Shown: piece by piece, positions 1-64,000 of the stretch
How positions within the stretch are numbered: position 1 is the first letter of the stretch
Layout of the letters: the number at the start of each line of letters is the position of its first letter
Assembly: GCA_036496605.1 (NCBI GenBank)
Contig: DASXKV010000003.1
Span: 62,001-126,000, forward strand
DNA: 64,000 nucleotides
Direction: 5' to 3'
Source of the DNA: Gemmatimonadaceae bacterium
GTDB lineage: Bacteria > Gemmatimonadota > Gemmatimonadetes > Gemmatimonadales > Gemmatimonadaceae
Program-made: the position numbers and the translations under genes
Notes under the pieces: generated by a model
The model's database searches: none
Told to the model about the DNA's origin: nothing
The model's input: the letters and a program-made list of their open reading frames with translations, nothing else

Positions 1-339
1 CAAGCGCCAGGCGACGAGAAAGGTGACTGCGGCGGCAAGGGCGGCGGAGGTTCGGGACGACGTCGACGCGGGCCCTGCCATGACGGCCGCTCCCGCGAGT
101 CCCGCCGCAACCGACGCAACGACCGCATCGGGCTTGAACAGATCTCCCATCAAGAAGAATCGCGCCGCCCGTCTGGCGCTTGCCGCGATGGTCTGATAGA
201 TCCCTGCTCCGATCGGCAACTGTATGAGCCTGCCGAGAGAGAGGACGACGATGCCACCGCCAAGACTTCCACCGCAAACGTGGGCGAGAGCAAAGAGAAC
301 GACGCGCAGTGGGTCGAGAAACACGGACCAGAGCGGCAT
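1..339 (-). CDS. YidC/Oxa1-like membrane protein, partial (C-terminus beyond left edge)
   Basis: A reading frame opens at ATG 339 and runs off the left edge without a stop (113 codons visible). The visible part is very hydrophobic: residues 5-45 hold a segment rich in A, G, V and L ending in LIQLPI, which resembles the first membrane segment of YidC/Oxa1 insertases. Two more hydrophobic stretches follow, at about 72-88 and 98-113. The YidC resemblance rests on this motif pattern only; it could be another short polytopic membrane protein. It lies 35 bp downstream of the sufS stop on the same strand. Confidence 0.5.
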   Translation of the reverse strand, partial: MPLWSVFLDPLRVVLFALAHVCGGSLGGGIVVLSLGRLIQLPIGAGIYQTIAASARRAARFFLMGDLFKPDAVVASVAAGLAGAAVMAGPASTSSRTSAALAAAVTFLVAWRL

Positions 340-374
340 GGCTGGACTCCGATTGCGCGCCGATTAGCGCTCGG

Positions 375-1775
375 TCACTCGGCGCCGAAGAGGGCCTTCG
401 TCTTCGCCACGGCGGCGACCAGCGCCTCGACGTCGGATTCGTCGTTGTATACGTAGAACGACGCGCGCGCCGTTGCGGGCACGGCGAGTCGGCGCATGAG
501 CGGTTGCGCGCAATGATGTCCCGCGCGCACGCACACGCCCTCGCCGTCGAGAATCGTGGCGATATCGTGAGGGTGCACGCCCTCGAGTGTGAACGAGACG
601 ACGCCACTCCGGGACGACACGTCGCGCGGCCCGTAGAGCGTCACTCCGTCGACGGCGGAGAGCGCCGCGGTCGCGCGCTCGAGCAGCGCCAGCTCGTGTG
701 ACCGCACGGTCTCCATACCTAACGACTCGAGATAGCCGCAGGCGGCGGCGAGGCCGACGGCGTCGGCGACGTTCGGCGTCCCCGCTTCATACTTGTGCGG
801 TAGCACGTTCCACGTCGTCTGCTCGTCGCCCACGATCTCGATCATGTCACCGCCCATCTGATAGGGCGACATGCTCTCGAGCAGCGTGCGGCGGCCGACG
901 AGTCCCCCGATGCCCATCGGGCCGAGCATCTTGTGTCCACTGAAGGCGTAGAAGTCGACGTCGCCAAGCTCCGGGCCGTCGAGGTCGAGCCGGAGATGCG
1001 GCGCCGCCTGCGCGCCGTCACAGACGACGATCGCGTCGCGCGACGCGCGTTGCCTGACGAGCGAGGTGATCTCAGCCACGAGATTGAGGGTGCCGAGCGC
1101 GTTCGAAACGTGGTTGAATGCGACGACGCGGGTTCGGGCATTGAGGAGCGACTCGAGCGCTTCGAGATCGAGACGGCCGTCACTCGTTAGGCCGCAGATC
1201 CGGAGTGCCGCGCCGCGCCGGCGCGCGAGCTGCTGCCAGGGAACGAAGTTGGCATGATGTTCGAGGGCGGTGACGACGATCTCGTCGCCGCGGGCGATGT
1301 TGTCGGTTCCCCACGCGCTCGCGACGAGATTGAGCGCTTCGGTCGTTCCGCGCGCGAAGATCAGCCGCGCCGGGTCGGCGACGCCAAGGAATCGAGCGAC
1401 ATGCGCACGCGCTTCGTGATAGCGGTCGGTGGCGCGGACGGAGAGTGTGTAGGCGCCGCGGTGTGGATTCGCGTTGTCGTGCTCGTAGAACGCGCGAATG
1501 GCGTCGAGCACGACGCGGGGCTTCTGCGAGGTCGCCGCCGAGTCGAGGTAGTGCAGGGAGGGATTAGCGGCGAGCAGCGGGAAATCGCTCTTCGGCGAAA
1601 GGCTTCGATGGTGGTCGGCACGCCGCGCGGCAGCAGATTGCGATTCGGGGGGGGCCCCCCGCACCGCTGACGCCGTTTCCGGGACGCTCTTTTCGACGCG
1701 CTCGTCTCGGCGCGCCGTTCTCGACGCGCTGTCTTCGACGCGCTCTTCTCGCCGTTCTGTCTTATGCGTGCCCAC
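375..1775 (-). CDS. sufS: Cysteine desulfurase SufS
   Basis: PLP-dependent cysteine desulfurase (fold type I, aminotransferase class V) that supplies persulfide sulfur for Fe-S assembly. The PLP lysine is in SGHKMLGP (about residue 282), the cofactor Asp in VCDGAQ, and the persulfide-carrying Cys in RAGHHCAQP (about 422). I chose GTG 1775: it follows GGGAGG by 4 nt and overlaps the end of the Rieske gene by 14 nt; an upstream TTG/ATG start would lie deep inside that gene. The first ~60 residues have no family counterpart, are highly charged and repeat an R-x-ERVE-x-S motif; the conserved domain begins at about residue 65. Last gene of the suf operon. The enzyme call is firm; the start is less certain. 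Confidence 0.93.
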   Translation of the reverse strand: MGTHKTERREERVEDSASRTARRDERVEKSVPETASAVRGAPPESQSAAARRADHHRSLSPKSDFPLLAANPSLHYLDSAATSQKPRVVLDAIRAFYEHDNANPHRGAYTLSVRATDRYHEARAHVARFLGVADPARLIFARGTTEALNLVASAWGTDNIARGDEIVVTALEHHANFVPWQQLARRRGAALRICGLTSDGRLDLEALESLLNARTRVVAFNHVSNALGTLNLVAEITSLVRQRASRDAIVVCDGAQAAPHLRLDLDGPELGDVDFYAFSGHKMLGPMGIGGLVGRRTLLESMSPYQMGGDMIEIVGDEQTTWNVLPHKYEAGTPNVADAVGLAAACGYLESLGMETVRSHELALLERATAALSAVDGVTLYGPRDVSSRSGVVSFTLEGVHPHDIATILDGEGVCVRAGHHCAQPLMRRLAVPATARASFYVYNDESDVEALVAAVAKTKALFGAE

Positions 1776-2121
1776 CCTTCCTCCCTCTAACGAGCACTTT
1801 CCCGCTCTCCACTCGAACCTCGTACACCGGCACCGGCTCGATCGCCGGGCCACGGCGCACCTCACCCGTTAGGCACGAGTACCGCGCACCGTGCCACACA
1901 CATTCGATCGTCCCGTCATTTGACAATGTGCCGTCCGACAAGGGAAACTCCGCGTGCGTGCACACGTTGTGAACCGCACCGATTCGGCCCCGATGGTTGA
2001 ACAGGCACACCTCCTCGCCCGACGCCGTGCGCACGCCCAGCAGCGAACCCTCCGGCACATCATCCACGTCGGCCACCACCTCGAGCTCCTCGCCCTCGCC
2101 GCGCGTCTCGCCGACCGTCAC
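1762..2121 (-). CDS. Rieske [2Fe-2S] ferredoxin (NirD/biphenyl-ferredoxin type) in suf operon
   Basis: Small Rieske protein of 119 residues. The cluster ligands are C54-T-H56 and C74-V-W-H77, spaced as in soluble Rieske ferredoxins. There is no signal peptide or membrane anchor, so it is probably cytosolic. GTG 2121 is chosen because it overlaps the sufU TGA (GTGA), matching the coupling seen elsewhere in this operon; longer starts would run inside sufU. Its position between sufU and sufS suggests an electron donor during cluster assembly or simply a client protein; which of these is inference. Confidence 0.88.
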   Translation of the reverse strand: MTVGETRGEGEELEVVADVDDVPEGSLLGVRTASGEEVCLFNHRGRIGAVHNVCTHAEFPLSDGTLSNDGTIECVWHGARYSCLTGEVRRGPAIEPVPVYEVRVESGKVLVRGRKGGHA

Positions 2122-2585
2122 TCCTCGCGCTCCTCGCTCGTATCGTCGCCCGCGTTCAGCGCCGATCGCAGTGCGTGCCATGCCATGCTCGCGCACTTCA
2201 CCCGAATCGGAAATCGCGACACACCGCCTAACGCGCGTAACGAGCCCAGCGCTTTCTTCGCCTCCGGATCGGCCTCGACGTCGAGCTTGCCGGTGACGAG
2301 ATCGTGAAAGCGCTCGAACAGCGCCTCCGCCTCCGAGCGCGTCTTGCCTTTCACCGCCTCGGTCATCAGCGACGCCGATGCGCGCGAGATCGCGCATCCA
2401 CTTCCTTGAAAGCTCGCGTCGCTCACGCGGTCGCCGTCGAGCTTCAACCAGAGTGTGAGCGCGTCTCCACATAACGGATTGTGTCCTTCGACGACGCGGT
2501 CCGCGCCCTCCATCACGCGATAGTTCCGCGGACGTCGATTATGCTCGAGAATGAGCTCCTGGTAGAGGGCGTCGAGGTTAGCCAT
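2118..2585 (-). CDS. sufU: Fe-S cluster assembly scaffold/sulfur-transfer protein SufU
   Basis: SufU/IscU-family protein of 155 residues. The three conserved cysteines are visible: NPLCGD (C39, with D41), GSGCAIS (C64) and RVKCASMAW (C130). The insertion of about 20 residues between the second and third cysteines is typical of SufU, which in Firmicutes acts as a zinc-dependent sulfur acceptor from SufS. ATG 2585 is preferred over a TTG two codons upstream. The stop overlaps the GTG of the Rieske gene. It sits in the operon with sufBCD and sufS. Confidence 0.93.
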   Translation of the reverse strand: MANLDALYQELILEHNRRPRNYRVMEGADRVVEGHNPLCGDALTLWLKLDGDRVSDASFQGSGCAISRASASLMTEAVKGKTRSEAEALFERFHDLVTGKLDVEADPEAKKALGSLRALGGVSRFPIRVKCASMAWHALRSALNAGDDTSEEREE

Positions 2586-2594
2586 GAACAAGCA

Positions 2595-2650
2595 AGGGCT
2601 GGGGTCCAGGACATAGGGGCTAACAGCCCTAGCCCCTGGGCTCTAGCCCT
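2595..2650. repeat. Intergenic imperfect palindrome, AGGGGCTA/TAGCCCCT class
   Basis: The spacer between sufD and sufU is filled by words of the type AGGGGCTA and their complement TAGCCCCT/AGCCCT, able to fold back. The sufD stop codon lies within its right arm. The same words recur at 6466-6556 and 45848-45925. Confidence 0.7.
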
Positions 2651-4007
2651 CCGCGATACTCTCTCCCTTCGTAAAGCGCTTGAGCGTCATCCGCTCCAGT
2701 TCTTGCCGAACGCTTTGTTGCTCGATCGTCTCGAGCACATCGGCGGCAAAGGCATACGTAAGGAGCTGCCGCGCCAGCTCGCGGCTGACGCCGCGACTCT
2801 TCATGTAGAAAAGGGCCTGCTCGTCCAGCCGGCCCACCGTCGCGCCGTGCGTACACTTGACGTCGTCCGCGAAAATCTCGAGCTGAGGCTTCGTGTCGAT
2901 CTGGGCTTTGTCCGAGAGCAGCAGTGTGTTGTTCGTCTGCTTGCCGTCGGTCTTTTGCGCGATCGGATCCACGTAGACCTTGCCGTTGAACACGCCGTGA
3001 GACTGTCCGTCGAGCACACCTTTGTACAGCTCACGGCTATAACAATTGGGCTGCGCGTGCACGATCATCGTCTGATGATCGCAGTGCTGCTCACCGTCCA
3101 GCATGTACAAACCGTTCAACGTCGAGCCGCATCCCTCGCCATCGAGCGTCGTATAGACGTTCGTGCGCGCCAGCGACGCTCCTGTCGCCAGCGCGAACGA
3201 GACGTAGTGGCTGTCGCGTGCCTGATGCGTCTCGACCGTTCCGACGTGATACGCCCGCATCCCCTCGCGCTGCATCCTGTAATGGTGCAGCGTTGCTCCC
3301 TCGCTGATGGCGACTTCGGTGACGGCGTTTGTGAAATACACTGCGTCGCTCAGGGAGACGTAACTCTCGATCACCGTCGCCTTCGCATTGCGCTCGACGA
3401 GAATCAGGTTTCGCGGATGCATCATCGACTTCGCCGCAACGGCGTCGGTGACGAAGACGAGATGGATCGGCTGCTCGACGCCCACGTCGCGCGCGACACA
3501 AACGACGGCCCCGTCGTGCATGAACGCGGTGTTGAGCGCCGTGAACGCCCGATCGTCGTAGCTCGTGATCTGCGCCAGCTGTCCGATGAGCTCGGGCGCT
3601 TCGCGCCATGCCGACTGTAGATCGAGCAGTCGGACTCCGCGTGGCAATGCACGCCTGTTCGAGAGCTCCGGCGCGTAACGACCGTTCACGAACACCAGCG
3701 TGTGCCAGTCGTCATGGCCAAACGTGAATGGCGCGAGCGCCTTCGGCAGTACGTCACCACTCGACGTCGTGATATACAGATAGTCGTGCTCGACGATCGG
3801 CGCGACGCTCGTGAAATGCCAATCCTCATTCTTCGTCGTCGGGAAGCCCAGGCGACGGAACGTGTCGAAGGCTGCCTCCCGCATGGATTGAATGCTCGCG
3901 GGCGCGCTCCGGCCGGCGCCGTCGTCGAACGCGCGAAACGCTTCCTCGAATGGAGTCACGGCGCTTGGGAGATCGAGGATGGCCTCTGCTTCCGCGTGTG
4001 CCGTCAC
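2643..4007 (-). CDS. sufD: Fe-S cluster assembly protein SufD
   Basis: SufD subunit of the SufBC2D scaffold, 454 residues, with the beta-helical SUF core. Diagnostic segments are NEDWHFTSV near the N-terminus and, near the C-terminus, [23 protein letters not shown], whose Cys/His pair belongs to the site shared with SufB. GTG 4007 is chosen because it overlaps the sufC TGA (GTGA); the 13 extra residues of a longer start would be within sufC. Operon order is sufB-sufC-sufD-sufU. The stop lies in a palindromic repeat. Confidence 0.94.
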
Positions 4008-4777
4008 GCTGCCACCTCTGGCGGCTGGTCGCCGCCCGAGAGCCAATCGTAGCCCTTGTCCTCGAGCTCCAGCGCGAGCTCCTTGCCACCGGACTTCACA
4101 ATCCGTCCAGCTGAGAGCACATGGACAAAGTCTGGAATAATGTAGTTGAGCAAACGCTGATAGTGGGTGACGACAATGAACGATCGATCCCGTGTGCGAA
4201 GTTTGTTGACGCCATCCGCCACGGTTCGGAGCGCGTCGATGTCGAGTCCCGAGTCCGTCTCGTCGAGAATGCCGAGGCGTGGCTCGAGCACCGCGAGTTG
4301 CAGAATCTCGTTTCGTTTCTTCTCACCGCCGGAAAAGCCCGTATTCACCGAGCGTCCGAGCATCGCGGGATCCATATCGACGAGCTTGAGGCGATCCTCC
4401 ATGAGATCGGCGAATTCCAGCGGATCGACCTCGCTCTCGCCGCGCGCCTTACGAATCTCGTTGTAGGCTGCGCGCAGGAAGTACGCGTTCGATACACCAG
4501 GAATCTCAACCGGATACTGAAAGGCCAGAAAGATCCCAGCCTGCGCGCGCTCTTCGGGCTGCATCTCGAGCAGATCGAGTCCCTGGTACGTGATCGATCC
4601 TCCGGTAACTTCGTACGCCGGATTTCCCGCCAGCACCTGCGCTAGCGTGCTCTTGCCGGAGCCGTTCGGCCCCATCACTGCATGCACCTGACCGGCGTCG
4701 AGAGTGAGATCGATGCCGCGCAAAATCGGCTTGTCGCCGACGGAAGCCGTGAGGCCACGAATTTCCAATAGAGACAT
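4004..4777 (-). CDS. sufC: Fe-S cluster assembly ATPase SufC
   Basis: ABC-type ATPase of the SufBC2D complex, 257 residues. Walker A is GPNGSGKST (36-44), the Q-loop FQYPVEIPG follows at about 86, the signature SGGEKKRNE starts at 149, Walker [13 protein letters not shown] spans about 168-179, and the switch His is in VVTHYQ (205). SufC energises cluster assembly and is not a membrane transporter. It is translationally coupled to sufD downstream and separated from sufB by an 80-bp repeat-filled spacer. Confidence 0.96.
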
Positions 4778-4790
4778 TGATAATCAGAGT

Positions 4791-4866
4791 TCTGAGTGGT
4801 TGGTGCTTGGTTGTTGGTTGTTGGTGTGTTCAGACCACCAACCACCAGCAACTAGTTCAGCCAACA
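4791..4866. repeat. Intergenic imperfect palindrome, GGTTGGT class
   Basis: Left arm made of GGTTGGT/TTGTTGG words, right arm of their complement (ACCACCAACC, CCAGCAAC). The right arm ends over the sufB stop codon at 4857. The hairpin lies inside the suf operon, where it could modulate sufC expression relative to sufB. Members of the same class occur at 26938, 38866 and 54650. Confidence 0.7.
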
Positions 4867-6290
4867 CTTCCTTCAAGTGTTATTCCCAACAGCTGCTGTG
4901 CTTCCAGCGCAAACTCCATCGGTAGCTCCTTGAAGACTTCTTTGCAGAAGCCACTCACGATCATGCTCACCGCCTGCTCGGCGCTGAGGCCACGCTGCTT
5001 GAGATAGAAGATCTGATCTTCGCCGATCTTCGAGGTCGACGCCTCGTGCTCGACGATCGCGGTGTTATTCGCGACCTCGATGTAGGGGAAGGTGTGTGCG
5101 CCGCACCGATTCCCCACGAGCATCGAATCACATTGCGTGTAATTGCGCGCGCCACTCGCCTTCGGCAGTACCTGCACGCGCCCGCGGTACGAGTTGTTCC
5201 CTTCGCCCGCCGAGATGCCCTTCGACACGATGTTCGACTTCGTGTTCTTGCCGATGTGGATCATTTTCGTTCCGGTATCGGCTTGCTGGCGGTTGTTCAC
5301 GACCGCGACACTGTAAAATTCGCCGACCGAGTTGTCGCCCTGCAGGATCACACTCGGATACTTCCACGTGATCGCCGATCCCGTCTCGACCTGCGTCCAC
5401 GAGATCTTGGAGTTCGCGAACGCCTTGCCGCGCTTGGTCACAAAGTTATAAATACCGCCGCGGCCTTCCTTGTCGCCGGCGTACCAGTTTTGCACGGTGG
5501 AATACTTCACCGTTGCTCCTGGCAACGCGACCAGTTCCACGACGGCGGCATGCAGCTGATTCGTGCTGCGCTTGGGCGCCGTGCAGCCCTCCAAATAGCT
5601 GACGTATGCCCCTTCATCCGCGACGATTAATGTTCGCTCAAACTGGCCGGTGTCGGCCGCATTGATGCGGAAATACGTCGACAGTTCCATCGGACAGCGC
5701 ACGCCCTTCGGCACGTACACGAACGAACCGTCCGAAAAAACGGCGCTGTTGAGTGCGGCGAAGAAGTTGTCGCTATACGGAACGACTGAGCCGAGGTATT
5801 TGCGAACGAGATCGGGATACTTCTGAATGGCTTCGCCCAACGACATGAAGACGATGCCGACCTTCGCCAGCTCCTCCTTCATCGTCGTTCCCACCGACAC
5901 CGAATCGAAGATGGCATCGACGGCCACGCCGGAGAGCATTTTCTGTTCGCGCAGAGGAATGCCGAGGCGCTCGTACGTCTTGAGAATCTCCGGATCGACC
6001 TCCTCGAGGCTCGCGAGTGGCTTCGCCTTCTTTGGCGCCGAGTAGTAACTGATCGACTGATAGTCGATCGGCGCGTATTTGACGTTCGGCCAGTGCGGCT
6101 CCGGCATCGACTGCCATCGGCGAAAGGCTTTGAGCCGCCACTCCAGCATCCACTCCGGCTCGGCCTTTTTCCCGGAGATCTTCCGGACCACGTCCTCGCT
6201 CAGACCCGGCGGCAACGTATCCGACTCGACGTCGCTGACGAAGCCGGCTTCGTATTCCTTCGTGATGAGTGATTCGATCGAAGAGCTCAT
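4857..6290 (-). CDS. sufB: Fe-S cluster assembly protein SufB
   Basis: First gene of the suf operon, 477 residues. Family hallmarks include [52 protein letters not shown], the cysteine segment YLEGCTAP, and the C-terminal [20 protein letters not shown]. SufB forms the SufBC2D scaffold on which the [4Fe-4S] cluster is built. ATG 6290 is preceded by GGAG at 5-nt spacing. An IscR-like box lies about 150 bp upstream. Confidence 0.97.
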
Positions 6291-6438
6291 GTGCGCTCCA
6301 AGGGCGGCGCGACGCGGGCTGCCCGCAGACCGATCAGCGGTCTCAAATCGTTAGCCCACAGTTACTTGCGTTCGACCACCGAACGCCAGGCCTTACCCAC
6401 AGCCTCGAGCGACCCGCTCGCGTTGAGCGGTCGCTGCT

Positions 6439-6463
6439 ATGCCAGACAAAATTAGTCGGAAAT
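6439..6463 (-). promoter_or_regulatory. Candidate IscR/Rrf2-type operator upstream of sufB
   Basis: The 25 bases match the E. coli IscR type-1 site consensus (ATASYYGACTRWWWYAGTCRRSTAT) at 20 of 25 positions on the plus strand. The palindromic core GACAAAATTAGTC is at 6445-6457. It lies between the end of the FHA gene and sufB, where the suf promoter must be. No Rrf2-family regulator gene is present in the window. Confidence 0.6.
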
Positions 6464-6465
6464 GA

Positions 6466-6556
6466 GAAAAGGGGCTAGGGACAAGACGCTAGAGCCTAGG
6501 GACACCTGCGCTGAATTCGATTGCGAGGTCCGGTCCGTTTACCCTAGCCCCTCCCC
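6466..6556. repeat. Intergenic palindrome with AGGGGCTAGGG / CCCTAGCCCCT arms
   Basis: AGGGGCTAGGGAC at the left is answered by ACCCTAGCCCCT at the right, with GCTAGAGCCTAGGGAC repeated between. It lies just downstream of the FHA gene stop (minus strand) and could end that transcript before the suf promoter. Confidence 0.65.
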
Positions 6557-6574
6557 ACGATGCCCCAGTCCCTG

Positions 6575-7390
6575 CTACGGCCCTCGATGCAATAACACGA
6601 GCGTGGCGATCGCCACCGCGGCAATCACCGAGCTCACGAACGCGACGGCTCGCATCGGCGTCCGCATTGTGATTGCGGAAGAGAGATCCGTCGTTGGCGA
6701 CTCGCGGAGCCTGGCCGTCCGGATGCCGACCGCACTCGTATCGGCCTCGCTCGTTAGGCTCGCCGATGTGGCGGCCTCGATACCGTCGGGAAGCGGCTCG
6801 CGCGTGTAGCGCAGCTCGAGGCTCGCGATCTGAATCTCGTCTCCCTCGTTGAGCAGCACCGGCCCCGATACGGGGCGACCGTTGACCCTCGCCGTTGCCG
6901 AATCCGAGGTTCGGAGTGCATGTCCACCCGCTTCTCGCCGGACCTCCGCGTGAAAGCTCGCCGCTGCTTCGTCGTCGATCACGAGCACGTTGGAGTCGTC
7001 GCGTCCGATGCCCGTCGAGATGCGATGGAGCGAGAGCGCCGATCGTCGCCGCAAATCGATGAGGTGCCCCGAGACCGGCGACTTCATCACGTTCCGGCTC
7101 TCGCCGGGCGTTGCTGCCCAGAACCGAAACTCCGCAGAGCCGGCGCCGATCGCGTCACCGTCGTGCAGATCCGACGTGCCCGTCGGGAGTTGACGTCCAT
7201 TCACGGTGACAACTGTGTCGCTCGAAAATGGACGGATCTTCACTCCATCGTCCGAGGTCCACACGATGAAATGACGCGGCATCAGGTCCGCGCGACGAAG
7301 CCGCCATGTGGCCTGTGCGCCCGTGCCGACGACGACTTCCGAATCTGGTCGAAGCTCCCGCAAGGCTTCGTTGTACTCGAGCCACGTCAT
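6575..7390 (-). CDS. Protein with two FHA domains and a C-terminal membrane anchor
   Basis: About 271 residues from ATG 7390. Two forkhead-associated-like segments are visible: residues ~17-90 (VNGRQLPTG, HDGDAIGAG) and ~123-197 (GIGRDDSNVLVIDDEAAASFHAEVRR, VNGRPVSG, NEGDEIQIAS). The second has the GR..SN..V.D..(S)H pattern that binds phosphothreonine. A single hydrophobic helix (about 246-266) ends the protein, so the FHA domains probably face the cytosol. It may read out Ser/Thr kinases such as the one at 9398-11860; that link is inference. The larger frame that extends upstream to 7588 has no domain resemblance in its extra part. Confidence 0.8.
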   Translation of the reverse strand: MTWLEYNEALRELRPDSEVVVGTGAQATWRLRRADLMPRHFIVWTSDDGVKIRPFSSDTVVTVNGRQLPTGTSDLHDGDAIGAGSAEFRFWAATPGESRNVMKSPVSGHLIDLRRRSALSLHRISTGIGRDDSNVLVIDDEAAASFHAEVRREAGGHALRTSDSATARVNGRPVSGPVLLNEGDEIQIASLELRYTREPLPDGIEAATSASLTSEADTSAVGIRTARLRESPTTDLSSAITMRTPMRAVAFVSSVIAAVAIATLVLLHRGP

Positions 7391-7709
7391 TGCTTCTGCT
7401 CTCGGTGCGATTGCGACGGTGCGTGACCGTGATGCACCGACGGAACGTGTCGGTGTAGCACGTTTCACCTGTGAACGGGCCTTCTCCTTTGAGTGTCGAC
7501 ACACAGCGACCTTCGTGCCGAAGCGCCAAACGCCACTCTCATGTACAACCCAGTGATTTCCATTTCGTTTCGCCGGCCGACACCGCATCGAAATGGATCG
7601 TCGCTGGGCCGGATCGTGGCGACCTCTGCCAGCGCCATCACCTTACGGTTGCCTGCGGGACGCATCATCGTCTACGGTTGCGATCCGCGTTTCCCCCTGT
7701 TTCATCGGC
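7391..7709. other. Divergent intergenic region (319 bp)
   Basis: Lies between the FHA gene (minus) and the secreted protein at 7710 (plus). A frame continuous with the latter opens at 7593, but its extra residues show no signal peptide or domain, so I treat the region as a divergent promoter region. No clear promoter hexamers or palindromes were recognised. Confidence 0.4.
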
Positions 7710-8987
7710 ATGCCGCAGCGCTCACTGGCTTCGCTCGTTCTTGGGCCCGTTCTCATCGGGATCCTTTGTCTCGCTCTCGCCTGCGTTGCGGGCGCGCGAA
7801 CCGACCGCCTCGGCGACACACTGACCGTCGCTGACACCCTTCACACCATCGATAGCGCGCGCGTCGCGGACACGCTTCGAAAGAGCGACTCGACCCGTGC
7901 CGCGGCTGCGGATAGTGCTGCCGCCTCGCAGCTCGCCGTCGTCGTCGATAGCGCGACCCTGAAGCAGGGCGCGGCGCAGCAAGGCGCGGCCTCCGGCACG
8001 AAGCAGGGCACGGGTCAGCCGTCGGGCTGCTGCCAGATGATGCCGCACATGCATCGCCATGGCGAGCATCCGCTCTCGCGTGTCGCCGACAGCATCGCGA
8101 ACGCACTCGTGTTCGTTCCCACCGATCGTAATTGGTTTCCCGTTGCCTCACGTGGCCGCCATATGCTGGTGGACATCGGCCGTATTGACTTGACGCTCAA
8201 GTCCGATTCGGAGAGTCGCGCCGGTTTTGTCGAGGCCGTGGCCCGATTGTCTCCCCTTCCTCTCGGCGCGGTGTTGCGGCTCAGAGCCCCGTACTCGATC
8301 GACGAGCAGGCCAAGGTCACCGGTTTCGATGTTTGGCATGGTCGCATCGTGGCGAAGCTCAGTGTTTCACACTTGCTCGACTCGCTTGCCCGTGCCGAGG
8401 ACATGTTGCCGGCAACGGCCATACGAATCGACACGGCATCGGCCAAACCAAAGGTGGGATCTGATACGTCACAGCATGCGACCGCGACCGTGGCGACTAC
8501 GGCGCCGCCGGCCGACAGCATTCCACCCGCGCCCCCGCCAGTGTGTGTTCGCGATACGCTGCCGACGGACATCACGACGAGAGCGATCGCGGTACGCGAC
8601 TCGCTCGTTCGGTTTTTGACGGATTCGGAGAAGCCGCCTTACGAGCGTCAGCTCGCGACGGCGAAGATCCAAAGCTGGTGGGTTCCGGGTTGTTTCGGCG
8701 TCGGCCGCGCGCTCATCATCGCGAACAAGCACACGCCGGAGATGGATTTTGCCGTGGAGCGGGTCGCGCTCCTCGATTCGACCGGGAAGACCGTGCCCTT
8801 GAAGTTTGCCGACCTGCGCTTTCACGCACACGATCCGCTCTATGTGTTCGATGCGGACGGCGACGGCGTGGACGATCTCGCCGCGCGCGGTCACGGCGAC
8901 CGCAGCGGAGGCCTAACGATTATGCGGCTCGATCTGGCAGCAAAGCGCTTCGTGCGGCTCGTAAGCGGCTTCGCATGGGAGCAGTGA
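7710..8987 (+). CDS. Secreted protein of unknown function with FG-GAP-like C-terminus
   Basis: About 425 residues from ATG 7710, chosen because a signal peptide follows at once (RSLASLVLGPVLIGILCLALACVAGA). The mature N-terminus is rich in A, D, S and T with repeated ADTLRKSDST-like units, then comes a CCQMMPHMHRHGEH patch with two Cys and several His that could bind metal. The C-terminus has DADGDGVDDLAARGHGD, an FG-GAP/calcium-loop-like pattern. I do not recognise the family. It is convergent with the small membrane protein at 9004. Confidence 0.65.
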   Translation: MPQRSLASLVLGPVLIGILCLALACVAGARTDRLGDTLTVADTLHTIDSARVADTLRKSDSTRAAAADSAAASQLAVVVDSATLKQGAAQQGAASGTKQGTGQPSGCCQMMPHMHRHGEHPLSRVADSIANALVFVPTDRNWFPVASRGRHMLVDIGRIDLTLKSDSESRAGFVEAVARLSPLPLGAVLRLRAPYSIDEQAKVTGFDVWHGRIVAKLSVSHLLDSLARAEDMLPATAIRIDTASAKPKVGSDTSQHATATVATTAPPADSIPPAPPPVCVRDTLPTDITTRAIAVRDSLVRFLTDSEKPPYERQLATAKIQSWWVPGCFGVGRALIIANKHTPEMDFAVERVALLDSTGKTVPLKFADLRFHAHDPLYVFDADGDGVDDLAARGHGDRSGGLTIMRLDLAAKRFVRLVSGFAWEQ

Positions 8988-9003
8988 CCCGCAGATCGTT
9001 GCC

Positions 9004-9201
9004 CTAACGAGCCTCAGCCGCCGCTGCGTTGTGGTCTGGCTCGCCCCGCCCGTGCCAGGTCACGTCCGTCGGATGTCGATACGTCTTCTTGTGGACATAC
9101 GTGGCGGTGACAATGCAGGCGAGCACGAGCAGCAGTACCCCCGTCGCGACTCCCCATCCACTATTCGTGTTGGCTGGTACGTAACGATCGACGTGTTGCA
9201 T
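9004..9201 (-). CDS. Small single-pass membrane protein
   Basis: A 65-residue protein from ATG 9201. One hydrophobic helix (about residues 16-37, GWGVATGVLLLVLACIVTATYV) is followed by a short polar tail with His-rich patches. Its stop TAG is embedded in a CGTTAGG heptamer. Function unknown. The longer frame opening at 9672 would overlap the kinase gene in antisense and is not supported. Confidence 0.5.
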   Translation of the reverse strand: MQHVDRYVPANTNSGWGVATGVLLLVLACIVTATYVHKKTYRHPTDVTWHGRGEPDHNAAAAEAR

Positions 9202-9397
9202 CCGTAGTCCAGTGTTGGCTGACCGCGTGGCGTGTGCTTGTCGTCGCTCGCCCGCGCTCCGCCAAATGTAAGGGAGCAGTGCGCGATGTGAAGGTAGCGT
9301 CCGGTCTGCATCGGTGACGAAACCCTTACCGCGCGAGTGCTGTCTGTAAAGTAGTACCTTCGGTATTCTTAGCGACGGATTTTCGAGCATCGGTTCA

Positions 9398-11860
9398 GTG
9401 GCGGACATTCGCGAAGACCTGCAGCGGGCACTCGGCACGAGCTTCACGATCGAGCGTGAGCTCGGGGGTGGAGGCATGTCGATCGTCTTCGTCGCCACCG
9501 ATAACACGCTTGGCAGACAGGTCGTCATCAAGGTGCTCCCGCCGGAGTTGGCAGCGAGCGTGTCCGTCGACCGGTTCAAGCGCGAGATCATGCTCTCCGC
9601 CGCGCTGCAACACCCGCACATCGTGCCCGTGCTCAGCGCCGGCCAGGCGGACCAGTTGCCGTACTTCCTCATGCCCTACGTGGACGGCGAGTCCGTGCGC
9701 GGGCGCATGGCGCGTGGCCCGCTGTCGGTGCGTGAGACGGTGAGCATTCTCAAGGACGTCGCGCGCGCTCTCTCATATGCGCACGGTCGCGGCGTTATCC
9801 ATCGCGACATCAAGCCCGACAACATTCTGCTCTCCGGCGGCGCGGCGGTCGTCACTGACTTCGGCGTCGCAAAAGCCATCTCCGCCTCCCGCGAGCGCGT
9901 CACGCTCGGCGGACGTGCGACCAACAGCGGCGGCTGGAGCAGCGGCACGATCACATCCGTCGGGACCTCGCTCGGCACGCCGATGTACATGGCGCCAGAG
10001 CAGGCTGCAGCTGATCCGAACACGGATCATCGCGCCGATCTCTACGCGCTCGGTGTTGTCGGTTATGAAATGCTCGTCGGCGCGCCGCCGTTCTATGGCC
10101 GCTCGCCGCAGGCGCTCCTCGCGGCACAACTGACCGAGGCGCCCAAGTCGATCTCGAGTCGACGTTACGACGTGCCGCCCGCGCTCGCCGATCTCCTCAT
10201 GCGCATGATGGAGAAGGATCCGGCCAAGCGGCCGCGAACCGCCCAGGAGGTCGCGCGACAGCTCGACGATCCATCCGTGATGAGCGGTGAATTCACCTCT
10301 CTCAGGCCGCCAGTTTCGAAGTGGCGAAACTGGCAGCGCCGCGCCTCGTTTCTCGGCGTCGTCGCGGTACTGCTCACCGCGGGCTTGGCCGCCGGCACGT
10401 ATTTCCGAACTCGTGAGGCACGAAACGCCTCCGTGGCCGCGACTGCCGCGGCCACGACCATCTCGAGATCCATCGCCGTGATGCCGCTCGTCAACATCGG
10501 TGGCGACACGAGCGACGTGTATTTCGCCGAGGGCATGACGGCGCAGATCACGACCGCATTGTCCAAGTTGCGTGGCCTGCGTGTCGCCGCGCGCACCGCG
10601 GCGACGTCCGCGCGTGACAAATACACTACGCCTGACGAGATCGGGAAGGCGCTCAACGTCACGATGCTGCTCGAAGGCACCGTGCAGCGTGAGCGCGGAC
10701 GCCTGCGCGTCACGGCACGACTCATCAACATCACCGATGGCGCGACGCTCTGGTCGGACATGTTCGAGCGTCAGGCAACGGATCTTTTCAAGGTTCAGGA
10801 CGATATCTCGAACGCGATCGTCGCTGCCGTTTCACCGGAGCTCGGCTCCACGGTCGCCCTCGCCGGCTCGTCCGCGGCGCGCGGCACCGACGACCTGCAG
10901 GCATACGATCTCTACCTGCGTGGACGCTTCTTCTTCCAGAAGCGCGGCGAGGACGCGCTACGCAGTGCGCTCGCCTACTTCGAGAAGGCGGCCGGTCGCG
11001 ATCCGGCGTTCGCGAAAGCGTATACTGGCATGGCCGACGTGTACGCCGTCTTGCCTCTGTACGCCAACGTGCGCGTCGATTCGTTGTTGCCACTCGGTTT
11101 ACGCAGTATCGACAAGGCAATCGCGCTCGACAGCACCATTCCCGAGGCCTACGCATCGAGAGCCAACTTGCTCGGAGTCGGCTGGCGCTGGAACGAGGCA
11201 GAGCGCGATTATCAACACGCGCTCGCCCTCGACCCGAATTATGCAACTGCTCATCAGTGGTATGGCGAGATGCTGCTGCTGAACGGGCGCCTCGATGAAG
11301 CGCTCGTGCAGTTACGCCGAGCGACCGAGCTCGATCCGCTCTCACCCGTCGCGTTCGGCTCATATGGGCTCGCGCTCGGTATCGCCAAACGCGATGTGCA
11401 GGCCCAGGCCGCTGTGAAACACGCACTCGATCTCGACTCCACGTTGCTCGTCACGCGGATGATGTCCGGTACTGTCCAGCTATACGGCAATCGCGTACAG
11501 GAGGCGATCCGCCAGCTGGAGCCTGCACGTCAGCTCGATAGCACCAACGCTTTTGTACTCGGAGTCCTTGGCTATGCGTACGGGAAGGCTGGTCGCATCG
11601 CGCAAGCTCGTGAAATTGCGCAGCGCCTCGAAGCCGCCGTGCCCACGCAAAGCAGCGCTGCTGGTGCTGCGGCGCGCGTCTACCTCGGCCTTGGCGACAC
11701 CGCGCAGGCGTTGACGATGCTCGAGCGGGCGGCGGCAGTGCACGACATGTCATTCAGCACCGAAGTTCTCGCCGAACCGTTCTTCGATCCAGTTCGCCAG
11801 TCGCCGCGTTTTGCGGCCGTGGTCGCTCGCGTCGGCCTCGACAGGCGACTGTTGCACTAA
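9398..11860 (+). CDS. Transmembrane Ser/Thr protein kinase with TolB-like and TPR domains
   Basis: 820 residues from GTG 9398. A PknB-type kinase domain occupies about 16-290: glycine loop LGGGGMSIVF, ATP lysine K45 (VVIKV), HRDIKPDN (135-142), DFG (154-156) and the APE-like MAPEQ. A membrane helix (about 314-333) follows. The C-terminal half has the TolB/FlgO-like segment SIAVMPLVNIGGDTSDVYFAEGMTAQIT, usual in CadC-type regulators, and then several tetratricopeptide repeats to about 810. All catalytic residues are present, so an active kinase is expected. The external TPR part probably binds proteins or peptides (inference). Confidence 0.93.
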   Translation: MADIREDLQRALGTSFTIERELGGGGMSIVFVATDNTLGRQVVIKVLPPELAASVSVDRFKREIMLSAALQHPHIVPVLSAGQADQLPYFLMPYVDGESVRGRMARGPLSVRETVSILKDVARALSYAHGRGVIHRDIKPDNILLSGGAAVVTDFGVAKAISASRERVTLGGRATNSGGWSSGTITSVGTSLGTPMYMAPEQAAADPNTDHRADLYALGVVGYEMLVGAPPFYGRSPQALLAAQLTEAPKSISSRRYDVPPALADLLMRMMEKDPAKRPRTAQEVARQLDDPSVMSGEFTSLRPPVSKWRNWQRRASFLGVVAVLLTAGLAAGTYFRTREARNASVAATAAATTISRSIAVMPLVNIGGDTSDVYFAEGMTAQITTALSKLRGLRVAARTAATSARDKYTTPDEIGKALNVTMLLEGTVQRERGRLRVTARLINITDGATLWSDMFERQATDLFKVQDDISNAIVAAVSPELGSTVALAGSSAARGTDDLQAYDLYLRGRFFFQKRGEDALRSALAYFEKAAGRDPAFAKAYTGMADVYAVLPLYANVRVDSLLPLGLRSIDKAIALDSTIPEAYASRANLLGVGWRWNEAERDYQHALALDPNYATAHQWYGEMLLLNGRLDEALVQLRRATELDPLSPVAFGSYGLALGIAKRDVQAQAAVKHALDLDSTLLVTRMMSGTVQLYGNRVQEAIRQLEPARQLDSTNAFVLGVLGYAYGKAGRIAQAREIAQRLEAAVPTQSSAAGAAARVYLGLGDTAQALTMLERAAAVHDMSFSTEVLAEPFFDPVRQSPRFAAVVARVGLDRRLLH

Positions 11861-11890
11861 CATTGCGACGTCGACGAACGACGATCGTCA

Positions 11891-12580
11891 ATGGAAAAGA
11901 TGGCTGGGCGTTCACGATTCCTCTCGCGGTTGAAGTGTGGCCACTGGCATCGCACGGTAGCAGCACTCGCGCTGCTCGGCGCATGTACGCGTCCGCGCTT
12001 TCCCATTGTCTCGTCACCGGCGCCTGCTGCAGCCCCGGCGCGCTCGGACGCACCGGCAAGAGGCACCTCGGAGACCGTACCGTTGGCCACCGTCGCGACG
12101 CTCGGTTCGGCCGAGGCCGACGTGGACTATCTCAGATCACGCCGGCTCCTCCTTCCGGTTGCGGGTATTCGTCCCGAACAGCTGATCGATTCATTCGAGG
12201 AACCACGCGACGGGTCGCGCCGGCACCACGCGATCGACATCCTCGCGCCACGCGGCACCCCAGTACTCGCCGCCGATGACGGGCGTGTGCTTCGTGTCAG
12301 CTGGAACAACGCCGGCGGCAACACCGTGTACGCGACCGACTCTGAGTCCCGACTCGTCTACTACTACGCCCACCTCGACCACTATCACACCGGGTTGGTG
12401 GCGGGGATGACCCTTACCAAGGGTGACACGATCGGCTTCGTCGGGACGACGGGCAACGCGCCCAAGGACATTCCGCATCTTCATTTTCAGGTGATGCGAA
12501 TGCCACACGACAACAAATACTGGAATGGAGAGCCGATCGACCCATTCTCGGTTCTGCGCGCTGAAGGAGAACGGCCTTAA
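11891..12580 (+). CDS. M23-family peptidase-like lipoprotein (LytM domain)
   Basis: 229 residues. The N-terminus has a basic stretch, a hydrophobic core and the lipobox LLGAC (C32), so it is probably an outer-membrane lipoprotein. The LytM fold is visible: the zinc residues H..D in HHAIDILAP (112-116) and H-x-H in PHLHFQV (196-198), plus YYYAHLDHYHTG between. These are the metal ligands of Gly-Gly/peptidoglycan endopeptidases, so it is probably active on the cell wall. It starts 30 bp after the kinase gene. Confidence 0.87.
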   Translation: MEKMAGRSRFLSRLKCGHWHRTVAALALLGACTRPRFPIVSSPAPAAAPARSDAPARGTSETVPLATVATLGSAEADVDYLRSRRLLLPVAGIRPEQLIDSFEEPRDGSRRHHAIDILAPRGTPVLAADDGRVLRVSWNNAGGNTVYATDSESRLVYYYAHLDHYHTGLVAGMTLTKGDTIGFVGTTGNAPKDIPHLHFQVMRMPHDNKYWNGEPIDPFSVLRAEGERP

Positions 12581-12589
12581 GTTTCGGCC

Positions 12590-12874
12590 ATGTTATCGTC
12601 GAAGGCCCGCGCCGCCCTGCGCGCGGAGGCGCATCATCTCGCCGTCACCATTCACGTCGGGCATCAGGGTGTCACCGAGGCAGTGCGTCAATCGCTCGAG
12701 GACGCGCTCCGCACGCGCGAGCTGGTCAAGATCCAGTTCTCGCGTAACGACGACTCCGACGTGAGGAACGTCGCGAATGACCTCGCCCGATCGACGGAGG
12801 CAGACGTCGTCCAAGTCATCGGCCGCACGGCGACGCTTTTTCGAGAAAATCCGGAGCTGAAGAAGAATTCCTAG
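12590..12874 (+). CDS. yhbY: Ribosome-assembly RNA-binding protein, YhbY/CRM family
   Basis: 94 residues, the usual size for stand-alone CRM-domain proteins. Recognisable segments are KARAALRAEAHHL near the N-terminus, the GHQGVTEAVRQSLEDALRTRELVKI stretch with the conserved G-x-x-G turn and E-LVK, and QVIGRTATLFREN at the end. The E. coli homologue associates with pre-50S particles. It begins 10 nt after the M23 gene, and a palindromic repeat begins at its stop. Confidence 0.88.
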   Translation: MLSSKARAALRAEAHHLAVTIHVGHQGVTEAVRQSLEDALRTRELVKIQFSRNDDSDVRNVANDLARSTEADVVQVIGRTATLFRENPELKKNS

Positions 12875-12952
12875 GTAGCTAGGTGCTAGGTGACGTGCGG
12901 CGCTTCCTGGCACATATCACCTAGCACCTATTACCCAGCACCTTTTATCTTA
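12872..12952. repeat. Intergenic palindrome, TAGGTGCTAGGTGA class
   Basis: AGGTGCTAGGTGA at left is matched by TCACCTAGCACCT at right with a ~30-nt loop, a 13-bp perfect stem extended by further TAGGT/ACCTA words. It sits directly after the yhbY stop and can serve as its terminator. Same architecture as the other palindromic spacers but with a different unit word. Confidence 0.75.
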
Positions 12953-12993
12953 GCCAGCGTACAAGCGCACCACCGAGGATGGTTCGAGGCGAC

Positions 12994-13257
12994 ATGCCCT
13001 ACGTGATCACGGAAGCCTGCATCGGCGTCAAGGACAAGGCCTGCGTGGACGTCTGTCCCGTCGATTGCATTTATGAAGGCGAGCAGCAGCTGTTCATTCA
13101 CCCCGACGAATGCATCGACTGCGGTGCGTGCGAACCGGAGTGTCCGGTGACCGCGATTTTTCCCGAGGAGGACGTTCCGGGCAATCAGAAGCAGTTCGTC
13201 CAGATCAACCGGGACGTGTTCAAAGGCGAGAATCCTCCCGGCCGCCCTACGCGCTAG
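12994..13257 (+). CDS. Seven/eight-iron ferredoxin (FdxA/FdxC type)
   Basis: 87 residues from ATG 12994, preceded by GAGG at 5-nt spacing; an in-frame ATG 15 bp earlier is possible. The first cluster motif is degenerate (C-IGVKDKA-C-VDV-C-PVDC) as in 7Fe ferredoxins, and the second is complete (CIDCGACEPECP). HPDECIDCGACEPECPV and the acidic PEEDVP are typical of the actinobacterial/Thermus FdxA group. It is a cytosolic electron carrier. Confidence 0.93.
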   Translation: MPYVITEACIGVKDKACVDVCPVDCIYEGEQQLFIHPDECIDCGACEPECPVTAIFPEEDVPGNQKQFVQINRDVFKGENPPGRPTR

Positions 13258-13262
13258 CTGCC

Positions 13263-13289
13263 TGTCATCCTGCGCTCCTCAGGATGACA
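13263..13289. terminator. Perfect 10-bp hairpin TGTCATCCTG...CAGGATGACA between convergent genes
   Basis: The 10-bp stem is perfect, with a 7-nt loop CGCTCCT. It lies between the stop of the ferredoxin gene and the stop of the convergent methyltransferase-like gene, whose last codons it overlaps. There is no T-run, so bidirectional termination is inferred from position. The arm TGTCATCC recurs at 21656 and as terminal repeat of 51902-52207. Confidence 0.6.
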
Positions 13290-13905
13290 TACTGATCTCC
13301 CACAACTGCTTCACGACGAAGAGCGCCACGAGCGCCGCGTATTGTAAGAAGGTGCTCACCTCGCTCCGCCACCCTTCCGCCCAGTCGTGCGGCCCGCCGA
13401 ACGTGGCTTTCGGTGGACGCGGAATCCAGCGTGGCGTAGCCTCCTTGAACTCGAGATACTCCGCTCCAAAAATCGATTCGAGCACGCCCTCCTCGTATCG
13501 CACGATGAGCGAGTACTCAATCGCGAAAATCACGATCGCAATCGGCAAAAACCACAGCACGCCGGAGATGATCGTGAACCCCATCCAGATGAGGAAGTTG
13601 CCGACGTAGAGCGGATTTCTCACCCAGGCGAAGATTCCGTACGTCACCAGGCGCTGCACCGTGCGCGAACGGCGGCGCGTTACCGTGCCCGCGGCCGCGA
13701 CGCCGGCCAGACGAATCCATTCACCGGCGACGATGACAATCCCGCCGATGATCCAGAGGGCCGCCGACATGGTGGCGGGCACGAGCAGCGGCACGCCGAT
13801 GAAGACAACGGGGAGCCAGCTGCGATTGCGAAAAAGCATCGCGCCGATGCGCGCGCTGCGCGTCTGCTCGGCGGCGGAAATCGGTTCGGCATTCGGTAAA
13901 GACAT
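13279..13905 (-). CDS. Isoprenylcysteine/phospholipid methyltransferase-like membrane protein
   Basis: 208 residues with four to five hydrophobic helices. The motif VRNPLYVGNFLIWMG (about residues 95-110) followed by EE..L...FG.EY..F...TPRWIP is typical of the ICMT/PEMT superfamily of membrane methyltransferases, which bind S-adenosylmethionine through the RNPxY region. Substrate cannot be named. The C-terminus overlaps a hairpin shared with the convergent ferredoxin gene. Confidence 0.8.
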   Translation of the reverse strand: MSLPNAEPISAAEQTRSARIGAMLFRNRSWLPVVFIGVPLLVPATMSAALWIIGGIVIVAGEWIRLAGVAAAGTVTRRRSRTVQRLVTYGIFAWVRNPLYVGNFLIWMGFTIISGVLWFLPIAIVIFAIEYSLIVRYEEGVLESIFGAEYLEFKEATPRWIPRPPKATFGGPHDWAEGWRSEVSTFLQYAALVALFVVKQLWEISMSS

Positions 13906-13922
13906 GTCAGGAAGCTAACCGG

Positions 13923-14720
13923 CTAGTCCGCTTGTTCGACGCGATGCAGAAACTCACTCAGCACTGCGGTGAAGGCGGCGGGGCGCTCCACACTGCTCAG
14001 GTGACCCGCGTTGGCGAGAATCTCCAGTCGGCTTCCGGCAATTGCCACGTGCATCGCCCGTGCTTCTTTGGGCGGCGTGAGCACATCTTCCTCGCCGACG
14101 ACGATCAATGTCGGAATGGTCAGCGTCGTTAGTGTTGGGTTCGAATCGGGCCGACCAAGCATGGCTTCGAGCGCTCCGACGAGGCCGTCTACCGACGCGC
14201 TCGCGGCAATCACTCTCATCGCGCTCTCGATGTCAGGTCTTCGCTCGCGCGTCGTCCTCCCGAGCAGGCCGACCAGCTGACGGTCGGCGACGGCTGGCGC
14301 GCCCGCGCTCCGCGCGAGTGCGATCAGTTCTTGCCGTCGAGCGCGCGTCTCCGGCGTGTCCGCTCCGGCGCGTGTGTCGGCGAGCACGAGCGCGTGCACG
14401 CGGCTGGCATGCCTGCGCCAGAGGGAGAATGCGACGTAGCCGCCCATCGAGAGCCCAACGACGATGGCCGTGCTAATGCCGACAGTGTCGAGCAATTCGG
14501 CAACGTCGTCTGCATAACGATCGAGCGTGCATGGCGCTACGGGCTCAGATTCGCCGAAGCCGCGGAAGTCGATGGTGAGACAGCGCCAATTTCCAGCAAG
14601 GGCGCTCGTCTGGGGAGCCCACATCGTGCGATTCAGCGGAAAGGCATGCAGGAACACCACGGGCGTTCCATCACCAATATCGTCGTACCCGATCGTCGCG
14701 CTCCCGATGTGCGCGATCAT
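13923..14720 (-). CDS. Alpha/beta-fold hydrolase
   Basis: 265 residues without signal peptide. The oxyanion region FLHAFPLNRTMW, the nucleophile elbow GLSMGG (Ser 91), a late Asp in VVGEEDVLTPP and the catalytic His in ANAGHLSSVERP give a complete Ser-Asp-His triad. The length and DFRGFGES motif resemble 3-oxoadipate enol-lactonase/haloperoxidase-like esterases. Substrate unknown. Its stop is 17 bp from the start of the methyltransferase-like gene; the thioesterase gene precedes it with an 18-bp gap, suggesting one transcript. Confidence 0.88.
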   Translation of the reverse strand: MIAHIGSATIGYDDIGDGTPVVFLHAFPLNRTMWAPQTSALAGNWRCLTIDFRGFGESEPVAPCTLDRYADDVAELLDTVGISTAIVVGLSMGGYVAFSLWRRHASRVHALVLADTRAGADTPETRARRQELIALARSAGAPAVADRQLVGLLGRTTRERRPDIESAMRVIAASASVDGLVGALEAMLGRPDSNPTLTTLTIPTLIVVGEEDVLTPPKEARAMHVAIAGSRLEILANAGHLSSVERPAAFTAVLSEFLHRVEQAD

Positions 14721-14738
14721 GCGCTCACGCCGCCACCG

Positions 14739-15152
14739 TCATTCGGCGTCAGGCCATAGCGGGAGCAGCTTCCGCCAGTCGTCAGGCACGCGGACGGGCC
14801 GACCGTCATGGCCGATCGTCACGAAGACGATGTTCGCACGCGCGACGAGGAGATCGGATCCGACCTTCTGTGCTTCCTGGCGCACGATGTAGCTCGTGTT
14901 CCGAACCGCGAGGAGACCGGATTGGATACGCAGATCCTCGCCAGGTAGAGACTGCGCGAGATAATCGATGTCCACATGACGCACGACCGAAAATACCGGC
15001 TGTTTCGCCCAGTGCTTAATGTCGATCTGCGGCTCGAGGAGCGCCCATCGCGCGCGCTCGAGAAAGTTGAGCATCGTCGCATGATTGAGGTGCCCGAGCA
15101 TGTCGCAGTCGGTCGGGTAGATGTGAAAGCGGACTTCCGGCAGTGTCGACAT
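14739..15152 (-). CDS. Acyl-CoA thioesterase, 4HBT (hot-dog) family
   Basis: 137 residues from ATG 15152. The 4-hydroxybenzoyl-CoA-thioesterase signature appears as YPTDCDMLGHLNHATMLNFLERARW (residues 12-36), with the catalytic Asp15/Asp17 next to GHLNH, followed by VVRHVDIDYLAQSLPGEDL, typical of YbgC/FadM-like enzymes. It hydrolyses an acyl-CoA thioester in the cytosol; chain length is not predictable. The longer frame upstream lies over the next gene and has no similarity. It is probably co-transcribed with the alpha/beta hydrolase. Confidence 0.87.
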   Translation of the reverse strand: MSTLPEVRFHIYPTDCDMLGHLNHATMLNFLERARWALLEPQIDIKHWAKQPVFSVVRHVDIDYLAQSLPGEDLRIQSGLLAVRNTSYIVRQEAQKVGSDLLVARANIVFVTIGHDGRPVRVPDDWRKLLPLWPDAE

Positions 15153-15207
15153 GGTCTGTGAGCAAGCGAGGACGGCGCGTCGCGGACCGCGAACGATGGC
15201 ACGTCCA

Positions 15208-16227
15208 CTACCCGAGTGCAACGACGTCCGGCGTTCCCTCGGCGTGGTCCCGGCGCATCCACCAAGCATCGAAGGACAACCAGAAGAGAGTCGTACCACC
15301 GGCGTGCCGGGCGAGCGCGACGGCGGCCGCCAGTGCCTTTGCCCCATATGTCGGGTCGATGGTGATTCCGCTGCTCTCGGCGCATCGTCGCGCGATCTCG
15401 TCGCCGGCTGCCGTCACGCGTCCGTACGCACCGCCGTAGAAATCGTGGACGATACGAATCGCTCGATCGCCCGGCATCGGCACGGGTTCGTGCGCCGCCC
15501 GCTGGATCAGATGTGACGTGCGTGCGATGAGACGCCGCACATGAGCGCGATTCGCGACCAGCGGCGGCACAACGCGTACGCCGACGACTTCGATCTTCAG
15601 TTGCGCAATCGCGAAACCGAGCGCGAGACCGGCCATTGTCCCTCCCGTGCCCAGCGGGAGCACGAGACGATCCGGGCGGGGCATCGTGCCAGCGTCCAGT
15701 TGATCCGCCAGCTCGAGTGCCGCGTTGACTTGACCGAGTATGCCTATCGGCGCGCTACCGCCGGCGGCGATCCAGCGCGCGCCGCAGAGTCGCGCGATCG
15801 TCGCGCGTGCGTAAGCGGCGATCACACTGTGGCTGACTGGGCTTTCGTCTGCATCGAAAGCGATACGCTCTGCGACACGTCGCGCCGCGTCGTTCATCTC
15901 CTGCGGCCAGCGAAATACGCGCGACCGCGCACCGAGCAGTCGGGAATAGACGGCCGTCGCGAGCACATGCGTCGATCCCTCGGCGCCGACGGTCGCCACC
16001 ACGTCCCCCGGCTGCACGCCACCGAGAAGAAACTCGAGCGCACGTACCTTGTTGCCGCCTAACGGTTCGGCCGCGAGATCCTCACGCTTGAACCACAGGT
16101 TGGGTGCGAGCGCCTCCATGCGCTGGACTGGCGTCGGAAAGCGGCCGAGGCGAACGCGTGGCACGCGGCCCAGACCAGGGAAGCGCCGGAGTAGTGGGAA
16201 CGTCGCGTCGGAGTCCCTCGCGGGCAT
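15208..16227 (-). CDS. PLP-dependent ACC deaminase / D-cysteine desulfhydrase family enzyme
   Basis: 339 residues from ATG 16227. Fold-type II PLP enzyme: the Schiff-base lysine is in LGGNKVRALEFLL (K60), substrate/PLP loops are VGAEGSTHVLATA and LPLGTGGTMAGLALG, and the C-terminus has ITIDPTYGAKALAAAV. The WFKREDLAAEPLGGNK block is shared by 1-aminocyclopropane-1-carboxylate deaminase and D-cysteine desulfhydrase; I cannot separate the two from sequence alone. The start lies 23 bp after the AI-2E transporter gene on the same strand. Confidence 0.87.
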   Translation of the reverse strand: MPARDSDATFPLLRRFPGLGRVPRVRLGRFPTPVQRMEALAPNLWFKREDLAAEPLGGNKVRALEFLLGGVQPGDVVATVGAEGSTHVLATAVYSRLLGARSRVFRWPQEMNDAARRVAERIAFDADESPVSHSVIAAYARATIARLCGARWIAAGGSAPIGILGQVNAALELADQLDAGTMPRPDRLVLPLGTGGTMAGLALGFAIAQLKIEVVGVRVVPPLVANRAHVRRLIARTSHLIQRAAHEPVPMPGDRAIRIVHDFYGGAYGRVTAAGDEIARRCAESSGITIDPTYGAKALAAAVALARHAGGTTLFWLSFDAWWMRRDHAEGTPDVVALG

Positions 16228-16250
16228 TGCGGGCACGCGCTCGTTTGTCG

Positions 16251-17525
16251 TTAGGCCGGTGCGATGTCTCTCGCCGGATCCTCGTTCGTGACCGGCACGT
16301 TCTCGCCAACCACGCCCTCCACGTACAGCATCTTTACCGCGACCAGCGTCGCGGCGAGGATCGGCACCGCGCACATCAAGCCGACGAAGCCGAACACCAT
16401 TGCCATGAGCGCCTGTGAGAGGATCGTCAACGCCGGCGGCACGTCGACGCCGCCTTTCATCAACAGGGGAATGAGAAGATGATTCTCTGCGAATTGAATT
16501 GCCCAGAACGCCATCGCGACGTAGAGCGCCTTTTCCGGAGAATCGAGAAACCCCATCGCGACAGCGGGCACGGCGCTCAGGATTGGACCAACGGTTGGAA
16601 TGAATTCGAGAAGTCCCGCGATAATCCCGAGCGCGAACGCGGCTTTCACCTCCATCACGAGCAACACGACCGTCGTGACGGATCCTATCACGACCATCGC
16701 GATGAGCTGTGTCACGAGCCAGCGTCGAAGGACCGTCGCCATCGCTGAGAACACCTCGCCCGCACGAGCACGCGTGCGTCCCGGAAACAGCTGCATCAAT
16801 CCGCGATGATACAGATCTGGATCCGCTCCGATGTAGATCGCGAGAAAGAGGATGATCAGGAGCCCGCCCAATGCGGCAAGCGTCGACGACAAAAAAGGAA
16901 ACAGATAGCGAGTGGCGCCGCTCATCTGCTTGCTGATACGATCGCGCAGCGGTGTCGCGCTCGTCGTGTCGGTTTCCGACGAAGCGGGCGTAGCGCGCGC
17001 GGCTGATGTGACGCCTCCGGCCGTCTGCGCCGAATCTCGCCGCGCCGACCCGCTCGAGGGTGCGAGGATGCTGCCGATCAATCCCCCATTGTGCCGATTG
17101 GCCCACGCTTCGAGTCGATCGAGGGATTCAGGGAGACGACGCCTGAGCTCGACCGATTGCGCGCGGATCGTTGGCGCAACCCAAGCGCCGAAGCCGACCA
17201 GGAGCCCGAGGAACGCGATGACGATGAGTGCGGCTCCCATGCCTCGAGGGATGCGCCAACGCACCAGGTGATCGACACCGCTCGAAACGGCAAGTCCGAA
17301 CAGGATACCGAGAAAGGCCGTGAGAAAGAGCGGGCTCGCGAACCAGAGCATTCGAACGGCGACGTACATCGCGATGACGAGAGCTGCCGTGCGGAGAACG
17401 TCTTTGGTACGCCAACCCATCGTGCGCTTACGGCGCTCGCCATAGACCACAGCCCTTGGCCCGGCGTTTGGCGACGCCAGCTTCTGGTCCTCGACGCGCT
17501 CGTCCTTTCGAATCGGTTCGGTCAT
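16251..17525 (-). CDS. AI-2E family transporter (YdiK/TqsA/PerM type)
   Basis: 424 residues. About eight hydrophobic segments in the usual order: paired helices at about 45-80, an external helical region (residues ~120-200, rich in A, S, R and T), then the C-terminal cluster with GLLEFIPTVGPILSAVPAVAMGF, the family hallmark. Such exporters move autoinducer-2 or other small solutes, or Na+ in some relatives. The stop TAA is embedded in a GCCTAACG word. The ATG at 17525 faces the RNase D gene across a 77-bp divergent spacer. Confidence 0.92.
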   Translation of the reverse strand: MTEPIRKDERVEDQKLASPNAGPRAVVYGERRKRTMGWRTKDVLRTAALVIAMYVAVRMLWFASPLFLTAFLGILFGLAVSSGVDHLVRWRIPRGMGAALIVIAFLGLLVGFGAWVAPTIRAQSVELRRRLPESLDRLEAWANRHNGGLIGSILAPSSGSARRDSAQTAGGVTSAARATPASSETDTTSATPLRDRISKQMSGATRYLFPFLSSTLAALGGLLIILFLAIYIGADPDLYHRGLMQLFPGRTRARAGEVFSAMATVLRRWLVTQLIAMVVIGSVTTVVLLVMEVKAAFALGIIAGLLEFIPTVGPILSAVPAVAMGFLDSPEKALYVAMAFWAIQFAENHLLIPLLMKGGVDVPPALTILSQALMAMVFGFVGLMCAVPILAATLVAVKMLYVEGVVGENVPVTNEDPARDIAPA

Positions 17526-17602
17526 CGCTGTTCGCGGGGCAAAGGCAGTGCCCGTCTCGGCTATCTTCCGTCGGCTACATTTGTCTGCGGACCATCTACC
17601 CC

Positions 17603-18754
17603 ATGATGCGGCATCAAGCGATCTACCTCGACACGGCGCAAGATACGTCGCGCTTCCTGCGCTCGATCGCGGGCGTCGACCAGATCGCTATCGATACCGA
17701 GGGAGCGAGCTTTCACCGCTTCATCGATCGAATCTACCTGTTACAACTCTCGACCCGGGATCGATCCGCTATAATCGACCCACTGCCCATCGGAGTGCCG
17801 CAGGAGTTAGGCACTCTGCTCGAGGACCCTAACGTCGAAGTCGTCTTTCACGACGCGGACTACGATCTGCGACTCCTGCGACAGGATTACGGATGGCAGG
17901 TGCGCAAGATTTTCGACACGCGAGTGGCCGCCCAACTCCTCGGCATTCGCGCGTTCGGACTCGCAGCGCTCCTTGAGAAATATTTCGCCGTCAAGCTCGA
18001 TAAGAAGCATCAACGAGCTGATTGGTCGATGAGGCCACTCACGCCAGACATGCTCGAGTACGCCGCGCAGGACACGATGCATTTGCTCGGCCTGCGCGAC
18101 CGGCTCGCCGATCAGCTGGTCCGCGTGGGACGCTGGGAGTGGGCGCGCGAGGAGTTTGCGCGCCTCGAGGAAACACGCTGGGACGACGAGGACGACGCCA
18201 CCGGGTTCCTTCGCTTGAAGGGAGCACGCGATCTGAATCGGCGCGAGCTGGCGATCGTACGCGAGCTCGTCGCCTGGCGGAACGACACCGCGCGTAAGGC
18301 CGATCGTGCGACCTTTCGCGTTCTAGGAAACGAGCCGCTCTTCGAGATTGCGCGAACGAGGCCAGCCACTCGTGAGGCGCTGGCGTCAATCAAAGGCATG
18401 CCGCGGTCGCTGCTCGAGCGCGCATCGACGGATCTCCTCGAGGCGGTCAAGCGCGGTATCGCGCTGCCCGACGCCGAACTACCTCGCTTCCCGAAAGCGA
18501 TCAGGTGGGAGCGCGACCCGGAGTTCGACTTACGTGTGTCGGCGTTGCGCACGGCCCGCGATGCCGCGGCCCTGCGGCTCGACATGGATCCCGGAGTGCT
18601 CTGTTCACGTGACCGGCTCGAGGCACTCGCTCGGCGAAATCCAGCGACGATCGACGCGATGCGGGAGATTCCAGAGCTGCGCCGATGGCAAGTAGAAGAG
18701 CTCGGGGCGGATTTCCTCGCCGCGTTGGCCCCGCATCGTAAAGCGGCAGTCTGA
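17603..18754 (+). CDS. rnd: Ribonuclease D (DEDD exonuclease with HRDC domain)
   Basis: 383 residues from ATG 17603 (a second ATG follows directly). The DEDDy 3'-5' exonuclease residues are in IAIDTEGASF (D31, E33), FHDADYDLRLL (about D86) and YAAQDTMHL (Y153, D157). An HRDC domain covers about 210-290 (REL..WRNDTARKADRATFRVLGNEPLFEIA). RNase D trims 3' ends of tRNA and small RNAs. A strong hairpin overlaps the stop codon. Confidence 0.93.
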   Translation: MMRHQAIYLDTAQDTSRFLRSIAGVDQIAIDTEGASFHRFIDRIYLLQLSTRDRSAIIDPLPIGVPQELGTLLEDPNVEVVFHDADYDLRLLRQDYGWQVRKIFDTRVAAQLLGIRAFGLAALLEKYFAVKLDKKHQRADWSMRPLTPDMLEYAAQDTMHLLGLRDRLADQLVRVGRWEWAREEFARLEETRWDDEDDATGFLRLKGARDLNRRELAIVRELVAWRNDTARKADRATFRVLGNEPLFEIARTRPATREALASIKGMPRSLLERASTDLLEAVKRGIALPDAELPRFPKAIRWERDPEFDLRVSALRTARDAAALRLDMDPGVLCSRDRLEALARRNPATIDAMREIPELRRWQVEELGADFLAALAPHRKAAV

Positions 18755-18787
18755 AAAGCGTGTTTGTTAAACCGTCAACGCGCTTTT
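18754..18787. terminator. Bidirectional hairpin terminator between rnd and the MIP18-family gene
   Basis: AAAAGCGTGTT pairs with AACGCGCTTTT (one G-U) around a loop of about 12 nt. The A-run on the left and T-run on the right make it a rho-independent terminator in both directions, fitting the convergent genes on either side. Confidence 0.75.
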
Positions 18788-18790
18788 GGG

Positions 18791-19195
18791 CTAGAGGCCC
18801 ATATACGCCCTGACGCGCGGCTCGATGCGCTCCGGCGTCCAGTAGGGCGACCAAACCAGATTGAGCTCGACCTCGCCGACGCCGGGCAGCCCCTGCAACA
18901 CCCGCTCGACGTCCGTCATGATCTGCGGACCGGCGGGGCACCCCGGCGAAGTGAGCGTCATGTCGACGTGAATGTTGTTGCTCGGGTCGACGCTGATCTC
19001 GTAGACGAGTCCGAGGTCGACGATGTTCAGGCCGAGCTCCGGATCTTTCACTTTGCGCAGCGCGAGCTTGGCGATGTCTGATGTGATGACGTCGGCCGGC
19101 GACGCCGCATTTCCAGGCTCGTTAGGCGCAGCCGCATTACTCGCGTCATTCGCCGTATTCTCGCTATTCGCGTCCTGCTCGATTTCGTCGCTCAT
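18791..19195 (-). CDS. MIP18/DUF59-family Fe-S assembly factor (SufT/PaaD-like)
   Basis: 134 residues. An N-terminal low-complexity segment rich in N, A and E (about 1-35) precedes the DUF59 domain: VKDPELGLNIVDLGLVYEISV, LTSPGCPAGPQI with the conserved Cys86, and LVWSPYWTPERI. SufT-type proteins help mature or deliver Fe-S clusters, which fits the suf operon 12 kb away, though they are not co-transcribed. It follows the DUF2156 gene by 35 bp on the same strand. Confidence 0.9.
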   Translation of the reverse strand: MSDEIEQDANSENTANDASNAAAPNEPGNAASPADVITSDIAKLALRKVKDPELGLNIVDLGLVYEISVDPSNNIHVDMTLTSPGCPAGPQIMTDVERVLQGLPGVGEVELNLVWSPYWTPERIEPRVRAYMGL

Positions 19196-19229
19196 CGTGG
19201 AGGCTCCTCGTGCAAGATAGCTTGCGCGC

Positions 19230-20324
19230 TCAAGAGTGCAGCAACCGGCGACGAAGCCACCGCGACTCCGTTCGTGCCGCCCGCCACAACGCGCGTGCGA
19301 TCGTCGAGACGGGCGAGCCGTCGCTGAATGCCCCGGCGATGGCGTACAACGCGCCAGGCGAAAAGCGCGGCTCGTTCACGATCGCGTACACCGGCTCCCA
19401 CCGCTCGGGCAGAAACTTCGCTTTGAAGTTGTCGAGCCCCTCGAAATTGTAGAAGCGACGTCCATGCGCCTTCACCAAGCGTAGCAGTAGTCGAAGCCAC
19501 ATCGGATTTGCCGTCGGTCCCGCGCCGTGTCGTGAGAGCGGCGCGAGTCCGAGCGTCACGTAGTCGTAACCTTCGCCAGCAAGCGCCCGCATCGCAGAGT
19601 CGAGTAGCAGCTCGACGGTGCCGTTCGGAGCGTGGCGTCCGCGGACGAACTGCTCGACGAGCCATCCACCGCGCGCCGGTGCGGGCGAGGCAACGAGAAA
19701 CGCGACAATCTCGCTCGACCGAGATCGCGCGACGAAGATTCTGCGGTCGAATAGCCTCGTGAGCGTATCCGGCTCGACGAGAAAGTGCATCGGTGGCAAC
19801 CCACGCGTCGCGAGCCACTCCGTGAGCACCCGTATGAGCGAGGGATGACCCGTCGCTTCGTCCGCCGACATCGGTTCCACCACGATGCCCTTGTTGCGCG
19901 AGCGATTGACTTGTGCGCGAAGCGACGACTTGCTCGCGACGATACCCGGCCAGTGAGCTGGATTCCATGAGGGCTGCGCACCGAGCAAGACCATCGCATG
20001 TCTATGATGTGATCGAAGCAGCTCTTCGAGGCGCGCTTCAGCGCCGAAGTAACAAACGCGGCGTCTGCCTTGTGCGCATTCGCGCTCGAACTCCGAGATG
20101 ACGTCGGCCAGTCGGTGCTTCGCGCACACGGGTGATCCGGCGACCACACGCGTCCGGCGGCGCTCCACGTAGCCGACAACGGCGTCGCCCATCGCCGAGA
20201 ACCAGAGGCTCATCCCCGGGTTCACGATCTGATAGGCTGTCGCATTCCAGCCGTGGAGCATCACGAGCTCACGCGCCAGTTCCAGTGGATCTCCCCCAAC
20301 CGGTGCGTCGACGAGTGAATTCAT
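19230..20324 (-). CDS. DUF2156 (LPG synthetase C-terminal-like, GNAT-fold) protein
   Basis: 364 residues, no membrane helices. The sequence resembles the soluble C-terminal acyl/aminoacyl-transferase domain of MprF: two GNAT-like halves with the marks VCYFGAEARL, GAQPSWNPAHWPG, RAQVNRSRNKGI, ATRGLPPMHFLVEP and FYNFEGLDNFKAKFLPERWEP. In MprF this domain transfers Lys or Ala from tRNA to phosphatidylglycerol, but the flippase part is absent here, so lipid modification is inference. Confidence 0.85.
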   Translation of the reverse strand: MNSLVDAPVGGDPLELARELVMLHGWNATAYQIVNPGMSLWFSAMGDAVVGYVERRRTRVVAGSPVCAKHRLADVISEFERECAQGRRRVCYFGAEARLEELLRSHHRHAMVLLGAQPSWNPAHWPGIVASKSSLRAQVNRSRNKGIVVEPMSADEATGHPSLIRVLTEWLATRGLPPMHFLVEPDTLTRLFDRRIFVARSRSSEIVAFLVASPAPARGGWLVEQFVRGRHAPNGTVELLLDSAMRALAGEGYDYVTLGLAPLSRHGAGPTANPMWLRLLLRLVKAHGRRFYNFEGLDNFKAKFLPERWEPVYAIVNEPRFSPGALYAIAGAFSDGSPVSTIARALWRAARTESRWLRRRLLHS

Positions 20325-20429
20325 CTACGTCAGTGGCAGTCCGATGCTACGTCAGGACGCGCATGGTTCCTCATTCCACACGACGCGAGCTTGTTCTCGC
20401 CCGCTAACCTCGTGATGGAGTAGTCAGCC

Positions 20430-21650
20430 ATGCGCCCTCGAAATGTGCATCGCATCCTCGCCGTTGGCTTCATTCTGATCATCGCAACGACCGCTCGCGG
20501 TCAGCAGAGCGACGATCGCGCCGCGTCGGCGGCCTCCCCTCGGGTACCCAAGGGTTGGGAACTGTCCGGCGTTCCCGCGCTCAATTTCGACGCCGACGAA
20601 GGAGTCGGTATGGGTGCTGCGCTCGAGCTCTACAACTACGGCCCCGGCGTGCAGCCGTATCGGTTCACGATTCAGCCGACGGTGCTCATCACCAGCAGAG
20701 GGCGGCGCGACATGACCGTCTTCTTCGATGCGCCGACGCTCCTGCCGCACGGATGGCGTGTGAGTGCGTTCGCCGGAAGTGAAGAACAACGCGCTCAGCC
20801 GTACTACGGCGTGGGCAACGCGACGCCCTATGACCCAAGTCTGGAGCGGCCGCCGAACTCGTATTTCTACCGCTTCGGGCGCGAACGCCTCAGAGCCTCA
20901 GCGGACTTTCAACATCGCGTCGGCAAATCGTCAGCCCGTCTCCTTCTCGGCGGCGGCTTCTCAGGCTCTACGATCGATCTCACACCCTACGACTCGGGAA
21001 CGACGCTGCTCGCGGTGCAATCGAACGGGCAAACCCCTCCGCCGGATCGCGTCAACTACCTGCGCGCCGGCCTGCTGTGGGACTCTCGAGACCGAGAGAT
21101 CGGACCCAGCCGAGGCACGTGGGCCGAAGCACTCATCCAACGCGTGAGCAAAGGTCTGGGTGCCACCGAGGACTTCACGCGCTGGACGACTACCGTGCGC
21201 CAGTATGTGCCGCTTACGAGTCGCGTCGTCTTCGCGGAGCGTGTTGTTGCACAGGGCACATCCGGCAACGTGCCGTTCGATGAGTTGCCGACAATTCAAT
21301 CTTCGTTCAAGCAGGGTGAAGGACTTGGAGGATCGAGCAGCCTCCGCGGAATTCCAAAGGATCGGTACATCGGTAAGTCACTCCTTCTCAGCAATTCGGA
21401 ACTGCGCTGGCGGGCTGCCGAGTTCGCCCTGTTCGGCCGGCAGTCTTTCGTCGCGCTCGATGCGTTCGCCGATGCGGGCCGAGTGTGGGCCGATCAATTC
21501 CGCGTTGATCGGGTGCTCGACGACGTGCACGTCGGCTACGGCGGCGGAGTGCGAATTGGCGTCGGGCCGAGCTTCATCGTCGCCACGGACGTCGGCCACT
21601 CAAACGCATCGACCGCCGCGGTCTACGTCGGACTCGGCTGGATGTACTGA
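20430..21650 (+). CDS. Omp85/BamA-type outer membrane beta-barrel protein without POTRA domains
   Basis: 406 residues with a signal peptide (ILAVGFILIIATTARG, cleaved near residue 24). The rest alternates hydrophobic and polar residues as in beta-barrels. The bacterial-surface-antigen (D15) segment is visible: LRAGLLWDSRDREIGPSRGTWAEA, then GGSSSLRGIPKDRYIGKSLLLSNSELRW with the LRG-x-x motif of Omp85 barrels, and a C-terminal aromatic residue (WMY). No POTRA domains fit between signal and barrel, so it resembles patatin-linked or TamA-like short barrels. Its presence indicates an outer membrane. Confidence 0.85.
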   Translation: MRPRNVHRILAVGFILIIATTARGQQSDDRAASAASPRVPKGWELSGVPALNFDADEGVGMGAALELYNYGPGVQPYRFTIQPTVLITSRGRRDMTVFFDAPTLLPHGWRVSAFAGSEEQRAQPYYGVGNATPYDPSLERPPNSYFYRFGRERLRASADFQHRVGKSSARLLLGGGFSGSTIDLTPYDSGTTLLAVQSNGQTPPPDRVNYLRAGLLWDSRDREIGPSRGTWAEALIQRVSKGLGATEDFTRWTTTVRQYVPLTSRVVFAERVVAQGTSGNVPFDELPTIQSSFKQGEGLGGSSSLRGIPKDRYIGKSLLLSNSELRWRAAEFALFGRQSFVALDAFADAGRVWADQFRVDRVLDDVHVGYGGGVRIGVGPSFIVATDVGHSNASTAAVYVGLGWMY

Positions 21651-21655
21651 GCGGT

Positions 21656-21682
21656 GTCATCCCTCTTCCCAGCCAGGATGAC
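21656..21682. terminator. Hairpin GTCATCC...GGATGAC after the barrel gene
   Basis: 7-bp stem with a 13-nt loop, 6 bp past the stop of the barrel gene and just before the stop of the convergent serine hydrolase. It uses the same arm words as the hairpin at 13263. Probable bidirectional terminator. Confidence 0.5.
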
Positions 21683-21689
21683 GGCCTTG

Positions 21690-23144
21690 TCAGGCCTTGT
21701 GCGTTGCCTTTTTCGTCGTGTGCTTGGCGGCAGGCTTCCTGGCTGGGCTCTTCTTCGCCTTAGCCTTCGACGACTTCGCGCTGGAAGACTTGGACTTCGC
21801 GCTGGAAGACTTGGACTTCGCGCTGCTCGACTTTGCGCTGCTCGACTTCGCCCCGATGCGTCCTGCGCTCACCGACGTGTGCACGCGCGAGTGCCGTGCT
21901 CGAGCCACGCGCTCCGGTCTGTTCCAGCCGATCGCGCGATCGGCTCGGAATTTCGCCGGCATCTCGAGCATGCCGTCGCCGTAGTCCAGAACGGCGAGTG
22001 CTGCAGCGTCTGAGAGGTCGGCACGGACATCGGCAATCACTTTGGCCGGTCGTCGCGCTCGAGCCGCGTGAACGCGGTTCGTGAGCAGAATGACGAACAT
22101 GTCGCGATCCGGATCGATCCACAGCGACGTGCCGGTAAAGCCGGTGTGCCCGTAGGCGCGCTCGCTGAGATACTTGCCGCAGCTTCCGTCACCCGCGCAT
22201 GTGTCCCATCCGAGCGCTCGCGTGCGCGCTGCGCGAGTCGTGAAGAGCGTGACTGTCGAGTCGGCGATGATCCTCGTTCCACCGTACTCACCACCGTTGA
22301 GCATCATCTGAGCGAACACGGCGAGGTCCGACGCCGTACTGAACAAACCAGCATGGCCTGCGATACCGCCGAGTGCAAACGCGTTCTCGTCGTGCACTTC
22401 GCCGCGAAGTGGATAGCCCCGCGGCGGGTTCACCTCGGTCGGCGCGATTCGGTCACGCAACGAGTCCGCCGGCTTGAAGTACGTGTTCTCCATGCCGAGC
22501 GGCTTCCAGACATGATCGGCAAGGAACTGGTCGAGTCGCTCGCCCGAAGCCGCTTCCACGACGAAGCCGAGCATGTCGGCACCGAGGTCGGAATACTCGT
22601 AGTACTGATCCGGATGATAGACGAGCGGTGTTTCGATCGCCGCCTGACGAGCCTCCTCGGGGCTATGCGCTATGCGCCAGAGGTCGCGACCAGCAGGCAG
22701 CCCGGAACGGTGCTCCAGCAGAAGCCGCAGCGTGACGAGATCCTTTTCGCCCCCGGAGAATTCGGGGATGTACTTCGAGACCGGATCGTCCAGGTGCACT
22801 TTTCCCTGATCGTAGAGAATCATCAGGGCGGTGGTCGTACCGACGACTTTGGTGAGGGACGCGAGGTCGTAGATGCTTTGGGTTGGGCTGACGGCCTCGC
22901 TCTGGTCGTCCCAGTCGAGCCGGCCAAAGCCGCGCTGCCAAACGGCGGCACCTTTGCGCCCGACGACGACGGCTGCGCCGGGGTAGCCGCCCGCTTGAAT
23001 GCCACGCATAACGACGTGGTCGATCTTGGCCAGCCGAGCGGCCGACATGCCGACCGAACGCGGGGCTTTCACGGGCAATCCCCCGGGACCGGTGGGACCA
23101 CCAGTGGCCAGCGTCAAAGCCGAGAACAGCAGAGAAACCAACAC
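21690..23144 (-). CDS. Secreted serine hydrolase of the beta-lactamase/DD-peptidase family with a histone-H1-like tail
   Basis: 484 residues from GTG 23144, with a signal peptide (LVSLLFSALTLATGG). The class C beta-lactamase-like fold shows S96-x-x-K99 (LASLTKV), Y184-S-D (the Y-x-N position) and the HTG box (YGHTGFTGTSLW). A substrate such as a D-Ala peptide, ester or cyclic nucleotide cannot be chosen. From about residue 432 the tail is only S, A, K, P and T, with repeated SSSAKSK units followed by AKK-PARKPAAKH, like histone H1. Such a tail could bind anionic wall polymers. Confidence 0.85.
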   Translation of the reverse strand: MLVSLLFSALTLATGGPTGPGGLPVKAPRSVGMSAARLAKIDHVVMRGIQAGGYPGAAVVVGRKGAAVWQRGFGRLDWDDQSEAVSPTQSIYDLASLTKVVGTTTALMILYDQGKVHLDDPVSKYIPEFSGGEKDLVTLRLLLEHRSGLPAGRDLWRIAHSPEEARQAAIETPLVYHPDQYYEYSDLGADMLGFVVEAASGERLDQFLADHVWKPLGMENTYFKPADSLRDRIAPTEVNPPRGYPLRGEVHDENAFALGGIAGHAGLFSTASDLAVFAQMMLNGGEYGGTRIIADSTVTLFTTRAARTRALGWDTCAGDGSCGKYLSERAYGHTGFTGTSLWIDPDRDMFVILLTNRVHAARARRPAKVIADVRADLSDAAALAVLDYGDGMLEMPAKFRADRAIGWNRPERVARARHSRVHTSVSAGRIGAKSSSAKSSSAKSKSSSAKSKSSSAKSSKAKAKKSPARKPAAKHTTKKATHKA

Positions 23145-23349
23145 TTCGACTCCCCGGTCGGACGAGCGGAAATCACGGGTCGGCGCTAACGAGTCGCTCG
23201 ATAACGCCTATGTATGCAGATGCCGTGCAACGAAAACGATGACGGGCCGGACGTGGGGGAAAGTCATCCGGTCAGTATGAATGCCTTACTATCCGAGGGC
23301 GACCAAGGTTCCAGAGGCGGGCGGCCGCGCGTCGGAAATAATGTCGCAT

Positions 23350-23378
23350 GGAAACGGGACGAGCAAGGGGGGCGTATG
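23350..23378 (+). promoter_or_regulatory. ECF-type promoter upstream of the sigma factor gene
   Basis: GGAAAC at 23350-23355 and CGTA at 23373-23376 are separated by 17 nt, the arrangement of ECF promoters (AAC -35 core and CGTA/CGTC -10, as in the sigma-W group). It points at the ECF gene 140 bp downstream and suggests autoregulation. Judged from consensus only. Confidence 0.55.
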
Positions 23379-23394
23379 CAACGGTGGCTCAAAC

Positions 23395-23468
23395 GGTTGA
23401 GAACTGGTGGTTGGTGGGTGGTTGTTGCTGACGGTCATCCCGACTCAGCAACAGCGACGAACCACTAG
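23395..23468. repeat. Intergenic palindrome in the sigma factor leader, GGTTGGT class
   Basis: GGTGGTTGGTGGGTGG words on the left and GAACCACTAGCAATC on the right surround a perfect 8-bp stem GTTGCTGA/TCAGCAAC (23424-23431 with 23445-23452, 13-nt loop). If transcription starts at the promoter above, this hairpin lies in the 5' leader of the sigma factor gene. Confidence 0.6.
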
Positions 23469-23519
23469 CAATCAAGCACCTGCGCAAACCATTCTCTCCA
23501 TCCCAGTGACCAATTTCCC

Positions 23520-24107
23520 GTGACTGTTGAGCTTCTCACGATTCGCCAGGCAATCGAAGGAGATGAGGCGGCGCTACGGGCGTTGTGGACACGCCACGCC
23601 CCACATATCGACCTCGTCGTTCGCCGGCTGGTCGGATCCGACTCTGATCTGGCGGCGGACATCGCACAGGAGGTTTGGATTCAGATCTTCCGCGCGCTGC
23701 CAAGCTATCGTGGCGACTCCCAGTTCGGGACATGGGCGCACCGCATCGCGGTGAACCGTACGCTCAACGCTCTTCGAAAAACGAGACGGCTCGCGAACGC
23801 GGAATCCGAGATCCAGGAAGACAGCGCATCGGTCGAGATGGATACCGATCGCTCCTTCCTCGCCGCCTCGATCGAAGAAGCGATGACGAAGCTCTCACCG
23901 GGCGCCCGTGCCGTGTTCGTCTTACACGATGTGGAAGGGTTCACGCACGAAGAGATCGCTCGCGACCTCGGTATTACGGCGGGCGGCTCGAAATCACAAC
24001 TCTTTAAAGCGCGGGCGAAACTGCGAAAGCTGCTCGCCCATCTTGTAGAAGCAGCAACCGATGCAACGAAACAGAGGATTGATAGTGGACATGTCGCACC
24101 TGCCTGA
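23520..24107 (+). CDS. RNA polymerase sigma factor, ECF subfamily
   Basis: 195 residues from GTG 23520. Region 2 holds DLAADIAQEVWIQIFRALPSYRGDSQFGTWAHRIAVNRTLNALRK (about 45-92), the -10 recognition and DNA-melting helix. Region 4 holds LSPGARAVFVLHDVEGFTHEEIARDLGITAGGSKSQLFKARAKLRKLL (about 125-175), the -35 helix-turn-helix. A membrane anti-sigma gene overlaps its end. It probably reads the promoter at 23350 and controls the anti-sigma and PDZ genes. Confidence 0.95.
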   Translation: MTVELLTIRQAIEGDEAALRALWTRHAPHIDLVVRRLVGSDSDLAADIAQEVWIQIFRALPSYRGDSQFGTWAHRIAVNRTLNALRKTRRLANAESEIQEDSASVEMDTDRSFLAASIEEAMTKLSPGARAVFVLHDVEGFTHEEIARDLGITAGGSKSQLFKARAKLRKLLAHLVEAATDATKQRIDSGHVAPA

Positions 24108-24795
24108 TGAGCGCCTTTCGGCGCTGACCGACGACCCGCCGACATCGGCGGAGCTCGCGCATCTCGCGTCGTGCGAGCGATGCGCGGCGGAACGCGCCGC
24201 CTATAGAGCGCTGCGTGAAGTTGCCAGGTCGGAGCAATCGCGAATTGGGGCACCGTTGAGTGATTGGGAATCGCTCGCACCTGCGCTGCGCGCCGATGGA
24301 GTGATCGACACGGGTGAATGGCGTGTTGCACGTCGTCCGCGACGATTCGGTGGCGTGTGGTCACAGGCCGCCGCCGCGGTGTTGATCGCAATCGGCGGCA
24401 TCGCGTACGGTCGTTACTCGGCAGCCGGATCGATGCTGCCGGCCTTGCGGCATGGCGGGGGCGCGTTGGCGAAGGCGGGCGCGGATTCGTCGGCATTTTC
24501 GAGCCTCGAAGAAGCGCGCTCAGCACAGGAGCAAGCGCAGACGCTGTATCAGAGCGCGGCGCTCTATCTCGCGGCGCACGACACGCTGGAGCTGTCGCCG
24601 GACAGCCCGGCTGCGATGCGCCATCGTTTAGCAACGCTGGACGAGGTGGGCGCGACCGTTCGACAGGCGCTCGCTGAGTCGCCCGGCGACCCCGTCATCA
24701 ATGGCTATTACCTAACGACGCTGGGACAGCGCGATGCGACATTGCGGCAGCTCAACGCATCCCTGCCCGCGAACATGCGGGTGAACATCTTCTAA
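24085..24795 (+). CDS. Anti-sigma factor with zinc-binding ZAS-type motif, single-pass membrane protein
   Basis: About 236 residues. The N-terminal cytosolic part has the zinc anti-sigma motif H-x3-C-x2-C (LAHLASCERC, about residues 26-33), then a membrane helix near 95-112 (AAAAVLIAIGGIAYG) and an external domain with heptad-like A/E/Q-rich helices (SLEEARSAQEQAQTLYQSAALYL). GTG 24085 is preceded by AGAGGA at 6 nt; ATG 24091 and ATG 24061 are alternatives. It overlaps the sigma gene by 23 bp, as in ECF sigma/anti-sigma pairs. Confidence 0.87.
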   Translation: MDMSHLPDERLSALTDDPPTSAELAHLASCERCAAERAAYRALREVARSEQSRIGAPLSDWESLAPALRADGVIDTGEWRVARRPRRFGGVWSQAAAAVLIAIGGIAYGRYSAAGSMLPALRHGGGALAKAGADSSAFSSLEEARSAQEQAQTLYQSAALYLAAHDTLELSPDSPAAMRHRLATLDEVGATVRQALAESPGDPVINGYYLTTLGQRDATLRQLNASLPANMRVNIF

Positions 24796-25961
24796 TGCGC
24801 GGTCTCTGGAGTGACGTGGCGACGATGCCTCGAGTGCGTTCGGCTTTGTGGATCTGTGTCATAGGACTCGTTATCGGCGCGGCGGCGCTGGCGGAAGCGC
24901 AGACTCCCGTTTCGGCCCGCGATAGCAATCGCGTCTATCGCCTGCAGTTCCAACGCTCGGCCGACACAGCGTACACCAGCAGCCTTCGTCGAGCGCGGCT
25001 TCAGCTCCGGGAACGCCTCGATTCCCTGCAGCATGAATTCGAGGGGCTGGGGCTCGATGCGCCCGATCGCGTCGATCTCGTGCGCGAGCTTCGCGCGCTG
25101 ATCTCCTCGCTCGGCGATCTCGATCAGCTCGAACAGCACGGGCGCGTGCGGTTCGTCGATCCGTCCATGGCGGCCGAGAAGGCACGGACGCTGGCCCAGC
25201 AGGCGCGCACGTTTGGCCCAATGCTCCGTCGCTCGATGCAGTCGCTGCAGCCTGGCTGGATCGGCATCAACGCGCAGGGGACGCAGCAGCGCATTGTACG
25301 CAACGACAGCGTCTACCTCAGGTACTTCAACTATCCGCAAGTCATCTCGGTGGAGCCCAGCTCACCCGCCGAGCGCGCTGGAATTTCTCGTGGTGATCAA
25401 CTCATCGCGTATGAGGGCGCAGACCTGCGTGACCACGAGATCAACCTGACGAAGCTCCTTCAGCCATCCCGACGGATCTCGGTCACGATTCGGCGCGATG
25501 GCGAAGAGCGAGATTACGACGTCGTCGTTGCGAAAGCGCCACCACAGATCGAGGCCTTGCGAGGATTCAGCTCTCGCGATGTCGCTGTCGATTCCATGCC
25601 TTTCGCGCTTGCGATGCCTCGCACCCCAGTGCTCGCCCGCACCATGCCGCAGGTGCGCATCTTCGATGGGAGAGAGGCTGGTGTCGTGCCCGTTCTCGGC
25701 GCAAAGCTCGTCGCGATCACCGACGAATCGCTCGGACGCATCTTCGGTGTCTCGAGTGGCGTGCTCGTGACCGAAGTCTTCAGCGATCCGGCCGAGTCCT
25801 CTGGTCTTCGAGGTGGTGACGTGATCAGTAAGGCTGATGGCCGCGACATAACGGACGTCGCGCAGCTCCGCCGAATCGTCGCCGCGCACGGCGGCGACCG
25901 AAACGTGGAGCTGGAGATTGTGCGTCAGAAGCGGACGCGCGCCGTCACGCTCCGCTGGTAA
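24795..25961 (+). CDS. Secreted or membrane-anchored protein with two PDZ domains
   Basis: 388 residues starting at TAATG, overlapping the anti-sigma stop by one base. A signal peptide/anchor lies at about 15-36. A helical segment rich in L, R, E and Q covers about 55-140. The PDZ cores are SVEPSSPAERAGISRGDQLIAYEGADL (about 190-220) and TEVFSDPAESSGLRGGDVISKADGRDITD (about 325-355). No protease triad is seen, so it may bind C-terminal peptides of misfolded envelope proteins as part of the ECF circuit (inference). Its end overlaps the convergent reductase by 17 bp. Confidence 0.85.
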   Translation: MRGLWSDVATMPRVRSALWICVIGLVIGAAALAEAQTPVSARDSNRVYRLQFQRSADTAYTSSLRRARLQLRERLDSLQHEFEGLGLDAPDRVDLVRELRALISSLGDLDQLEQHGRVRFVDPSMAAEKARTLAQQARTFGPMLRRSMQSLQPGWIGINAQGTQQRIVRNDSVYLRYFNYPQVISVEPSSPAERAGISRGDQLIAYEGADLRDHEINLTKLLQPSRRISVTIRRDGEERDYDVVVAKAPPQIEALRGFSSRDVAVDSMPFALAMPRTPVLARTMPQVRIFDGREAGVVPVLGAKLVAITDESLGRIFGVSSGVLVTEVFSDPAESSGLRGGDVISKADGRDITDVAQLRRIVAAHGGDRNVELEIVRQKRTRAVTLRW

Positions 25962-26907
25962 CGAGCGACAACTCGCGCGGCGTGAGCTTCTGACTCTCCG
26001 GTACGAGCGACTTGTGAATCGATAGCGCCGCGACCGCGCCATCCGATGCGGCGGTGATCGCGAGCTGCGGACCCGGAACGATGTCCCCGGCGGCGTACAC
26101 GTTGTGGACCGACGTGTGATAGTGGCCGTCGATGAGCACGTGTCCCTCGTCGTCGCGGTCGCAGCCGAGCTGCAAGGAAAGCTTCGTGCCGGCATCGTCA
26201 GCGGGAAATTGCCCGATCGCGAGAAAGATCTTCTCGGCGTCGAGATGCATTCCGTCGCGCAGCTCGAGACTGTGTATCGCCTGTCCTTCGCAGACAACGC
26301 GCAGGATCGGCTCGGTGAGCACGGGAATATTGAGCACGTCCAGCTTCTCGCAGTACTCCGGAAGGTCGAGCGCCGACGGCTCACCATTCGTACAGATGAT
26401 GATCTCGCGCGTCCACGTCGTTAGGTTGAGCGCCATCCCGATAGCGAGCCGGCCATTTCCGATGACGACGACTTTCTTGTCGCGCGCCTCGTAGCCGTCG
26501 CAATCGGGGCAAACGTGCGCGTTCTGACCGAATGCGTGGTCCAGCCCCGGGATGTCCGGCCAGACATCGCGAATCCCGATGGCAAGGAGCAGCCGGCGGG
26601 CTTGTAAGGGCTCGCCCGTCACTAGCTCGAGCGAGAATTCATCATCGCCTTCCTTGCCGACGGCGACAACGATGTCATCGACGAGCTCGACGCCATAGCA
26701 GCGGCATTCCTCCCGTCCCAGCGCGCGCAGATTCGCCGGACGGATGTGAGGCAGGCCGAGGAAGCCATTTACGCCCCGCGTTTCCCAGTTGCGCGGGTCG
26801 CCACTGTCGATGAGAACGACCGAATGGAGATATCGTGCAAGCCAGATTGCAGCGGTCAGTCCGGCCGGACCGCCACCGACGATCGCAACATCGAAGATTC
26901 GCCCCAT
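25945..26907 (-). CDS. FAD/NAD(P)-dependent thioredoxin reductase-like oxidoreductase
   Basis: 320 residues. The FAD-binding GGGPAG is at 11-16 (VAIVGGGPAGLTAA). The redox motif CPDC at C133-C136 (AHVCPDCDGYEA) sits where TrxB has CATC, inside the NAD(P) domain; the pyridine-nucleotide motif VVVIGNGRLAIG follows. The C-terminal FAD/NAD box VYAAGDIVPG ends the domain. The CPDC active site is like that of bacterial thioredoxin reductase homologues; the redox partner is not identified. A repeat-filled spacer separates it from the matrixin downstream. Confidence 0.9.
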   Translation of the reverse strand: MGRIFDVAIVGGGPAGLTAAIWLARYLHSVVLIDSGDPRNWETRGVNGFLGLPHIRPANLRALGREECRCYGVELVDDIVVAVGKEGDDEFSLELVTGEPLQARRLLLAIGIRDVWPDIPGLDHAFGQNAHVCPDCDGYEARDKKVVVIGNGRLAIGMALNLTTWTREIIICTNGEPSALDLPEYCEKLDVLNIPVLTEPILRVVCEGQAIHSLELRDGMHLDAEKIFLAIGQFPADDAGTKLSLQLGCDRDDEGHVLIDGHYHTSVHNVYAAGDIVPGPQLAITAASDGAVAALSIHKSLVPESQKLTPRELSLVTSGA

Positions 26908-26937
26908 GCGTCCAGCACTGGCGCAAGATCTGGGCGA

Positions 26938-27075
26938 GCGTGGTGGTCGGTGTTGGTTGCTGTGATTGGCTAGTGCTGGTTGTTGGCTGCTGGCTCGTCG
27001 GCGAGGCTACAGCGACCAATGACGCGCAACCAGCCACCAATCACCACAGCCAATCGCCAACCACGACCAGATCAC
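26938..27075. repeat. Long intergenic palindrome, GGTTGG/GATTGG class (~138 bp)
   Basis: Left arm words (GTGTTGGTTGCTGTGATTGGCT, GGTTGTTGGCTGCTGG) are answered by the right arm (AACCAGCCACCAATCACCACAGCCAATC). The arms reach from 31 bp past the start codon of the reductase to the stop of the matrixin gene. It is the longest of this class. Confidence 0.7.
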
Positions 27076-27890
27076 CTCACACGACCAGGCGGCAACGCGT
27101 ACAAGAGATGTAGCGTTTCCTTATCCAGATCGGTGATATCGAGATGGGTGCTCTCGGGATACATGATCGTTCCCGTGTTCTTCGAGTGCCCGAGGCCGAG
27201 CGCGTGGCCGATCTCGTGGCGCAGAATCTCGCTGATCTCACCCGGCGGGAACGTGTCGCCATCACGGTCATGCAGCGCGACGACGACGTCGGCGTGAACG
27301 ACCCATGCATTCTGATCAGCGAGTCGCTTCGTCTTGCCGATGCGCAGCTCGTCAACCGGGAATTGATCGATCCAGCGTACAACGATGTCGGCCCCCGCTG
27401 AATCGGAGGGGAAGACGAAGCGCAGCGGGATGCCCGCCGTCTGCCACTCGAGAAACACGTCGCGCGCGGACTGGACGTAGCCGATCCACCAATCGCGAAC
27501 GTGCGGATCGGATTGAATCCATACCCGGACTCCTCCGTCGCGATTCTCCGGCCATCGAAACAACACGGAGTCCTGCATTGCGAGCAGATCGTTGATGTAG
27601 GTTCTCGATCCCGCGTCGGCGATACGCCGCCGAATATCCACCGCATTGCGCACGGGGGCCCGCGCGCGGGAGGCCGTCAGCGCGTTGTGCACATCGGCCG
27701 GAGCCGCGTCGTTATCCTGCGCCGCGCTCGAATCGAGCCTGGGATCCCCGGAATTGCTCCGCGGGTTACCGGCCTGCGCGACCTGAAATGCATAACGACG
27801 CGGCTCGAGCGTCGATTTCACGCTCTGAAACGCAATGAATGTGATGAGTGCCCCGACGGCACCAAGCAGCCAGTACTCGATGCGTCCCAT
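27072..27890 (-). CDS. Matrixin (M10-type) zinc metalloprotease, paralogue 1
   Basis: 272 residues from ATG 27890. A short N-terminal hydrophobic segment (about 5-23, WLLGAVGALITFIAFQSV) may anchor it. The zinc motif HExxHxxGxxH is complete (HEIGHALGLGH, 225-235), followed by the Met-turn SKNTGTIMYP, as in matrixins. Residues 125-175 hold WIQSDPHVRDWWIGYVQSARDVFLEWQ and IVVRWIDQ, the N-subdomain strand. The adjacent matrixin at 27937 has the same design. Stop codon embedded in a palindromic repeat. Confidence 0.9.
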   Translation of the reverse strand: MGRIEYWLLGAVGALITFIAFQSVKSTLEPRRYAFQVAQAGNPRSNSGDPRLDSSAAQDNDAAPADVHNALTASRARAPVRNAVDIRRRIADAGSRTYINDLLAMQDSVLFRWPENRDGGVRVWIQSDPHVRDWWIGYVQSARDVFLEWQTAGIPLRFVFPSDSAGADIVVRWIDQFPVDELRIGKTKRLADQNAWVVHADVVVALHDRDGDTFPPGEISEILRHEIGHALGLGHSKNTGTIMYPESTHLDITDLDKETLHLLYALPPGRVR

Positions 27891-27936
27891 TACGAGATGT
27901 CGGGGGAACGACTGAGCGCGGCGATTCCTCGCCGGA

Positions 27937-28695
27937 TCAGCGCACCGGACCAGGCGGGAGGGAGTACAGCAGACGGACCGTTGCGCGATCGGCGGTGGAT
28001 AGATCGCGCACGCGGACCTTCGGTGCCATGATGCTCGTCGGATCCTGCGTGTGATCGAGTCCGAGAAGATGACCGATCTCGTGCAGCGCCATTGCGCGCA
28101 TCGCCTCTTCGTCCAACACCTCACCCTGATGGTGATGGACAGCGAGGATGATGTTCGCGTCGGTGATGAGCCAGTCATCATCGCGCGCCCACTTGGTACG
28201 TCCGCTGATTGGCTCGCTGAAGTGATCGATCCAGTTTACGTGCACTTCCGCGTCGGCAGAATCGTCGACGAAAACGAAGCCGAGAGGAAGTCCAACCCCC
28301 TGCCACTCCTCGAATGCCTCGCGAACACGATCGACGTAGCCCGGCATCCAGTCGTCGATCGCCGCACTCGGCTGAATCCAGACCGCGAGCGGGCGATCAC
28401 CGCGATCCGGCCAACGTGCGAGCGACGAATCGCGTTGTTGGAGAATCTCGCTGATGTATGTGCCTGGCTCGTCGCGACGCAACCGGCGCCGCACGGCGGC
28501 GCGATCGGGTTCGTCGAGATCGTCGCGTGGAAAGAGCGCGCGACCAACGCTTCCCGCGGCGCTCTGTTCGCGCGACGCGGTGAGTGCGTGCGCAACCGCG
28601 ACTTCGGGTGACCGCGTCTTCTTCACGGCACCTAACGCGCCGAGGCCGACGGCGAGATACAGAACGGTCAGGGACGCTCGCTTAGCACGCTTCAT
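27937..28695 (-). CDS. Matrixin (M10-type) zinc metalloprotease, paralogue 2
   Basis: 252 residues from ATG 28695. A signal-like hydrophobic stretch is at about 8-24. The zinc motif HEIGHLLGLDH (205-215) and Met-turn SIMAPKVRVRDLS are complete. It shares with paralogue 1 the segments QRDSSLARWPDR / QDSVLFRWPENR and the C-terminal LLYSLPPGPVR / LLYALPPGRVR, so the pair arose by tandem duplication. It is coupled to the hydrolase fragment through an ATGA overlap. Confidence 0.9.
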   Translation of the reverse strand: MKRAKRASLTVLYLAVGLGALGAVKKTRSPEVAVAHALTASREQSAAGSVGRALFPRDDLDEPDRAAVRRRLRRDEPGTYISEILQQRDSSLARWPDRGDRPLAVWIQPSAAIDDWMPGYVDRVREAFEEWQGVGLPLGFVFVDDSADAEVHVNWIDHFSEPISGRTKWARDDDWLITDANIILAVHHHQGEVLDEEAMRAMALHEIGHLLGLDHTQDPTSIMAPKVRVRDLSTADRATVRLLYSLPPGPVR

Positions 28696-29090
28696 ACGGA
28701 TTGGCGAACGGCACCCAGCAACTGGGCGGCGAGGAAGGAATCGACGACAGAGAAGAACACATCTGGCGCCTCCCAGAAGGGCATGTGACCCGAGTGAGGC
28801 ACCGACTCGCGTTGCGCACGAGGTAGCAGCGCCCCCAACTCCGCCGAAACGGCAACCGGCAGCGCGTCTTCCTCGCCGTGAATGACGAGTCTCGGTACTG
28901 AAAGGGCACGCAAACGACCGCGCCAATCGTAGCCATCGCGACGCAGGTGGGCCAGAACGGCTGCACCCGTGCCGCTACTCAGTTTCGGTGGCGCGAACGA
29001 GCTTGCGAGCTCAGCATGAGCGAACCACGCCGAAGAGACCGCGAGCGGTGAAAGCGCGAAGGCGACGAATCGTTCTTTGGCTGAGGGCAA
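28692..29090 (-). pseudogene. N-terminally truncated alpha/beta hydrolase fragment
   Basis: 132 codons from TTG 29090. Only the C-terminal half of an alpha/beta hydrolase is present: a cap region, the acid segment PRLVIHGEEDALPVAV and the His segment VPHSGHMPFWEAP. The nucleophile elbow G-x-S-x-G and oxyanion loop are absent and an in-frame TGA stands 5 codons upstream; no matching N-terminal half is visible to 29400. It still overlaps the matrixin start (ATGA), so it may now serve as a coupling leader (inference). A shorter start downstream would only shorten it. Confidence 0.6.
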
Positions 29091-29476
29091 TGAATAGCGA
29101 CGCGCTCAGCTAGCGCAGGAGGAGGGTACGACAGTAGCGCACGGCGGGTGAGAGACCGCGCGCATGTGAGGGGGATCACGTTCTGGCGAGTAAATACCCC
29201 CGGAACCGAAAAATGGTAAGAGGGAACATCAGAATATTTTGGGCGAGGAAAAGGGCTCGAGGAGGCCGCGAACACCAAGGAGCGACCAACGGGCGCGCGA
29301 CGCTGGCAGTGGGAACGCCTGCTTGCAGGGCAGGTAAAAAACGCCCGTCGCCGGTACTCAGGCGACGGGCATTTCACGTAACTCTCAACCCACTGAACCC
29401 CTTCATGATCATCCCGGTTTCAAAGCTCTTCTCCGCCGGATGAATCTGACTTGAGTGCCGTCAGGTGCGAGACACC
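29091..29476. other. Intergenic region (386 bp) with one strong terminator
   Basis: Separates the hydrolase fragment from the proline dehydrogenase gene, both on the minus strand. It holds the terminator at 29335-29370; minus-strand AT-rich stretches at about 29215-29245 may be a promoter for the matrixin transcript. I see no convincing gene here. Confidence 0.5.
29335..29370 (-). terminator. Rho-independent terminator after the proline dehydrogenase gene
   Basis: Perfect 10-bp stem GCCCGTCGCC/GGCGACGGGC with an 8-nt loop, followed on the minus strand by G and six T residues (29341-29336). It is placed about 105 bp after the stop of the minus-strand proline dehydrogenase gene. Confidence 0.8.
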
Positions 29477-30400
29477 TCACGACATCAGGCTACGGACGAC
29501 GAACCACACATTCGCGGGCCGCTCGGCCAGACGGCGCACGTACCACGGAAACCAGTGCGAGCCGTAGCTGATGAGAACGCGAACCGGGACGCCGTTCGTC
29601 GGAAGCGCTCGCTGTGCTGCGATCTGGATGCCGTACAGCATGTGCACTTCCCAGGTACCGCGGGGCACTTTCTTCGACTGGGCATGGCCACGAATGCGCT
29701 CGACCAGCGCGAGGTCGTGTGTCCCGAACACCTGAACGCAATCCGGAGACGCCGCGTCCAGCATTCGCGTCGCGAGTGTGAAATACCCGGCATCGGTATC
29801 GGATTTCTTGGGAAACGCGACTTCCGCAGGCTCGCGGTAGGCCCCTTTGACGAGTCGTACCGAGCCGCCGACAGCGAGCAATGACTCGAGATCGTTAGGC
29901 GTGCGCCGCAGGTACGCCTGGAGGCAGACGCCGATCTTCGGGTGCTCGGTTCGCACACTACGATAGAGGTCGAGCGTGGCGTCGACATAGTGCGACTCCT
30001 CCATGTCGATCCAGAGCATGTTGCCGTTGGTCTCGGCGCGAACGACGAGCGCTCGCACCGAGTCGGCGCACAATGCCGGATCGACGTCGAGGCCGAGGTG
30101 GGTGAGCTTCACCGAGACGTGCGTGGGGAGCCGGCGCGCGGCGATGTCGTCGAGAACCTTGATGTAGTGGCGCCGGACCTCTTCCGCTTCGGCTCGCGTG
30201 CTCACGCGCTCACCGAGCGCCGTGACGACAGATCCGACGCCGGCGGCACCGAAGGATGCCGCGGCGTCGAGCGCGGCGCCGACGTCCTCGCCGGGCATGA
30301 AGCGCCGAACGGCGCGACGAGCGAAGGATCGCCGGCGGAATTGTTCGGCGAGCCACGTACTGCGCGAAGCGCGCAGGAGAACGGTGCGGGCAATTGACAT
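29477..30400 (-). CDS. Proline dehydrogenase (FAD), monofunctional, paralogue 1
   Basis: 307 residues. PRODH beta/alpha-barrel signatures are visible: SVKLTHLGLDVD, MLWIDMEES, VCLQAYLRRT, VRLVKGAYREPAEVAFPKK, FGTHD, EVHMLYGI and the C-terminal YGSHWFPWYVRRLAERPANVWF, which includes the R-x-x-E substrate pair. It oxidises proline to delta-1-pyrroline-5-carboxylate, passing electrons to the membrane quinones. A second, diverged copy lies at 49555. No P5C dehydrogenase is in the window. Confidence 0.92.
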   Translation of the reverse strand: MSIARTVLLRASRSTWLAEQFRRRSFARRAVRRFMPGEDVGAALDAAASFGAAGVGSVVTALGERVSTRAEAEEVRRHYIKVLDDIAARRLPTHVSVKLTHLGLDVDPALCADSVRALVVRAETNGNMLWIDMEESHYVDATLDLYRSVRTEHPKIGVCLQAYLRRTPNDLESLLAVGGSVRLVKGAYREPAEVAFPKKSDTDAGYFTLATRMLDAASPDCVQVFGTHDLALVERIRGHAQSKKVPRGTWEVHMLYGIQIAAQRALPTNGVPVRVLISYGSHWFPWYVRRLAERPANVWFVVRSLMS

Positions 30401-30415
30401 GGGCCGTAGTCTGCG

Positions 30416-31489
30416 TCAGAAGACCGCACTTCGTCCAGCGCCTTGCTTTTCTCGAAGCACTCGCAACGCCCAGACCGCGTGCGCCTGGACGACTGGCTCG
30501 GGATCGGAGCATGCCTTCTCGAGCACCGGTACGTCTTCGGTGGTGCCGACGCTCGCGAGCACGACGGCGGCATTGCGTTTCAGGCCTCGCAGCTTGGCTC
30601 GTTTCATGGGCGAGCCCGCGAAGCCCGCGCGAAACTCGGCGTCGCTCATCGCGAGGAGCTCTCGCGCGAGGGTGCGAGCGTCCTTGCCGCCTAACGCCGC
30701 CCGTGGCGCAAAGGGAGACGGTTCGGGGAGCGATCGCGCGAATCGTTCATTCCAGGGGCAGACGTCCTGGCAGATGTCGCACCCATAGATCAAGTCTCCC
30801 ATCGCCCCGCGAAGGTCGAGCGGTATGTCTCCTCTGAGCTCGATCGTTAGATATGAGATACAGCGGGTCGCATCGAGCACGCGCGGCTCGACGAGCGCTC
30901 CGGTCGGGCAGGCCTCGAGACAGCGCGTGCAGGTGCCACACCGGTCGGCCTCGAAGGGCGCGTCTGGCGCAAGCTCGATGCCGACGAGCAGCACGCCAAG
31001 AAAGAAGAACGAGCCTAACGCGGGATGGATGAGGTTCGTGTTCTTTCCGAACCAACCGAGGCCCGCGCGGCGCGCGATGTCACGCTCGAGGACGGGACCG
31101 GTATCGACGTACGGCTTGCCGAGGACGTGCTGATCGACCTGGTCGTCGAGCCAGGCATGCAGCGCCGTGAGACGGTCGTGCATGACATCGTGATAATCGT
31201 CGCCTCGTGCGTAACGAGCGACGGGTCCCGAAGGCTCACGTCCACCGTAGTTCATCGCGACGACGATCGCCGATTGGGCGCCGGGCGCGGGGAGGCGCGA
31301 ATCGCGGCGCTTGTCGCGGCCGCACGGCAGATACGCCATCGTGCCCGCAAAGCCGCGCGCGAGCCATTCGTCGAATGCATCGGCGGTTTCGGCGGGGCCA
31401 AGCACACAAATCCCGACGAGATCGAAGCCCAGGCCGAATGCCTGCGCTTTTATTCTGGCCTCGAGCGAGACTGGGCCGTCGACCTTCAT
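30416..31489 (-). CDS. queG: Epoxyqueuosine reductase QueG
   Basis: 357 residues from ATG 31489. Cobalamin-dependent reductase that finishes queuosine in tRNA. The two [4Fe-4S] motifs are CGTCTRCLEACPTGA and CDICQDVCPWN, and cobalamin-binding and catalytic segments include the conserved DTGPVLERDIARRAGLGWFGKNT with the catalytic Asp. The C-terminus has HEAT-like repeats (KRNAAVVLASVGTTEDVPVLEKACSD). The stop is 15 bp from the proline dehydrogenase start, and the start overlaps the small gene at 31486. Confidence 0.95.
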   Translation of the reverse strand: MKVDGPVSLEARIKAQAFGLGFDLVGICVLGPAETADAFDEWLARGFAGTMAYLPCGRDKRRDSRLPAPGAQSAIVVAMNYGGREPSGPVARYARGDDYHDVMHDRLTALHAWLDDQVDQHVLGKPYVDTGPVLERDIARRAGLGWFGKNTNLIHPALGSFFFLGVLLVGIELAPDAPFEADRCGTCTRCLEACPTGALVEPRVLDATRCISYLTIELRGDIPLDLRGAMGDLIYGCDICQDVCPWNERFARSLPEPSPFAPRAALGGKDARTLARELLAMSDAEFRAGFAGSPMKRAKLRGLKRNAAVVLASVGTTEDVPVLEKACSDPEPVVQAHAVWALRVLREKQGAGRSAVF

Positions 31490-31782
31490 TTGCGCACGGC
31501 CCAGCGTGCGTAGCGCGCGACGTCGTCGGCCGGCGGCACGATATCCGGGTCGCCGTACGCCGTCAGCATGCGCCAGCGCACGTACTGTCGATCGGGAAGG
31601 GGCAAAAACGGGGCGCGCCGAAGCCAGCGCCGACGCCGGAAGCGCCACGCGACACGAAGGAGCGCCGCCGCGAGCCGCGGATCGCGCAGCGCGCGGAGTG
31701 CCAGCGAGAGAACGAGCCGAGACCAGCGCTTCCGAGGAGCGAGCCGTGGGGATTGCACGCTCGAAAGGTAATCGACGAGCAT
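31486..31782 (-). CDS. Small basic protein of unknown function coupled to queG
   Basis: 98 residues, very basic (about 20 Arg), with two amphipathic/hydrophobic helices at about 20-55 and a conserved-looking end LPLPDRQYVRWRMLTAYGD. Its TGA overlaps the queG ATG (ATGA), so translation is probably coupled. I do not recognise the family. The tryptophan/arginine composition could suit RNA or membrane contact (inference). Confidence 0.5.
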   Translation of the reverse strand: MLVDYLSSVQSPRLAPRKRWSRLVLSLALRALRDPRLAAALLRVAWRFRRRRWLRRAPFLPLPDRQYVRWRMLTAYGDPDIVPPADDVARYARWAVRK

Positions 31783-31850
31783 TGCCGATCGACGCGCTGC
31801 GTCATCATGAGAGCGCGGCTACGTCACTCGACGGATGGGGACTGCAGGCA

Positions 31851-33287
31851 ATGCGAGAGAGTTTCCTGACAATGTTCAACTACAGTGCGGGCGAGGCAGT
31901 CAACGACGCGCATTCGCGCCTGAATCCGACGTGCGTGCGCCGTGTGGTGCCGGTGCGCAGTCTGGCGGACGCGCGTGCCGCCATCGCAGGGGCAGTACCT
32001 AACGAATCCATCTGCATTGCCGGCGCACGTCATGCGATGGGAGGTCAGCAGTTTGTGGAGGATGGCATCCTGCTCGATACATGCGCGTTCGATCGCGTGC
32101 TCTCTCTCGATGTCGAGCGCGGCTTGGTCGAAGTGGAGACGGGGATTCGATGGCCGGCGTTGATTCGACAGCTTGGCGTACTGCAACGCGGCCGTAAGGA
32201 TCGCGGGACGATTCGGCAGAAGCAGACGGGGGCGGACCAATTGAGCATCGGTGGCGCGTTGTCGGCGAACATCCATGGCCGCGGCCTAACGATGAAACCG
32301 GTCATTGACGATGTGGAATCGTTCACGCTGCTCGACGCGAATGGTGAGCTGCACCGGTGCTCGCGAACCGAAAATCGGGAGCTGTTTCGGCTGGCGATTG
32401 GCGGCTACGGTCTGTTCGGGTTCATCGCGACAGCGACGCTCCGCCTCGTCCGCCGGCGTCGGCTGCGCCGAGACGTTGCGCTTGCGACATCGGGCGACCT
32501 CGTGCACGCGTTCGCCGAGCGAATCGCCGCGGGCGCGCTGTATGGCGACTTCCAGTTCGCCATCGATCCACGCTCGCCGGACTTCCTTCATCGCGGCATT
32601 CTGTCGACGTACACGCCAGTTGCCGCCGCGACGCGTGGCGCCGAACCGGCGCCGGTACTCACCGCCGATCAGTGGGGCGAATTGCTCGTTCTCGCGCACG
32701 TCGACAAGTCGCGCGCGTTCGAGCTGTATGCGGCGCACTATCTCGCGACATCGGGACAGGAATACTGGTCCGACCTCCATCAACTCTCGATCTACCTCGA
32801 CGACTATCACCGCGCGATCGACCCGTGCCTGACGGCCCACGGATATCGCGACGGCGGCACGGAAGTGATCACGGAGCTATTCGTGCCGATTGGTCGGCTC
32901 GCGGAGTTCCTCGGCAATGCGAGCGAAGACCTCCGTCGCAATGACGTCGACGTGATTTACGGAACGATCCGGCTCATCGAGCCGGACGATGAGAGTTTTC
33001 TACCGTGGGCGCGCCAACGCTCGGCCTGTGTGATCGTCAACGTGCATACGCCGCACTCGGCCGCCGGTCTCGCGCACTCAGCCGAAGCCCTTCGTCGGCT
33101 GATCGATCTCGCCATCGCGCAGAACGGCAGCTACTACCTCACGTACCATCGTCACGCGCGCCACGACCAGGTGCTCCGATGTCATCCGTCGTTGCGCGCG
33201 ATGCTACGGAGGAAGCGCGAGTACGATCCGGACGAGCGATTTCAGAGCGAATGGTATCGTTGGTACCGCGAACTGCTCCGCGTCTGA
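31851..33287 (+). CDS. FAD-linked oxidase of the VAO/PCMH family
   Basis: 478 residues from ATG 31851; ATG 31872 is an alternative. The PCMH FAD-binding pattern is present: VRSLADARAAIAGAVPNESICIAGARHAMGGQQFVEDGILLDTCAFDRVLSLD, then GALSANIHGRGLTMKPVIDDVESFTLLDANGE. The C-terminal half is like that of alditol oxidase/DprE1-type enzymes (the decaprenylphosphoryl-ribose oxidase group). Substrate unclear. Its promoter region is shared with the divergent queG genes; its stop abuts the stop of the convergent phosphatase-like gene. Confidence 0.85.
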   Translation: MRESFLTMFNYSAGEAVNDAHSRLNPTCVRRVVPVRSLADARAAIAGAVPNESICIAGARHAMGGQQFVEDGILLDTCAFDRVLSLDVERGLVEVETGIRWPALIRQLGVLQRGRKDRGTIRQKQTGADQLSIGGALSANIHGRGLTMKPVIDDVESFTLLDANGELHRCSRTENRELFRLAIGGYGLFGFIATATLRLVRRRRLRRDVALATSGDLVHAFAERIAAGALYGDFQFAIDPRSPDFLHRGILSTYTPVAAATRGAEPAPVLTADQWGELLVLAHVDKSRAFELYAAHYLATSGQEYWSDLHQLSIYLDDYHRAIDPCLTAHGYRDGGTEVITELFVPIGRLAEFLGNASEDLRRNDVDVIYGTIRLIEPDDESFLPWARQRSACVIVNVHTPHSAAGLAHSAEALRRLIDLAIAQNGSYYLTYHRHARHDQVLRCHPSLRAMLRRKREYDPDERFQSEWYRWYRELLRV

Positions 33288-34754
33288 TCACGCAGCGGCG
33301 GTCTTGTGCGCGGGCGCGAAGAACGACGTGCCGTCGAGACCGGCGGGCGCGTCGATGCCGAGTGCGGCGAGCGCGCTCGGCATGACGTCTACGGTTCGGC
33401 GTGGTGCGAGGGCCGGTGGACGGTTGACGACGAGCGGCACGAGCATGTGCTCGCGATGGAGCGCGCCGTGCGAGCTCACGTGCGGAATCGGCTCGTAGCG
33501 GGCACGGAAATCCCAGTCGCGCGCCGCGGAGAGGATGATGTCGCCCGCTCGCGGCGCGCCCGCGATCGTCGCGATCTGCACGATGCCGTCGGGATAGTCG
33601 GTATCGATCGTCGTCTCGTACGCGCCATGCGCGTCGAGCTTCCGGAGATCGGCGCCGATGCCGAGGGGATCGCCAGTCAGGCGCCGATAGCTGAAGCGCG
33701 CTCCGTCGGTTGCGATGATCGCCGAGCCGCGCGTCCGCGAGCGAACCTCGCAGCCATGGCCGTCGTTAGGCAACAGGAGCAGGTCAACCGAGGGACGATC
33801 GAGCAGCGTTTGCGCGAGTGGCTCCCATCGCGAGCGGAGCGCACTCCAGAAGGGGCGATGCCGCTGCTCGAGCTCGACGTACACGTGCGCCATTGCGTTG
33901 CCGCTCACCATCACCGCGGCTTGCGGAGCGAGCGTGAAAATCCAAGGATGTGCCATCACACGGAGGCCCTGCGCCGCGATGCCGCGCTCGAGATCGTCGT
34001 GCGCGCGAACGGGCGAATGACCGTGGTCGCTGGTGATCCAGACGTGCGTGTCGTCCCAGTATCCGAGCTGCTCGGCGTCATGCCGAATACGCGCGACGAG
34101 CTCGTCGACGATGCCGATCGCATCGCCGACAATCGGCGCGTCGTGTCCCTGGGCGTGCGACGTCTTGTCGATCCCCGTCAGCGCCGCAAAGACGAAATCC
34201 GGCCGCTCATCGCGCACACGCCTAACGACCTCCTCGACGATGTCGCGATCGAAGTCGAGCCAGCCGCGCACGTTCCCCGTGAAATGGGTGCGCGCGACGC
34301 GCGCGGCCGAGCGCAGGGCGCGCAGGCTCTGGACCCCGAACGTCGCGACGCGCCCGCTGGGCGCGAGACCGCGGTTGATGACACTCAGTGCGCCGACGCT
34401 TCGTTCCGAAAGCTCGAACACCGTCGGCGCGGTGGGGTCGATGTCGGCGTCGACGCGCCGCATCTGGTGGCCCACGTAGCTGCGCGAGAACGTCGGAAAC
34501 GAGCACGTGGCGCGACTCCGATCGAACCAGCGCAGACCGGGAAGACCAACCGTGCCCGGATAACGGCCCATGAGAAAAGGCGCGTAGGCCGGACCGGTGA
34601 CGGACGGGAAGCACGAGGTGATCGTGAAGAAGCCACCGTCATCGCGGAGCCCGGAGATCGCGGGCGCAGCGGGCGCGGAACCCGGCGCGCGCTCGAGCGC
34701 TGCACCGAGCGTATCGGGGCGCACGCCGTCAGCGATGATGATGATGACAGGCAC
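33288..34754 (-). CDS. Alkaline phosphatase-superfamily phosphodiesterase/pyrophosphatase
   Basis: 488 residues. The type I phosphodiesterase/nucleotide pyrophosphatase fold is shown by the metal Asp in IIIIADGVRPD, the nucleophile Thr in SCFPSVTGPAYAP, the HAQGHD pair (metal Asp/His near 225) and TSDHGHSPV. There is no signal peptide, so it is probably cytosolic, as are the related phosphonoacetate hydrolase/iPGM relatives. Substrate unknown. The stop TGA directly abuts the TGA of the convergent FAD oxidase (TGATCA, 33285-33290). Confidence 0.85.
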   Translation of the reverse strand: MPVIIIIADGVRPDTLGAALERAPGSAPAAPAISGLRDDGGFFTITSCFPSVTGPAYAPFLMGRYPGTVGLPGLRWFDRSRATCSFPTFSRSYVGHQMRRVDADIDPTAPTVFELSERSVGALSVINRGLAPSGRVATFGVQSLRALRSAARVARTHFTGNVRGWLDFDRDIVEEVVRRVRDERPDFVFAALTGIDKTSHAQGHDAPIVGDAIGIVDELVARIRHDAEQLGYWDDTHVWITSDHGHSPVRAHDDLERGIAAQGLRVMAHPWIFTLAPQAAVMVSGNAMAHVYVELEQRHRPFWSALRSRWEPLAQTLLDRPSVDLLLLPNDGHGCEVRSRTRGSAIIATDGARFSYRRLTGDPLGIGADLRKLDAHGAYETTIDTDYPDGIVQIATIAGAPRAGDIILSAARDWDFRARYEPIPHVSSHGALHREHMLVPLVVNRPPALAPRRTVDVMPSALAALGIDAPAGLDGTSFFAPAHKTAAA

Positions 34755-34932
34755 GTCTATTCCCGTAGGGGTCAGATGGCTCGAGGAGTCGGCGAGTCAG
34801 CTTTACGCAAAGCACGCACCGAACGCCACTCGCATCTTGCTGGCGAACGCCCCCCCGAGCCCGATAGACTTGTGCGGCATCGTCACCGAGGCGCGGACCT
34901 TGGTTGCGCTCGCCATGTCACATCAACGTTGA

Positions 34933-35946
34933 ATGCCTTCCAGAAACAAGAATAACGGGGGGGATGGTCGGGAAGATCGCCGTCGGAAGCCGCGAGCGGG
35001 GCGGCGGTCGCCGCGCACCGCTACCGGCAAGCGGTCCGATCCACAACTCCTCGCCGAAGCGGCGCTCGAGGCGCAAGAGTATCTCCGCGAGCGGACCGAG
35101 GCGGGGCATCGCGCCGCTGGCCGCACTCCCCCTTCGGAACGAACGGCGGCACGCGCATCGGGCGCGACGCGCATCATCGATGATTCCATTCGCAGCTTCG
35201 TCGGCCCCGTCACGGAGGACGAGAAGCTGCTGCAGGCGCCGAGCGAGGCGGCGGATTTCACGAGAACGGACCCGTGGCGCGTCCTCCGCATCATGGGCGA
35301 GTTCATCGAGGGATTCGACAACCTTGCGACGGTGACGAAGGGCGTCACGATCTTTGGATCGGCGCGCACGCACCCAGACGATCCGCAGTATCAGGCGGCG
35401 GAGGAAACGGCGCGGCTCCTGGCGGAGCAGGGATTCGCGATCATCACCGGCGCGGGCCCCGGGATCATGGAGGCGGCGAACAAGGGCGCGCGCATCGCCG
35501 GCGGCCGCTCGATCGGTTGCAACATCGAGCTGCCCTTCGAGCAGGGCGCGAATCCGTACGTCGACACCCTGATCAACTTCCGCTACTTCTTCGTGCGGAA
35601 GACGATGTTCATCAAGTACTCAAACGCGTTCATCATCTTCCCCGGCGGGTTCGGGACGCTGGACGAAGCGTTCGAGGCGCTGACGCTGATTCAGACGGGA
35701 AAAATCTATCAATTCCCGGTGATCATGTTCGGGCGCCATTACTGGGCGGGGTTGATTCGCTGGCTGCAGTCGCGCGTGCTCGGCGAGGGCAAGATTTCGC
35801 CCGGCGATCTCAATCTGATTCTCCTCACCGACGATCCACAGGAAGCCTGCTCGGCCGTCGTCGAAGCGTACGAGTCACAGCAACGCGCGATCCGTCCGCG
35901 GGAAGCGGCGACAAAGGCGGCGCGTAGCACCGATCGGGACATTTAG
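34933..35946 (+). CDS. LOG-family protein (TIGR00730, cytokinin riboside 5'-monophosphate phosphoribohydrolase-like)
   Basis: 337 residues. The first ~120 are basic and low complexity (RRKPRAGRRSPRTATGKRS). The Rossmann-like LOG domain begins near 135 (KGVTIFGSARTHPDD) and has GAGPGIMEAANKGA (173-186) and PGGFGTLDE (237-245), the two active-site signatures. LOG enzymes hydrolyse nucleoside 5'-monophosphates to base and ribose-5-phosphate; old annotation as lysine decarboxylase is wrong. The gene is 25 bp before the deoxyhypusine-synthase-like gene on the same strand. Confidence 0.92.
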   Translation: MPSRNKNNGGDGREDRRRKPRAGRRSPRTATGKRSDPQLLAEAALEAQEYLRERTEAGHRAAGRTPPSERTAARASGATRIIDDSIRSFVGPVTEDEKLLQAPSEAADFTRTDPWRVLRIMGEFIEGFDNLATVTKGVTIFGSARTHPDDPQYQAAEETARLLAEQGFAIITGAGPGIMEAANKGARIAGGRSIGCNIELPFEQGANPYVDTLINFRYFFVRKTMFIKYSNAFIIFPGGFGTLDEAFEALTLIQTGKIYQFPVIMFGRHYWAGLIRWLQSRVLGEGKISPGDLNLILLTDDPQEACSAVVEAYESQQRAIRPREAATKAARSTDRDI

Positions 35947-35970
35947 CAAGTTTCAATTGGCGAGCGAGCC

Positions 35971-37299
35971 ATGGCGAGAAAGAAGGACGACAGTTCAGCG
36001 CGAGGCAATGGCCGCGAGCGCGGCGGCTTCAAGGCCTCCCGGCACGGCACGGCCAAGCGTGAACGCGCGTCGGCCGCGGGACCCAAGGCGGTGCAGAAAC
36101 GCGCGGCCGAGGAACGCGAGCGCTCGGGCGAACGCCACACCGCGCACGAGACGAGCCGGTTCCTGCGCGGCGACCGGATCGATCCGCGGCGCATCGACGG
36201 AAGCGAGCGCGTCGCCGATCTGATCGACGGGACCTTTCTCGCATACAACGCGGCGCGCCTGCGCGAGGGCTGTCAGCTCTTCACCCAGAAAATGCTCGAT
36301 GCCGATGTCACGGTTGGGATGACGCTCACCGGTGCGTTGACACCGGCGGGATTGGGCATGGCGGCGGTGATTCCGCTCATCGAAAGCGGCTTCGTGGACT
36401 GGATCATCTCGACCGGCGCGAATCTGTATCACGACACGCATTTCGGTCTCGGCCTGGCGATGCATCGCGGGAACGCGCAGGAATCGGACGTCGTGCTGCG
36501 CGAGGAGGGCGTCGTTCGGATCTACGACATCTTCTTCGACTACGATGTGCTGCTTTCGACGGACGCATTTTTTCGCACGATCATCCAAGGGAAAGAGTTT
36601 CAGCGTTCGATGTCGAGCGCCGAGTTTCACAATCTCTGCGGCAAATACGTGCGCGAGCGCGAGAAGGCGTTAGGCATCGGCCAGAAGTCGCTGCTCTCGG
36701 CGGCGTATGCGGCCGGCGTGCCGATTTACACGTCGTCGCCCGGTGATTCATCGATCGGGATGAACATTGCGGCGCTCGCACTCGATGGGAATCGATGCAT
36801 GATCGACCCGAATCTCGACGTCAACGAGACGGCGTCGATCGTGCTCGATGCCAAACGCGGCGGAAAGAAGGCTCGAGGCGGGCGCTCGGCGGTGCTGATC
36901 TGCGGCGGAGGCAGTCCGAAGAACTTCATGCTCCAGACCGAGCCACAAATTCAGGAGGTGCTCGGCATCGACGAGAAGGGGCACGACTACTTCCTGCAGA
37001 TCACCGATGCGCGCCCCGACACGGGTGGTCTCTCGGGAGCGACGCCGGCCGAAGCAGTGAGTTGGGGGAAGATCGACCCCGATCGCCTCCCGGATGCTGT
37101 GGTGTGTTATCTGGATTCGACGGTTGCTCTGCCGCTACTCACGGCGTACGCCCACGCGCGCCACGCGCCCCGGCCACTCAAGCGCTTGTTCGCTCGTCGC
37201 GTGGAGATGCTCGATCGCCTAACGAAGGAGTATCGGCGCGCTGGTCACGGGCCGGCCGACGCGGAACACACGGAAGCAATGCTGCCGATGCATCGGTAG
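35971..37299 (+). CDS. Deoxyhypusine synthase-like protein
   Basis: 442 residues with a basic, low-complexity N-terminus (1-65). The DHS fold follows: [56 protein letters not shown] and, at the active site, [16 protein letters not shown] with Lys317 in the position that forms the enzyme-imine intermediate. Eukaryotic and archaeal DHS modify eIF5A/aIF5A, which bacteria lack; bacterial homologues are mostly unassigned or make homospermidine. A polyamine role is therefore inference. It follows the LOG gene by 25 bp. Confidence 0.88.
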
Positions 37300-37465
37300 G
37301 GCAGGGGGCAGAGAGTAGAGGGCAGAGGGCAGAGGGCAGAGGGCAGAGAGTAGAGAGTAGAGAGTTGTGGGGCAGAGAGTTGTGGGCAGAGGTTCACGCT
37401 GCTCTCTACCCTCGACCCTCTTCGCTCGACCCTCGACCCTCGACCCTCGACCCTCTTCGCACCGC
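37299..37465. repeat. Tandem/palindromic spacer of GGGCAGAG, TAGAGAG and GACCCTC words
   Basis: Left half: repeated GGGCAGAGGGCAGAG and GAGAGTAGAGAGTAG words. Right half: repeated CGACCCT words (four in a row) and CTCTACCCTC. The halves are partly complementary and can form a large foldback between the convergent DHS-like and MBL genes. The MBL reading frame runs into the right half and takes its stop there. Confidence 0.7.
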
Positions 37466-38230
37466 GCGCACGAAATTCATGCGCGCATACTCGCCTCCCG
37501 ATGCAATCGCGACGGTTTCATCGCCACCCAGGAGACGGCGCAGAATCGCACGATCACTCCAGCCTGCGGCCTGTTTTGTCTTGATGGCAGCGATCGCGTC
37601 TTCGAGGTAGCTGATTTTCGCCGCCAGAGCGGCGACCGGATCGCGCACCGGGCCGCGGTGCGCGTCGAACACGCGCTCCGGCGAAAGAGCGAGCACCGCA
37701 CGCAAGCTCTCGACGATCTGATACGGGTCCTCGTTCTCGTGCATGAGCGTTGCCCGAACGCCGAGCCAGAGATCGCCGGAGAACACGGTGGCGCGCGCCG
37801 GATCCCAGATGATCTGATGATCTGCGCTGTGACCGGGCGTGTGGACGAACTCGAGCGGCACTTCGGAGACGAATGCTCGCGGCGCCGATGTCAGACGCGG
37901 CGTTGTTCCCCAGACCGCGCGCCGATAGAGACGAATCGCCGCCGAATCGCGAAGACGATCGAGGGTAAGCGCGTGCATCGCGAGAGGAATGCCCCGTCCT
38001 GCCAGGAGCTCCGCGTTGCCCGCGTGATCCTCGTGGTAGTGTGTGAGCATGGCGCCGATGATCGGCCGCTCATCGAGAAATTCGGCCAGCGCCCGCTGCG
38101 CAAGCGGGAATCCGCTGTCCACGAGAACGCCATGGACGAGGTAGGCGCTGACGTCCATTCCCGCGAGCCGGCTACCCCAACTCGCGAGGCGGATGCGTTC
38201 CACGTCGCCAAAGCGCTCGATCTCGATCAT
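37406..38230 (-). CDS. MBL-fold metallo-hydrolase
   Basis: 274 residues. The metallo-beta-lactamase signature T-H-Y-H-E-D-H (63-69) supplies the first metal ligands; HTPGHSADHQ (about 131-140), SGDLW (near 152) and DAHRGP (near 190) complete the site. No signal peptide. Most like glyoxalase II-type or thiolesterase members, substrate unknown. The last ~20 residues (after VRAVR) are encoded by the intergenic repeat and read RGSRVEGRG-SSEEGRG, so they are probably not part of the fold. Confidence 0.87.
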   Translation of the reverse strand: MIEIERFGDVERIRLASWGSRLAGMDVSAYLVHGVLVDSGFPLAQRALAEFLDERPIIGAMLTHYHEDHAGNAELLAGRGIPLAMHALTLDRLRDSAAIRLYRRAVWGTTPRLTSAPRAFVSEVPLEFVHTPGHSADHQIIWDPARATVFSGDLWLGVRATLMHENEDPYQIVESLRAVLALSPERVFDAHRGPVRDPVAALAAKISYLEDAIAAIKTKQAAGWSDRAILRRLLGGDETVAIASGGEYARMNFVRAVRRGSRVEGRGSSEEGRG

Positions 38231-38327
38231 CCGTCGAAGCTAGCCGGAGAATAGCGACGCCGGCGCGGCGCAGGACGACGGGTCCGTCATTTGCGGAAGT
38301 GTCTGGCCAGGCGTACGTTGCGGTGAG

Positions 38328-38351
38328 GCGCCCGGCCTGATGGTCGGGCGC
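38328..38351 (+). terminator. Hairpin upstream of greA (GCGCCCG...CGGGCGC)
   Basis: 7-bp perfect stem with a 10-nt loop, followed by TCCATTTTG. It lies in the leader region of greA, 31 bp before its start. It could act as an attenuator or a weak terminator; no upstream gene on the plus strand needs one. Confidence 0.4.
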
Positions 38352-38382
38352 TCCATTTTGTTGTACTGGACCCGACACGCAC

Positions 38383-38865
38383 ATGATCGAGGCACTCAAG
38401 CAGAAGCTTGGCGAGGAAGTGGAGAAGTTGCAGTACGAGCTCAACGTCACCCTGCCGGGGGAGATTCGGCGCGCAGTGGAGCTTGGCGACCTGCGCGAGA
38501 ATTCGGAGTACAAAGCGGCGCTCGAGCGACAGCAGTTCGTACAGGCGCGACTCGGTCAGCTTCGCCAGCGGTTGAGTAAGCTCTCGCAGATCGATCCGTC
38601 GCAGATTCCGAAGGATCGAGTCGGGCTCGGCTCCAGGGTGATCGTCGAGGATCAGCGGACGAAGACGCGGGAGACGTACTATCTCGTCTTCGGCGATGCG
38701 CTCGAATTCGAGGAAGGCCACGTCACGATGGCGTCGCCGATTGGGCGTGCACTGCTGGGAAAGGCGGTCGGCGAAGTGACGCAGCTGCGGCTGCCGACGG
38801 TGGTGCGAACGCTCAAGGTCGTGAATCTCACGACCATCCATCAGGCGACGCCGAATGATCTGTGA
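38383..38865 (+). CDS. greA: Transcription elongation factor GreA/GreB family
   Basis: 160 residues, normal GreA length. The N-terminal coiled coil carries the hallmark GDLRENSEYKAALERQ (about 35-50), with the acidic tip residues that reach the polymerase active site. The C-terminal FKBP-like domain is visible as SRVIVEDQRTKTRETYYLVFGDAL and SPIGRALLGKAVGEV. It stimulates cleavage of backtracked transcripts. A palindromic repeat begins at its stop. Confidence 0.95.
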   Translation: MIEALKQKLGEEVEKLQYELNVTLPGEIRRAVELGDLRENSEYKAALERQQFVQARLGQLRQRLSKLSQIDPSQIPKDRVGLGSRVIVEDQRTKTRETYYLVFGDALEFEEGHVTMASPIGRALLGKAVGEVTQLRLPTVVRTLKVVNLTTIHQATPNDL

Positions 38866-38930
38866 TCGTGATTGGTGATTGGTGATTGGTGGTTACCAAT
38901 GACCAACAGCCAACGACCGATCCGTCGACT
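38866..38930. repeat. Intergenic palindrome, GATTGGTGATTGGT class, between convergent genes
   Basis: GATCGTGATTGGTGATTGGTGATTGG on the left is answered by CCAATGACCAACAGCCAACGACCGATC on the right. It is placed exactly between the stops of greA and of the convergent GT-C gene (stop at 38934) and probably acts as a bidirectional terminator. Confidence 0.75.
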
Positions 38931-38933
38931 AGC

Positions 38934-40562
38934 TCATCGCGAGCGGCGGCGGCTGAGCGTAAAAGCCCACGGCACGACTCTGTGTTCACCATCGCCAAGC
39001 GCCACGCCGGTGGTGCTGATGGCGGCGGCCGTGGGTCGCAGCCGCACGGACGAGAGGACGAGATACTGCGCGCCAAAGTGCGCGGTCAATGTGCGCAGCG
39101 CGTTGGCGTCGACATCGAGTGAGCGCGGCTCGAGGTATTCGGCTGCGGTGAACGTGGTAATGGGAACCGCGTGTCGCCCGGTGTAGAGATACACCACGCC
39201 CTCGTCGTGGTCCGTCGCGATCACGGCGCTCGTATCCGTTTGCGAACGAATCCATTCCAGTTTCGGCGCGATCCAGCGCCCGCTCAAGTCTTCCGTGGTC
39301 GCCCACCAGCGCCGTTGGTAGCCGCGCACGTTGTACCCGATGAGGCCAGCGACGAGGACGAAGGCCGCGATCCCTCCGGCCAGGCGCATCGCAAGGCGCA
39401 TCTTTGGTCGATTCCATGCAACGGTAGGCAATCGGCTCTCGAGCAGCGTCTGCGCGCCTAACGCGAGCACCAGCATGATCAACACCCATATGCCGAGCAG
39501 GAAACGAACCGGCGCGAAGGGCCAGATGGCGACGATCGCGAGGTAGCCGGCAATGAAGCCGAGCGTGACCGGTGCTCGCCGACTCAACCTCGCAACGCCT
39601 GGAATCGCGAACAGCAGCACGCAGATCGACGCGATAACGTCGGGCAGCGGATTCGTCGGCGGACGAAATCGGTGCGCGATGTGGCCGAACATGTCGGGAA
39701 GATTGCGGCGCAACGTCTCGAGCACGATTCCGGGGCCGCCGTCTCTGATGCCATCTTCAAACCATGCGAAGTACGAGCCATAGTCTCCGCGCATCAATGG
39801 CGGGAAGGCGTCGTGCGCCGAGACCCAGAGCAACCATGGCAACACCACGATCGTTGCCGCGGCGACAGTCAGCGCGCTCTCGCGCCACCGTCGGCGGATT
39901 GCGTAGACGAGCGCCACCGCGCCAACCAGCGCGATCGCCTGGGACCGGACGAGGAAAAGCAGACCCGCGCCTACGCCGAGCCAGAGCGCTCCGCGTGGAT
40001 CGGGTCGGTCTTCATTGACTCTACGCTCGGCCCACAGGAGGAACGGCAGCACGAGCGCGAGGAACATCATTTCCGAGAGCAGCATGCTGCTCAGGTAGAG
40101 CGTGGGCGTCGTCGCGGTTCCGGCGACGGTGGCAGCGACGGCGAAGCCAATGCTCAGAGCAAGACGCTCGCGCGCGAGTTTGTACGCAAATGCCGCGACG
40201 ACCCCGAGAAAGAGCGCATTCGCAACTTTGAATAGAACGAGATTCGACGGAAACGACGGCCCGATCCGCCACAGCGCCGCGAGAAGAAGTGGATAGCCAG
40301 GCGGGTAATGCGTCGCGAACGGCGCGCCCGGCAGGTTGAGATTCCGGTACCCATGTCCTGTGGCGAGCGACTTCCCGAGAATGACGTAAAACGCGTCGTC
40401 GTAGAAACCACCTATCGGCAACGTGTCGACGGCGTACAACCCGGCGGCGACGGCAATCGCCGCGACGACGAGCGGAAGGTGTGACTCCGAGAAGCGCCAG
40501 CGCACGCGCGACTCGGTCGTGGCCGACTCGTTGGGCGGTACATCGAGGGCGGGAAGAGACAT
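38934..40562 (-). CDS. GT-C family glycosyltransferase-like polytopic membrane protein
   Basis: 542 residues with about ten membrane helices and a C-terminal soluble tail. The first extracytoplasmic loop has GGFYDDAFYVILGKSLATGHGY with two adjacent Asp, the position of the catalytic Asp in ArnT/PMT-type (GT39) transferases that use polyprenyl-phosphate sugars. Further loops include THYPPGYPLLLAALW. It acts in envelope glycan or lipid modification; donor and acceptor cannot be named. Confidence 0.8.
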   Translation of the reverse strand: MSLPALDVPPNESATTESRVRWRFSESHLPLVVAAIAVAAGLYAVDTLPIGGFYDDAFYVILGKSLATGHGYRNLNLPGAPFATHYPPGYPLLLAALWRIGPSFPSNLVLFKVANALFLGVVAAFAYKLARERLALSIGFAVAATVAGTATTPTLYLSSMLLSEMMFLALVLPFLLWAERRVNEDRPDPRGALWLGVGAGLLFLVRSQAIALVGAVALVYAIRRRWRESALTVAAATIVVLPWLLWVSAHDAFPPLMRGDYGSYFAWFEDGIRDGGPGIVLETLRRNLPDMFGHIAHRFRPPTNPLPDVIASICVLLFAIPGVARLSRRAPVTLGFIAGYLAIVAIWPFAPVRFLLGIWVLIMLVLALGAQTLLESRLPTVAWNRPKMRLAMRLAGGIAAFVLVAGLIGYNVRGYQRRWWATTEDLSGRWIAPKLEWIRSQTDTSAVIATDHDEGVVYLYTGRHAVPITTFTAAEYLEPRSLDVDANALRTLTAHFGAQYLVLSSVRLRPTAAAISTTGVALGDGEHRVVPWAFTLSRRRSR

Positions 40563-40615
40563 CGATACCAGGGAGAGGCTCCGCCTCTCGACGCCTGTCT
40601 TGCCCGATAGGCAAC

Positions 40616-42277
40616 CTACGGCTCGATGGTGAAGACGCGCCCTACGTCCCGAGCGTAGGCCTCGATCGCCTTCGCGATATCTCGGTCATTCCAGCCGAGC
40701 AGCTCCCCCACACCGCGAGCGACGCGCTCGCCGCTGGCCGTTCCATGATCGCGCGTCTCGAATGCGAGATGCGTGCGGCGAAGCAGGAGGTCGGCGAGCG
40801 TGTACGCCATCTCGTGTCGCACTCCGTAACGCATTTCGCCGATCGTGTATGGCAAGCCAGCGAGGCGCTCCGAGCCGCCGGGCGCGGCGATCTCGTCGGC
40901 GACAGCGGACCAACGACTGCCATACGAATGCACGAGATGATTCGCCAGCTCGTTATCGGCGGTCGCACGCTCCGCGGCCGCGATTGCTTCGTCGATGTAG
41001 GCGAGATCGCCACCCGGGAGCCGAGCGTTCTTCGTCGGTGGACGGCGCGTGACGCCCTTGCCCAAGCGTTCGGCGACGACATCCACGACTTCGGCGGCCA
41101 TGATGCGGTACGTCGTCAGCTTGCCGCCGGTGATGCTGACGACGCCGTTCGCGCTGCTCGAGATCGCATGTTCGCGGGAGGCATCGCTCGGATCGGCCTT
41201 TTCGGCACCCGTGGCAATCAGCGGTCGAATGCCTGCCCAGGCGCTCATGACGTCGGCATTCGTCAGGCGTGCGGCGGGAAAGAAGGCGTTCGCCGCCTCG
41301 AGGAGATAGGCGACATCTCGCTCGCTGGCGCGGACTTCATCCGGGTGGGCGTCGGTGAACGTGTCCGTCGTGCCGATAACCGTTAGGCGACCAGACGGCA
41401 AAATGAACATGACCCGTCCGTCGTTAGGCGCGAGCAGTGTCAGCGCGCCATGGTTACCGACGCGCTCGCGGCCGACGGCGACGTGTACGCCCTTGCTGCC
41501 GCGCACCTCGGTGCGTCGTGGAGGGCGCTCCTCACCGAGATGGTGCAACTCGTCGCTCCACGGGCCCGTCGCATTGACGACGACCTTGGCGCGCACGTCC
41601 AGGTGCGTGTCGCCGATCGTGTCGTGCACCCGGGCGCCTCGCTGCGCTTCGGTGTGGACGAGCAATTCGGTGACGCGCGCGTGGTTGAGGACGACGGCAC
41701 CCGCTTCGCGGGCGCCGATGGCATTGGCGAGCGTTAGGCGCGTGTCGTTCGTGGAGGCGTCGAAATAGCGCGCACCGCCGAGGAGCCCGTCGCGCCTCAG
41801 TGTTGGCTCGCGCGCCGCGATCTGACGGATACTGAGGCGACGATGCGAGCCGACGTTACGAAAGAGGGCCAGTGCATCGTACAGCGTGAGACCGGCGTTG
41901 AGCTTCCATTGCGGCACTCGCGCTCCGGCGTATACGGGCCAGAGGAATTCGAGTGGTCGGACGAGGTGAGGGGCCAGGCGCAGGAGTCGACGACGCTCGC
42001 CGCTGGCTTCGAAGACGAGATGGAGCAACCCATGCTCGAGATATCGCAGTCCGCCGTGCACGAGCCTCGACGAGCGGCTCGACGTGCCGCTTGCGAAATC
42101 GTCTTTTTCCACGAGCGCGACACGGAGGCTACGCAGTGCAGCGTCGCGCGCGATGCCGCATCCGGTGATGCCGCCACCAACGACGAGGAGATCGAATTCA
42201 TCCCGCGCGAGCGCCGCGAGCTGCTGGCGTCGCGCTTCCGTCGGCGACAGCTCGCGCGAGGCGGTGACAGTCGTCAG
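40616..42277 (-). CDS. glpD: Aerobic glycerol-3-phosphate dehydrogenase GlpD, apparent CTG start
   Basis: FAD-dependent sn-glycerol-3-phosphate dehydrogenase feeding electrons to quinone. The FAD-binding LLVVGGGITGCGIARDAALRS lies at about residues 31-50, followed by VEKDDFASGTSSRSSRLVHGGLRYLE. There is no ATG, GTG or TTG in the reading frame between an upstream TAG and codon 56 (GTG 42112), which lies downstream of the nucleotide-binding motif, so the protein must begin earlier. CTG 42277 is preceded by GGAGG at 5-nt spacing and gives 553 residues, near the length of Bacillus GlpD. Starting at GTG 42112 would delete the FAD motif. Confidence 0.85.
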   Translation of the reverse strand: MTTVTASRELSPTEARRQQLAALARDEFDLLVVGGGITGCGIARDAALRSLRVALVEKDDFASGTSSRSSRLVHGGLRYLEHGLLHLVFEASGERRRLLRLAPHLVRPLEFLWPVYAGARVPQWKLNAGLTLYDALALFRNVGSHRRLSIRQIAAREPTLRRDGLLGGARYFDASTNDTRLTLANAIGAREAGAVVLNHARVTELLVHTEAQRGARVHDTIGDTHLDVRAKVVVNATGPWSDELHHLGEERPPRRTEVRGSKGVHVAVGRERVGNHGALTLLAPNDGRVMFILPSGRLTVIGTTDTFTDAHPDEVRASERDVAYLLEAANAFFPAARLTNADVMSAWAGIRPLIATGAEKADPSDASREHAISSSANGVVSITGGKLTTYRIMAAEVVDVVAERLGKGVTRRPPTKNARLPGGDLAYIDEAIAAAERATADNELANHLVHSYGSRWSAVADEIAAPGGSERLAGLPYTIGEMRYGVRHEMAYTLADLLLRRTHLAFETRDHGTASGERVARGVGELLGWNDRDIAKAIEAYARDVGRVFTIEP

Positions 42278-42282
42278 ATCGT

Positions 42283-42287
42283 CCTCC
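42283..42287 (-). promoter_or_regulatory. Strong Shine-Dalgarno (GGAGG) deciding the CTG start of glpD
   Basis: Read on the minus strand, GGAGG is followed by ACGAT and then CTG. The 5-nt spacing is ideal. A short out-of-frame reading MMRPLDVAR ends at TGA directly before it and may couple translation. Confidence 0.6.
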
Positions 42288-42373
42288 GGGTCAGCGGGCT
42301 ACGTCGAGCGGGCGCATCATCACGAAGCTACCAGAGCCTAGTGACATCTTCCAACGACACCTAACTTCCCAGC

Positions 42374-43672
42374 ATGGCAACGCTCGGAACGAACGGACGC
42401 CGCGTCGCGGTCGTGGCCGGTGTGCGCACGCCGTTCGCGAAGGCAGGCACGGCGCTCAAGGATTTCACCGCGATCGAGCTCGGGAAGTTCGCCGTCGCGG
42501 AGCTCATCCAGCGCACAAACCTCGACGGGAAGAACGTCGACGCGGTGGTGTATGGGACGGTCGTGCCGTCGGTGATCGCACCGAACATCGCGCGTGAAAT
42601 CGCGCTCATGCCGATGCTGCCGAAGGGCACCGAAGCGTATTCCGTGAGCCGGGCCTGCGCGTCGGCAAACCAGGCGATCACCGACGCCGCCGATCAGATC
42701 GTGCTCGGCCATCACGACGTCGTCATCGCGGGCGGCGCGGAATCGCTGTCGAACGTCCCGATTCTGCACTCGCGCGGGATGTCGGAGAAGCTCGTGGCGC
42801 TCAATCGCGCGAAGAGTCCCGCGCAAAAACTCAAGATCCTCGGTTCGTTCCGGCCGAAGGACCTCGTCCCGATCACGCCGGCGATCGCGGAACCGACGAC
42901 CGGCGAGTCGATGGGCGAGTCGGCCGAGAAGATGGCGAAGATCAACCACATCACTCGTGAGGCGCAGGACGAGTTCGCGCTGCGGTCACACGAGCTTGCC
43001 GCGGCGGGAACGCGCGACTGCCGCCTAACGGCTGAGATCGTGCCGGCGTACGTGCCGCCGAAATTCGAGAAAGTGCTCATCTCGGACAACGGCATTCGCA
43101 GCGACTCGTCGCTCGAGCAGCTCGCGGCGCTCAAACCCGTCTTCGATCGCAGATACGGGACGGTGACCGCGGGCAACTCGTCGCCGCTCACCGACGGCGC
43201 GAGCGCGGTTCTCCTCATGAGCGTCGAGCGAGCAAAGTCGTTAGGTTACGAGCCGCTCGCGTATATACGATCCTACGCGTACGCGGCACTGGATCCTGGC
43301 GAGCAGTTGCTCATGGGGCCGGTGCTCGCGGCACCTGTCGCCCTGAAGCGGGCCGGCCTGACGCTGGCCGACATGGACCTGGTCGAGATGCACGAGGCGT
43401 TCGCGGCCCAGGTGCTGAGCAATCTGAAGGGATTCGTGTCGTCGGACTGGGCTCGGCGCGCCGGCTTCACGACGCCGGTTGGCGAAGTCGATCCGGACCG
43501 ACTGAACGTGATGGGCGGCTCGATCTCGATCGGTCACCCATTCGGCGCCACCGGAGGCCGCATCCTAACGACGCTCGTCGATGAGCTGCGACGTCGCGAC
43601 GGGCAGTTCGGCCTCATGACGGTGTGCGCGGCCGGCGGGATGGGACACGCGATGGTCGTGGAGCGGAAATAG
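42374..43672 (+). CDS. fadI: Acetyl-CoA C-acyltransferase (3-ketoacyl-CoA thiolase), FadI type
   Basis: 432 residues. Thiolase motifs are complete: the acyl-accepting Cys95 in SRACASANQ, the NEHEAF-like VEMHEAFAAQVL, GHPFGATGG with the catalytic His, and CAAGGMGHAMVVE with the second Cys. The ATPA-like GVRTPFAKAG N-terminus and length fit the anaerobic-type FadI. It completes beta-oxidation by thiolysis of 3-ketoacyl-CoA. fadJ follows 4 bp later in the same transcript. Confidence 0.95.
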   Translation: MATLGTNGRRVAVVAGVRTPFAKAGTALKDFTAIELGKFAVAELIQRTNLDGKNVDAVVYGTVVPSVIAPNIAREIALMPMLPKGTEAYSVSRACASANQAITDAADQIVLGHHDVVIAGGAESLSNVPILHSRGMSEKLVALNRAKSPAQKLKILGSFRPKDLVPITPAIAEPTTGESMGESAEKMAKINHITREAQDEFALRSHELAAAGTRDCRLTAEIVPAYVPPKFEKVLISDNGIRSDSSLEQLAALKPVFDRRYGTVTAGNSSPLTDGASAVLLMSVERAKSLGYEPLAYIRSYAYAALDPGEQLLMGPVLAAPVALKRAGLTLADMDLVEMHEAFAAQVLSNLKGFVSSDWARRAGFTTPVGEVDPDRLNVMGGSISIGHPFGATGGRILTTLVDELRRRDGQFGLMTVCAAGGMGHAMVVERK

Positions 43673-43675
43673 AGC

Positions 43676-45847
43676 ATGCCATCGCTGACCGTTACGCGCG
43701 ATTCCAACGTCGCCGTCCTCTCACTCGACGTCCCGGACGCACCCGTCAATACGCTCAGCCTGGCGCTTGCCGAGGAGTTGCGGAAGGTGTTCGATGATCT
43801 CGAGCGCGATTCGTCGGTTGGCGCCGCCGTACTGATCTCGGGGAAGAGTGACAACTTCATTGCCGGCGCGGATATCGAGCAGTTTCTCGAATTCAAAACC
43901 GCAGAAGAGGCCGAGCAGGCGAGCTACACTGGTCAGAAGCTGCTCTCGCGCCTCGAGCGTCTGCGTGTTCCCGTCGTCGCCGCGATCCACGGCGCGTGTC
44001 TTGGCGGAGGCCTCGAGACCGCTCTTGCCTGCGCGTGGCGTATCGCTACCGAGCATCCGAAGACGGTGCTGGGTCTCCCCGAAGTGCAGCTGGGGCTCAT
44101 CCCTGGCACGGGCGGCACGCAGAGGCTGCCGCGTCACATCGGCCTGCCTAACGCGCTCGACATGATTCTGCGCGGCCGCAATATCCGCCCGAAGAAAGCG
44201 CTCCAGATGGGCCTCGTCGACGACGTGGTCCATCCGGCCATCCTGCGCGACGTCGCGGTGCAGCGCGCACGGGAGCTTGCGGCGGGCACGCGTCAACGAT
44301 CGCTGGGTCGTAGCGATCGCGGCGCTGAAGGGTTGCTCATCGAGCGCAATCGTCTCGGGCGATCGCTGGTGTTCAAGAAGGCGCGCCAGAGCGTGATGGC
44401 GCAGACGCACGGGCAATATCCGGCGCCCCTTGCCGCACTCGACGTCGTCCGCATCGGCTACGAGCGCGGCATCGACGCCGGTTTCCGGGAAGAGTCGCAC
44501 CGCTTTGGCGAGCTGGCGATGACGGACGTTTCGCGTCAACTCATCTTTCTCTTTTTCGCGACGAACTCGCTGAAAAAGGACACCGGCGTCGCGGCGCCGG
44601 TCCCGACCGCTCATGTCGTGGACAAGCTCGGCGTGCTCGGCGCCGGCTTCATGGGCGCGGGCATCACCTCCGTTGCTGTCCAGCAAGGGACGCTCGTCAG
44701 GCTCAAGGACACCGATACCGCGCGCATCGGCAAGGGACTCGCCGCCGTGCGCGAGGTCGTGCGCGAGCGGTACACGAAGCGTCAGATCACCCGCCAGCAA
44801 TTCGACGACATGATGGCGCTGACGGGCGGAACGACGGAATACACGGGCTTCGGCAACGTCGATCTCGTCATCGAGGCGGTGTTCGAGGATCTCGATCTCA
44901 AACATCGCGTCCTGCGCGAGGTCGAGCCGCTCATGCCCGCCGACGCGATCTACGCGTCGAACACGAGCACGATTCCGATCAGTCGCATCGCCGAGGCCTC
45001 GAAACGCCCCGAGCACGTGCTCGGAATGCACTTCTTTTCGCCCGTGCCGAAGATGCCGCTCCTCGAGGTGATCGCAACATCACGCACGACGAAAGAGGCG
45101 ACGGTGACCGCGGTCGCCTACGGCAAGCAACTCGGGAAGACAGTGATCGTGGTCAACGATGGTCCCGGGTTCTACACGACGCGTACCCTCTCGGCCTACA
45201 TGAACGAGGCGGGACGGCTACTCGACGAGGGCGCGGCAATCGACGCCATCGACAAGGCGCTCGTCGACTTCGGTTTTCCTGTCGGGCCAATCACGCTCCT
45301 CGACGAAGTCGGAATCGACGTGGGCGGAAAGGTCGGTCTCGTGCTCGCGGACGCGTTGGGCATTCGCATGACTCCTTCGGAGGCCATGCGACGCGTCGTC
45401 ACCGCTGGCCGCATGGGACGAAAGGGACGCTCGGGCTTCTATAAGTACGACGACAAGGGAAAGAAGGGCGAGGTCGACAATTCGATCTATCAGATCATCG
45501 GCGCCGGCGCACGAGCGAGCGCCGGCCAGCATGTGACCATTCCGCCCGACGAAATCGTTCGTCGCTGCGTCCTCGCGATGGTGAACGAAGCGGCGCTCTG
45601 CCTTCAGGAAGGCATTCTTCGCAATGTGCGAGATGGCGACGTCGGCGCCGTGTTCGGAATTGGATTCCCGCCATTCCGCGGTGGGCCGTTCAGATATGTT
45701 GATACTCTTGGCGCCGCGACGATCGTGCGACAACTTCAAGAGTTGAACAACCGCTATCCTCCGCGCTTCGTGCCGGCAGACGTGCTCGTCGAACTGTCAA
45801 AGACGAGCGGGGCGTTCTATCCAACCGAAGGGCGGCCTGTAGCGTAA
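43676..45847 (+). CDS. fadJ: Fatty acid oxidation multifunctional protein FadJ (enoyl-CoA hydratase / 3-hydroxyacyl-CoA dehydrogenase)
   Basis: 723 residues. The N-terminal crotonase domain has the oxyanion loops FIAGADIEQF and HGACLGGGLETALAC, and catalytic Glu in LPEVQLGLIPGTGGTQRLPR. The middle has the NAD-binding GVLGAGFMGAGI (near 318), then the dehydrogenase His/Glu region ASNTSTIPIS, HFFSPVPKMPLLEVI and NDGPGFYTTRTLSAYMNEA. The C-terminus resembles 3HCDH_C. It performs hydration and dehydrogenation of enoyl-CoA; the partner thiolase is the gene before it. Confidence 0.95.
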   Translation: MPSLTVTRDSNVAVLSLDVPDAPVNTLSLALAEELRKVFDDLERDSSVGAAVLISGKSDNFIAGADIEQFLEFKTAEEAEQASYTGQKLLSRLERLRVPVVAAIHGACLGGGLETALACAWRIATEHPKTVLGLPEVQLGLIPGTGGTQRLPRHIGLPNALDMILRGRNIRPKKALQMGLVDDVVHPAILRDVAVQRARELAAGTRQRSLGRSDRGAEGLLIERNRLGRSLVFKKARQSVMAQTHGQYPAPLAALDVVRIGYERGIDAGFREESHRFGELAMTDVSRQLIFLFFATNSLKKDTGVAAPVPTAHVVDKLGVLGAGFMGAGITSVAVQQGTLVRLKDTDTARIGKGLAAVREVVRERYTKRQITRQQFDDMMALTGGTTEYTGFGNVDLVIEAVFEDLDLKHRVLREVEPLMPADAIYASNTSTIPISRIAEASKRPEHVLGMHFFSPVPKMPLLEVIATSRTTKEATVTAVAYGKQLGKTVIVVNDGPGFYTTRTLSAYMNEAGRLLDEGAAIDAIDKALVDFGFPVGPITLLDEVGIDVGGKVGLVLADALGIRMTPSEAMRRVVTAGRMGRKGRSGFYKYDDKGKKGEVDNSIYQIIGAGARASAGQHVTIPPDEIVRRCVLAMVNEAALCLQEGILRNVRDGDVGAVFGIGFPPFRGGPFRYVDTLGAATIVRQLQELNNRYPPRFVPADVLVELSKTSGAFYPTEGRPVA

Positions 45848-45925
45848 GAGGGGATAGGGGCTGGGGGCGTAGGGCTAAGCAATCGCAGCCCCTCGCCCCT
45901 TGTCCCTAGCCCCTAACTCCTCAGT
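45848..45925. repeat. Intergenic palindrome, AGGGGCT/AGCCCCT class
   Basis: GGGGATAGGGGCTGGGGGCGTAGGGCT at left pairs with AGCCCCTCGCCCCTTGTCCCTAGCCCCTAAC at right. It starts immediately after the fadJ stop and probably ends that transcript. Same words as 2595 and 6466. Confidence 0.75.
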
Positions 45926-45961
45926 CGTGTGACCCCCTCTTCCCCCCCAAGGTCTGTCTCT

Positions 45962-46561
45962 ATGGATCGTAGCTCGGACGCGCAGATAGTCGAACGCGTG
46001 CTCCGGGGAGAGGCCGAGCTCTATGCCGAGCTCGTGGAGCGATATCGCGATCGGTACGCACGATATGCGCTGCACATGCTTGGCAACCGCGAGGATGCGG
46101 AGGAAGCGCTGCAGGATGCGTTCACCCGCGCCTACAGGTCGCTCGCCCGATGCGAGGATCCTGAACGATTTGGCGCGTGGCTGTTTCGCATTTTGGTAAA
46201 TCGGTGCCGTACGGTTGGCGCCCGACGTGGTCGCCGCTCGCGCACCTTCGTCAGCGACGACCTCGCGCTCCACGAAGCGGCGGAAGAGCATCCCGCCGAG
46301 CGAAGCGCCTGGCGTGAGGAGATCGAGCGCGCCTTGAGCCAGCTGCGACCCGAACAGCGGGAAGCATTTCTGCTGAAGTACGTGGAGGAGCTGGGCTACG
46401 ACGAGATGTCGCGACTGACGGGCGCTGGCGTATCCGCGCTCAAGATGCGGGTGATGCGGGCGTGCGACCGGTTACGCGAACTATTGAGTGACGTACGGAG
46501 CGATCGCGAGGTACGTGAGGAGCGCGGACGTCCTGAGGTGAATGATGCGAGGCAAGCCTGA
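45962..46561 (+). CDS. RNA polymerase sigma factor, ECF subfamily
   Basis: 199 residues from ATG 45962; GTG 45929 in frame would add 11 residues. Region 2 is seen as ELVERYRDRYARYALHMLGNREDAEEALQDAFTRAYRSLARCEDPERFGAWLFRILVNRCR and region 4 as LSQLRPEQREAFLLKYVEELGYDEMSRLTGAGVSALKMRVMRACDRLRELL. The gene overlaps the next (CBM48 membrane protein) by 20 bp, as ECF genes do with their anti-sigma. Confidence 0.93.
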   Translation: MDRSSDAQIVERVLRGEAELYAELVERYRDRYARYALHMLGNREDAEEALQDAFTRAYRSLARCEDPERFGAWLFRILVNRCRTVGARRGRRSRTFVSDDLALHEAAEEHPAERSAWREEIERALSQLRPEQREAFLLKYVEELGYDEMSRLTGAGVSALKMRVMRACDRLRELLSDVRSDREVREERGRPEVNDARQA

Positions 46562-47147
46562 AAACTGGATCCAGCGAGTCGTGGCGGAGCTGCGGCAGCC
46601 GGCGCGATTCGATGAAGAATTCGATCGACGCGTCATGACGGCAATTCGTGCCATGCCGCGACATCGCTATCGTGCCTGGACGCGCGCACTTCGTCCCCGA
46701 ACGATCACCGTCAGCCCGCTGGTTTCCGGGATTGCCGCGGCACTGCTGCTCGCGCTGACGCTTTCGGTTGGCCACGCTATCGGAACGCTGCGCGCCTCGA
46801 GGGCCGCCGGAAGTCGGCTGGACGTGAGCGTTGATCGCTCGGGCAGTTCTCACGTAACGCCGCGGCGTGCGGTGCAATTCGTTCTTGTAGCGCCCACGGC
46901 GCGCAAGGTTCAGGTCGTTGGTGACTTCAATGATTGGGACACGACACACCCGGAGTTCAGTGCCCAACATCGAGGCGGCGGCGTGTGGTCCGTGACGGCC
47001 GCCGTTCCCGAGGGACATCACCGCTATTCCTTCGTCGTCGACGACAGCCTTTGGGTCGCGGACCCGACTGCGCCGCGCGCGCTCGATGACGACTTCGGGG
47101 TGCCCAACTCCGCGCTCGTCGTTGGAGGGGGAGACCTGACTCGGTGA
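46542..47147 (+). CDS. Putative anti-sigma factor: single-pass membrane protein with external CBM48/AMPK-type domain
   Basis: 201 residues. Residues 1-55 are cytosolic and basic/acidic without a zinc motif, followed by a membrane helix (about 58-80, VSGIAAALLLALTLSVGHAIG). The external part, about 105-190, is an early-set carbohydrate-binding module (CBM48/AMPK-beta type): VQFVLVAPTARKVQVVGDFNDWD, GGGVWSVTAAVPEGHHRYSFVVDD and WVADPTAP. Its overlap with the ECF gene suggests an anti-sigma role. ATG 46542 is preceded by GAGGTGA. Confidence 0.75.
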   Translation: MMRGKPENWIQRVVAELRQPARFDEEFDRRVMTAIRAMPRHRYRAWTRALRPRTITVSPLVSGIAAALLLALTLSVGHAIGTLRASRAAGSRLDVSVDRSGSSHVTPRRAVQFVLVAPTARKVQVVGDFNDWDTTHPEFSAQHRGGGVWSVTAAVPEGHHRYSFVVDDSLWVADPTAPRALDDDFGVPNSALVVGGGDLTR

Positions 47148-47782
47148 GCTGGCCAGCGCGCGCCGGCAGCTTTGTGGTCGCCGCGTGCTGCGTCGTCCTG
47201 TTGGTCGCCCGCAGAGCTCCGGCGCAGCAACGCAGTGCTGATGTGCGTCTCTCGCGACTCGACTCGTCCACGCGCGTCGCCGTGGGCGCATTCGTCGACT
47301 CGGCGCGTAAGGTACGCCTGCCTACCGAGCCACTCGTCGACAAAGCACTCGAGGGCTCGCAGAAGGGTGCGGACGACGATCGAATCGTCACCGCCGTGCG
47401 CGGGCTCTTCGCCGAACTGCGTACCGCGAAAGGCGCCCTCGGCGCCGGTGCGAGCACCGATGAAATCAACGCGGGCGCAAACGCATTGCACGCCGGCTTG
47501 CCAATGACCAATCTTGCCCAACTGCGTGCCGCTTCGCAGCGCGCCGGGCGTGCGCGAGTCACATTGCCGCTCACGGTAGCGACGGACCTCGTCGCCCGCG
47601 GCGTGCCGGTGGGTGTTGCATCGGACGTGGTGCTCTCGCTCGCGAAGGCGGGACTTCGCGATGCCGACTTTACGATGTTCCAGCGGAATGTGAGGCTCGA
47701 TATCGAGCGCGGAGCCGATGCAGCGACCGCGGCGCAGACGCGCGCTCGCGGCGCCGTCCTGCACGGGGGACGCGCGACATAG
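47144..47782 (+). CDS. Secreted protein of unknown function in ECF operon
   Basis: 212 residues from GTG 47144, overlapping the previous stop (GTGA). A signal peptide (about 9-28, FVVAACCVVLLVARRAPAQQ) is followed by an alanine-rich, mostly helical domain. I recognise no domain. Its position in the sigma/anti-sigma operon suggests a periplasmic partner of the circuit (inference). Confidence 0.65.
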   Translation: MSWPARAGSFVVAACCVVLLVARRAPAQQRSADVRLSRLDSSTRVAVGAFVDSARKVRLPTEPLVDKALEGSQKGADDDRIVTAVRGLFAELRTAKGALGAGASTDEINAGANALHAGLPMTNLAQLRAASQRAGRARVTLPLTVATDLVARGVPVGVASDVVLSLAKAGLRDADFTMFQRNVRLDIERGADAATAAQTRARGAVLHGGRAT

Positions 47783-47851
47783 TGTGGCGCGTTGAGCGTG
47801 GCGGGTAGCGAGGCTACACTTCCTGTCTCCGATAGCCTCACGAGTCAATAC

Positions 47852-49555
47852 GTGCGACACTCCCCCGCATCGCTCGGGACGACGAAAAAGGCACTCCTCT
47901 GGCTGTTAATCGTCGCCGCGTGCGCGCAGGCCTCCTCGCCCCCTAGCACGGCGCCATCCCGGAGCCGCTATCCGGGCAATCTCGCGCTCGCGAAACCGCT
48001 CACGCGCGCCGAGCGCACGAAGTTCACCGAGACGTCCTCCTACGCCGACGTCGTTCAATTTCTCGATTCACTTCGGCTGCTCGGCGCGAAAATTCACATC
48101 GGATCGATCGGCAAGACCACAGAAGGTCGTGACATTCCGTTCGTGATCGCCTCGCGGCCGCTCGTCACGACACCGATCGAGGCGAAGCGACTCCAGAGGC
48201 CGATCGTCTACGTGCAGGGCAACATCCACGCGGGCGAGGTCGAGGGTAAGGAGGCGCTCCAGTCGATTCTGCGCGATCTGCTCTTCGACGATCACGCGAA
48301 CATTCTCGATTCGATCGTGCTCATCGCGGTTCCGATCTACAATGCGGACGGGAACGAGCGGTTCGCGTCGCAGGAGCGCAATCGCACCGAGCAGAACGGG
48401 CCTGCGCTCGTGGGAACACGCGCGAATGCCCAGGGGCTCGATCTGAATCGCGATTACGTGAAAGCCGAGGCGCCGGAAACGATCGCGTCACTTGCCATGT
48501 TCCGCGCGTGGGATCCAGACGTCTTCGTGGATTTGCACACGACGGACGGGAGTTATCACGGCTACGCGCTGACGTACGCGGCGACATTGAATCCCGCGGC
48601 CGTGTTTACGCTGGCGTACACGCGCGACACGATGCTGGTCGAGCTGCGCCTGCGGATGCGCGAGCGCCACGGCTTCGAGGTCTTCGATTACGGTAACTTT
48701 CCTCGCGAGCAGGGTGCACCGACCGCCTGGGAGACTTACGACGCGCGTCCGCGCTTCGGGACGAACTACTATGGCCTGCGGGGACGCATCTCCGTGCTGA
48801 GTGAGGCCTATTCGCACGATCCCTTCGAGCGCCGTGTCGCGTCGACGTACGATTTCGTGTCCGAGTTGCTTTCGTACGTCTCGGCCAACGCGGACGATAT
48901 CGTTGATCTCGCTCGGCAGGCAGAGACGCGGACGACGGGCTGGGGAAACGATCCGCGCTCGGCGCCCTCGATTCCGATTCGCTCGACGATGGCGACGGTG
49001 CGGAGCGGACCGATTCGCGTGGAGGAAGTGCAGCGCGTCGGCGACACGGTGCGCTACGAGGCCGGACTGCCGCGCGGCGTTAGGCGGACCGGCGGCGTGC
49101 GCACGGTCGACATGCCCATCTACGATCGCTTCGCGCCCGCGCTGTCGGTGCCGATGCCCTACGCGTACACGTTTCCGCGTGAGGTTGGCGACTCGCTCCT
49201 CAAGCGGCTCGTTATGCACGGCATCGTCGTCGAGGAGCTGACGGAACCCGTCGAAGCGCGCGTCGCGACATTCACGGTGGACTCGACGAGCACCGCGGCG
49301 CAGCCATTCCAGAAACACCATGAGCGGCGCATCAGTGGAAGCTGGGGAACGCCGGCGACGCGTACACTGCCGGCGGGGAACATCGTCGTGCGGACCGGCC
49401 AGCCGCTCGGCGTACTCGCCACGTATCTCCTGGAGCCATCGAGCGACGACGGGTTCGTCGACTGGAACGTGCTGGACCCGTGGGCCAACGAACACACCTT
49501 TCCCGTGGTGCGCATCGTGCAGCCCGTCCAAGCTCGACTGCGTCCAACTCCTTGA
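47852..49555 (+). CDS. Zinc carboxypeptidase, M14 family, secreted
   Basis: 567 residues from GTG 47852; a TTG at 47792 in frame would place the signal peptide far from the end. The lipobox-like IVAAC follows the hydrophobic core, so it may be a lipoprotein. M14 motifs: the first zinc pair H-x-x-E in GNIHAGEVEGKEAL, the third ligand in VDLHTTDGSYHGY, and the substrate-binding NADGNERF and GLDLNRDYVK. The catalytic Glu is probably in SVLSEAYSHDPFERR. Family members cut C-terminal residues from peptides. The stop overlaps the next ATG (TGATG). Confidence 0.87.
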   Translation: MRHSPASLGTTKKALLWLLIVAACAQASSPPSTAPSRSRYPGNLALAKPLTRAERTKFTETSSYADVVQFLDSLRLLGAKIHIGSIGKTTEGRDIPFVIASRPLVTTPIEAKRLQRPIVYVQGNIHAGEVEGKEALQSILRDLLFDDHANILDSIVLIAVPIYNADGNERFASQERNRTEQNGPALVGTRANAQGLDLNRDYVKAEAPETIASLAMFRAWDPDVFVDLHTTDGSYHGYALTYAATLNPAAVFTLAYTRDTMLVELRLRMRERHGFEVFDYGNFPREQGAPTAWETYDARPRFGTNYYGLRGRISVLSEAYSHDPFERRVASTYDFVSELLSYVSANADDIVDLARQAETRTTGWGNDPRSAPSIPIRSTMATVRSGPIRVEEVQRVGDTVRYEAGLPRGVRRTGGVRTVDMPIYDRFAPALSVPMPYAYTFPREVGDSLLKRLVMHGIVVEELTEPVEARVATFTVDSTSTAAQPFQKHHERRISGSWGTPATRTLPAGNIVVRTGQPLGVLATYLLEPSSDDGFVDWNVLDPWANEHTFPVVRIVQPVQARLRPTP

Positions 49556-50505
49556 TGCTTCGTTCCGCGCTGCTGTATCTGTCGAATCAACCGCGCGTTT
49601 TTCGATTCGTGCGGAACAACGGGCTCGCCAAGCGTTTCGCGAATCGGTTCGTTGCCGGCGAGACGCTGGACACTGCGCTCGATGCCATACGCGTCTTGAA
49701 CAGCCGCGGTATTCGTGCATCGCTCGATTTGCTCGGGGAGAGCGTCACGAACGAGCGTGAGGCCCGCGGTACGCGCGACGCGTACCTCGACATCCTCTCG
49801 CGCATCCACGCGCAACGCCTGGACGCAAATGTCTCCGTGAAGCTGACGGCGATGGGCCTCGACATCTCGGAGGACCTGTGCGTCAGCCACATGCACGAGG
49901 TGCTCGCCCGAGCGCAGGAGTGTGGGAGCTTTGTGCGCGTCGACATGGAGTCGACCGAATACACCGATCGCACGCTCCATCTGTTCGAGCACCGACTCTA
50001 TCCGCACTATCGCAATCACGTCGGCATCGTGCTGCAGAGCTATCTCTATCGTACATTCACCGACACCGAATACGCGATCAAGCTCGGCTGTCGCGCGCGT
50101 CTGTGCAAAGGTGCGTACAAGGAGCCGGCGACCGTCGCCTATCCGGATAAGACCGATGTCGATACCAATTACGTGAAGTGCATGCACGCGTTGCTGCGGC
50201 ATGGTAACTTCCCCGGCATCGCCACACACGATCCGGCGATCATCAACGAAGCCAAGCGGTTCGCGCGCGAGAACGATGTCGCGGCGAACCGCTTCGAGTT
50301 TCAGATGCTCTACGGTGTGCGGCGCGACCTGCAAGAGCGGCTCGTTAGGGAAGGCTATGGCATGCGGGTGTACGTCCCGTTTGGAACGCAATGGTATCCT
50401 TATCTGATGAGACGACTCGCCGAGCGCCCTGCCAACGTTGCGTTTATCACCGGTAACGTGCTCCGAGAGATGCTGCACCGAGGCAATCACCGTGACACTG
50501 CCTAA
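49555..50505 (+). CDS. Proline dehydrogenase (FAD), monofunctional, paralogue 2
   Basis: 316 residues from ATG 49555. PRODH motifs are visible: SVKLTAMGLDISEDLC, FVRVDMESTEYTDRT, VLQSYLYRTFTD, RLCKGAYKEPATVAYPDK, IATHD and FEFQMLYGVRRDLQ, with C-terminal YGMRVYVPFGTQWYPYLMRRLAERPANVAF. It is diverged from paralogue 1 (29477): similar layout, moderate identity. Stop TAA is in GCCTAACG. It is coupled to the M14 peptidase gene by a one-base overlap. Confidence 0.93.
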   Translation: MLRSALLYLSNQPRVFRFVRNNGLAKRFANRFVAGETLDTALDAIRVLNSRGIRASLDLLGESVTNEREARGTRDAYLDILSRIHAQRLDANVSVKLTAMGLDISEDLCVSHMHEVLARAQECGSFVRVDMESTEYTDRTLHLFEHRLYPHYRNHVGIVLQSYLYRTFTDTEYAIKLGCRARLCKGAYKEPATVAYPDKTDVDTNYVKCMHALLRHGNFPGIATHDPAIINEAKRFARENDVAANRFEFQMLYGVRRDLQERLVREGYGMRVYVPFGTQWYPYLMRRLAERPANVAFITGNVLREMLHRGNHRDTA

Positions 50506-50529
50506 CGAAATGGCGTCCGCGACGTCTTG

Positions 50530-50943
50530 ATGGCTCGCTTTCAGTCGCCCGACCACTCCAAGGGAGACGCCAACACGCTGGGCGGATACATGGCCGTGCA
50601 CGATCGCCCGGCTGCATTCGAGGGTGGCGACGGATTCTCGTACAGCGCCGAGATCGTGACTGACGCCACGACTGATGCCACCGCGCCCTATGCGGCGTAT
50701 CTCCTCTTCGTGAAATGGGCGCGTATCGGTGCCCAGTCGCCCGAGGGGCATCTCGAGACCGATTATCTCGCGCGCTCGGCAACGGAAGACGAAGCACGCG
50801 CCGCCGTCGGTGCGTGGCAGCTCTCGGCGGTGAAGCGGGCGCTCGATGAGCTCATCGCAGGCAAAGGTGGTGACGGGAGTGCGTCGCAGCGCCGGTGGTG
50901 GGACGCGATGCGCGCCGAGGGTAGTGAGGAGGGCGCCGAGTGA
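50530..50943 (+). CDS. Conserved-looking hypothetical protein upstream of rsgA
   Basis: 137 residues from ATG 50530, no signal peptide or membrane helix. The sequence has A/D/E-rich helices and a possible globular core (YAAYLLFVKWARIGAQSPEGHLETDYLARSATEDEARAAVGAW). I recognise no family. Its stop overlaps the GTG of rsgA (GTGA), so it probably belongs to the same transcript. Confidence 0.6.
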   Translation: MARFQSPDHSKGDANTLGGYMAVHDRPAAFEGGDGFSYSAEIVTDATTDATAPYAAYLLFVKWARIGAQSPEGHLETDYLARSATEDEARAAVGAWQLSAVKRALDELIAGKGGDGSASQRRWWDAMRAEGSEEGAE

Positions 50944-51902
50944 GTGAGGGTTCGCGCCGCGGCGTCGTGCTGAGTGGTGGCGGTGGCAGTTGGCGCGTGC
51001 GCGTGGACGACGCCCTATCGGTTGACGCGACGCTCCGCGGGCGTCTCAAGCGCGAAGGCCCAAATGCGCCGCGACGCGACGGTGACGTCGATCGACTCAA
51101 GCTCGCGGTTGGCGATCTGGTGCTCGTCGAGCCGGACACGCGCGGCGGCGCATGGGCCATCTGTGAGATTCTACCGAGACGGTCGCGACTCGCGCGCCGC
51201 GCACCTGGCGGTGCCTACGGTGAACGCATCGTTGCGGCTAATGTCGACCAGGTCGTCGTCGTCTTTTCCGCCGCCAAGCCCGAGCCACACGTCCGCATGC
51301 TCGATCGCTTTCTCGTGATCGCCGAGGCGAACGAGCTCGCGGCGCGTATCATCGTGAACAAAGTCGATCTCGTGAGCGAGCGCGGGGTGCACGACCGGTT
51401 TGCCGCCTACTCGCGCGCAGGCTACCCGGTTCACTACACGAGCACGAAGCGTGGTGATGGACTCGACGACGTACGCTCGATGCTGAACGGACGCGTGTCG
51501 GTATTCACCGGACCGTCGGGAGTGGGGAAGTCGTCGCTCTTGAACGTGCTGTTCCCTGGCCTCGCGCTTCGCGTTGGTGAGATCAGCGCCTCGGTGAACA
51601 AGGGTCGACACACGACCGTCGGCGCGACGATGATTCCGCTACCTAACGAGAGTGGTGGCTACGTGGTCGACACGCCGGGTCTCCGCGAGGTGGGAATGTG
51701 GGCGCTCGGGGCGGTGCATCTCGATACCTGTTTCCCGGAGCTGAGACCGTTCCTGACAGGCTGTCGCTTCGCGGATTGCACCCATACGGTGGAACCGGAT
51801 TGCGCTGTGATGGACGCGGTGGAGAAAGGCGTCGTGAGCGCCGAGCGCTTCGCGAGTTACCTCAAATTGAGGGATGAGCTGGAGGCGGCGGATTTTCATT
51901 GA
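50940..51902 (+). CDS. rsgA: Ribosome small subunit-dependent GTPase RsgA (YjeQ)
   Basis: 320 residues. An N-terminal OB-like domain leads to a circularly permuted GTPase: G4 IVNKVDLV comes first, then G1 GPSGVGKSSLLN, G2 KGRHTTVG and G3 DTPGLREVG. The C-terminal zinc finger is CRFADCTHTVEPDC. RsgA acts in 30S maturation. GTG 50940 overlaps the preceding stop. The 306-bp repeat element starts at its stop codon. Confidence 0.95.
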   Translation: MSEGSRRGVVLSGGGGSWRVRVDDALSVDATLRGRLKREGPNAPRRDGDVDRLKLAVGDLVLVEPDTRGGAWAICEILPRRSRLARRAPGGAYGERIVAANVDQVVVVFSAAKPEPHVRMLDRFLVIAEANELAARIIVNKVDLVSERGVHDRFAAYSRAGYPVHYTSTKRGDGLDDVRSMLNGRVSVFTGPSGVGKSSLLNVLFPGLALRVGEISASVNKGRHTTVGATMIPLPNESGGYVVDTPGLREVGMWALGAVHLDTCFPELRPFLTGCRFADCTHTVEPDCAVMDAVEKGVVSAERFASYLKLRDELEAADFH

Positions 51903-52207
51903 TTGTCATCCCAGCGTTTTTTTTCGCGGGAGCATCCCAGACCTTGGCTGACCACTGGCGGCGCGACCCACAAAACGATTTTAACACCGACAAAGCCGAC
52001 AAATCGCGGGCACCGCCGGACAAACCAAAACAGCGTCTGCCATTTTGAAAAAGCCCTCAACGCTCTTTTGCAGTACCCGGCAGTGTTCGCACTTTGTCTG
52101 GCTTTGTCCGCGTTATCAGCCGTTGATAGTTGCATCGCCTGCGACAAGCGTTGGTCTGAGATGCCTGTGCCGGGCCGACATCCCGTCGCTTCACTCCGGA
52201 TGACAAT
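51902..52207. mobile_element. MITE-like foldback element with ATTGTCATCC terminal inverted repeats
   Basis: The 306 bp start with ATTGTCATCC (51902-51911) and end with GGATGACAAT (52198-52207), a perfect 10-bp inverted repeat. Inside, GACAAAGCCGACAAA (51989-52003) is answered by TTTGTCTGGCTTTGTC (52093-52108), and outer segments (GACC...GGCG..GC.AC...AACG) also pair. Thus nearly all of it folds back on itself. GC content is lower than its neighbours and no reading frame is convincing. It lies between the convergent rsgA and ACP-like genes. No transposase is encoded; mobility is inferred from structure. Confidence 0.65.
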
Positions 52208-52213
52208 CGCAAC

Positions 52214-52462
52214 TCATCGGAGATCTGCGAACCGCCACTCCTCGCGGTAGCGTGTGATCCCGAGCGTGCGCGCCATCAACTCGCCAATCACCGCCGAGAC
52301 GTGCTCGCGGTGGTCGTCGTCGTCCATTCCGTCCTGCGAGGGCGTCGCACCGGCGACGAAATCAATGACCGCGCCCGGCGTGTCGAGCTGCTCGGTGTCT
52401 TCAATCGAGACGCCGAATTCCTCCTCGACGCTCGCGAAGAATTCGTCGAGGGCCCAGCTCAT
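52214..52462 (-). CDS. Acyl-carrier-protein-like small protein, possibly circularly permuted
   Basis: 82 residues from ATG 52462, acidic. Residues 2-40 match the C-terminal half of ACP: helix II (LDEFFASVEEEFGVSIED) then helix III/IV (LDTPGAVIDFV). If ACP is aligned, Ser2 falls at the phosphopantetheine Ser, with the preceding Asp replaced by Met. After an acidic linker (SQDGMDDDD) residues 53-82 (VSAVIGELMARTLGI...EEWRFADLR) look like ACP helix I and the loop up to DLG. So the order of halves seems swapped. It may also simply be a distinct small protein. Confidence 0.5.
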   Translation of the reverse strand: MSWALDEFFASVEEEFGVSIEDTEQLDTPGAVIDFVAGATPSQDGMDDDDHREHVSAVIGELMARTLGITRYREEWRFADLR

Positions 52463-52667
52463 GGCAGGCACTCGTCAGGCAGTACGCCTCCGCGCGTTAC
52501 GAGGAGAGGAATCACGGACGCGGTTGAATATAACCCTGCCATGCCGCTCACCCCGACGCTCGGGAAGCGCCGGCGCAGGTGGTCGTTTGTCACAATTCAC
52601 TCGACGCAACAAAGCGTTCTTCGCGCTGTCTCGTCAAGCCGCGCGAAAGGCCTATATTCCAGCCGAG

Positions 52668-53429
52668 ATGAGCACGAGACGGAAGCGCGGGAAGGCACAA
52701 ACCAACCTCGGCGAGGTCGCGACCGATGAAGCGATCGACGCGCCGCATGGCTCCCGACCGGACCAGGTGTATGCGCGGTTACGCGAGCTGATCGTCGGAG
52801 GCCTTCTCGCCCCCGGCAATCGCATCGTCGAGACCGAGATTGCGACTCGGCTCGGCGTCAGCCGCACGCCCGTCCGCGAGGCGCTGCAGCGACTGCTGCA
52901 GGAAGGCTATGTGATCGACACGCTCGGTCAGCAACAATCGCGTCTCACCGTTGCTCCGCTCACGCGCGACGACGTCCACGAGTTGCTCACGGTCGTCGGT
53001 GCATTGGAAGGCATCGCGGCACATCATGCGGCCTCGCTCAGCACCGACGCGCGTTCAGTGCTGAGCAAAGCGCTGCGCGACGCGAACGCGGAGTTTCATC
53101 GTGCCGGCCGCGCCTCGCCGATCGATCATGAAGCATTGTACGATGCCGACGACACCTTCCATCGGCGCATCGTGGAGTCGGCGGCCGGGCCGCGGCTGCT
53201 CGGCTTGTACGAAGCCGTCAAGCCGCAGGCCGAACGCTACATCCGGATGTACATCAGCATGCTCACGGGCGACATCCGCAGCTCCGTCGCGGAGCATGAC
53301 ACGATCATTGCCGCGATCGGTGACGGGCGTAGCGACGACGCCGAACATGCCGTCGAGACGAATTGGCGGCACGCCGCCGATCGTTTGAGCCGCGTCATCG
53401 AGCTGGCGGGAGAGCGCGGGGCCTGGTGA
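52668..53429 (+). CDS. GntR-family transcriptional regulator, FadR/FCD subfamily
   Basis: 253 residues from ATG 52668. A basic tail precedes the winged helix (RPDQVYARLRELIVGGLLAPGNRIVETEIATRLGVSRTPVREALQRLLQEGYV, residues ~30-85). The FCD effector domain follows, with helices containing the metal/ligand His positions (DADDTFHRRIVES, EHDTIIAAIGDG). It binds an acid metabolite and controls unknown target genes. The following dinB gene begins 3 bp after its stop, a tight link that suggests a shared transcript. Confidence 0.9.
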   Translation: MSTRRKRGKAQTNLGEVATDEAIDAPHGSRPDQVYARLRELIVGGLLAPGNRIVETEIATRLGVSRTPVREALQRLLQEGYVIDTLGQQQSRLTVAPLTRDDVHELLTVVGALEGIAAHHAASLSTDARSVLSKALRDANAEFHRAGRASPIDHEALYDADDTFHRRIVESAAGPRLLGLYEAVKPQAERYIRMYISMLTGDIRSSVAEHDTIIAAIGDGRSDDAEHAVETNWRHAADRLSRVIELAGERGAW

Positions 53430-53432
53430 GCG

Positions 53433-54650
53433 ATGGAGCCGCCGCGGCGCATTCTCCTCGCCGACGCCGACGCATTTTTCGTCGCGGTCGCTCGGCTTGT
53501 CGATCCTGACGGTGCGGGTCGTGAGCCTTTGCTCATCGTCGGCGGAACGCGGGAAAGCCGCGGCGTCGTTTGCTCCGCCTCGTACGAAACGCGCAAATAC
53601 GGCGTCCGCTCGGCGATGCCGATCTCACGCGCCCTCCGGCTCTGCCCCAATGCGGTGTGCGTGCCCGTGCCGCGAAAGGCCTGCTCGGAGAAGCACAAGG
53701 AGATTCGCGGTGTCCTCGAGCGCCACGCGCCGGCCGTCGAGGGCGCGAGCATCGACGAGTGGTATCTCGACCTCGGTGGGACGGAGGCGCTGTACCGTAA
53801 CGAGGCGCTCGCCGACACGGCCGCGCGCATTCGCCGCGACGTCGTCGGCGAGACGGGAATTTCCGTTTCGTTCGGCGGCGGCACATCGAAGCTCATCGCG
53901 AAGCTTGCCGTCGAACACGCGAAGCCGCGCCCTGGAAACTCGGCGACCGGCGTCCACGTGGTGCCGGCAGGAAAAGAACACGAGTTCATGCACGTCATCG
54001 CCCTCGCCGAGATTCCACTGATCGGTCCGCGATTCCAGGATCGCCTCGCGCGGCTGGGAATGCGCACCGTACCGGACGTGCTGCAATACGACGAGGCGAC
54101 GCTCGCGCAGTGGTTAGGCAAGCGCGAAGCGGCGTGGCTCTGCGCCCGCGTACGAGGCATCGACGGTACACACGTCGAAACGGATCTCGACGCGAAGAGC
54201 ATCAGCCGCGACGAGACCTTCTCGGCCGACATCGACGACGACGCGGAGCTCCAGCACGAGCTACTCGCGTTGCTCACGCGCGCCGCGGCTGATCTCCGTG
54301 CCGACGGGATGGCCGCGCGAACGATTCGCGTGAAGATCCGCGACTGGGATTTCCGGACTCGTCAGGCAAGTCGGACCATCGATCGGCCCGTGATTGCCGA
54401 CCGCGTCATGTTGAACGTCGCAACGAGTTTGTTGCGCAAGCTGCGCGCGGCGCGCCGCGTGCCCGCTCGTCTCCTCGGTGTGGCGCTGTCGTCGCTCGCG
54501 GTCGACGCGAGCGCCGATCAGCTCAACCTGTTCGACGCGATTGACAGCCGGATCGTCGAGACGGAGCGCGATCGGAAGGTCGCGCGCGTCGTCGATCGAG
54601 TTCGATCACGGTTTGGGGATAAGGGGATTTTGCCGGGTGGGCTCGTCTGA
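53433..54650 (+). CDS. dinB: DNA polymerase IV (Y-family, DinB)
   Basis: 405 residues. The palm motifs hold the catalytic acids: DADAFFVAV (with the Phe steric gate next to it) and GASIDEWYLDL. The HhH segment follows (IPLIGPRFQDRLARLGMRTVPDV), then the little-finger domain. The C-terminus has QLNLF, a canonical beta-clamp binding motif. The W in SIDEW replaces the usual A of SIDEAYLD. It allows bypass synthesis of damaged templates. I found no LexA box in its upstream region. Confidence 0.94.
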   Translation: MEPPRRILLADADAFFVAVARLVDPDGAGREPLLIVGGTRESRGVVCSASYETRKYGVRSAMPISRALRLCPNAVCVPVPRKACSEKHKEIRGVLERHAPAVEGASIDEWYLDLGGTEALYRNEALADTAARIRRDVVGETGISVSFGGGTSKLIAKLAVEHAKPRPGNSATGVHVVPAGKEHEFMHVIALAEIPLIGPRFQDRLARLGMRTVPDVLQYDEATLAQWLGKREAAWLCARVRGIDGTHVETDLDAKSISRDETFSADIDDDAELQHELLALLTRAAADLRADGMAARTIRVKIRDWDFRTRQASRTIDRPVIADRVMLNVATSLLRKLRAARRVPARLLGVALSSLAVDASADQLNLFDAIDSRIVETERDRKVARVVDRVRSRFGDKGILPGGLV

Positions 54651-54724
54651 TGGTTGGTGGTCGCTGGTCGTTGGGAGCTGGTGAATCATCAACTCCCAAC
54701 CTCCAACCGCCAGCCACCAATCAC
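54650..54724. repeat. Intergenic palindrome, GGTTGGTGGTCGCTGG class, between convergent genes
   Basis: Left arm GGTTGGTGGTCGCTGGTCG pairs with right arm ACCGCCAGCCACCAATCACGG; the centre has GTTGGGAG...CTCCCAAC. It fills the gap between the dinB stop and the stop of the minus-strand M23 gene. Probable bidirectional terminator. Confidence 0.75.
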
Positions 54725-55584
54725 GGTTGTTCGGAGCCCGTCCCGGCGGGATGGTGTGCCGCGGGACTGCCTGCCTGAATCACCGGCGCGGGATCGGCCG
54801 ACTTCTGCATCGGCGTTAGGCGCGCCTGGATGAGGTACTTCAGTGGATCGACTGGCTCGCCACGTACCCGTACCTCGAAGTGCACGTGCGCGGCCGTCGA
54901 GAGACCGGACGACCCCACCAAAGCGATGACGTCGCCGAAGGAGACGAAGTCGCCGACTTTGACCTTCACGGCGCTGCAGTGTGCATAACGACTCGTCACA
55001 CCGGCGCCGTGGTCCAGCTCCACCATCAAGCCGTCGCCGAGCTTTCGGCCGACGAAGATGACGCGTCCCGCAGCCGGCGCGGTGATGTTCGAGCCATACG
55101 GCGCGGCCACGTCGACGCCCTTATGCGGCCGGAAGATCCGGAGAATCGGATGCCAGCGCGAGCGCGAGAAGCGGCTCGTGATCGGACCCACCGCGGGCAG
55201 CGCGATCCCGCGCGCGGGACGCGCCAGCCCGACCTCGGTGACTCGTGCGCCGCTCCGACCGACGCTCTTCGCGTTATGCGCCCCCGACTCGTCTTCCGCA
55301 TCGGGCACGTCGAGATCGGCGATGCTCTGGAGCGAGTCGGTGAGCGTGAGAATCATCTGATGCGCGTCCGCGAGCTCGTCCGCGGTCGCCGTGACCTGCA
55401 GCGAATCGCCGAACACCACGATGCCGAGTCCGGTCATCGTCAGTGTGCAGAGGCCGGCAATCGCAAGCGCAATTCGGACATGTCGACGCCGAATATGCAC
55501 CGCGCGTGTTTTGCGCAGTGGATTCGGCGGGACAATGAGAATCGTCCATCCGGTCTGTCGTTTCGGGCGCTGCTTCGTCGCCAT
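54721..55584 (-). CDS. M23-family metallopeptidase, membrane anchored
   Basis: 287 residues. A basic N-terminus and one membrane helix (about 37-58) put the catalytic domain outside. The LytM fold is seen as FRPHKGVDVAAPYGSNI (H...D), LDHGAGVTSRYAHCSAV and AHVHFEVRVRGEPVDP (H-x-H), so all four metal ligands are present. It is a peptidoglycan DD-endopeptidase of LytM type. The bactofilin gene precedes it with a 9-bp gap; bactofilin/LytM pairs control cell shape in other bacteria. Confidence 0.9.
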   Translation of the reverse strand: MATKQRPKRQTGWTILIVPPNPLRKTRAVHIRRRHVRIALAIAGLCTLTMTGLGIVVFGDSLQVTATADELADAHQMILTLTDSLQSIADLDVPDAEDESGAHNAKSVGRSGARVTEVGLARPARGIALPAVGPITSRFSRSRWHPILRIFRPHKGVDVAAPYGSNITAPAAGRVIFVGRKLGDGLMVELDHGAGVTSRYAHCSAVKVKVGDFVSFGDVIALVGSSGLSTAAHVHFEVRVRGEPVDPLKYLIQARLTPMQKSADPAPVIQAGSPAAHHPAGTGSEQP

Positions 55585-55593
55585 CGCCCAGTC

Positions 55594-56049
55594 TTACGCT
55601 TCGGAACCGGCGAGCGCCGTTGCGGGCGTCGGCATGGGCGCGCGCGCTTTCACTTTCGCGGGCCGCTCCTTTGCTGCCGGCGTTGACGTCACGGTAAGGC
55701 GTCCCTGGACGACGCATCCTTCCTGAATCATGATCGCGCCGGCATCGATGTCACCGGTGACGACGGCGCTCGGTTGCAACTCGATGCGCGTCGTGGCGGA
55801 CACGTTGCCCTGCACGGATCCGCCAACGATCACTTCGCGCGCCGAGATGTCGCCGACGATGGTCGCGCCCTCGCCGACGACAACGACGTCGGCGCGACGA
55901 ATCGACCCATCGAGTCGGCCGTCCACACGCAATGTGCCTTCGGTCTCGATGTCGCCGCGGACGGTGAGCTGCGCATCGAGCACGGAATACCCCGCGCTCG
56001 TGGCGGGAAGATTGGACGGATCGGTTCGGCGTTTCTTGAAGAGGCTCAT
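55594..56049 (-). CDS. Bactofilin family cytoskeletal protein
   Basis: 151 residues. The bactofilin core (about 25-115) is a right-handed beta-helix shown by repeated six-residue turns: LTVRGDIETEGTLRVDGRLDGSIRRADVVVVGEGATIVGDISAREVIVGGSVQGNVSAT. Flanking tails are disordered (AKERPAKVKARAPMPTPATA). Bactofilins form filaments without nucleotide and recruit cell-wall enzymes. With the adjacent M23 peptidase it probably directs local wall remodelling. Confidence 0.93.
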   Translation of the reverse strand: MSLFKKRRTDPSNLPATSAGYSVLDAQLTVRGDIETEGTLRVDGRLDGSIRRADVVVVGEGATIVGDISAREVIVGGSVQGNVSATTRIELQPSAVVTGDIDAGAIMIQEGCVVQGRLTVTSTPAAKERPAKVKARAPMPTPATALAGSEA

Positions 56050-56469
56050 CGAAAGTCCCGCGCGGTGAGAGGTGAAGCGATGAAACTCCGCGGATGAAAC
56101 GAAAGCGACGCGGGCTTCGGTGTTCGACGTCGCGAACTCGGCCGGCGCGTGCGTTCTGTGTAGTGGACGACCACGCGCACTCGATGATTACACTGAATGG
56201 ACACTCAATTTCACATTGCGCATCAACGTGAATTCATTCGAATTCACTGACAATTCGTAACGCTCGTATACTCGCGTGTCGCGAAATACGACGGCGGTGA
56301 TCGCTCGCACATTTTCGTCTTACTGATTTCATCGCGCGCTGCGTCAGCGCGACTCGTTCGCGCGGCCGAATTGTCCGCGCCACATTTTTTTCACACATTG
56401 GAGTGCTTCTTTTCAGTATCGGTCATCCGCACCACAACCACACGTCGATCCGCCCTCGAGTCGAAACCC
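56050..56469. other. AT-rich divergent intergenic region (420 bp) with palindromes
   Basis: Located between bactofilin (minus) and an enoyl-CoA hydratase (plus). It is noticeably richer in A+T than the surrounding genes. Recognisable items are the palindrome GTGAATTC-N4-GAATTCAC at 56228-56247 and a GCGCTG-CGT-CAGCGC hairpin near 56333-56352. No gene was seen; a frame that opens at 56371 continues into the hydratase but has no matching domain in its first 33 residues. Confidence 0.5.
56228..56247. promoter_or_regulatory. Palindrome GTGAATTC-ATTC-GAATTCAC, possible operator
   Basis: Perfect 8-bp inverted repeat around a 4-bp centre, inside the AT-rich divergent region. The size suits a dimeric repressor site. 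The regulator is unknown. Confidence 0.4.
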
Positions 56470-57261
56470 ATGACCTTCGATCACCTTCTCGTCGCGACAT
56501 CCGCGACCGGCGTCCGTACCATCACGCTCAATCGTCCCGAACGCCTCAATGCGGTGAATCCCCGCCTCGCGGACGAATTGCCCCGTGCGATCGACGACGC
56601 CGCGCGCGATGACGCTGTTCGCGTCGTCGTCATCACCGGCGCGGGTCGCGGCTTCTGCTCTGGGCTCGATCTGTCCGAGCCGCCACGATTGCCCGATGGC
56701 GATCTTCACGAGCGACTCGACCCGCTCGCGTGGGTCGGTCGTTGGGTCGTTGCGTGCGTGCAATGCGAGAAACCTCTCATCGCGGCAATCAATGGGTCGG
56801 CTGCCGGCGCGGGGTTCGGTCTCGCGCTTGCCACCGACATACGCCTGATCGCGCGGAGTGGGCGCGTCACCGCCGGCTACGTACGACGCGGCCTGAGTCC
56901 CGATGCTGGCGTGAGCTACACGTTGCCGCGCCTGGTCGGCCTCGCGCGAGCGAGCGAGATCATTCTCACCGGTCGTGATCTCGATGCGGACGAAGCACAA
57001 CGAATCGGACTCGTCGCGGCCGTGTTCGACGACGCGACCTTTGGTGCCGATGCCATGGCGTACGCCGAGCGAGTCGCTGCCGGACCGCCGATCGCGTACG
57101 CGCTCACGAAGCGCCTGTTGTCCACGACGTTCGATGTCGCGCTCGAGGATCATCTCGCACGTGAGCTCACTTCGATCAAGGTGTGCTTTGCGTCACATGA
57201 TGTCGCCGAGGCGATCCGCGCCTTCCAGGAGAAGCGGGCTGCGGTGTTTCGCGGAAGATGA
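56470..57261 (+). CDS. Enoyl-CoA hydratase/isomerase family protein
   Basis: 263 residues from ATG 56470. Crotonase motifs: ITLNRPERLNAVNPRLADEL, ITGAGRGFCSGLDLSEP (first oxyanion loop), and AAINGSAAGAGFGLALATDIRLI (second loop). The usual second catalytic Glu positions are in GLSPDAGVSYTLPRLVG, where D replaces E, as in PaaG-type isomerases. It probably acts on enoyl-CoA esters; role in phenylacetate or fatty-acid breakdown not shown by neighbours. Confidence 0.88.
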   Translation: MTFDHLLVATSATGVRTITLNRPERLNAVNPRLADELPRAIDDAARDDAVRVVVITGAGRGFCSGLDLSEPPRLPDGDLHERLDPLAWVGRWVVACVQCEKPLIAAINGSAAGAGFGLALATDIRLIARSGRVTAGYVRRGLSPDAGVSYTLPRLVGLARASEIILTGRDLDADEAQRIGLVAAVFDDATFGADAMAYAERVAAGPPIAYALTKRLLSTTFDVALEDHLARELTSIKVCFASHDVAEAIRAFQEKRAAVFRGR

Positions 57262-57269
57262 GTCGACGA

Positions 57270-57974
57270 TCACTTCGATCGTCGCACTGCGCTCTTTTTC
57301 TTTGCCGCCGGCTTGCGACGCGCCGCCGGCGATGCCCGCTTCTTCCCGGCGGCGATGTCGTCCATGGTCCTGCCGCTCACGACCGACGTCATCGCGTCCT
57401 CGACGATGTCTCGCGAGCTCGATGCGTACTCGTCACGATGCTTGATGAGCAGCCACTGCGGGCGTCCCGGACGCTTCATGCGCACCAACACCCAGCCGCC
57501 GCGCAGTCGCTCGCCGTTGAGCACGAATTTGAGATCACCGCGCGCGTAGCCCTCACGCAGCGCCTCGACGCCGCCATCGTTCTCCGCGTCGTACGTCCCG
57601 CGATCCCACAGCATGACCGTTCCGCCGCCGTACTCGCCTTGTGGGATCGTTCCCTCGAACGTGTTGTACTCGATCGGATGATCCTCGACCTCCATTGCTA
57701 GTCGGCGAACCGACGGATCGTAGCTGGGACCCTTGGGAACGGCCCAGCTCTTCATGACGCCGTCGAGCTCGAGGCGAAAATCGAAGTGCAACTGACTGGC
57801 CGCGTGCTTCTGTACGACGAAGTGCAGCGTCGGCGCTCGCTTCGCGCGCCGCACGCCGTGGCCGCCTGTGCTGCTCCTGGTTCCTCCGGCAGGCTCGCGT
57901 GTCTTGGTGAAATCGCGCTTGCGGCGATACTCGGTCAGCTTCTTCGTCCCCCCGCGTCGTGTCTTCGTCGCCAT
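57270..57974 (-). CDS. Stand-alone DNA ligase D-type 3'-phosphoesterase
   Basis: 234 residues from ATG 57974. The LigD phosphoesterase core is visible: LHFVVQKHAASQLHFDFRLELDGVMKSWAVPKGPS, HPIEYNTFEGTIPQGEYGGGTVMLWDRGTY and GGWVLVRMKRPGRPQWLLIKHRDEYA; the H-x-H and D/E residues bind Mn2+. No ligase or primase-polymerase domain is attached. The C-terminal tail is Lys/Arg/Ala-rich (KKRASPAARRKPAAKKKSAVRRSK) and could bind DNA. It trims 3'-phosphate or ribonucleotide ends in repair. Confidence 0.9.
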   Translation of the reverse strand: MATKTRRGGTKKLTEYRRKRDFTKTREPAGGTRSSTGGHGVRRAKRAPTLHFVVQKHAASQLHFDFRLELDGVMKSWAVPKGPSYDPSVRRLAMEVEDHPIEYNTFEGTIPQGEYGGGTVMLWDRGTYDAENDGGVEALREGYARGDLKFVLNGERLRGGWVLVRMKRPGRPQWLLIKHRDEYASSSRDIVEDAMTSVVSGRTMDDIAAGKKRASPAARRKPAAKKKSAVRRSK

Positions 57975-58109
57975 TGCTGCGCTCCTCGGGATCAGCGTGG
58001 TGCCGTGTACGCAGCGGGCAAGGGGCATGCCTTCCGAGCATGTTTCGCTAGTCTTCATTTCAACGTCGCGGTTCGCGCGACGATTGAACTGTCTTCCGGA
58101 GAATTCGTC

Positions 58110-59732
58110 GTGCGCCGCTTGCTTTTGTGTTGCGCAGTCGCCGTCGTCGCGGGCTGTCACGCGTCGTCGACTTCCTCGGCCGTCGCGCCCGCGTCCACGC
58201 CGCGCCCCGTCTCGTCCGCGCGATTCGACATCGCGTATCGTATCGCGATGCCGGATCCAACCGCGCATTTCTTCAACGTGACGATCGACGTCGCCAACAT
58301 CACCGACGACGTCGTACGACTGCAGATGCCGGTGTGGTCGCCCGGCCGGTACGCACGATTCGATTTTGCACGCACCCTGCAGGACCTAACGATCACCGGA
58401 CCCAATGGTGCTGCGCTGCAACCGGACCGTGAGAACGGATCGCTCTGGCGCGTGACGCTCGGCGGCGCTCGCTCGATGACGGTGCGTTATCGAGTGTTCG
58501 CGAACACTCTCTCGGGCACCTTCAGCGTGCTCGATACCGCGCACGCCAATTGGAACGGCGCCTCGGCGTTCCTGTACGTCGTGGATCACAAGCAGGATCC
58601 GGTAACGCTGCACGTTGATCTACCGGGCGGATGGCACATCGTAAACGGTGACGCGCGTGTGAACGACCAGACGGACTACCATTTCGAGAACTATGATCGC
58701 CTGATCGACACGCCGACCGAGGTCGCTCCGGCGCTCATGGTGGACACTTTCACGGTCGATGGCCGCATCTATCGAACGATGGTGCATCACAACGGTCCGT
58801 CGACGGCGCCGCAACGACGTCGCTTTGTCGGCGACGTCGAGAAGATCGTGCGCTACGAGAACTCGGTGTTCGGTCCACCGCCTCTCGAGATGTATACCTT
58901 CATCTTCAACATCGGCTACACGGGCGGTGATGGGATGGAGCACCTCTACTCCACTCAGATCATCAACAGAAATCCGTGGCGAGACCAGGACACTCCGCTT
59001 GCCGGGATCAGCACGGCGGCGCACGAATACTTCCACGTCTGGAACGTCAAGCGCGTTCGTCCCATCGCCCTCGGCCCATTCGACTACACACGCGAGCAAT
59101 ACCAGCCCAGTCTGTGGGTCGCGGAAGGATGGACGCAGTACTACGGCCAAGTGGCGCTGTACCGGGCAGGCGTGCTGCCGCCAGCGGGCTTCTATGCGAT
59201 GGTCGCGAACTCGATCATACGATGGAATCTCGTCGACCCTGGACGCAAGGAAGTCTCGGCGCGCATGTCGTCATTCGAGGCACCGTTCTGGGACGGCGCA
59301 CAACCTGGATACGCGGTGAATCCCGGGAGCTTCTTCAGCTACTACACAAAGGGCGCTGGGCTCGCGCTGTACTTCGACCTTCTCATTCGCTCACGAAGTC
59401 AGAACGCGCGCTCGCTCGACGACGCCTTTCGCAACCTCCGACATCTGAGCTGGGAACAGCCTAACGCCTCCTATTACTTGCAGGGACGCGGCTATACCGA
59501 GGACGACGTCGAGCACGCGGTGAGTGAGGCCGCGGGCACCGATCTACACGATTGGTTCACGCGGCACGTCGGAGGCGTCGAAGATCCCGACTTCGAGGAA
59601 GCACTGGGATGGGCCGGGCTGCGGCTCGTCCGTAGCGCGAATGATTGGACGATCGAGGAAATGCCGAACGCGACGCCGGCTCAACTGCGTGTCCGCGCTG
59701 GTTGGCTGGCCGGCAAATCCGGATCAGCTTGA
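58110..59732 (+). CDS. Secreted M61-family (glycyl) aminopeptidase-like protein
   Basis: 540 residues from GTG 58110, preceded by GGAG at 8 nt. A lipoprotein signal (LLLCCAVAVVAGC) starts the protein. The M61 signature HEYFHVWNVKRVRP (HExxH near 305) is followed by the third-ligand Glu in LWVAEGWTQYYG. N-terminal FNVTIDVANITDDVVRLQMPVWSPGRYARFDFA is typical of the family. The C-terminal PDZ domain found in many relatives is missing: it ends soon after the catalytic part. Active-site residues are intact. Confidence 0.88.
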   Translation: MRRLLLCCAVAVVAGCHASSTSSAVAPASTPRPVSSARFDIAYRIAMPDPTAHFFNVTIDVANITDDVVRLQMPVWSPGRYARFDFARTLQDLTITGPNGAALQPDRENGSLWRVTLGGARSMTVRYRVFANTLSGTFSVLDTAHANWNGASAFLYVVDHKQDPVTLHVDLPGGWHIVNGDARVNDQTDYHFENYDRLIDTPTEVAPALMVDTFTVDGRIYRTMVHHNGPSTAPQRRRFVGDVEKIVRYENSVFGPPPLEMYTFIFNIGYTGGDGMEHLYSTQIINRNPWRDQDTPLAGISTAAHEYFHVWNVKRVRPIALGPFDYTREQYQPSLWVAEGWTQYYGQVALYRAGVLPPAGFYAMVANSIIRWNLVDPGRKEVSARMSSFEAPFWDGAQPGYAVNPGSFFSYYTKGAGLALYFDLLIRSRSQNARSLDDAFRNLRHLSWEQPNASYYLQGRGYTEDDVEHAVSEAAGTDLHDWFTRHVGGVEDPDFEEALGWAGLRLVRSANDWTIEEMPNATPAQLRVRAGWLAGKSGSA

Positions 59733-59748
59733 ACGGGCGGCTTCGCCA

Positions 59749-60744
59749 CTACGCAACTCGCTCGCCATCCATCGACGCCGGCAGAGTCGTTAGGCGTCGG
59801 CCTGTCGGCGCCTGCTCTGCTTTCGCGGCGTTGGCGAGCGTGATGAGCGCCACCGCGCCGAGAATGATCGCCGCCGCGACGAGCATGCGTGGAGTGAGCG
59901 GTTCGCCCGCCACCGCCCATCCAAGGATGACCGCGATCACCGGATTCACATACGCATATGTCGACGCCTTGGCGGGCGTCGTCGCACTCAACAGATAGAT
60001 GTACGCCGTGAAGCCGAGCAGAGACCCGAAGGTCAGAAGATAGAGATAGCCGAGCCACGATGCCGTCGTCACGGCGGCAAGCGTGAAATGCTGCGGTTCG
60101 CCCGCCAGCGTGCTGACGAGGAGAAAAGCGGCACCGCCCGCGAGCATCTGCATTCCCGTGGCGAGCTGCGCCGACGTCGACCGCGGTGCATAACGACTGA
60201 ATATCGAGCCCAGCGCCCAGAGGAGCGAGCCGACCACGGGCACGAGCGCGGCACGCACATCGATCCGCGACGCTCCACGCGGAGCAATCGCGTCGGGTCC
60301 GATCAGGAGCACCAGACCGATCAGACCGAGCCCGAGACCGACGAACACGGCGCGCCCCGGCCGCGTGCCCCCTGGACGCAACCAGTCGAGTGCGACCATC
60401 CACAGCGGAACGATGGCGACAATCAGCGCGACCAGTCCCGAAGCGACGTGCTGCTCGGACCAGATGACGGCGCCGTTGCCGCCGACGAGCAGCAGTACGC
60501 CGGTGACCGTGGCGGCGCGCCATTGCGCACGCGTCGGAGCAACGGCGCCACGCTGGCGTGACAAGGCGTAGAGAATCAGCCCGGCGATGACGAATCGGGT
60601 GCCTCCCATGAGGAAGGGAGGAATAGTCTGGACGGCGTAGTGGATCGCGAGATACGTCGATCCCCAGATGGTGTACAGGGCGGCGAACGCCGCGATGACG
60701 TGGCGCCGCGATACCGCCGGTGCCTTGGCGTGCGAGACGCTCAC
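59749..60744 (-). CDS. DMT superfamily (EamA) transporter
   Basis: 331 residues with ten hydrophobic segments and two EamA repeats. First repeat: AFAALYTIWGSTYLAIHYAVQTIPPFLMGGTRFVIAGLILY; second repeat: GYLYLLTFGSLLGFTAYIYLLSATTPAKASTYAYVNPVIAVILGW. The family exports amino acids or other metabolites. The upstream Lrp/AsnC gene overlaps the start by GTGA, so the transporter is likely under its control. Confidence 0.9.
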   Translation of the reverse strand: MSVSHAKAPAVSRRHVIAAFAALYTIWGSTYLAIHYAVQTIPPFLMGGTRFVIAGLILYALSRQRGAVAPTRAQWRAATVTGVLLLVGGNGAVIWSEQHVASGLVALIVAIVPLWMVALDWLRPGGTRPGRAVFVGLGLGLIGLVLLIGPDAIAPRGASRIDVRAALVPVVGSLLWALGSIFSRYAPRSTSAQLATGMQMLAGGAAFLLVSTLAGEPQHFTLAAVTTASWLGYLYLLTFGSLLGFTAYIYLLSATTPAKASTYAYVNPVIAVILGWAVAGEPLTPRMLVAAAIILGAVALITLANAAKAEQAPTGRRLTTLPASMDGERVA

Positions 60745-61271
60745 CGCGCCGTCTCGGCGTCGGGCTCGACGCCGACGGGCAGCCGATACGTCTCCCGCAG
60801 CGTGCCGAGCACGATCGTCGTCCGCGTCGATCGCACCGACTTGATCGCACCGATGCGTTCGCGCAATAACGTACCTAACGAGTCAGTATCGGCGACGCGT
60901 ACTTTCACGAGGTAACAATCTTCGCCGGCGACGTGATGGACCTCTTGGGCCTCGGGGATCCTCGAGAGCAGCATCCCCGTCTTCGTGTCGCCCACGCCGT
61001 CCTCTCCGCGGACGAAGATGAATGCCGTGAGCCCGAGGCCTACGGCCTTCGCGTTCACGCGCGCCTCATAGCCGTCGATGATGTGGCGCTCCTCGAGCTT
61101 GCGAATGCGATCGTAGATCGCCGATGGCGCCATGCGCAATCGCCGGGCGATCTCGGCATTGGCCATCCTTGCGTCGCGCTGCAGAAAGGCGACGATCTGT
61201 CGGTCTGTCTCGTCGAGGGTGCGGGCGACCGTGGTGAGGGGCACCTCGAGCGTATCGAGAGAGTGATTCAT
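60741..61271 (-). CDS. Lrp/AsnC family transcriptional regulator
   Basis: 176 residues from ATG 61271. The N-terminal helix-turn-helix is TLDETDRQIVAFLQRDARMANAEIARRLRMAPSAIYDRIRKLEERHIIDGYEARVN; the RAM effector domain follows with GEDCYLVKVRVADTDSLGTLLRERIGAIKSVRSTRTTIVL. The palindrome TGGCCGA-N7-TCGGCCA overlaps its start codon and probably is its operator. Co-transcribed with the DMT exporter. An amino acid effector is likely by family. Confidence 0.92.
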   Translation of the reverse strand: MNHSLDTLEVPLTTVARTLDETDRQIVAFLQRDARMANAEIARRLRMAPSAIYDRIRKLEERHIIDGYEARVNAKAVGLGLTAFIFVRGEDGVGDTKTGMLLSRIPEAQEVHHVAGEDCYLVKVRVADTDSLGTLLRERIGAIKSVRSTRTTIVLGTLRETYRLPVGVEPDAETAR

Positions 61272-61291
61272 GGCCGAACGTATATCGGCCA
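61271..61291. promoter_or_regulatory. Inverted repeat at the Lrp gene start, TGGCCGA-N7-TCGGCCA
   Basis: Perfect 7-bp arms around ACGTATA. The left arm shares its first T with the ATG of the Lrp gene. Size and position fit an autoregulatory Lrp/AsnC site that would block transcription or initiation. Confidence 0.5.
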
Positions 61292-61418
61292 AACCATCCT
61301 TTATCAAGAATGTTGTTCAGTCGTAACAATTCTATGACGAATATTCATCGTTTCTGACAATCGCGTTCAAGCACCAGGCCTCGCCGCGGCATCCCATTTC
61401 ACAGCCGCGCAAAAGCCA

Positions 61419-61435
61419 CCTGAAGCGCGTTCAGG
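61419..61435 (+). promoter_or_regulatory. Hairpin CCTGAA-GCGCG-TTCAGG overlapping the Shine-Dalgarno of the ECF gene
   Basis: Perfect 6-bp stem with a 5-nt loop. The right arm ends in AGG, the only ribosome-binding-like bases before ATG 61447 (AGGA, about 11 nt from the start). It could hide the site and slow translation. Judged only from sequence. Confidence 0.35.
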
Positions 61436-61446
61436 AACGAATACGT

Positions 61447-62052
61447 ATGCTTACGGACCTCGCTGAGTCGACCATCGCCGCGATGCCTCAACCCATGGAG
61501 CGCGACGCCGAGCGGGACCTCGTCGCCAAGGCACAGCGCGGCGACGTCGCGGCGTTCGAGGCGCTCTATCGAGCGAATGCGCCGCGCGTCTACGCACTGG
61601 CGCTCCGTCTGACCAGCGACGCCAACAACGCGCGCGAGCTCACTCAGGACGTCTTTGTCCAGGCATGGCAGCGCCTAACGGCCTTCCGCGGCGACGCCGC
61701 CTTCTCGTCGTGGCTGCACCGCATCACCGTCAACACGACGTTCATGCGCAGCCGCGGCGAGCGGCGCCGCGCCGCGCACATTCGCCTCGAGAGCGACACT
61801 GACGAGACCGAACTCGGCGCCACGAGCGAAGCGGGGAGGGGAAGCGTTCCCGCGATCGACATCGCGCAGGCGGTTGACCTCGAGCGGGCCATTGCCGCGC
61901 TGCCGGCGGGCGCGCGGCGCGTCTTCGTGCTTCACGACGTCATTGGCTACCGCCACGAAGAGATTGCGCGACTTACCGGACTGGCCGAGGGCACGTTGCG
62001 CGCACAGCTGCACCGCGCGCGTCGGCTCCTCATGGAGGCACTCGAGCGATGA
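61447..62052 (+). CDS. RNA polymerase sigma factor, ECF subfamily
   Basis: 201 residues. Region 2: ALYRANAPRVYALALRLTSDANNARELTQDVFVQAWQRLTAFRGDAAFSSWLHRITVNTTFMRSR; region 4: AIAALPAGARRVFVLHDVIGYRHEEIARLTGLAEGTLRAQLHRARRLLMEAL. It overlaps the zinc anti-sigma gene by ATGA, so the pair is translationally coupled. Confidence 0.95.
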   Translation: MLTDLAESTIAAMPQPMERDAERDLVAKAQRGDVAAFEALYRANAPRVYALALRLTSDANNARELTQDVFVQAWQRLTAFRGDAAFSSWLHRITVNTTFMRSRGERRRAAHIRLESDTDETELGATSEAGRGSVPAIDIAQAVDLERAIAALPAGARRVFVLHDVIGYRHEEIARLTGLAEGTLRAQLHRARRLLMEALER

Positions 62053-62696
62053 CATCATTTGAACAGCATCTGGATATCGATCAGCTCGGAGACTTTCTCG
62101 ACGGACTTCTGCTACCCGAGCAGCGCCAGGTCGCCGAAGATCATCTTGCGATCTGCACGACGTGCACGGAACGGCGCGACCGTCTCGAGTCGCTCATCAG
62201 TGCCTCACGAGCCCTGCCTGACGAGATCGATCCACCGATTGACCTCTGGACCGACGTTCACGAACGCATTCAGCCAATGTCCGCTCGTTGGCGACAGCGC
62301 TGGATTCTGGCTGCCGCGGCGATCGTCCTCGTCGCCGCGTCTTCTGCCGTGACCGCGATTCTCGTGCGCCGGCCGATTATCGTTAGGCCCGTCGCTGTGT
62401 CCACGACGATCGCCTCGAACCAACTTCCCGCTTCCGCGCGCTCGGTCGATGCCGACTACGCGGCCGCGATCCATGATCTGAACGAAACCCTCGACGAGAA
62501 CCGAGCGAAGCTCGACCCCTCGACGGTGGCAAAGGTAGAGGCAAGCCTCCACGTCATCGACGGCGCGATCGACGAGGCACGACGAGCGCTCGCCGCGGAT
62601 CCAGCCAATCTCACGCTCCTCGACCTGCTCGCCGCAAACTACGAGCGCAAGCTCGAACTGTTGCGGCGCGCGAATGCGTTGCTGCCAAGCATCTGA
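62049..62696 (+). CDS. Zinc-containing anti-sigma factor, single-pass membrane protein
   Basis: 215 residues. The cytosolic ZAS motif H-x3-C-x2-C is DHLAICTTC (about 32-39). A membrane helix lies at about 84-106 (WILAAAAIVLVAASSAVTAILV) and an external helical domain follows with a heptad-like region (AAIHDLNETLDENRAKLDPSTVAKVEASLHVI). It binds the sigma factor of the gene before it and is part of an operon with the DUF4097 protein. Confidence 0.93.
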   Translation: MTSFEQHLDIDQLGDFLDGLLLPEQRQVAEDHLAICTTCTERRDRLESLISASRALPDEIDPPIDLWTDVHERIQPMSARWRQRWILAAAAIVLVAASSAVTAILVRRPIIVRPVAVSTTIASNQLPASARSVDADYAAAIHDLNETLDENRAKLDPSTVAKVEASLHVIDGAIDEARRALAADPANLTLLDLLAANYERKLELLRRANALLPSI

Positions 62697-62721
62697 CCAG
62701 ACGACCTAACGAGTCACGCTC

Positions 62722-63645
62722 ATGACCGCATATCAATTGACGCGCTGCCTGCTCGGCACCGCATTCGCGCTCGGCGTAGCCGGCAAGACGCTTGAAGCGC
62801 AACGCACGATCGAGATTCGGCGTGCCGTCACATCGACCCCGTCGATTCGCATCTCCGGCGCCTTTGCCGAATTGAACATCCACGGATGGAAGAAGGACAG
62901 CGCCGCGATCACCGGCACGATTCCGAGCGACGCCCGCTTCGACGGCGGTTTCGTCACGTCGAGCACACCGTCGACCGGAGCCAAATACTACATGGAGACG
63001 GCGTCGGGTGTGCCGAGCGGGAAGCTTGACCTCTACGTGCCGACGGGCGCGCGCGTCTGGGCGAAGAGCGGAAGCGCAAAGATCGAGGTGGAGGGTATGA
63101 CGGGCGGTCTCGACCTCAACATCATCGGCGGATCGGTGCACGTCCGCGGGAACCCGCACGAGCTCACGGTCGAATCAATGGATGGTTCGGTCACGGTCGA
63201 TGGCTCGCCGCCCTGGACGCGACTCAAGACGGCGACGGGAGACATCGCGCTCGCCGGCAACAGTGACGACGCGGGCCTAACGACGGTGAGCGGAACCATT
63301 CGTGTCGTCTCCGGCCGCTTCGAGCGCGCGAGACTGGAATCGGTGACCGGTGCGGTTGATTTCGCTGGCGACGTCGAGCACGGCGGCTCGCTCGATGTCG
63401 ATACGCACAGCGGGTCGATCGACCTCCGGCTGTCGCCAAAAATGGGCGCCGATTTCGACGTCGCCTCGGTGGCAGGCACAATCGAGAATACGCTCACGAA
63501 TCGACCAGCCGTACCGGGACGGGAAGGTCGCGGCCAGGAGACCGGGTTTACGACGGGTGGGGGTGGTGCCCGCGTCTACATCCGGAGCTTCAAGGGGAAT
63601 ATCCGACTGCAGCCATGGAGTAAAATCTCGACACAAGTGTTCTAA
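62722..63645 (+). CDS. Secreted DUF4097-type beta-helix protein
   Basis: 307 residues. A signal peptide (about 1-26, LLGTAFALGVAGKTLEAQ) precedes a domain with repeated short beta-strand units ending in G/S-T/D (KLDLYVPTGARVWAKSGSAKIEVEGMTGGLDLNIIGGSVHVRG), characteristic of DUF4097 putative adhesins. It follows the anti-sigma gene in the same direction. Function unknown; the ECF partnership suggests an envelope-stress role. Confidence 0.8.
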   Translation: MTAYQLTRCLLGTAFALGVAGKTLEAQRTIEIRRAVTSTPSIRISGAFAELNIHGWKKDSAAITGTIPSDARFDGGFVTSSTPSTGAKYYMETASGVPSGKLDLYVPTGARVWAKSGSAKIEVEGMTGGLDLNIIGGSVHVRGNPHELTVESMDGSVTVDGSPPWTRLKTATGDIALAGNSDDAGLTTVSGTIRVVSGRFERARLESVTGAVDFAGDVEHGGSLDVDTHSGSIDLRLSPKMGADFDVASVAGTIENTLTNRPAVPGREGRGQETGFTTGGGGARVYIRSFKGNIRLQPWSKISTQVF

Positions 63646-63667
63646 CCCAACTCGCCAGGAGGCACTC

Positions 63668-64000
63668 ATGCGCTCGCTCCTCGGATCCTTGCTACTTCCC
63701 GCCGTCGTTGGCTCGGCTTCACTCGCGATTGTCGCCGCGACGCCATCGAGCTCCGCGCGTCTGGCCGGACCGCCCTGGATCTCGATCGAATATCCCGCGA
63801 ACCCGCTCGACCCCTCGACGCGCGGCGCGTATCTCCTCGTCCACGCATTCCATCATCAGATCCCGATATCATCGCCGGTGCGTGGCACCGCCGAGGGCGT
63901 CGTCAATGGCGAGCGCAAGTCCATCACGCTCCACTTCGACACGACGTCGCGGCCTAGCGTTTACGCCCTGCGGAAGCAGTGGAGCGACAATGGCGTCTGG
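63668..64000 (+). CDS. Secreted protein, partial (C-terminus beyond right edge)
   Basis: Opens at ATG 63668, preceded by GGAGG at 5-6 nt, and runs off the edge (111 codons visible). A signal peptide is clear (LLGSLLLPAVVGSASLAIVAATPSSSA). The mature part begins GPPWISIEYPANPLDPSTRGAYLLVHAFHH, with no domain that I can name. It is probably the last visible gene of the ECF operon. Confidence 0.7.
   Translation, partial: MRSLLGSLLLPAVVGSASLAIVAATPSSSARLAGPPWISIEYPANPLDPSTRGAYLLVHAFHHQIPISSPVRGTAEGVVNGERKSITLHFDTTSRPSVYALRKQWSDNGVW

Follow-up and report, generated by a model that had tools for sequence, protein, structure and literature searches.

Few small folds have been studied as much as that of acyl carrier protein (ACP), whose helices are taken to come in a fixed order. 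The protein described here shares several features with AcpP (PF00550; TIGR00517, NF002150), namely the helix II-III-IV sequence S..E..V.EEEFGV.I......L.TPG.VIDFV, the hydrophobic pattern of helix I with its L-G-[IV], the F-x-x-D-L loop, the size and the acidity. It differs from AcpP in that the halves are swapped, the break falls at 35/36, and Asp35, Leu37 and Asp38 are changed. The colicin E immunity proteins share an ACP-like fold in SCOP and are four-helix proteins that bind protein and carry no group, but their helices are in the native order. Swaposins are natural circular permutants for which the usual explanation is a duplication followed by loss of the outer halves; this is the same kind of rearrangement as in the permuted ACP, in other folds. 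Tandem ACP units joined head to tail are found in polyunsaturated fatty acid synthases, according to one report (PMC3585217), and such head-to-tail units are the expected intermediate of a permutation, although in these synthases they are complete units in native order. The sequence-only reading of this locus had supposed that a permuted carrier protein would be new, and titles and abstracts, in a search where subscription papers fall mostly outside the coverage, describe no carrier protein with a natural circular permutation.

The window, a stretch of 64,000 nucleotides from a Gemmatimonadaceae bacterium, contains a gene whose minus-strand product (52462-52214) is MSWALDEFFASVEEEFGVSIEDTEQLDTPGAVIDFVAGATPSQDGMDDDDHREHVSAVIGELMARTLGITRYREEWRFADLR. 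The features of the locus are given in Table 1. The protein is small and acidic, with 20 acidic residues, 6 basic residues and no lysine. A GTG nine bases upstream, at 52471, is a possible alternative start, but MSWAL begins the conserved sequence in every homologue, reading VSWAL with a GTG start in one. The ratio dN/dS among the family members compared is approximately 0.05-0.5, mostly 0.1-0.3, and substitutions among homologues fall mainly at third codon positions. With dN well below dS and changes concentrated at third positions, this is therefore a translated gene under selection. A chance open reading frame, or one called on the wrong strand, has only the short length of the gene in its favour, and for practical purposes it is ruled out by the nine homologues, the third-position changes, the low dN, the conserved start and the synteny.

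Table 1. Features of the permuted ACP locus, in positions of the window.
Feature	Position	Strand	Basis
Permuted ACP-like gene, 82 aa (MSWALDEFF...RFADLR)	52214..52462	-	ORF and nine homologues with purifying selection
Segment 1, residues 2-40, matching ACP Ser36 to the end of helix IV	52343..52459	-	Profile matches and AF2 helices
Acidic linker, residues 41-52, old C-terminus to old N-terminus	52307..52342	-	Sequence; gap region in the tandem-ACP alignment
Segment 2, residues 53-82, matching ACP helix I, L15-G16 and the F28-x-x-D31-L32 motif	52217..52306	-	Alignments and AF2 helix 48-67
Intergenic region common to the permuted ACP gene and the divergent gntR	52463..52667	.	Synteny
Regulator of the GntR/FCD family, transcribed divergently from the permuted ACP gene	52668..53429	+	Pfam GntR 2.9e-16, FCD 6.2e-14
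DNA polymerase IV (dinB)	53433..54650	+	Named from reading of the sequence, without a family scan

Homologues are present in nine Gemmatimonadaceae genomes, comprising 3/3 of the window's genus and 6/6 of a second genus, and none was found outside these two genera among the 179 Gemmatimonadaceae genomes searched. A further weak match among the 179 genomes (L025) was rejected, since it lies in an unrelated reading frame and arose by chance. Three close relatives were returned by a search of genome contigs, all from Gemmatimonadota metagenome-assembled genomes, while the plasmid and viral contigs searched contained no relative. The many weak matches across the phylum were also set aside, as those that were read proved to be ordinary ACPs matched mainly through the first half. 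The profile statistics that follow rest on little diversity, since the family consists of only nine sequences that are 60-88% identical to the window protein.

The first half of the protein is, on the evidence of its sequence, clearly ACP-like. Compared with all PDB sequences, the family profile finds nothing but ACPs among its 60 best matches, some of them from complex I and mitoribosomes, and ranks the ACP 2ehs first (E=2.5e-6, residues 6-42). The window protein by itself matches the ACP 2n50 by phmmer (E=0.006), and hhalign of the first half against an ACP profile gives P of about 3.5e-8. The matched positions are E41, L42, V43, L46, E47-F50, I54, I62, T64, I69, D70, Y71 and I72 in E. coli AcpP numbering, which also applies to those of the second half, and the acidic helix II residues at positions 41, 47, 48 and 49 are mostly retained. 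The positions matched in this half and in the second are those that build the ACP core. Family cut-offs are not reached: the best NCBIfam score is 18.2 bits, against the 66 required by NF002150, and Pfam gives no PF00550 match and nothing else relevant.

The second half is weaker, scoring only about 2-7 bits alone against single ACPs, yet it lies in register with ACP residues 3-33, the match to helix I and the F-x-x-D-L motif covering residues 55-81 of the protein. The matched positions are I3, V7, I10, I11, L15, G16, V17, F28, D31 and L32, and helix I also carries a conserved stretch specific to the family, MARTLG-[IV]-TRY. Aligned by hhalign to the N-terminal half of ACP, the second half scores 15.9-16.1, compared with 8.0-8.3 +/- 1.9 for column shuffles. 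Shuffles scored as high in 1/400 and 2/1200 trials, and in 0/1200 over at least 28 columns. Windows taken from 12 neighbouring protein families reached this score in 0/249 cases, the best being 15.7 over 17 columns. The helix I half therefore exceeds its nulls, with p of about 0.002.

The two halves occur in the order II-III-IV-I, not the native I-II-III-IV of ACP. Each of 23 Gemmatimonadota ACPs is matched twice by the family profile, and among the matches listed the N-terminal part of the ACP pairs with profile positions of approximately 58-84, and its C-terminal part with positions 7-42; the PDB entries 2ehs and 2lol are also matched by both halves in swapped order. Against a profile of two ACPs placed head to tail, hhalign returns a single alignment of 70 columns that runs from position 42 to position 113 and spans the junction. 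The full-length score against this tandem profile is 53.0, compared with 44.5 for one half, and the maximum from 400 trials in which the second half was shuffled is 51.0. Because the real alignment exceeds the shuffled maximum, and the second half exceeds its own nulls, the swapped order is more than chance. These results bear out the sequence-only reading, which had likened residues 2-40 to ACP from the serine to the end of helix IV and residues 53-82 to helix I up to the DL motif, in the order of a circular permutation. That reading had named homologues aligning to one half only as the contrary outcome, and the opposite was found, with both halves aligned.

For the converse comparison we used an alignment of ordinary ACPs only, cut at Ser36 and with the ends rejoined; it had rows for E. 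coli and B. subtilis and 19 more from fetched loci. This model spans 6/9 family members in one piece, from position 6 (9 in one of them) to position 76, with scores of up to 28.9 bits. An ACP model in native order splits into two pieces in the wrong order, and its best domain scores 20.7 bits against 28.9 for the same protein. In the three proteins of the window's genus, including that of the window, the model cut at Ser36 reaches only residue 52-59, near the beginning of helix I, and the case that these three are permuted therefore rests on homology to the other six.

The break itself can be located from the ends of the proteins. Members of the second genus end in F-[VIF]-[QE]-D-L-[HR]-V-R followed by the stop codon, and at the other end S-W follows the start codon. 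Compared with F-V-E-D-L-G-A-D / S-L-D in ACP, residues 28-35 are found in the tail and position 36 opens the head, so that the cut separates Asp from Ser within the attachment motif. The start codon is followed by Ser-Trp in 9/9 sequences, so that Ser2 is invariant, while Leu37 is replaced by Trp and Asp38 by Ala in all nine. Position 35 is the start Met, or Arg at the tail in the second genus, and Asp35 could not have stayed at the head because its codon is now the start codon. The Asp-Ser-Leu motif is thus incomplete, with the Ser kept and the Asp and Leu lost. Attachment of phosphopantetheine to Ser2 is doubtful on these residues, and the reservation about modification that had been raised earlier was justified, given a serine in 9/9 sequences and positions 35 and 38 that are not Asp.

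In the window the rsgA gene lies beyond the 3' end of the permuted ACP gene. The gap between the two genes is approximately 310 bases in the window (51903-52213) and only about 40 bases in the genomes of its two congeners (L054, L053). The additional sequence contains TTGTCATCCGGAGTGAAGCGACGGGATG, which resembles an interspersed repeat and has a single copy within the window. This element follows immediately on the stop codon, and its presence may have made the C-terminus shorter.

The AF2 model of the window protein, built from eight sequences, has a pLDDT of 89 and a pTM of 0.79, with helices predicted at residues 3-16, 29-39 and 48-67. Setting S2 to 36 makes these equivalent to ACP 37-50, ACP 65-75 and a helix I that ends at L15. 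One relative was also modelled with no alignment as input, which makes for a weaker check; its pLDDT is 75 and it shows helices II, III, IV and I, the one in the position of III being short and additional to those of the window protein. Structure prediction had been put forward as a check on the permutation, and for the window protein helices II, IV and I are predicted where a permuted ACP needs them. Foldseek, which compares structures in sequential order, found no significant match to the AF2 models in the PDB or BFVD; a permuted fold is expected to give this result, which is nonetheless no evidence for one, as a different fold would give it too.

In both genera the permuted ACP gene is found near a GntR/FCD regulator, rsgA and dinB. 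The order is rsgA, gntR (reversed), permuted ACP and dinB in the second genus, and rsgA, permuted ACP (reversed), gntR and dinB in the window's genus. As the two orders differ, the gntR and permuted ACP pair appears to have been inverted as a unit with the divergent region kept. In one genome of the family (G001, L053 9374-15710) approximately 6 kb separates the permuted ACP gene from gntR, while the two are divergent neighbours in the other eight. No fatty-acid or polyketide synthase genes were found among the syntenic neighbours. The window's genome also encodes an ordinary AcpP, four other PP-binding open reading frames, an AcpS-type gene and a second gene of the phosphopantetheinyl transferase (PPTase) family, and the permuted protein is therefore an addition to the ordinary ACP and not a replacement for it.

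Judged from sequence comparisons, the protein is probably a natural circular permutant of ACP. The main competing explanation is that there has been no permutation, and that the C-terminal half of an ACP has been fused to an unrelated helix. Most of the score does come from the first half, the second half contributes 2-7 bits, and Foldseek found no ACP. However, the second half is in one register, ending at the ACP D-L, in every comparison, with p of about 0.002 against shuffles and 0/249 real windows as high; the helix I hydrophobics I3, V7, I10, I11, L15 and V17 are matched together with G16, F28, D31 and L32, and the two ends of the protein adjoin precisely at ACP 35/36. We therefore consider a fusion of this kind unlikely. 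The same order of sequence would also be compatible with a domain-swapped or oligomeric form, in which the bundle of each chain is completed by helix I from its partner in a dimer, but a linker of approximately 12-15 residues seems sufficient for a single chain to close on itself, and the AF2 monomer is confident, making an exchange between chains very unlikely.

A permutant might still be a working carrier, in which Ser2, N-terminal after Met removal, takes 4'-phosphopantetheine from the genome's AcpS or Sfp-type enzyme, and the cargo is an acyl or aminoacyl group. This would fit with the invariance of Ser2, the mostly kept acidic positions of helix II and the two PPTase-family genes in the genome. 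It fits poorly with Met or Arg at position 35, with the replacement of Leu37 by Trp and Asp38 by Ala, and with syntenic neighbours that lack fatty-acid or polyketide synthase genes, while the conservation of Ser2 could also be due to a helix cap or to a preference in Met removal. A carrier function is, in our estimation, quite unlikely. The best explanation, and a likely one, is a natural ACP permutant that would form a closed ACP-like bundle and act as an acidic, protein-binding adaptor, no longer as a carrier.

The probable route to such a protein would be from an ancestral ACP through a head-to-tail duplication and then loss of the outer halves. The new chain would start at the old Ser36, continue through helices II-III-IV, the acidic linker, helix I and the F-x-x-D-L loop, and stop at about old residue 35. 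The predicted fold would be a closed helical bundle like that of ACP, but not an ordinary 4'-phosphopantetheine carrier, and Ser2, which would be N-terminal once Met is removed, could cap helix II. A role in binding proteins is favoured because Asp35, Leu37 and Asp38 are lost, lipid and polyketide synthase genes are not found nearby and MARTLG-[IV]-TRY is conserved. If the permutation is true, it would show that the functional loop of ACP can be opened into two free ends without loss of the fold, and the protein would offer an experimental system for whether PPTases need an intact loop, as well as a new attachment geometry for carrier-protein engineering. It would also be a non-carrier relative of ACP with a new partner to seek.

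The divergent GntR/FCD regulator probably controls expression of the gene. In 6/6 genomes of the second genus the stop codon of the permuted ACP gene overlaps the start of dinB; the shared bases number four (ATGA/GTGA) in five of these genomes and one in the remaining genome. The permuted ACP and DNA polymerase IV would thus be made together in that one genus, and polymerase IV is the first candidate partner. The suggested link is positional, coming from a co-directional, overlapping gene pair in one genus only. It would be a long shot to propose that the permuted ACP is a dedicated partner or regulator of polymerase IV under GntR/FCD control, tying ACP-type proteins to mutagenic repair. A literature search on ACP together with dinB, judged by title and abstract, yielded nothing relevant, and upstream of dinB in other genera we found no canonical or remnant ACP. 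In one further genus (g2; L097, L098, L100) the place that the permuted ACP gene has in the second genus is taken by another gene, whose product apparently starts with a twin-arginine-like sequence and whose stop codon overlaps the dinB start at GTGA. A conserved open reading frame of 138 aa (50527-50943) lies between proline dehydrogenase and rsgA; it gives no Pfam match and is syntenic in both genera. In the second genus (g15; L047-L052) a promoter-like sequence, GTTGCtcg followed after approximately 15 bases by ACATTG or ACATTC, recurs, as judged by eye, about 50 bases before the start of the permuted ACP gene.
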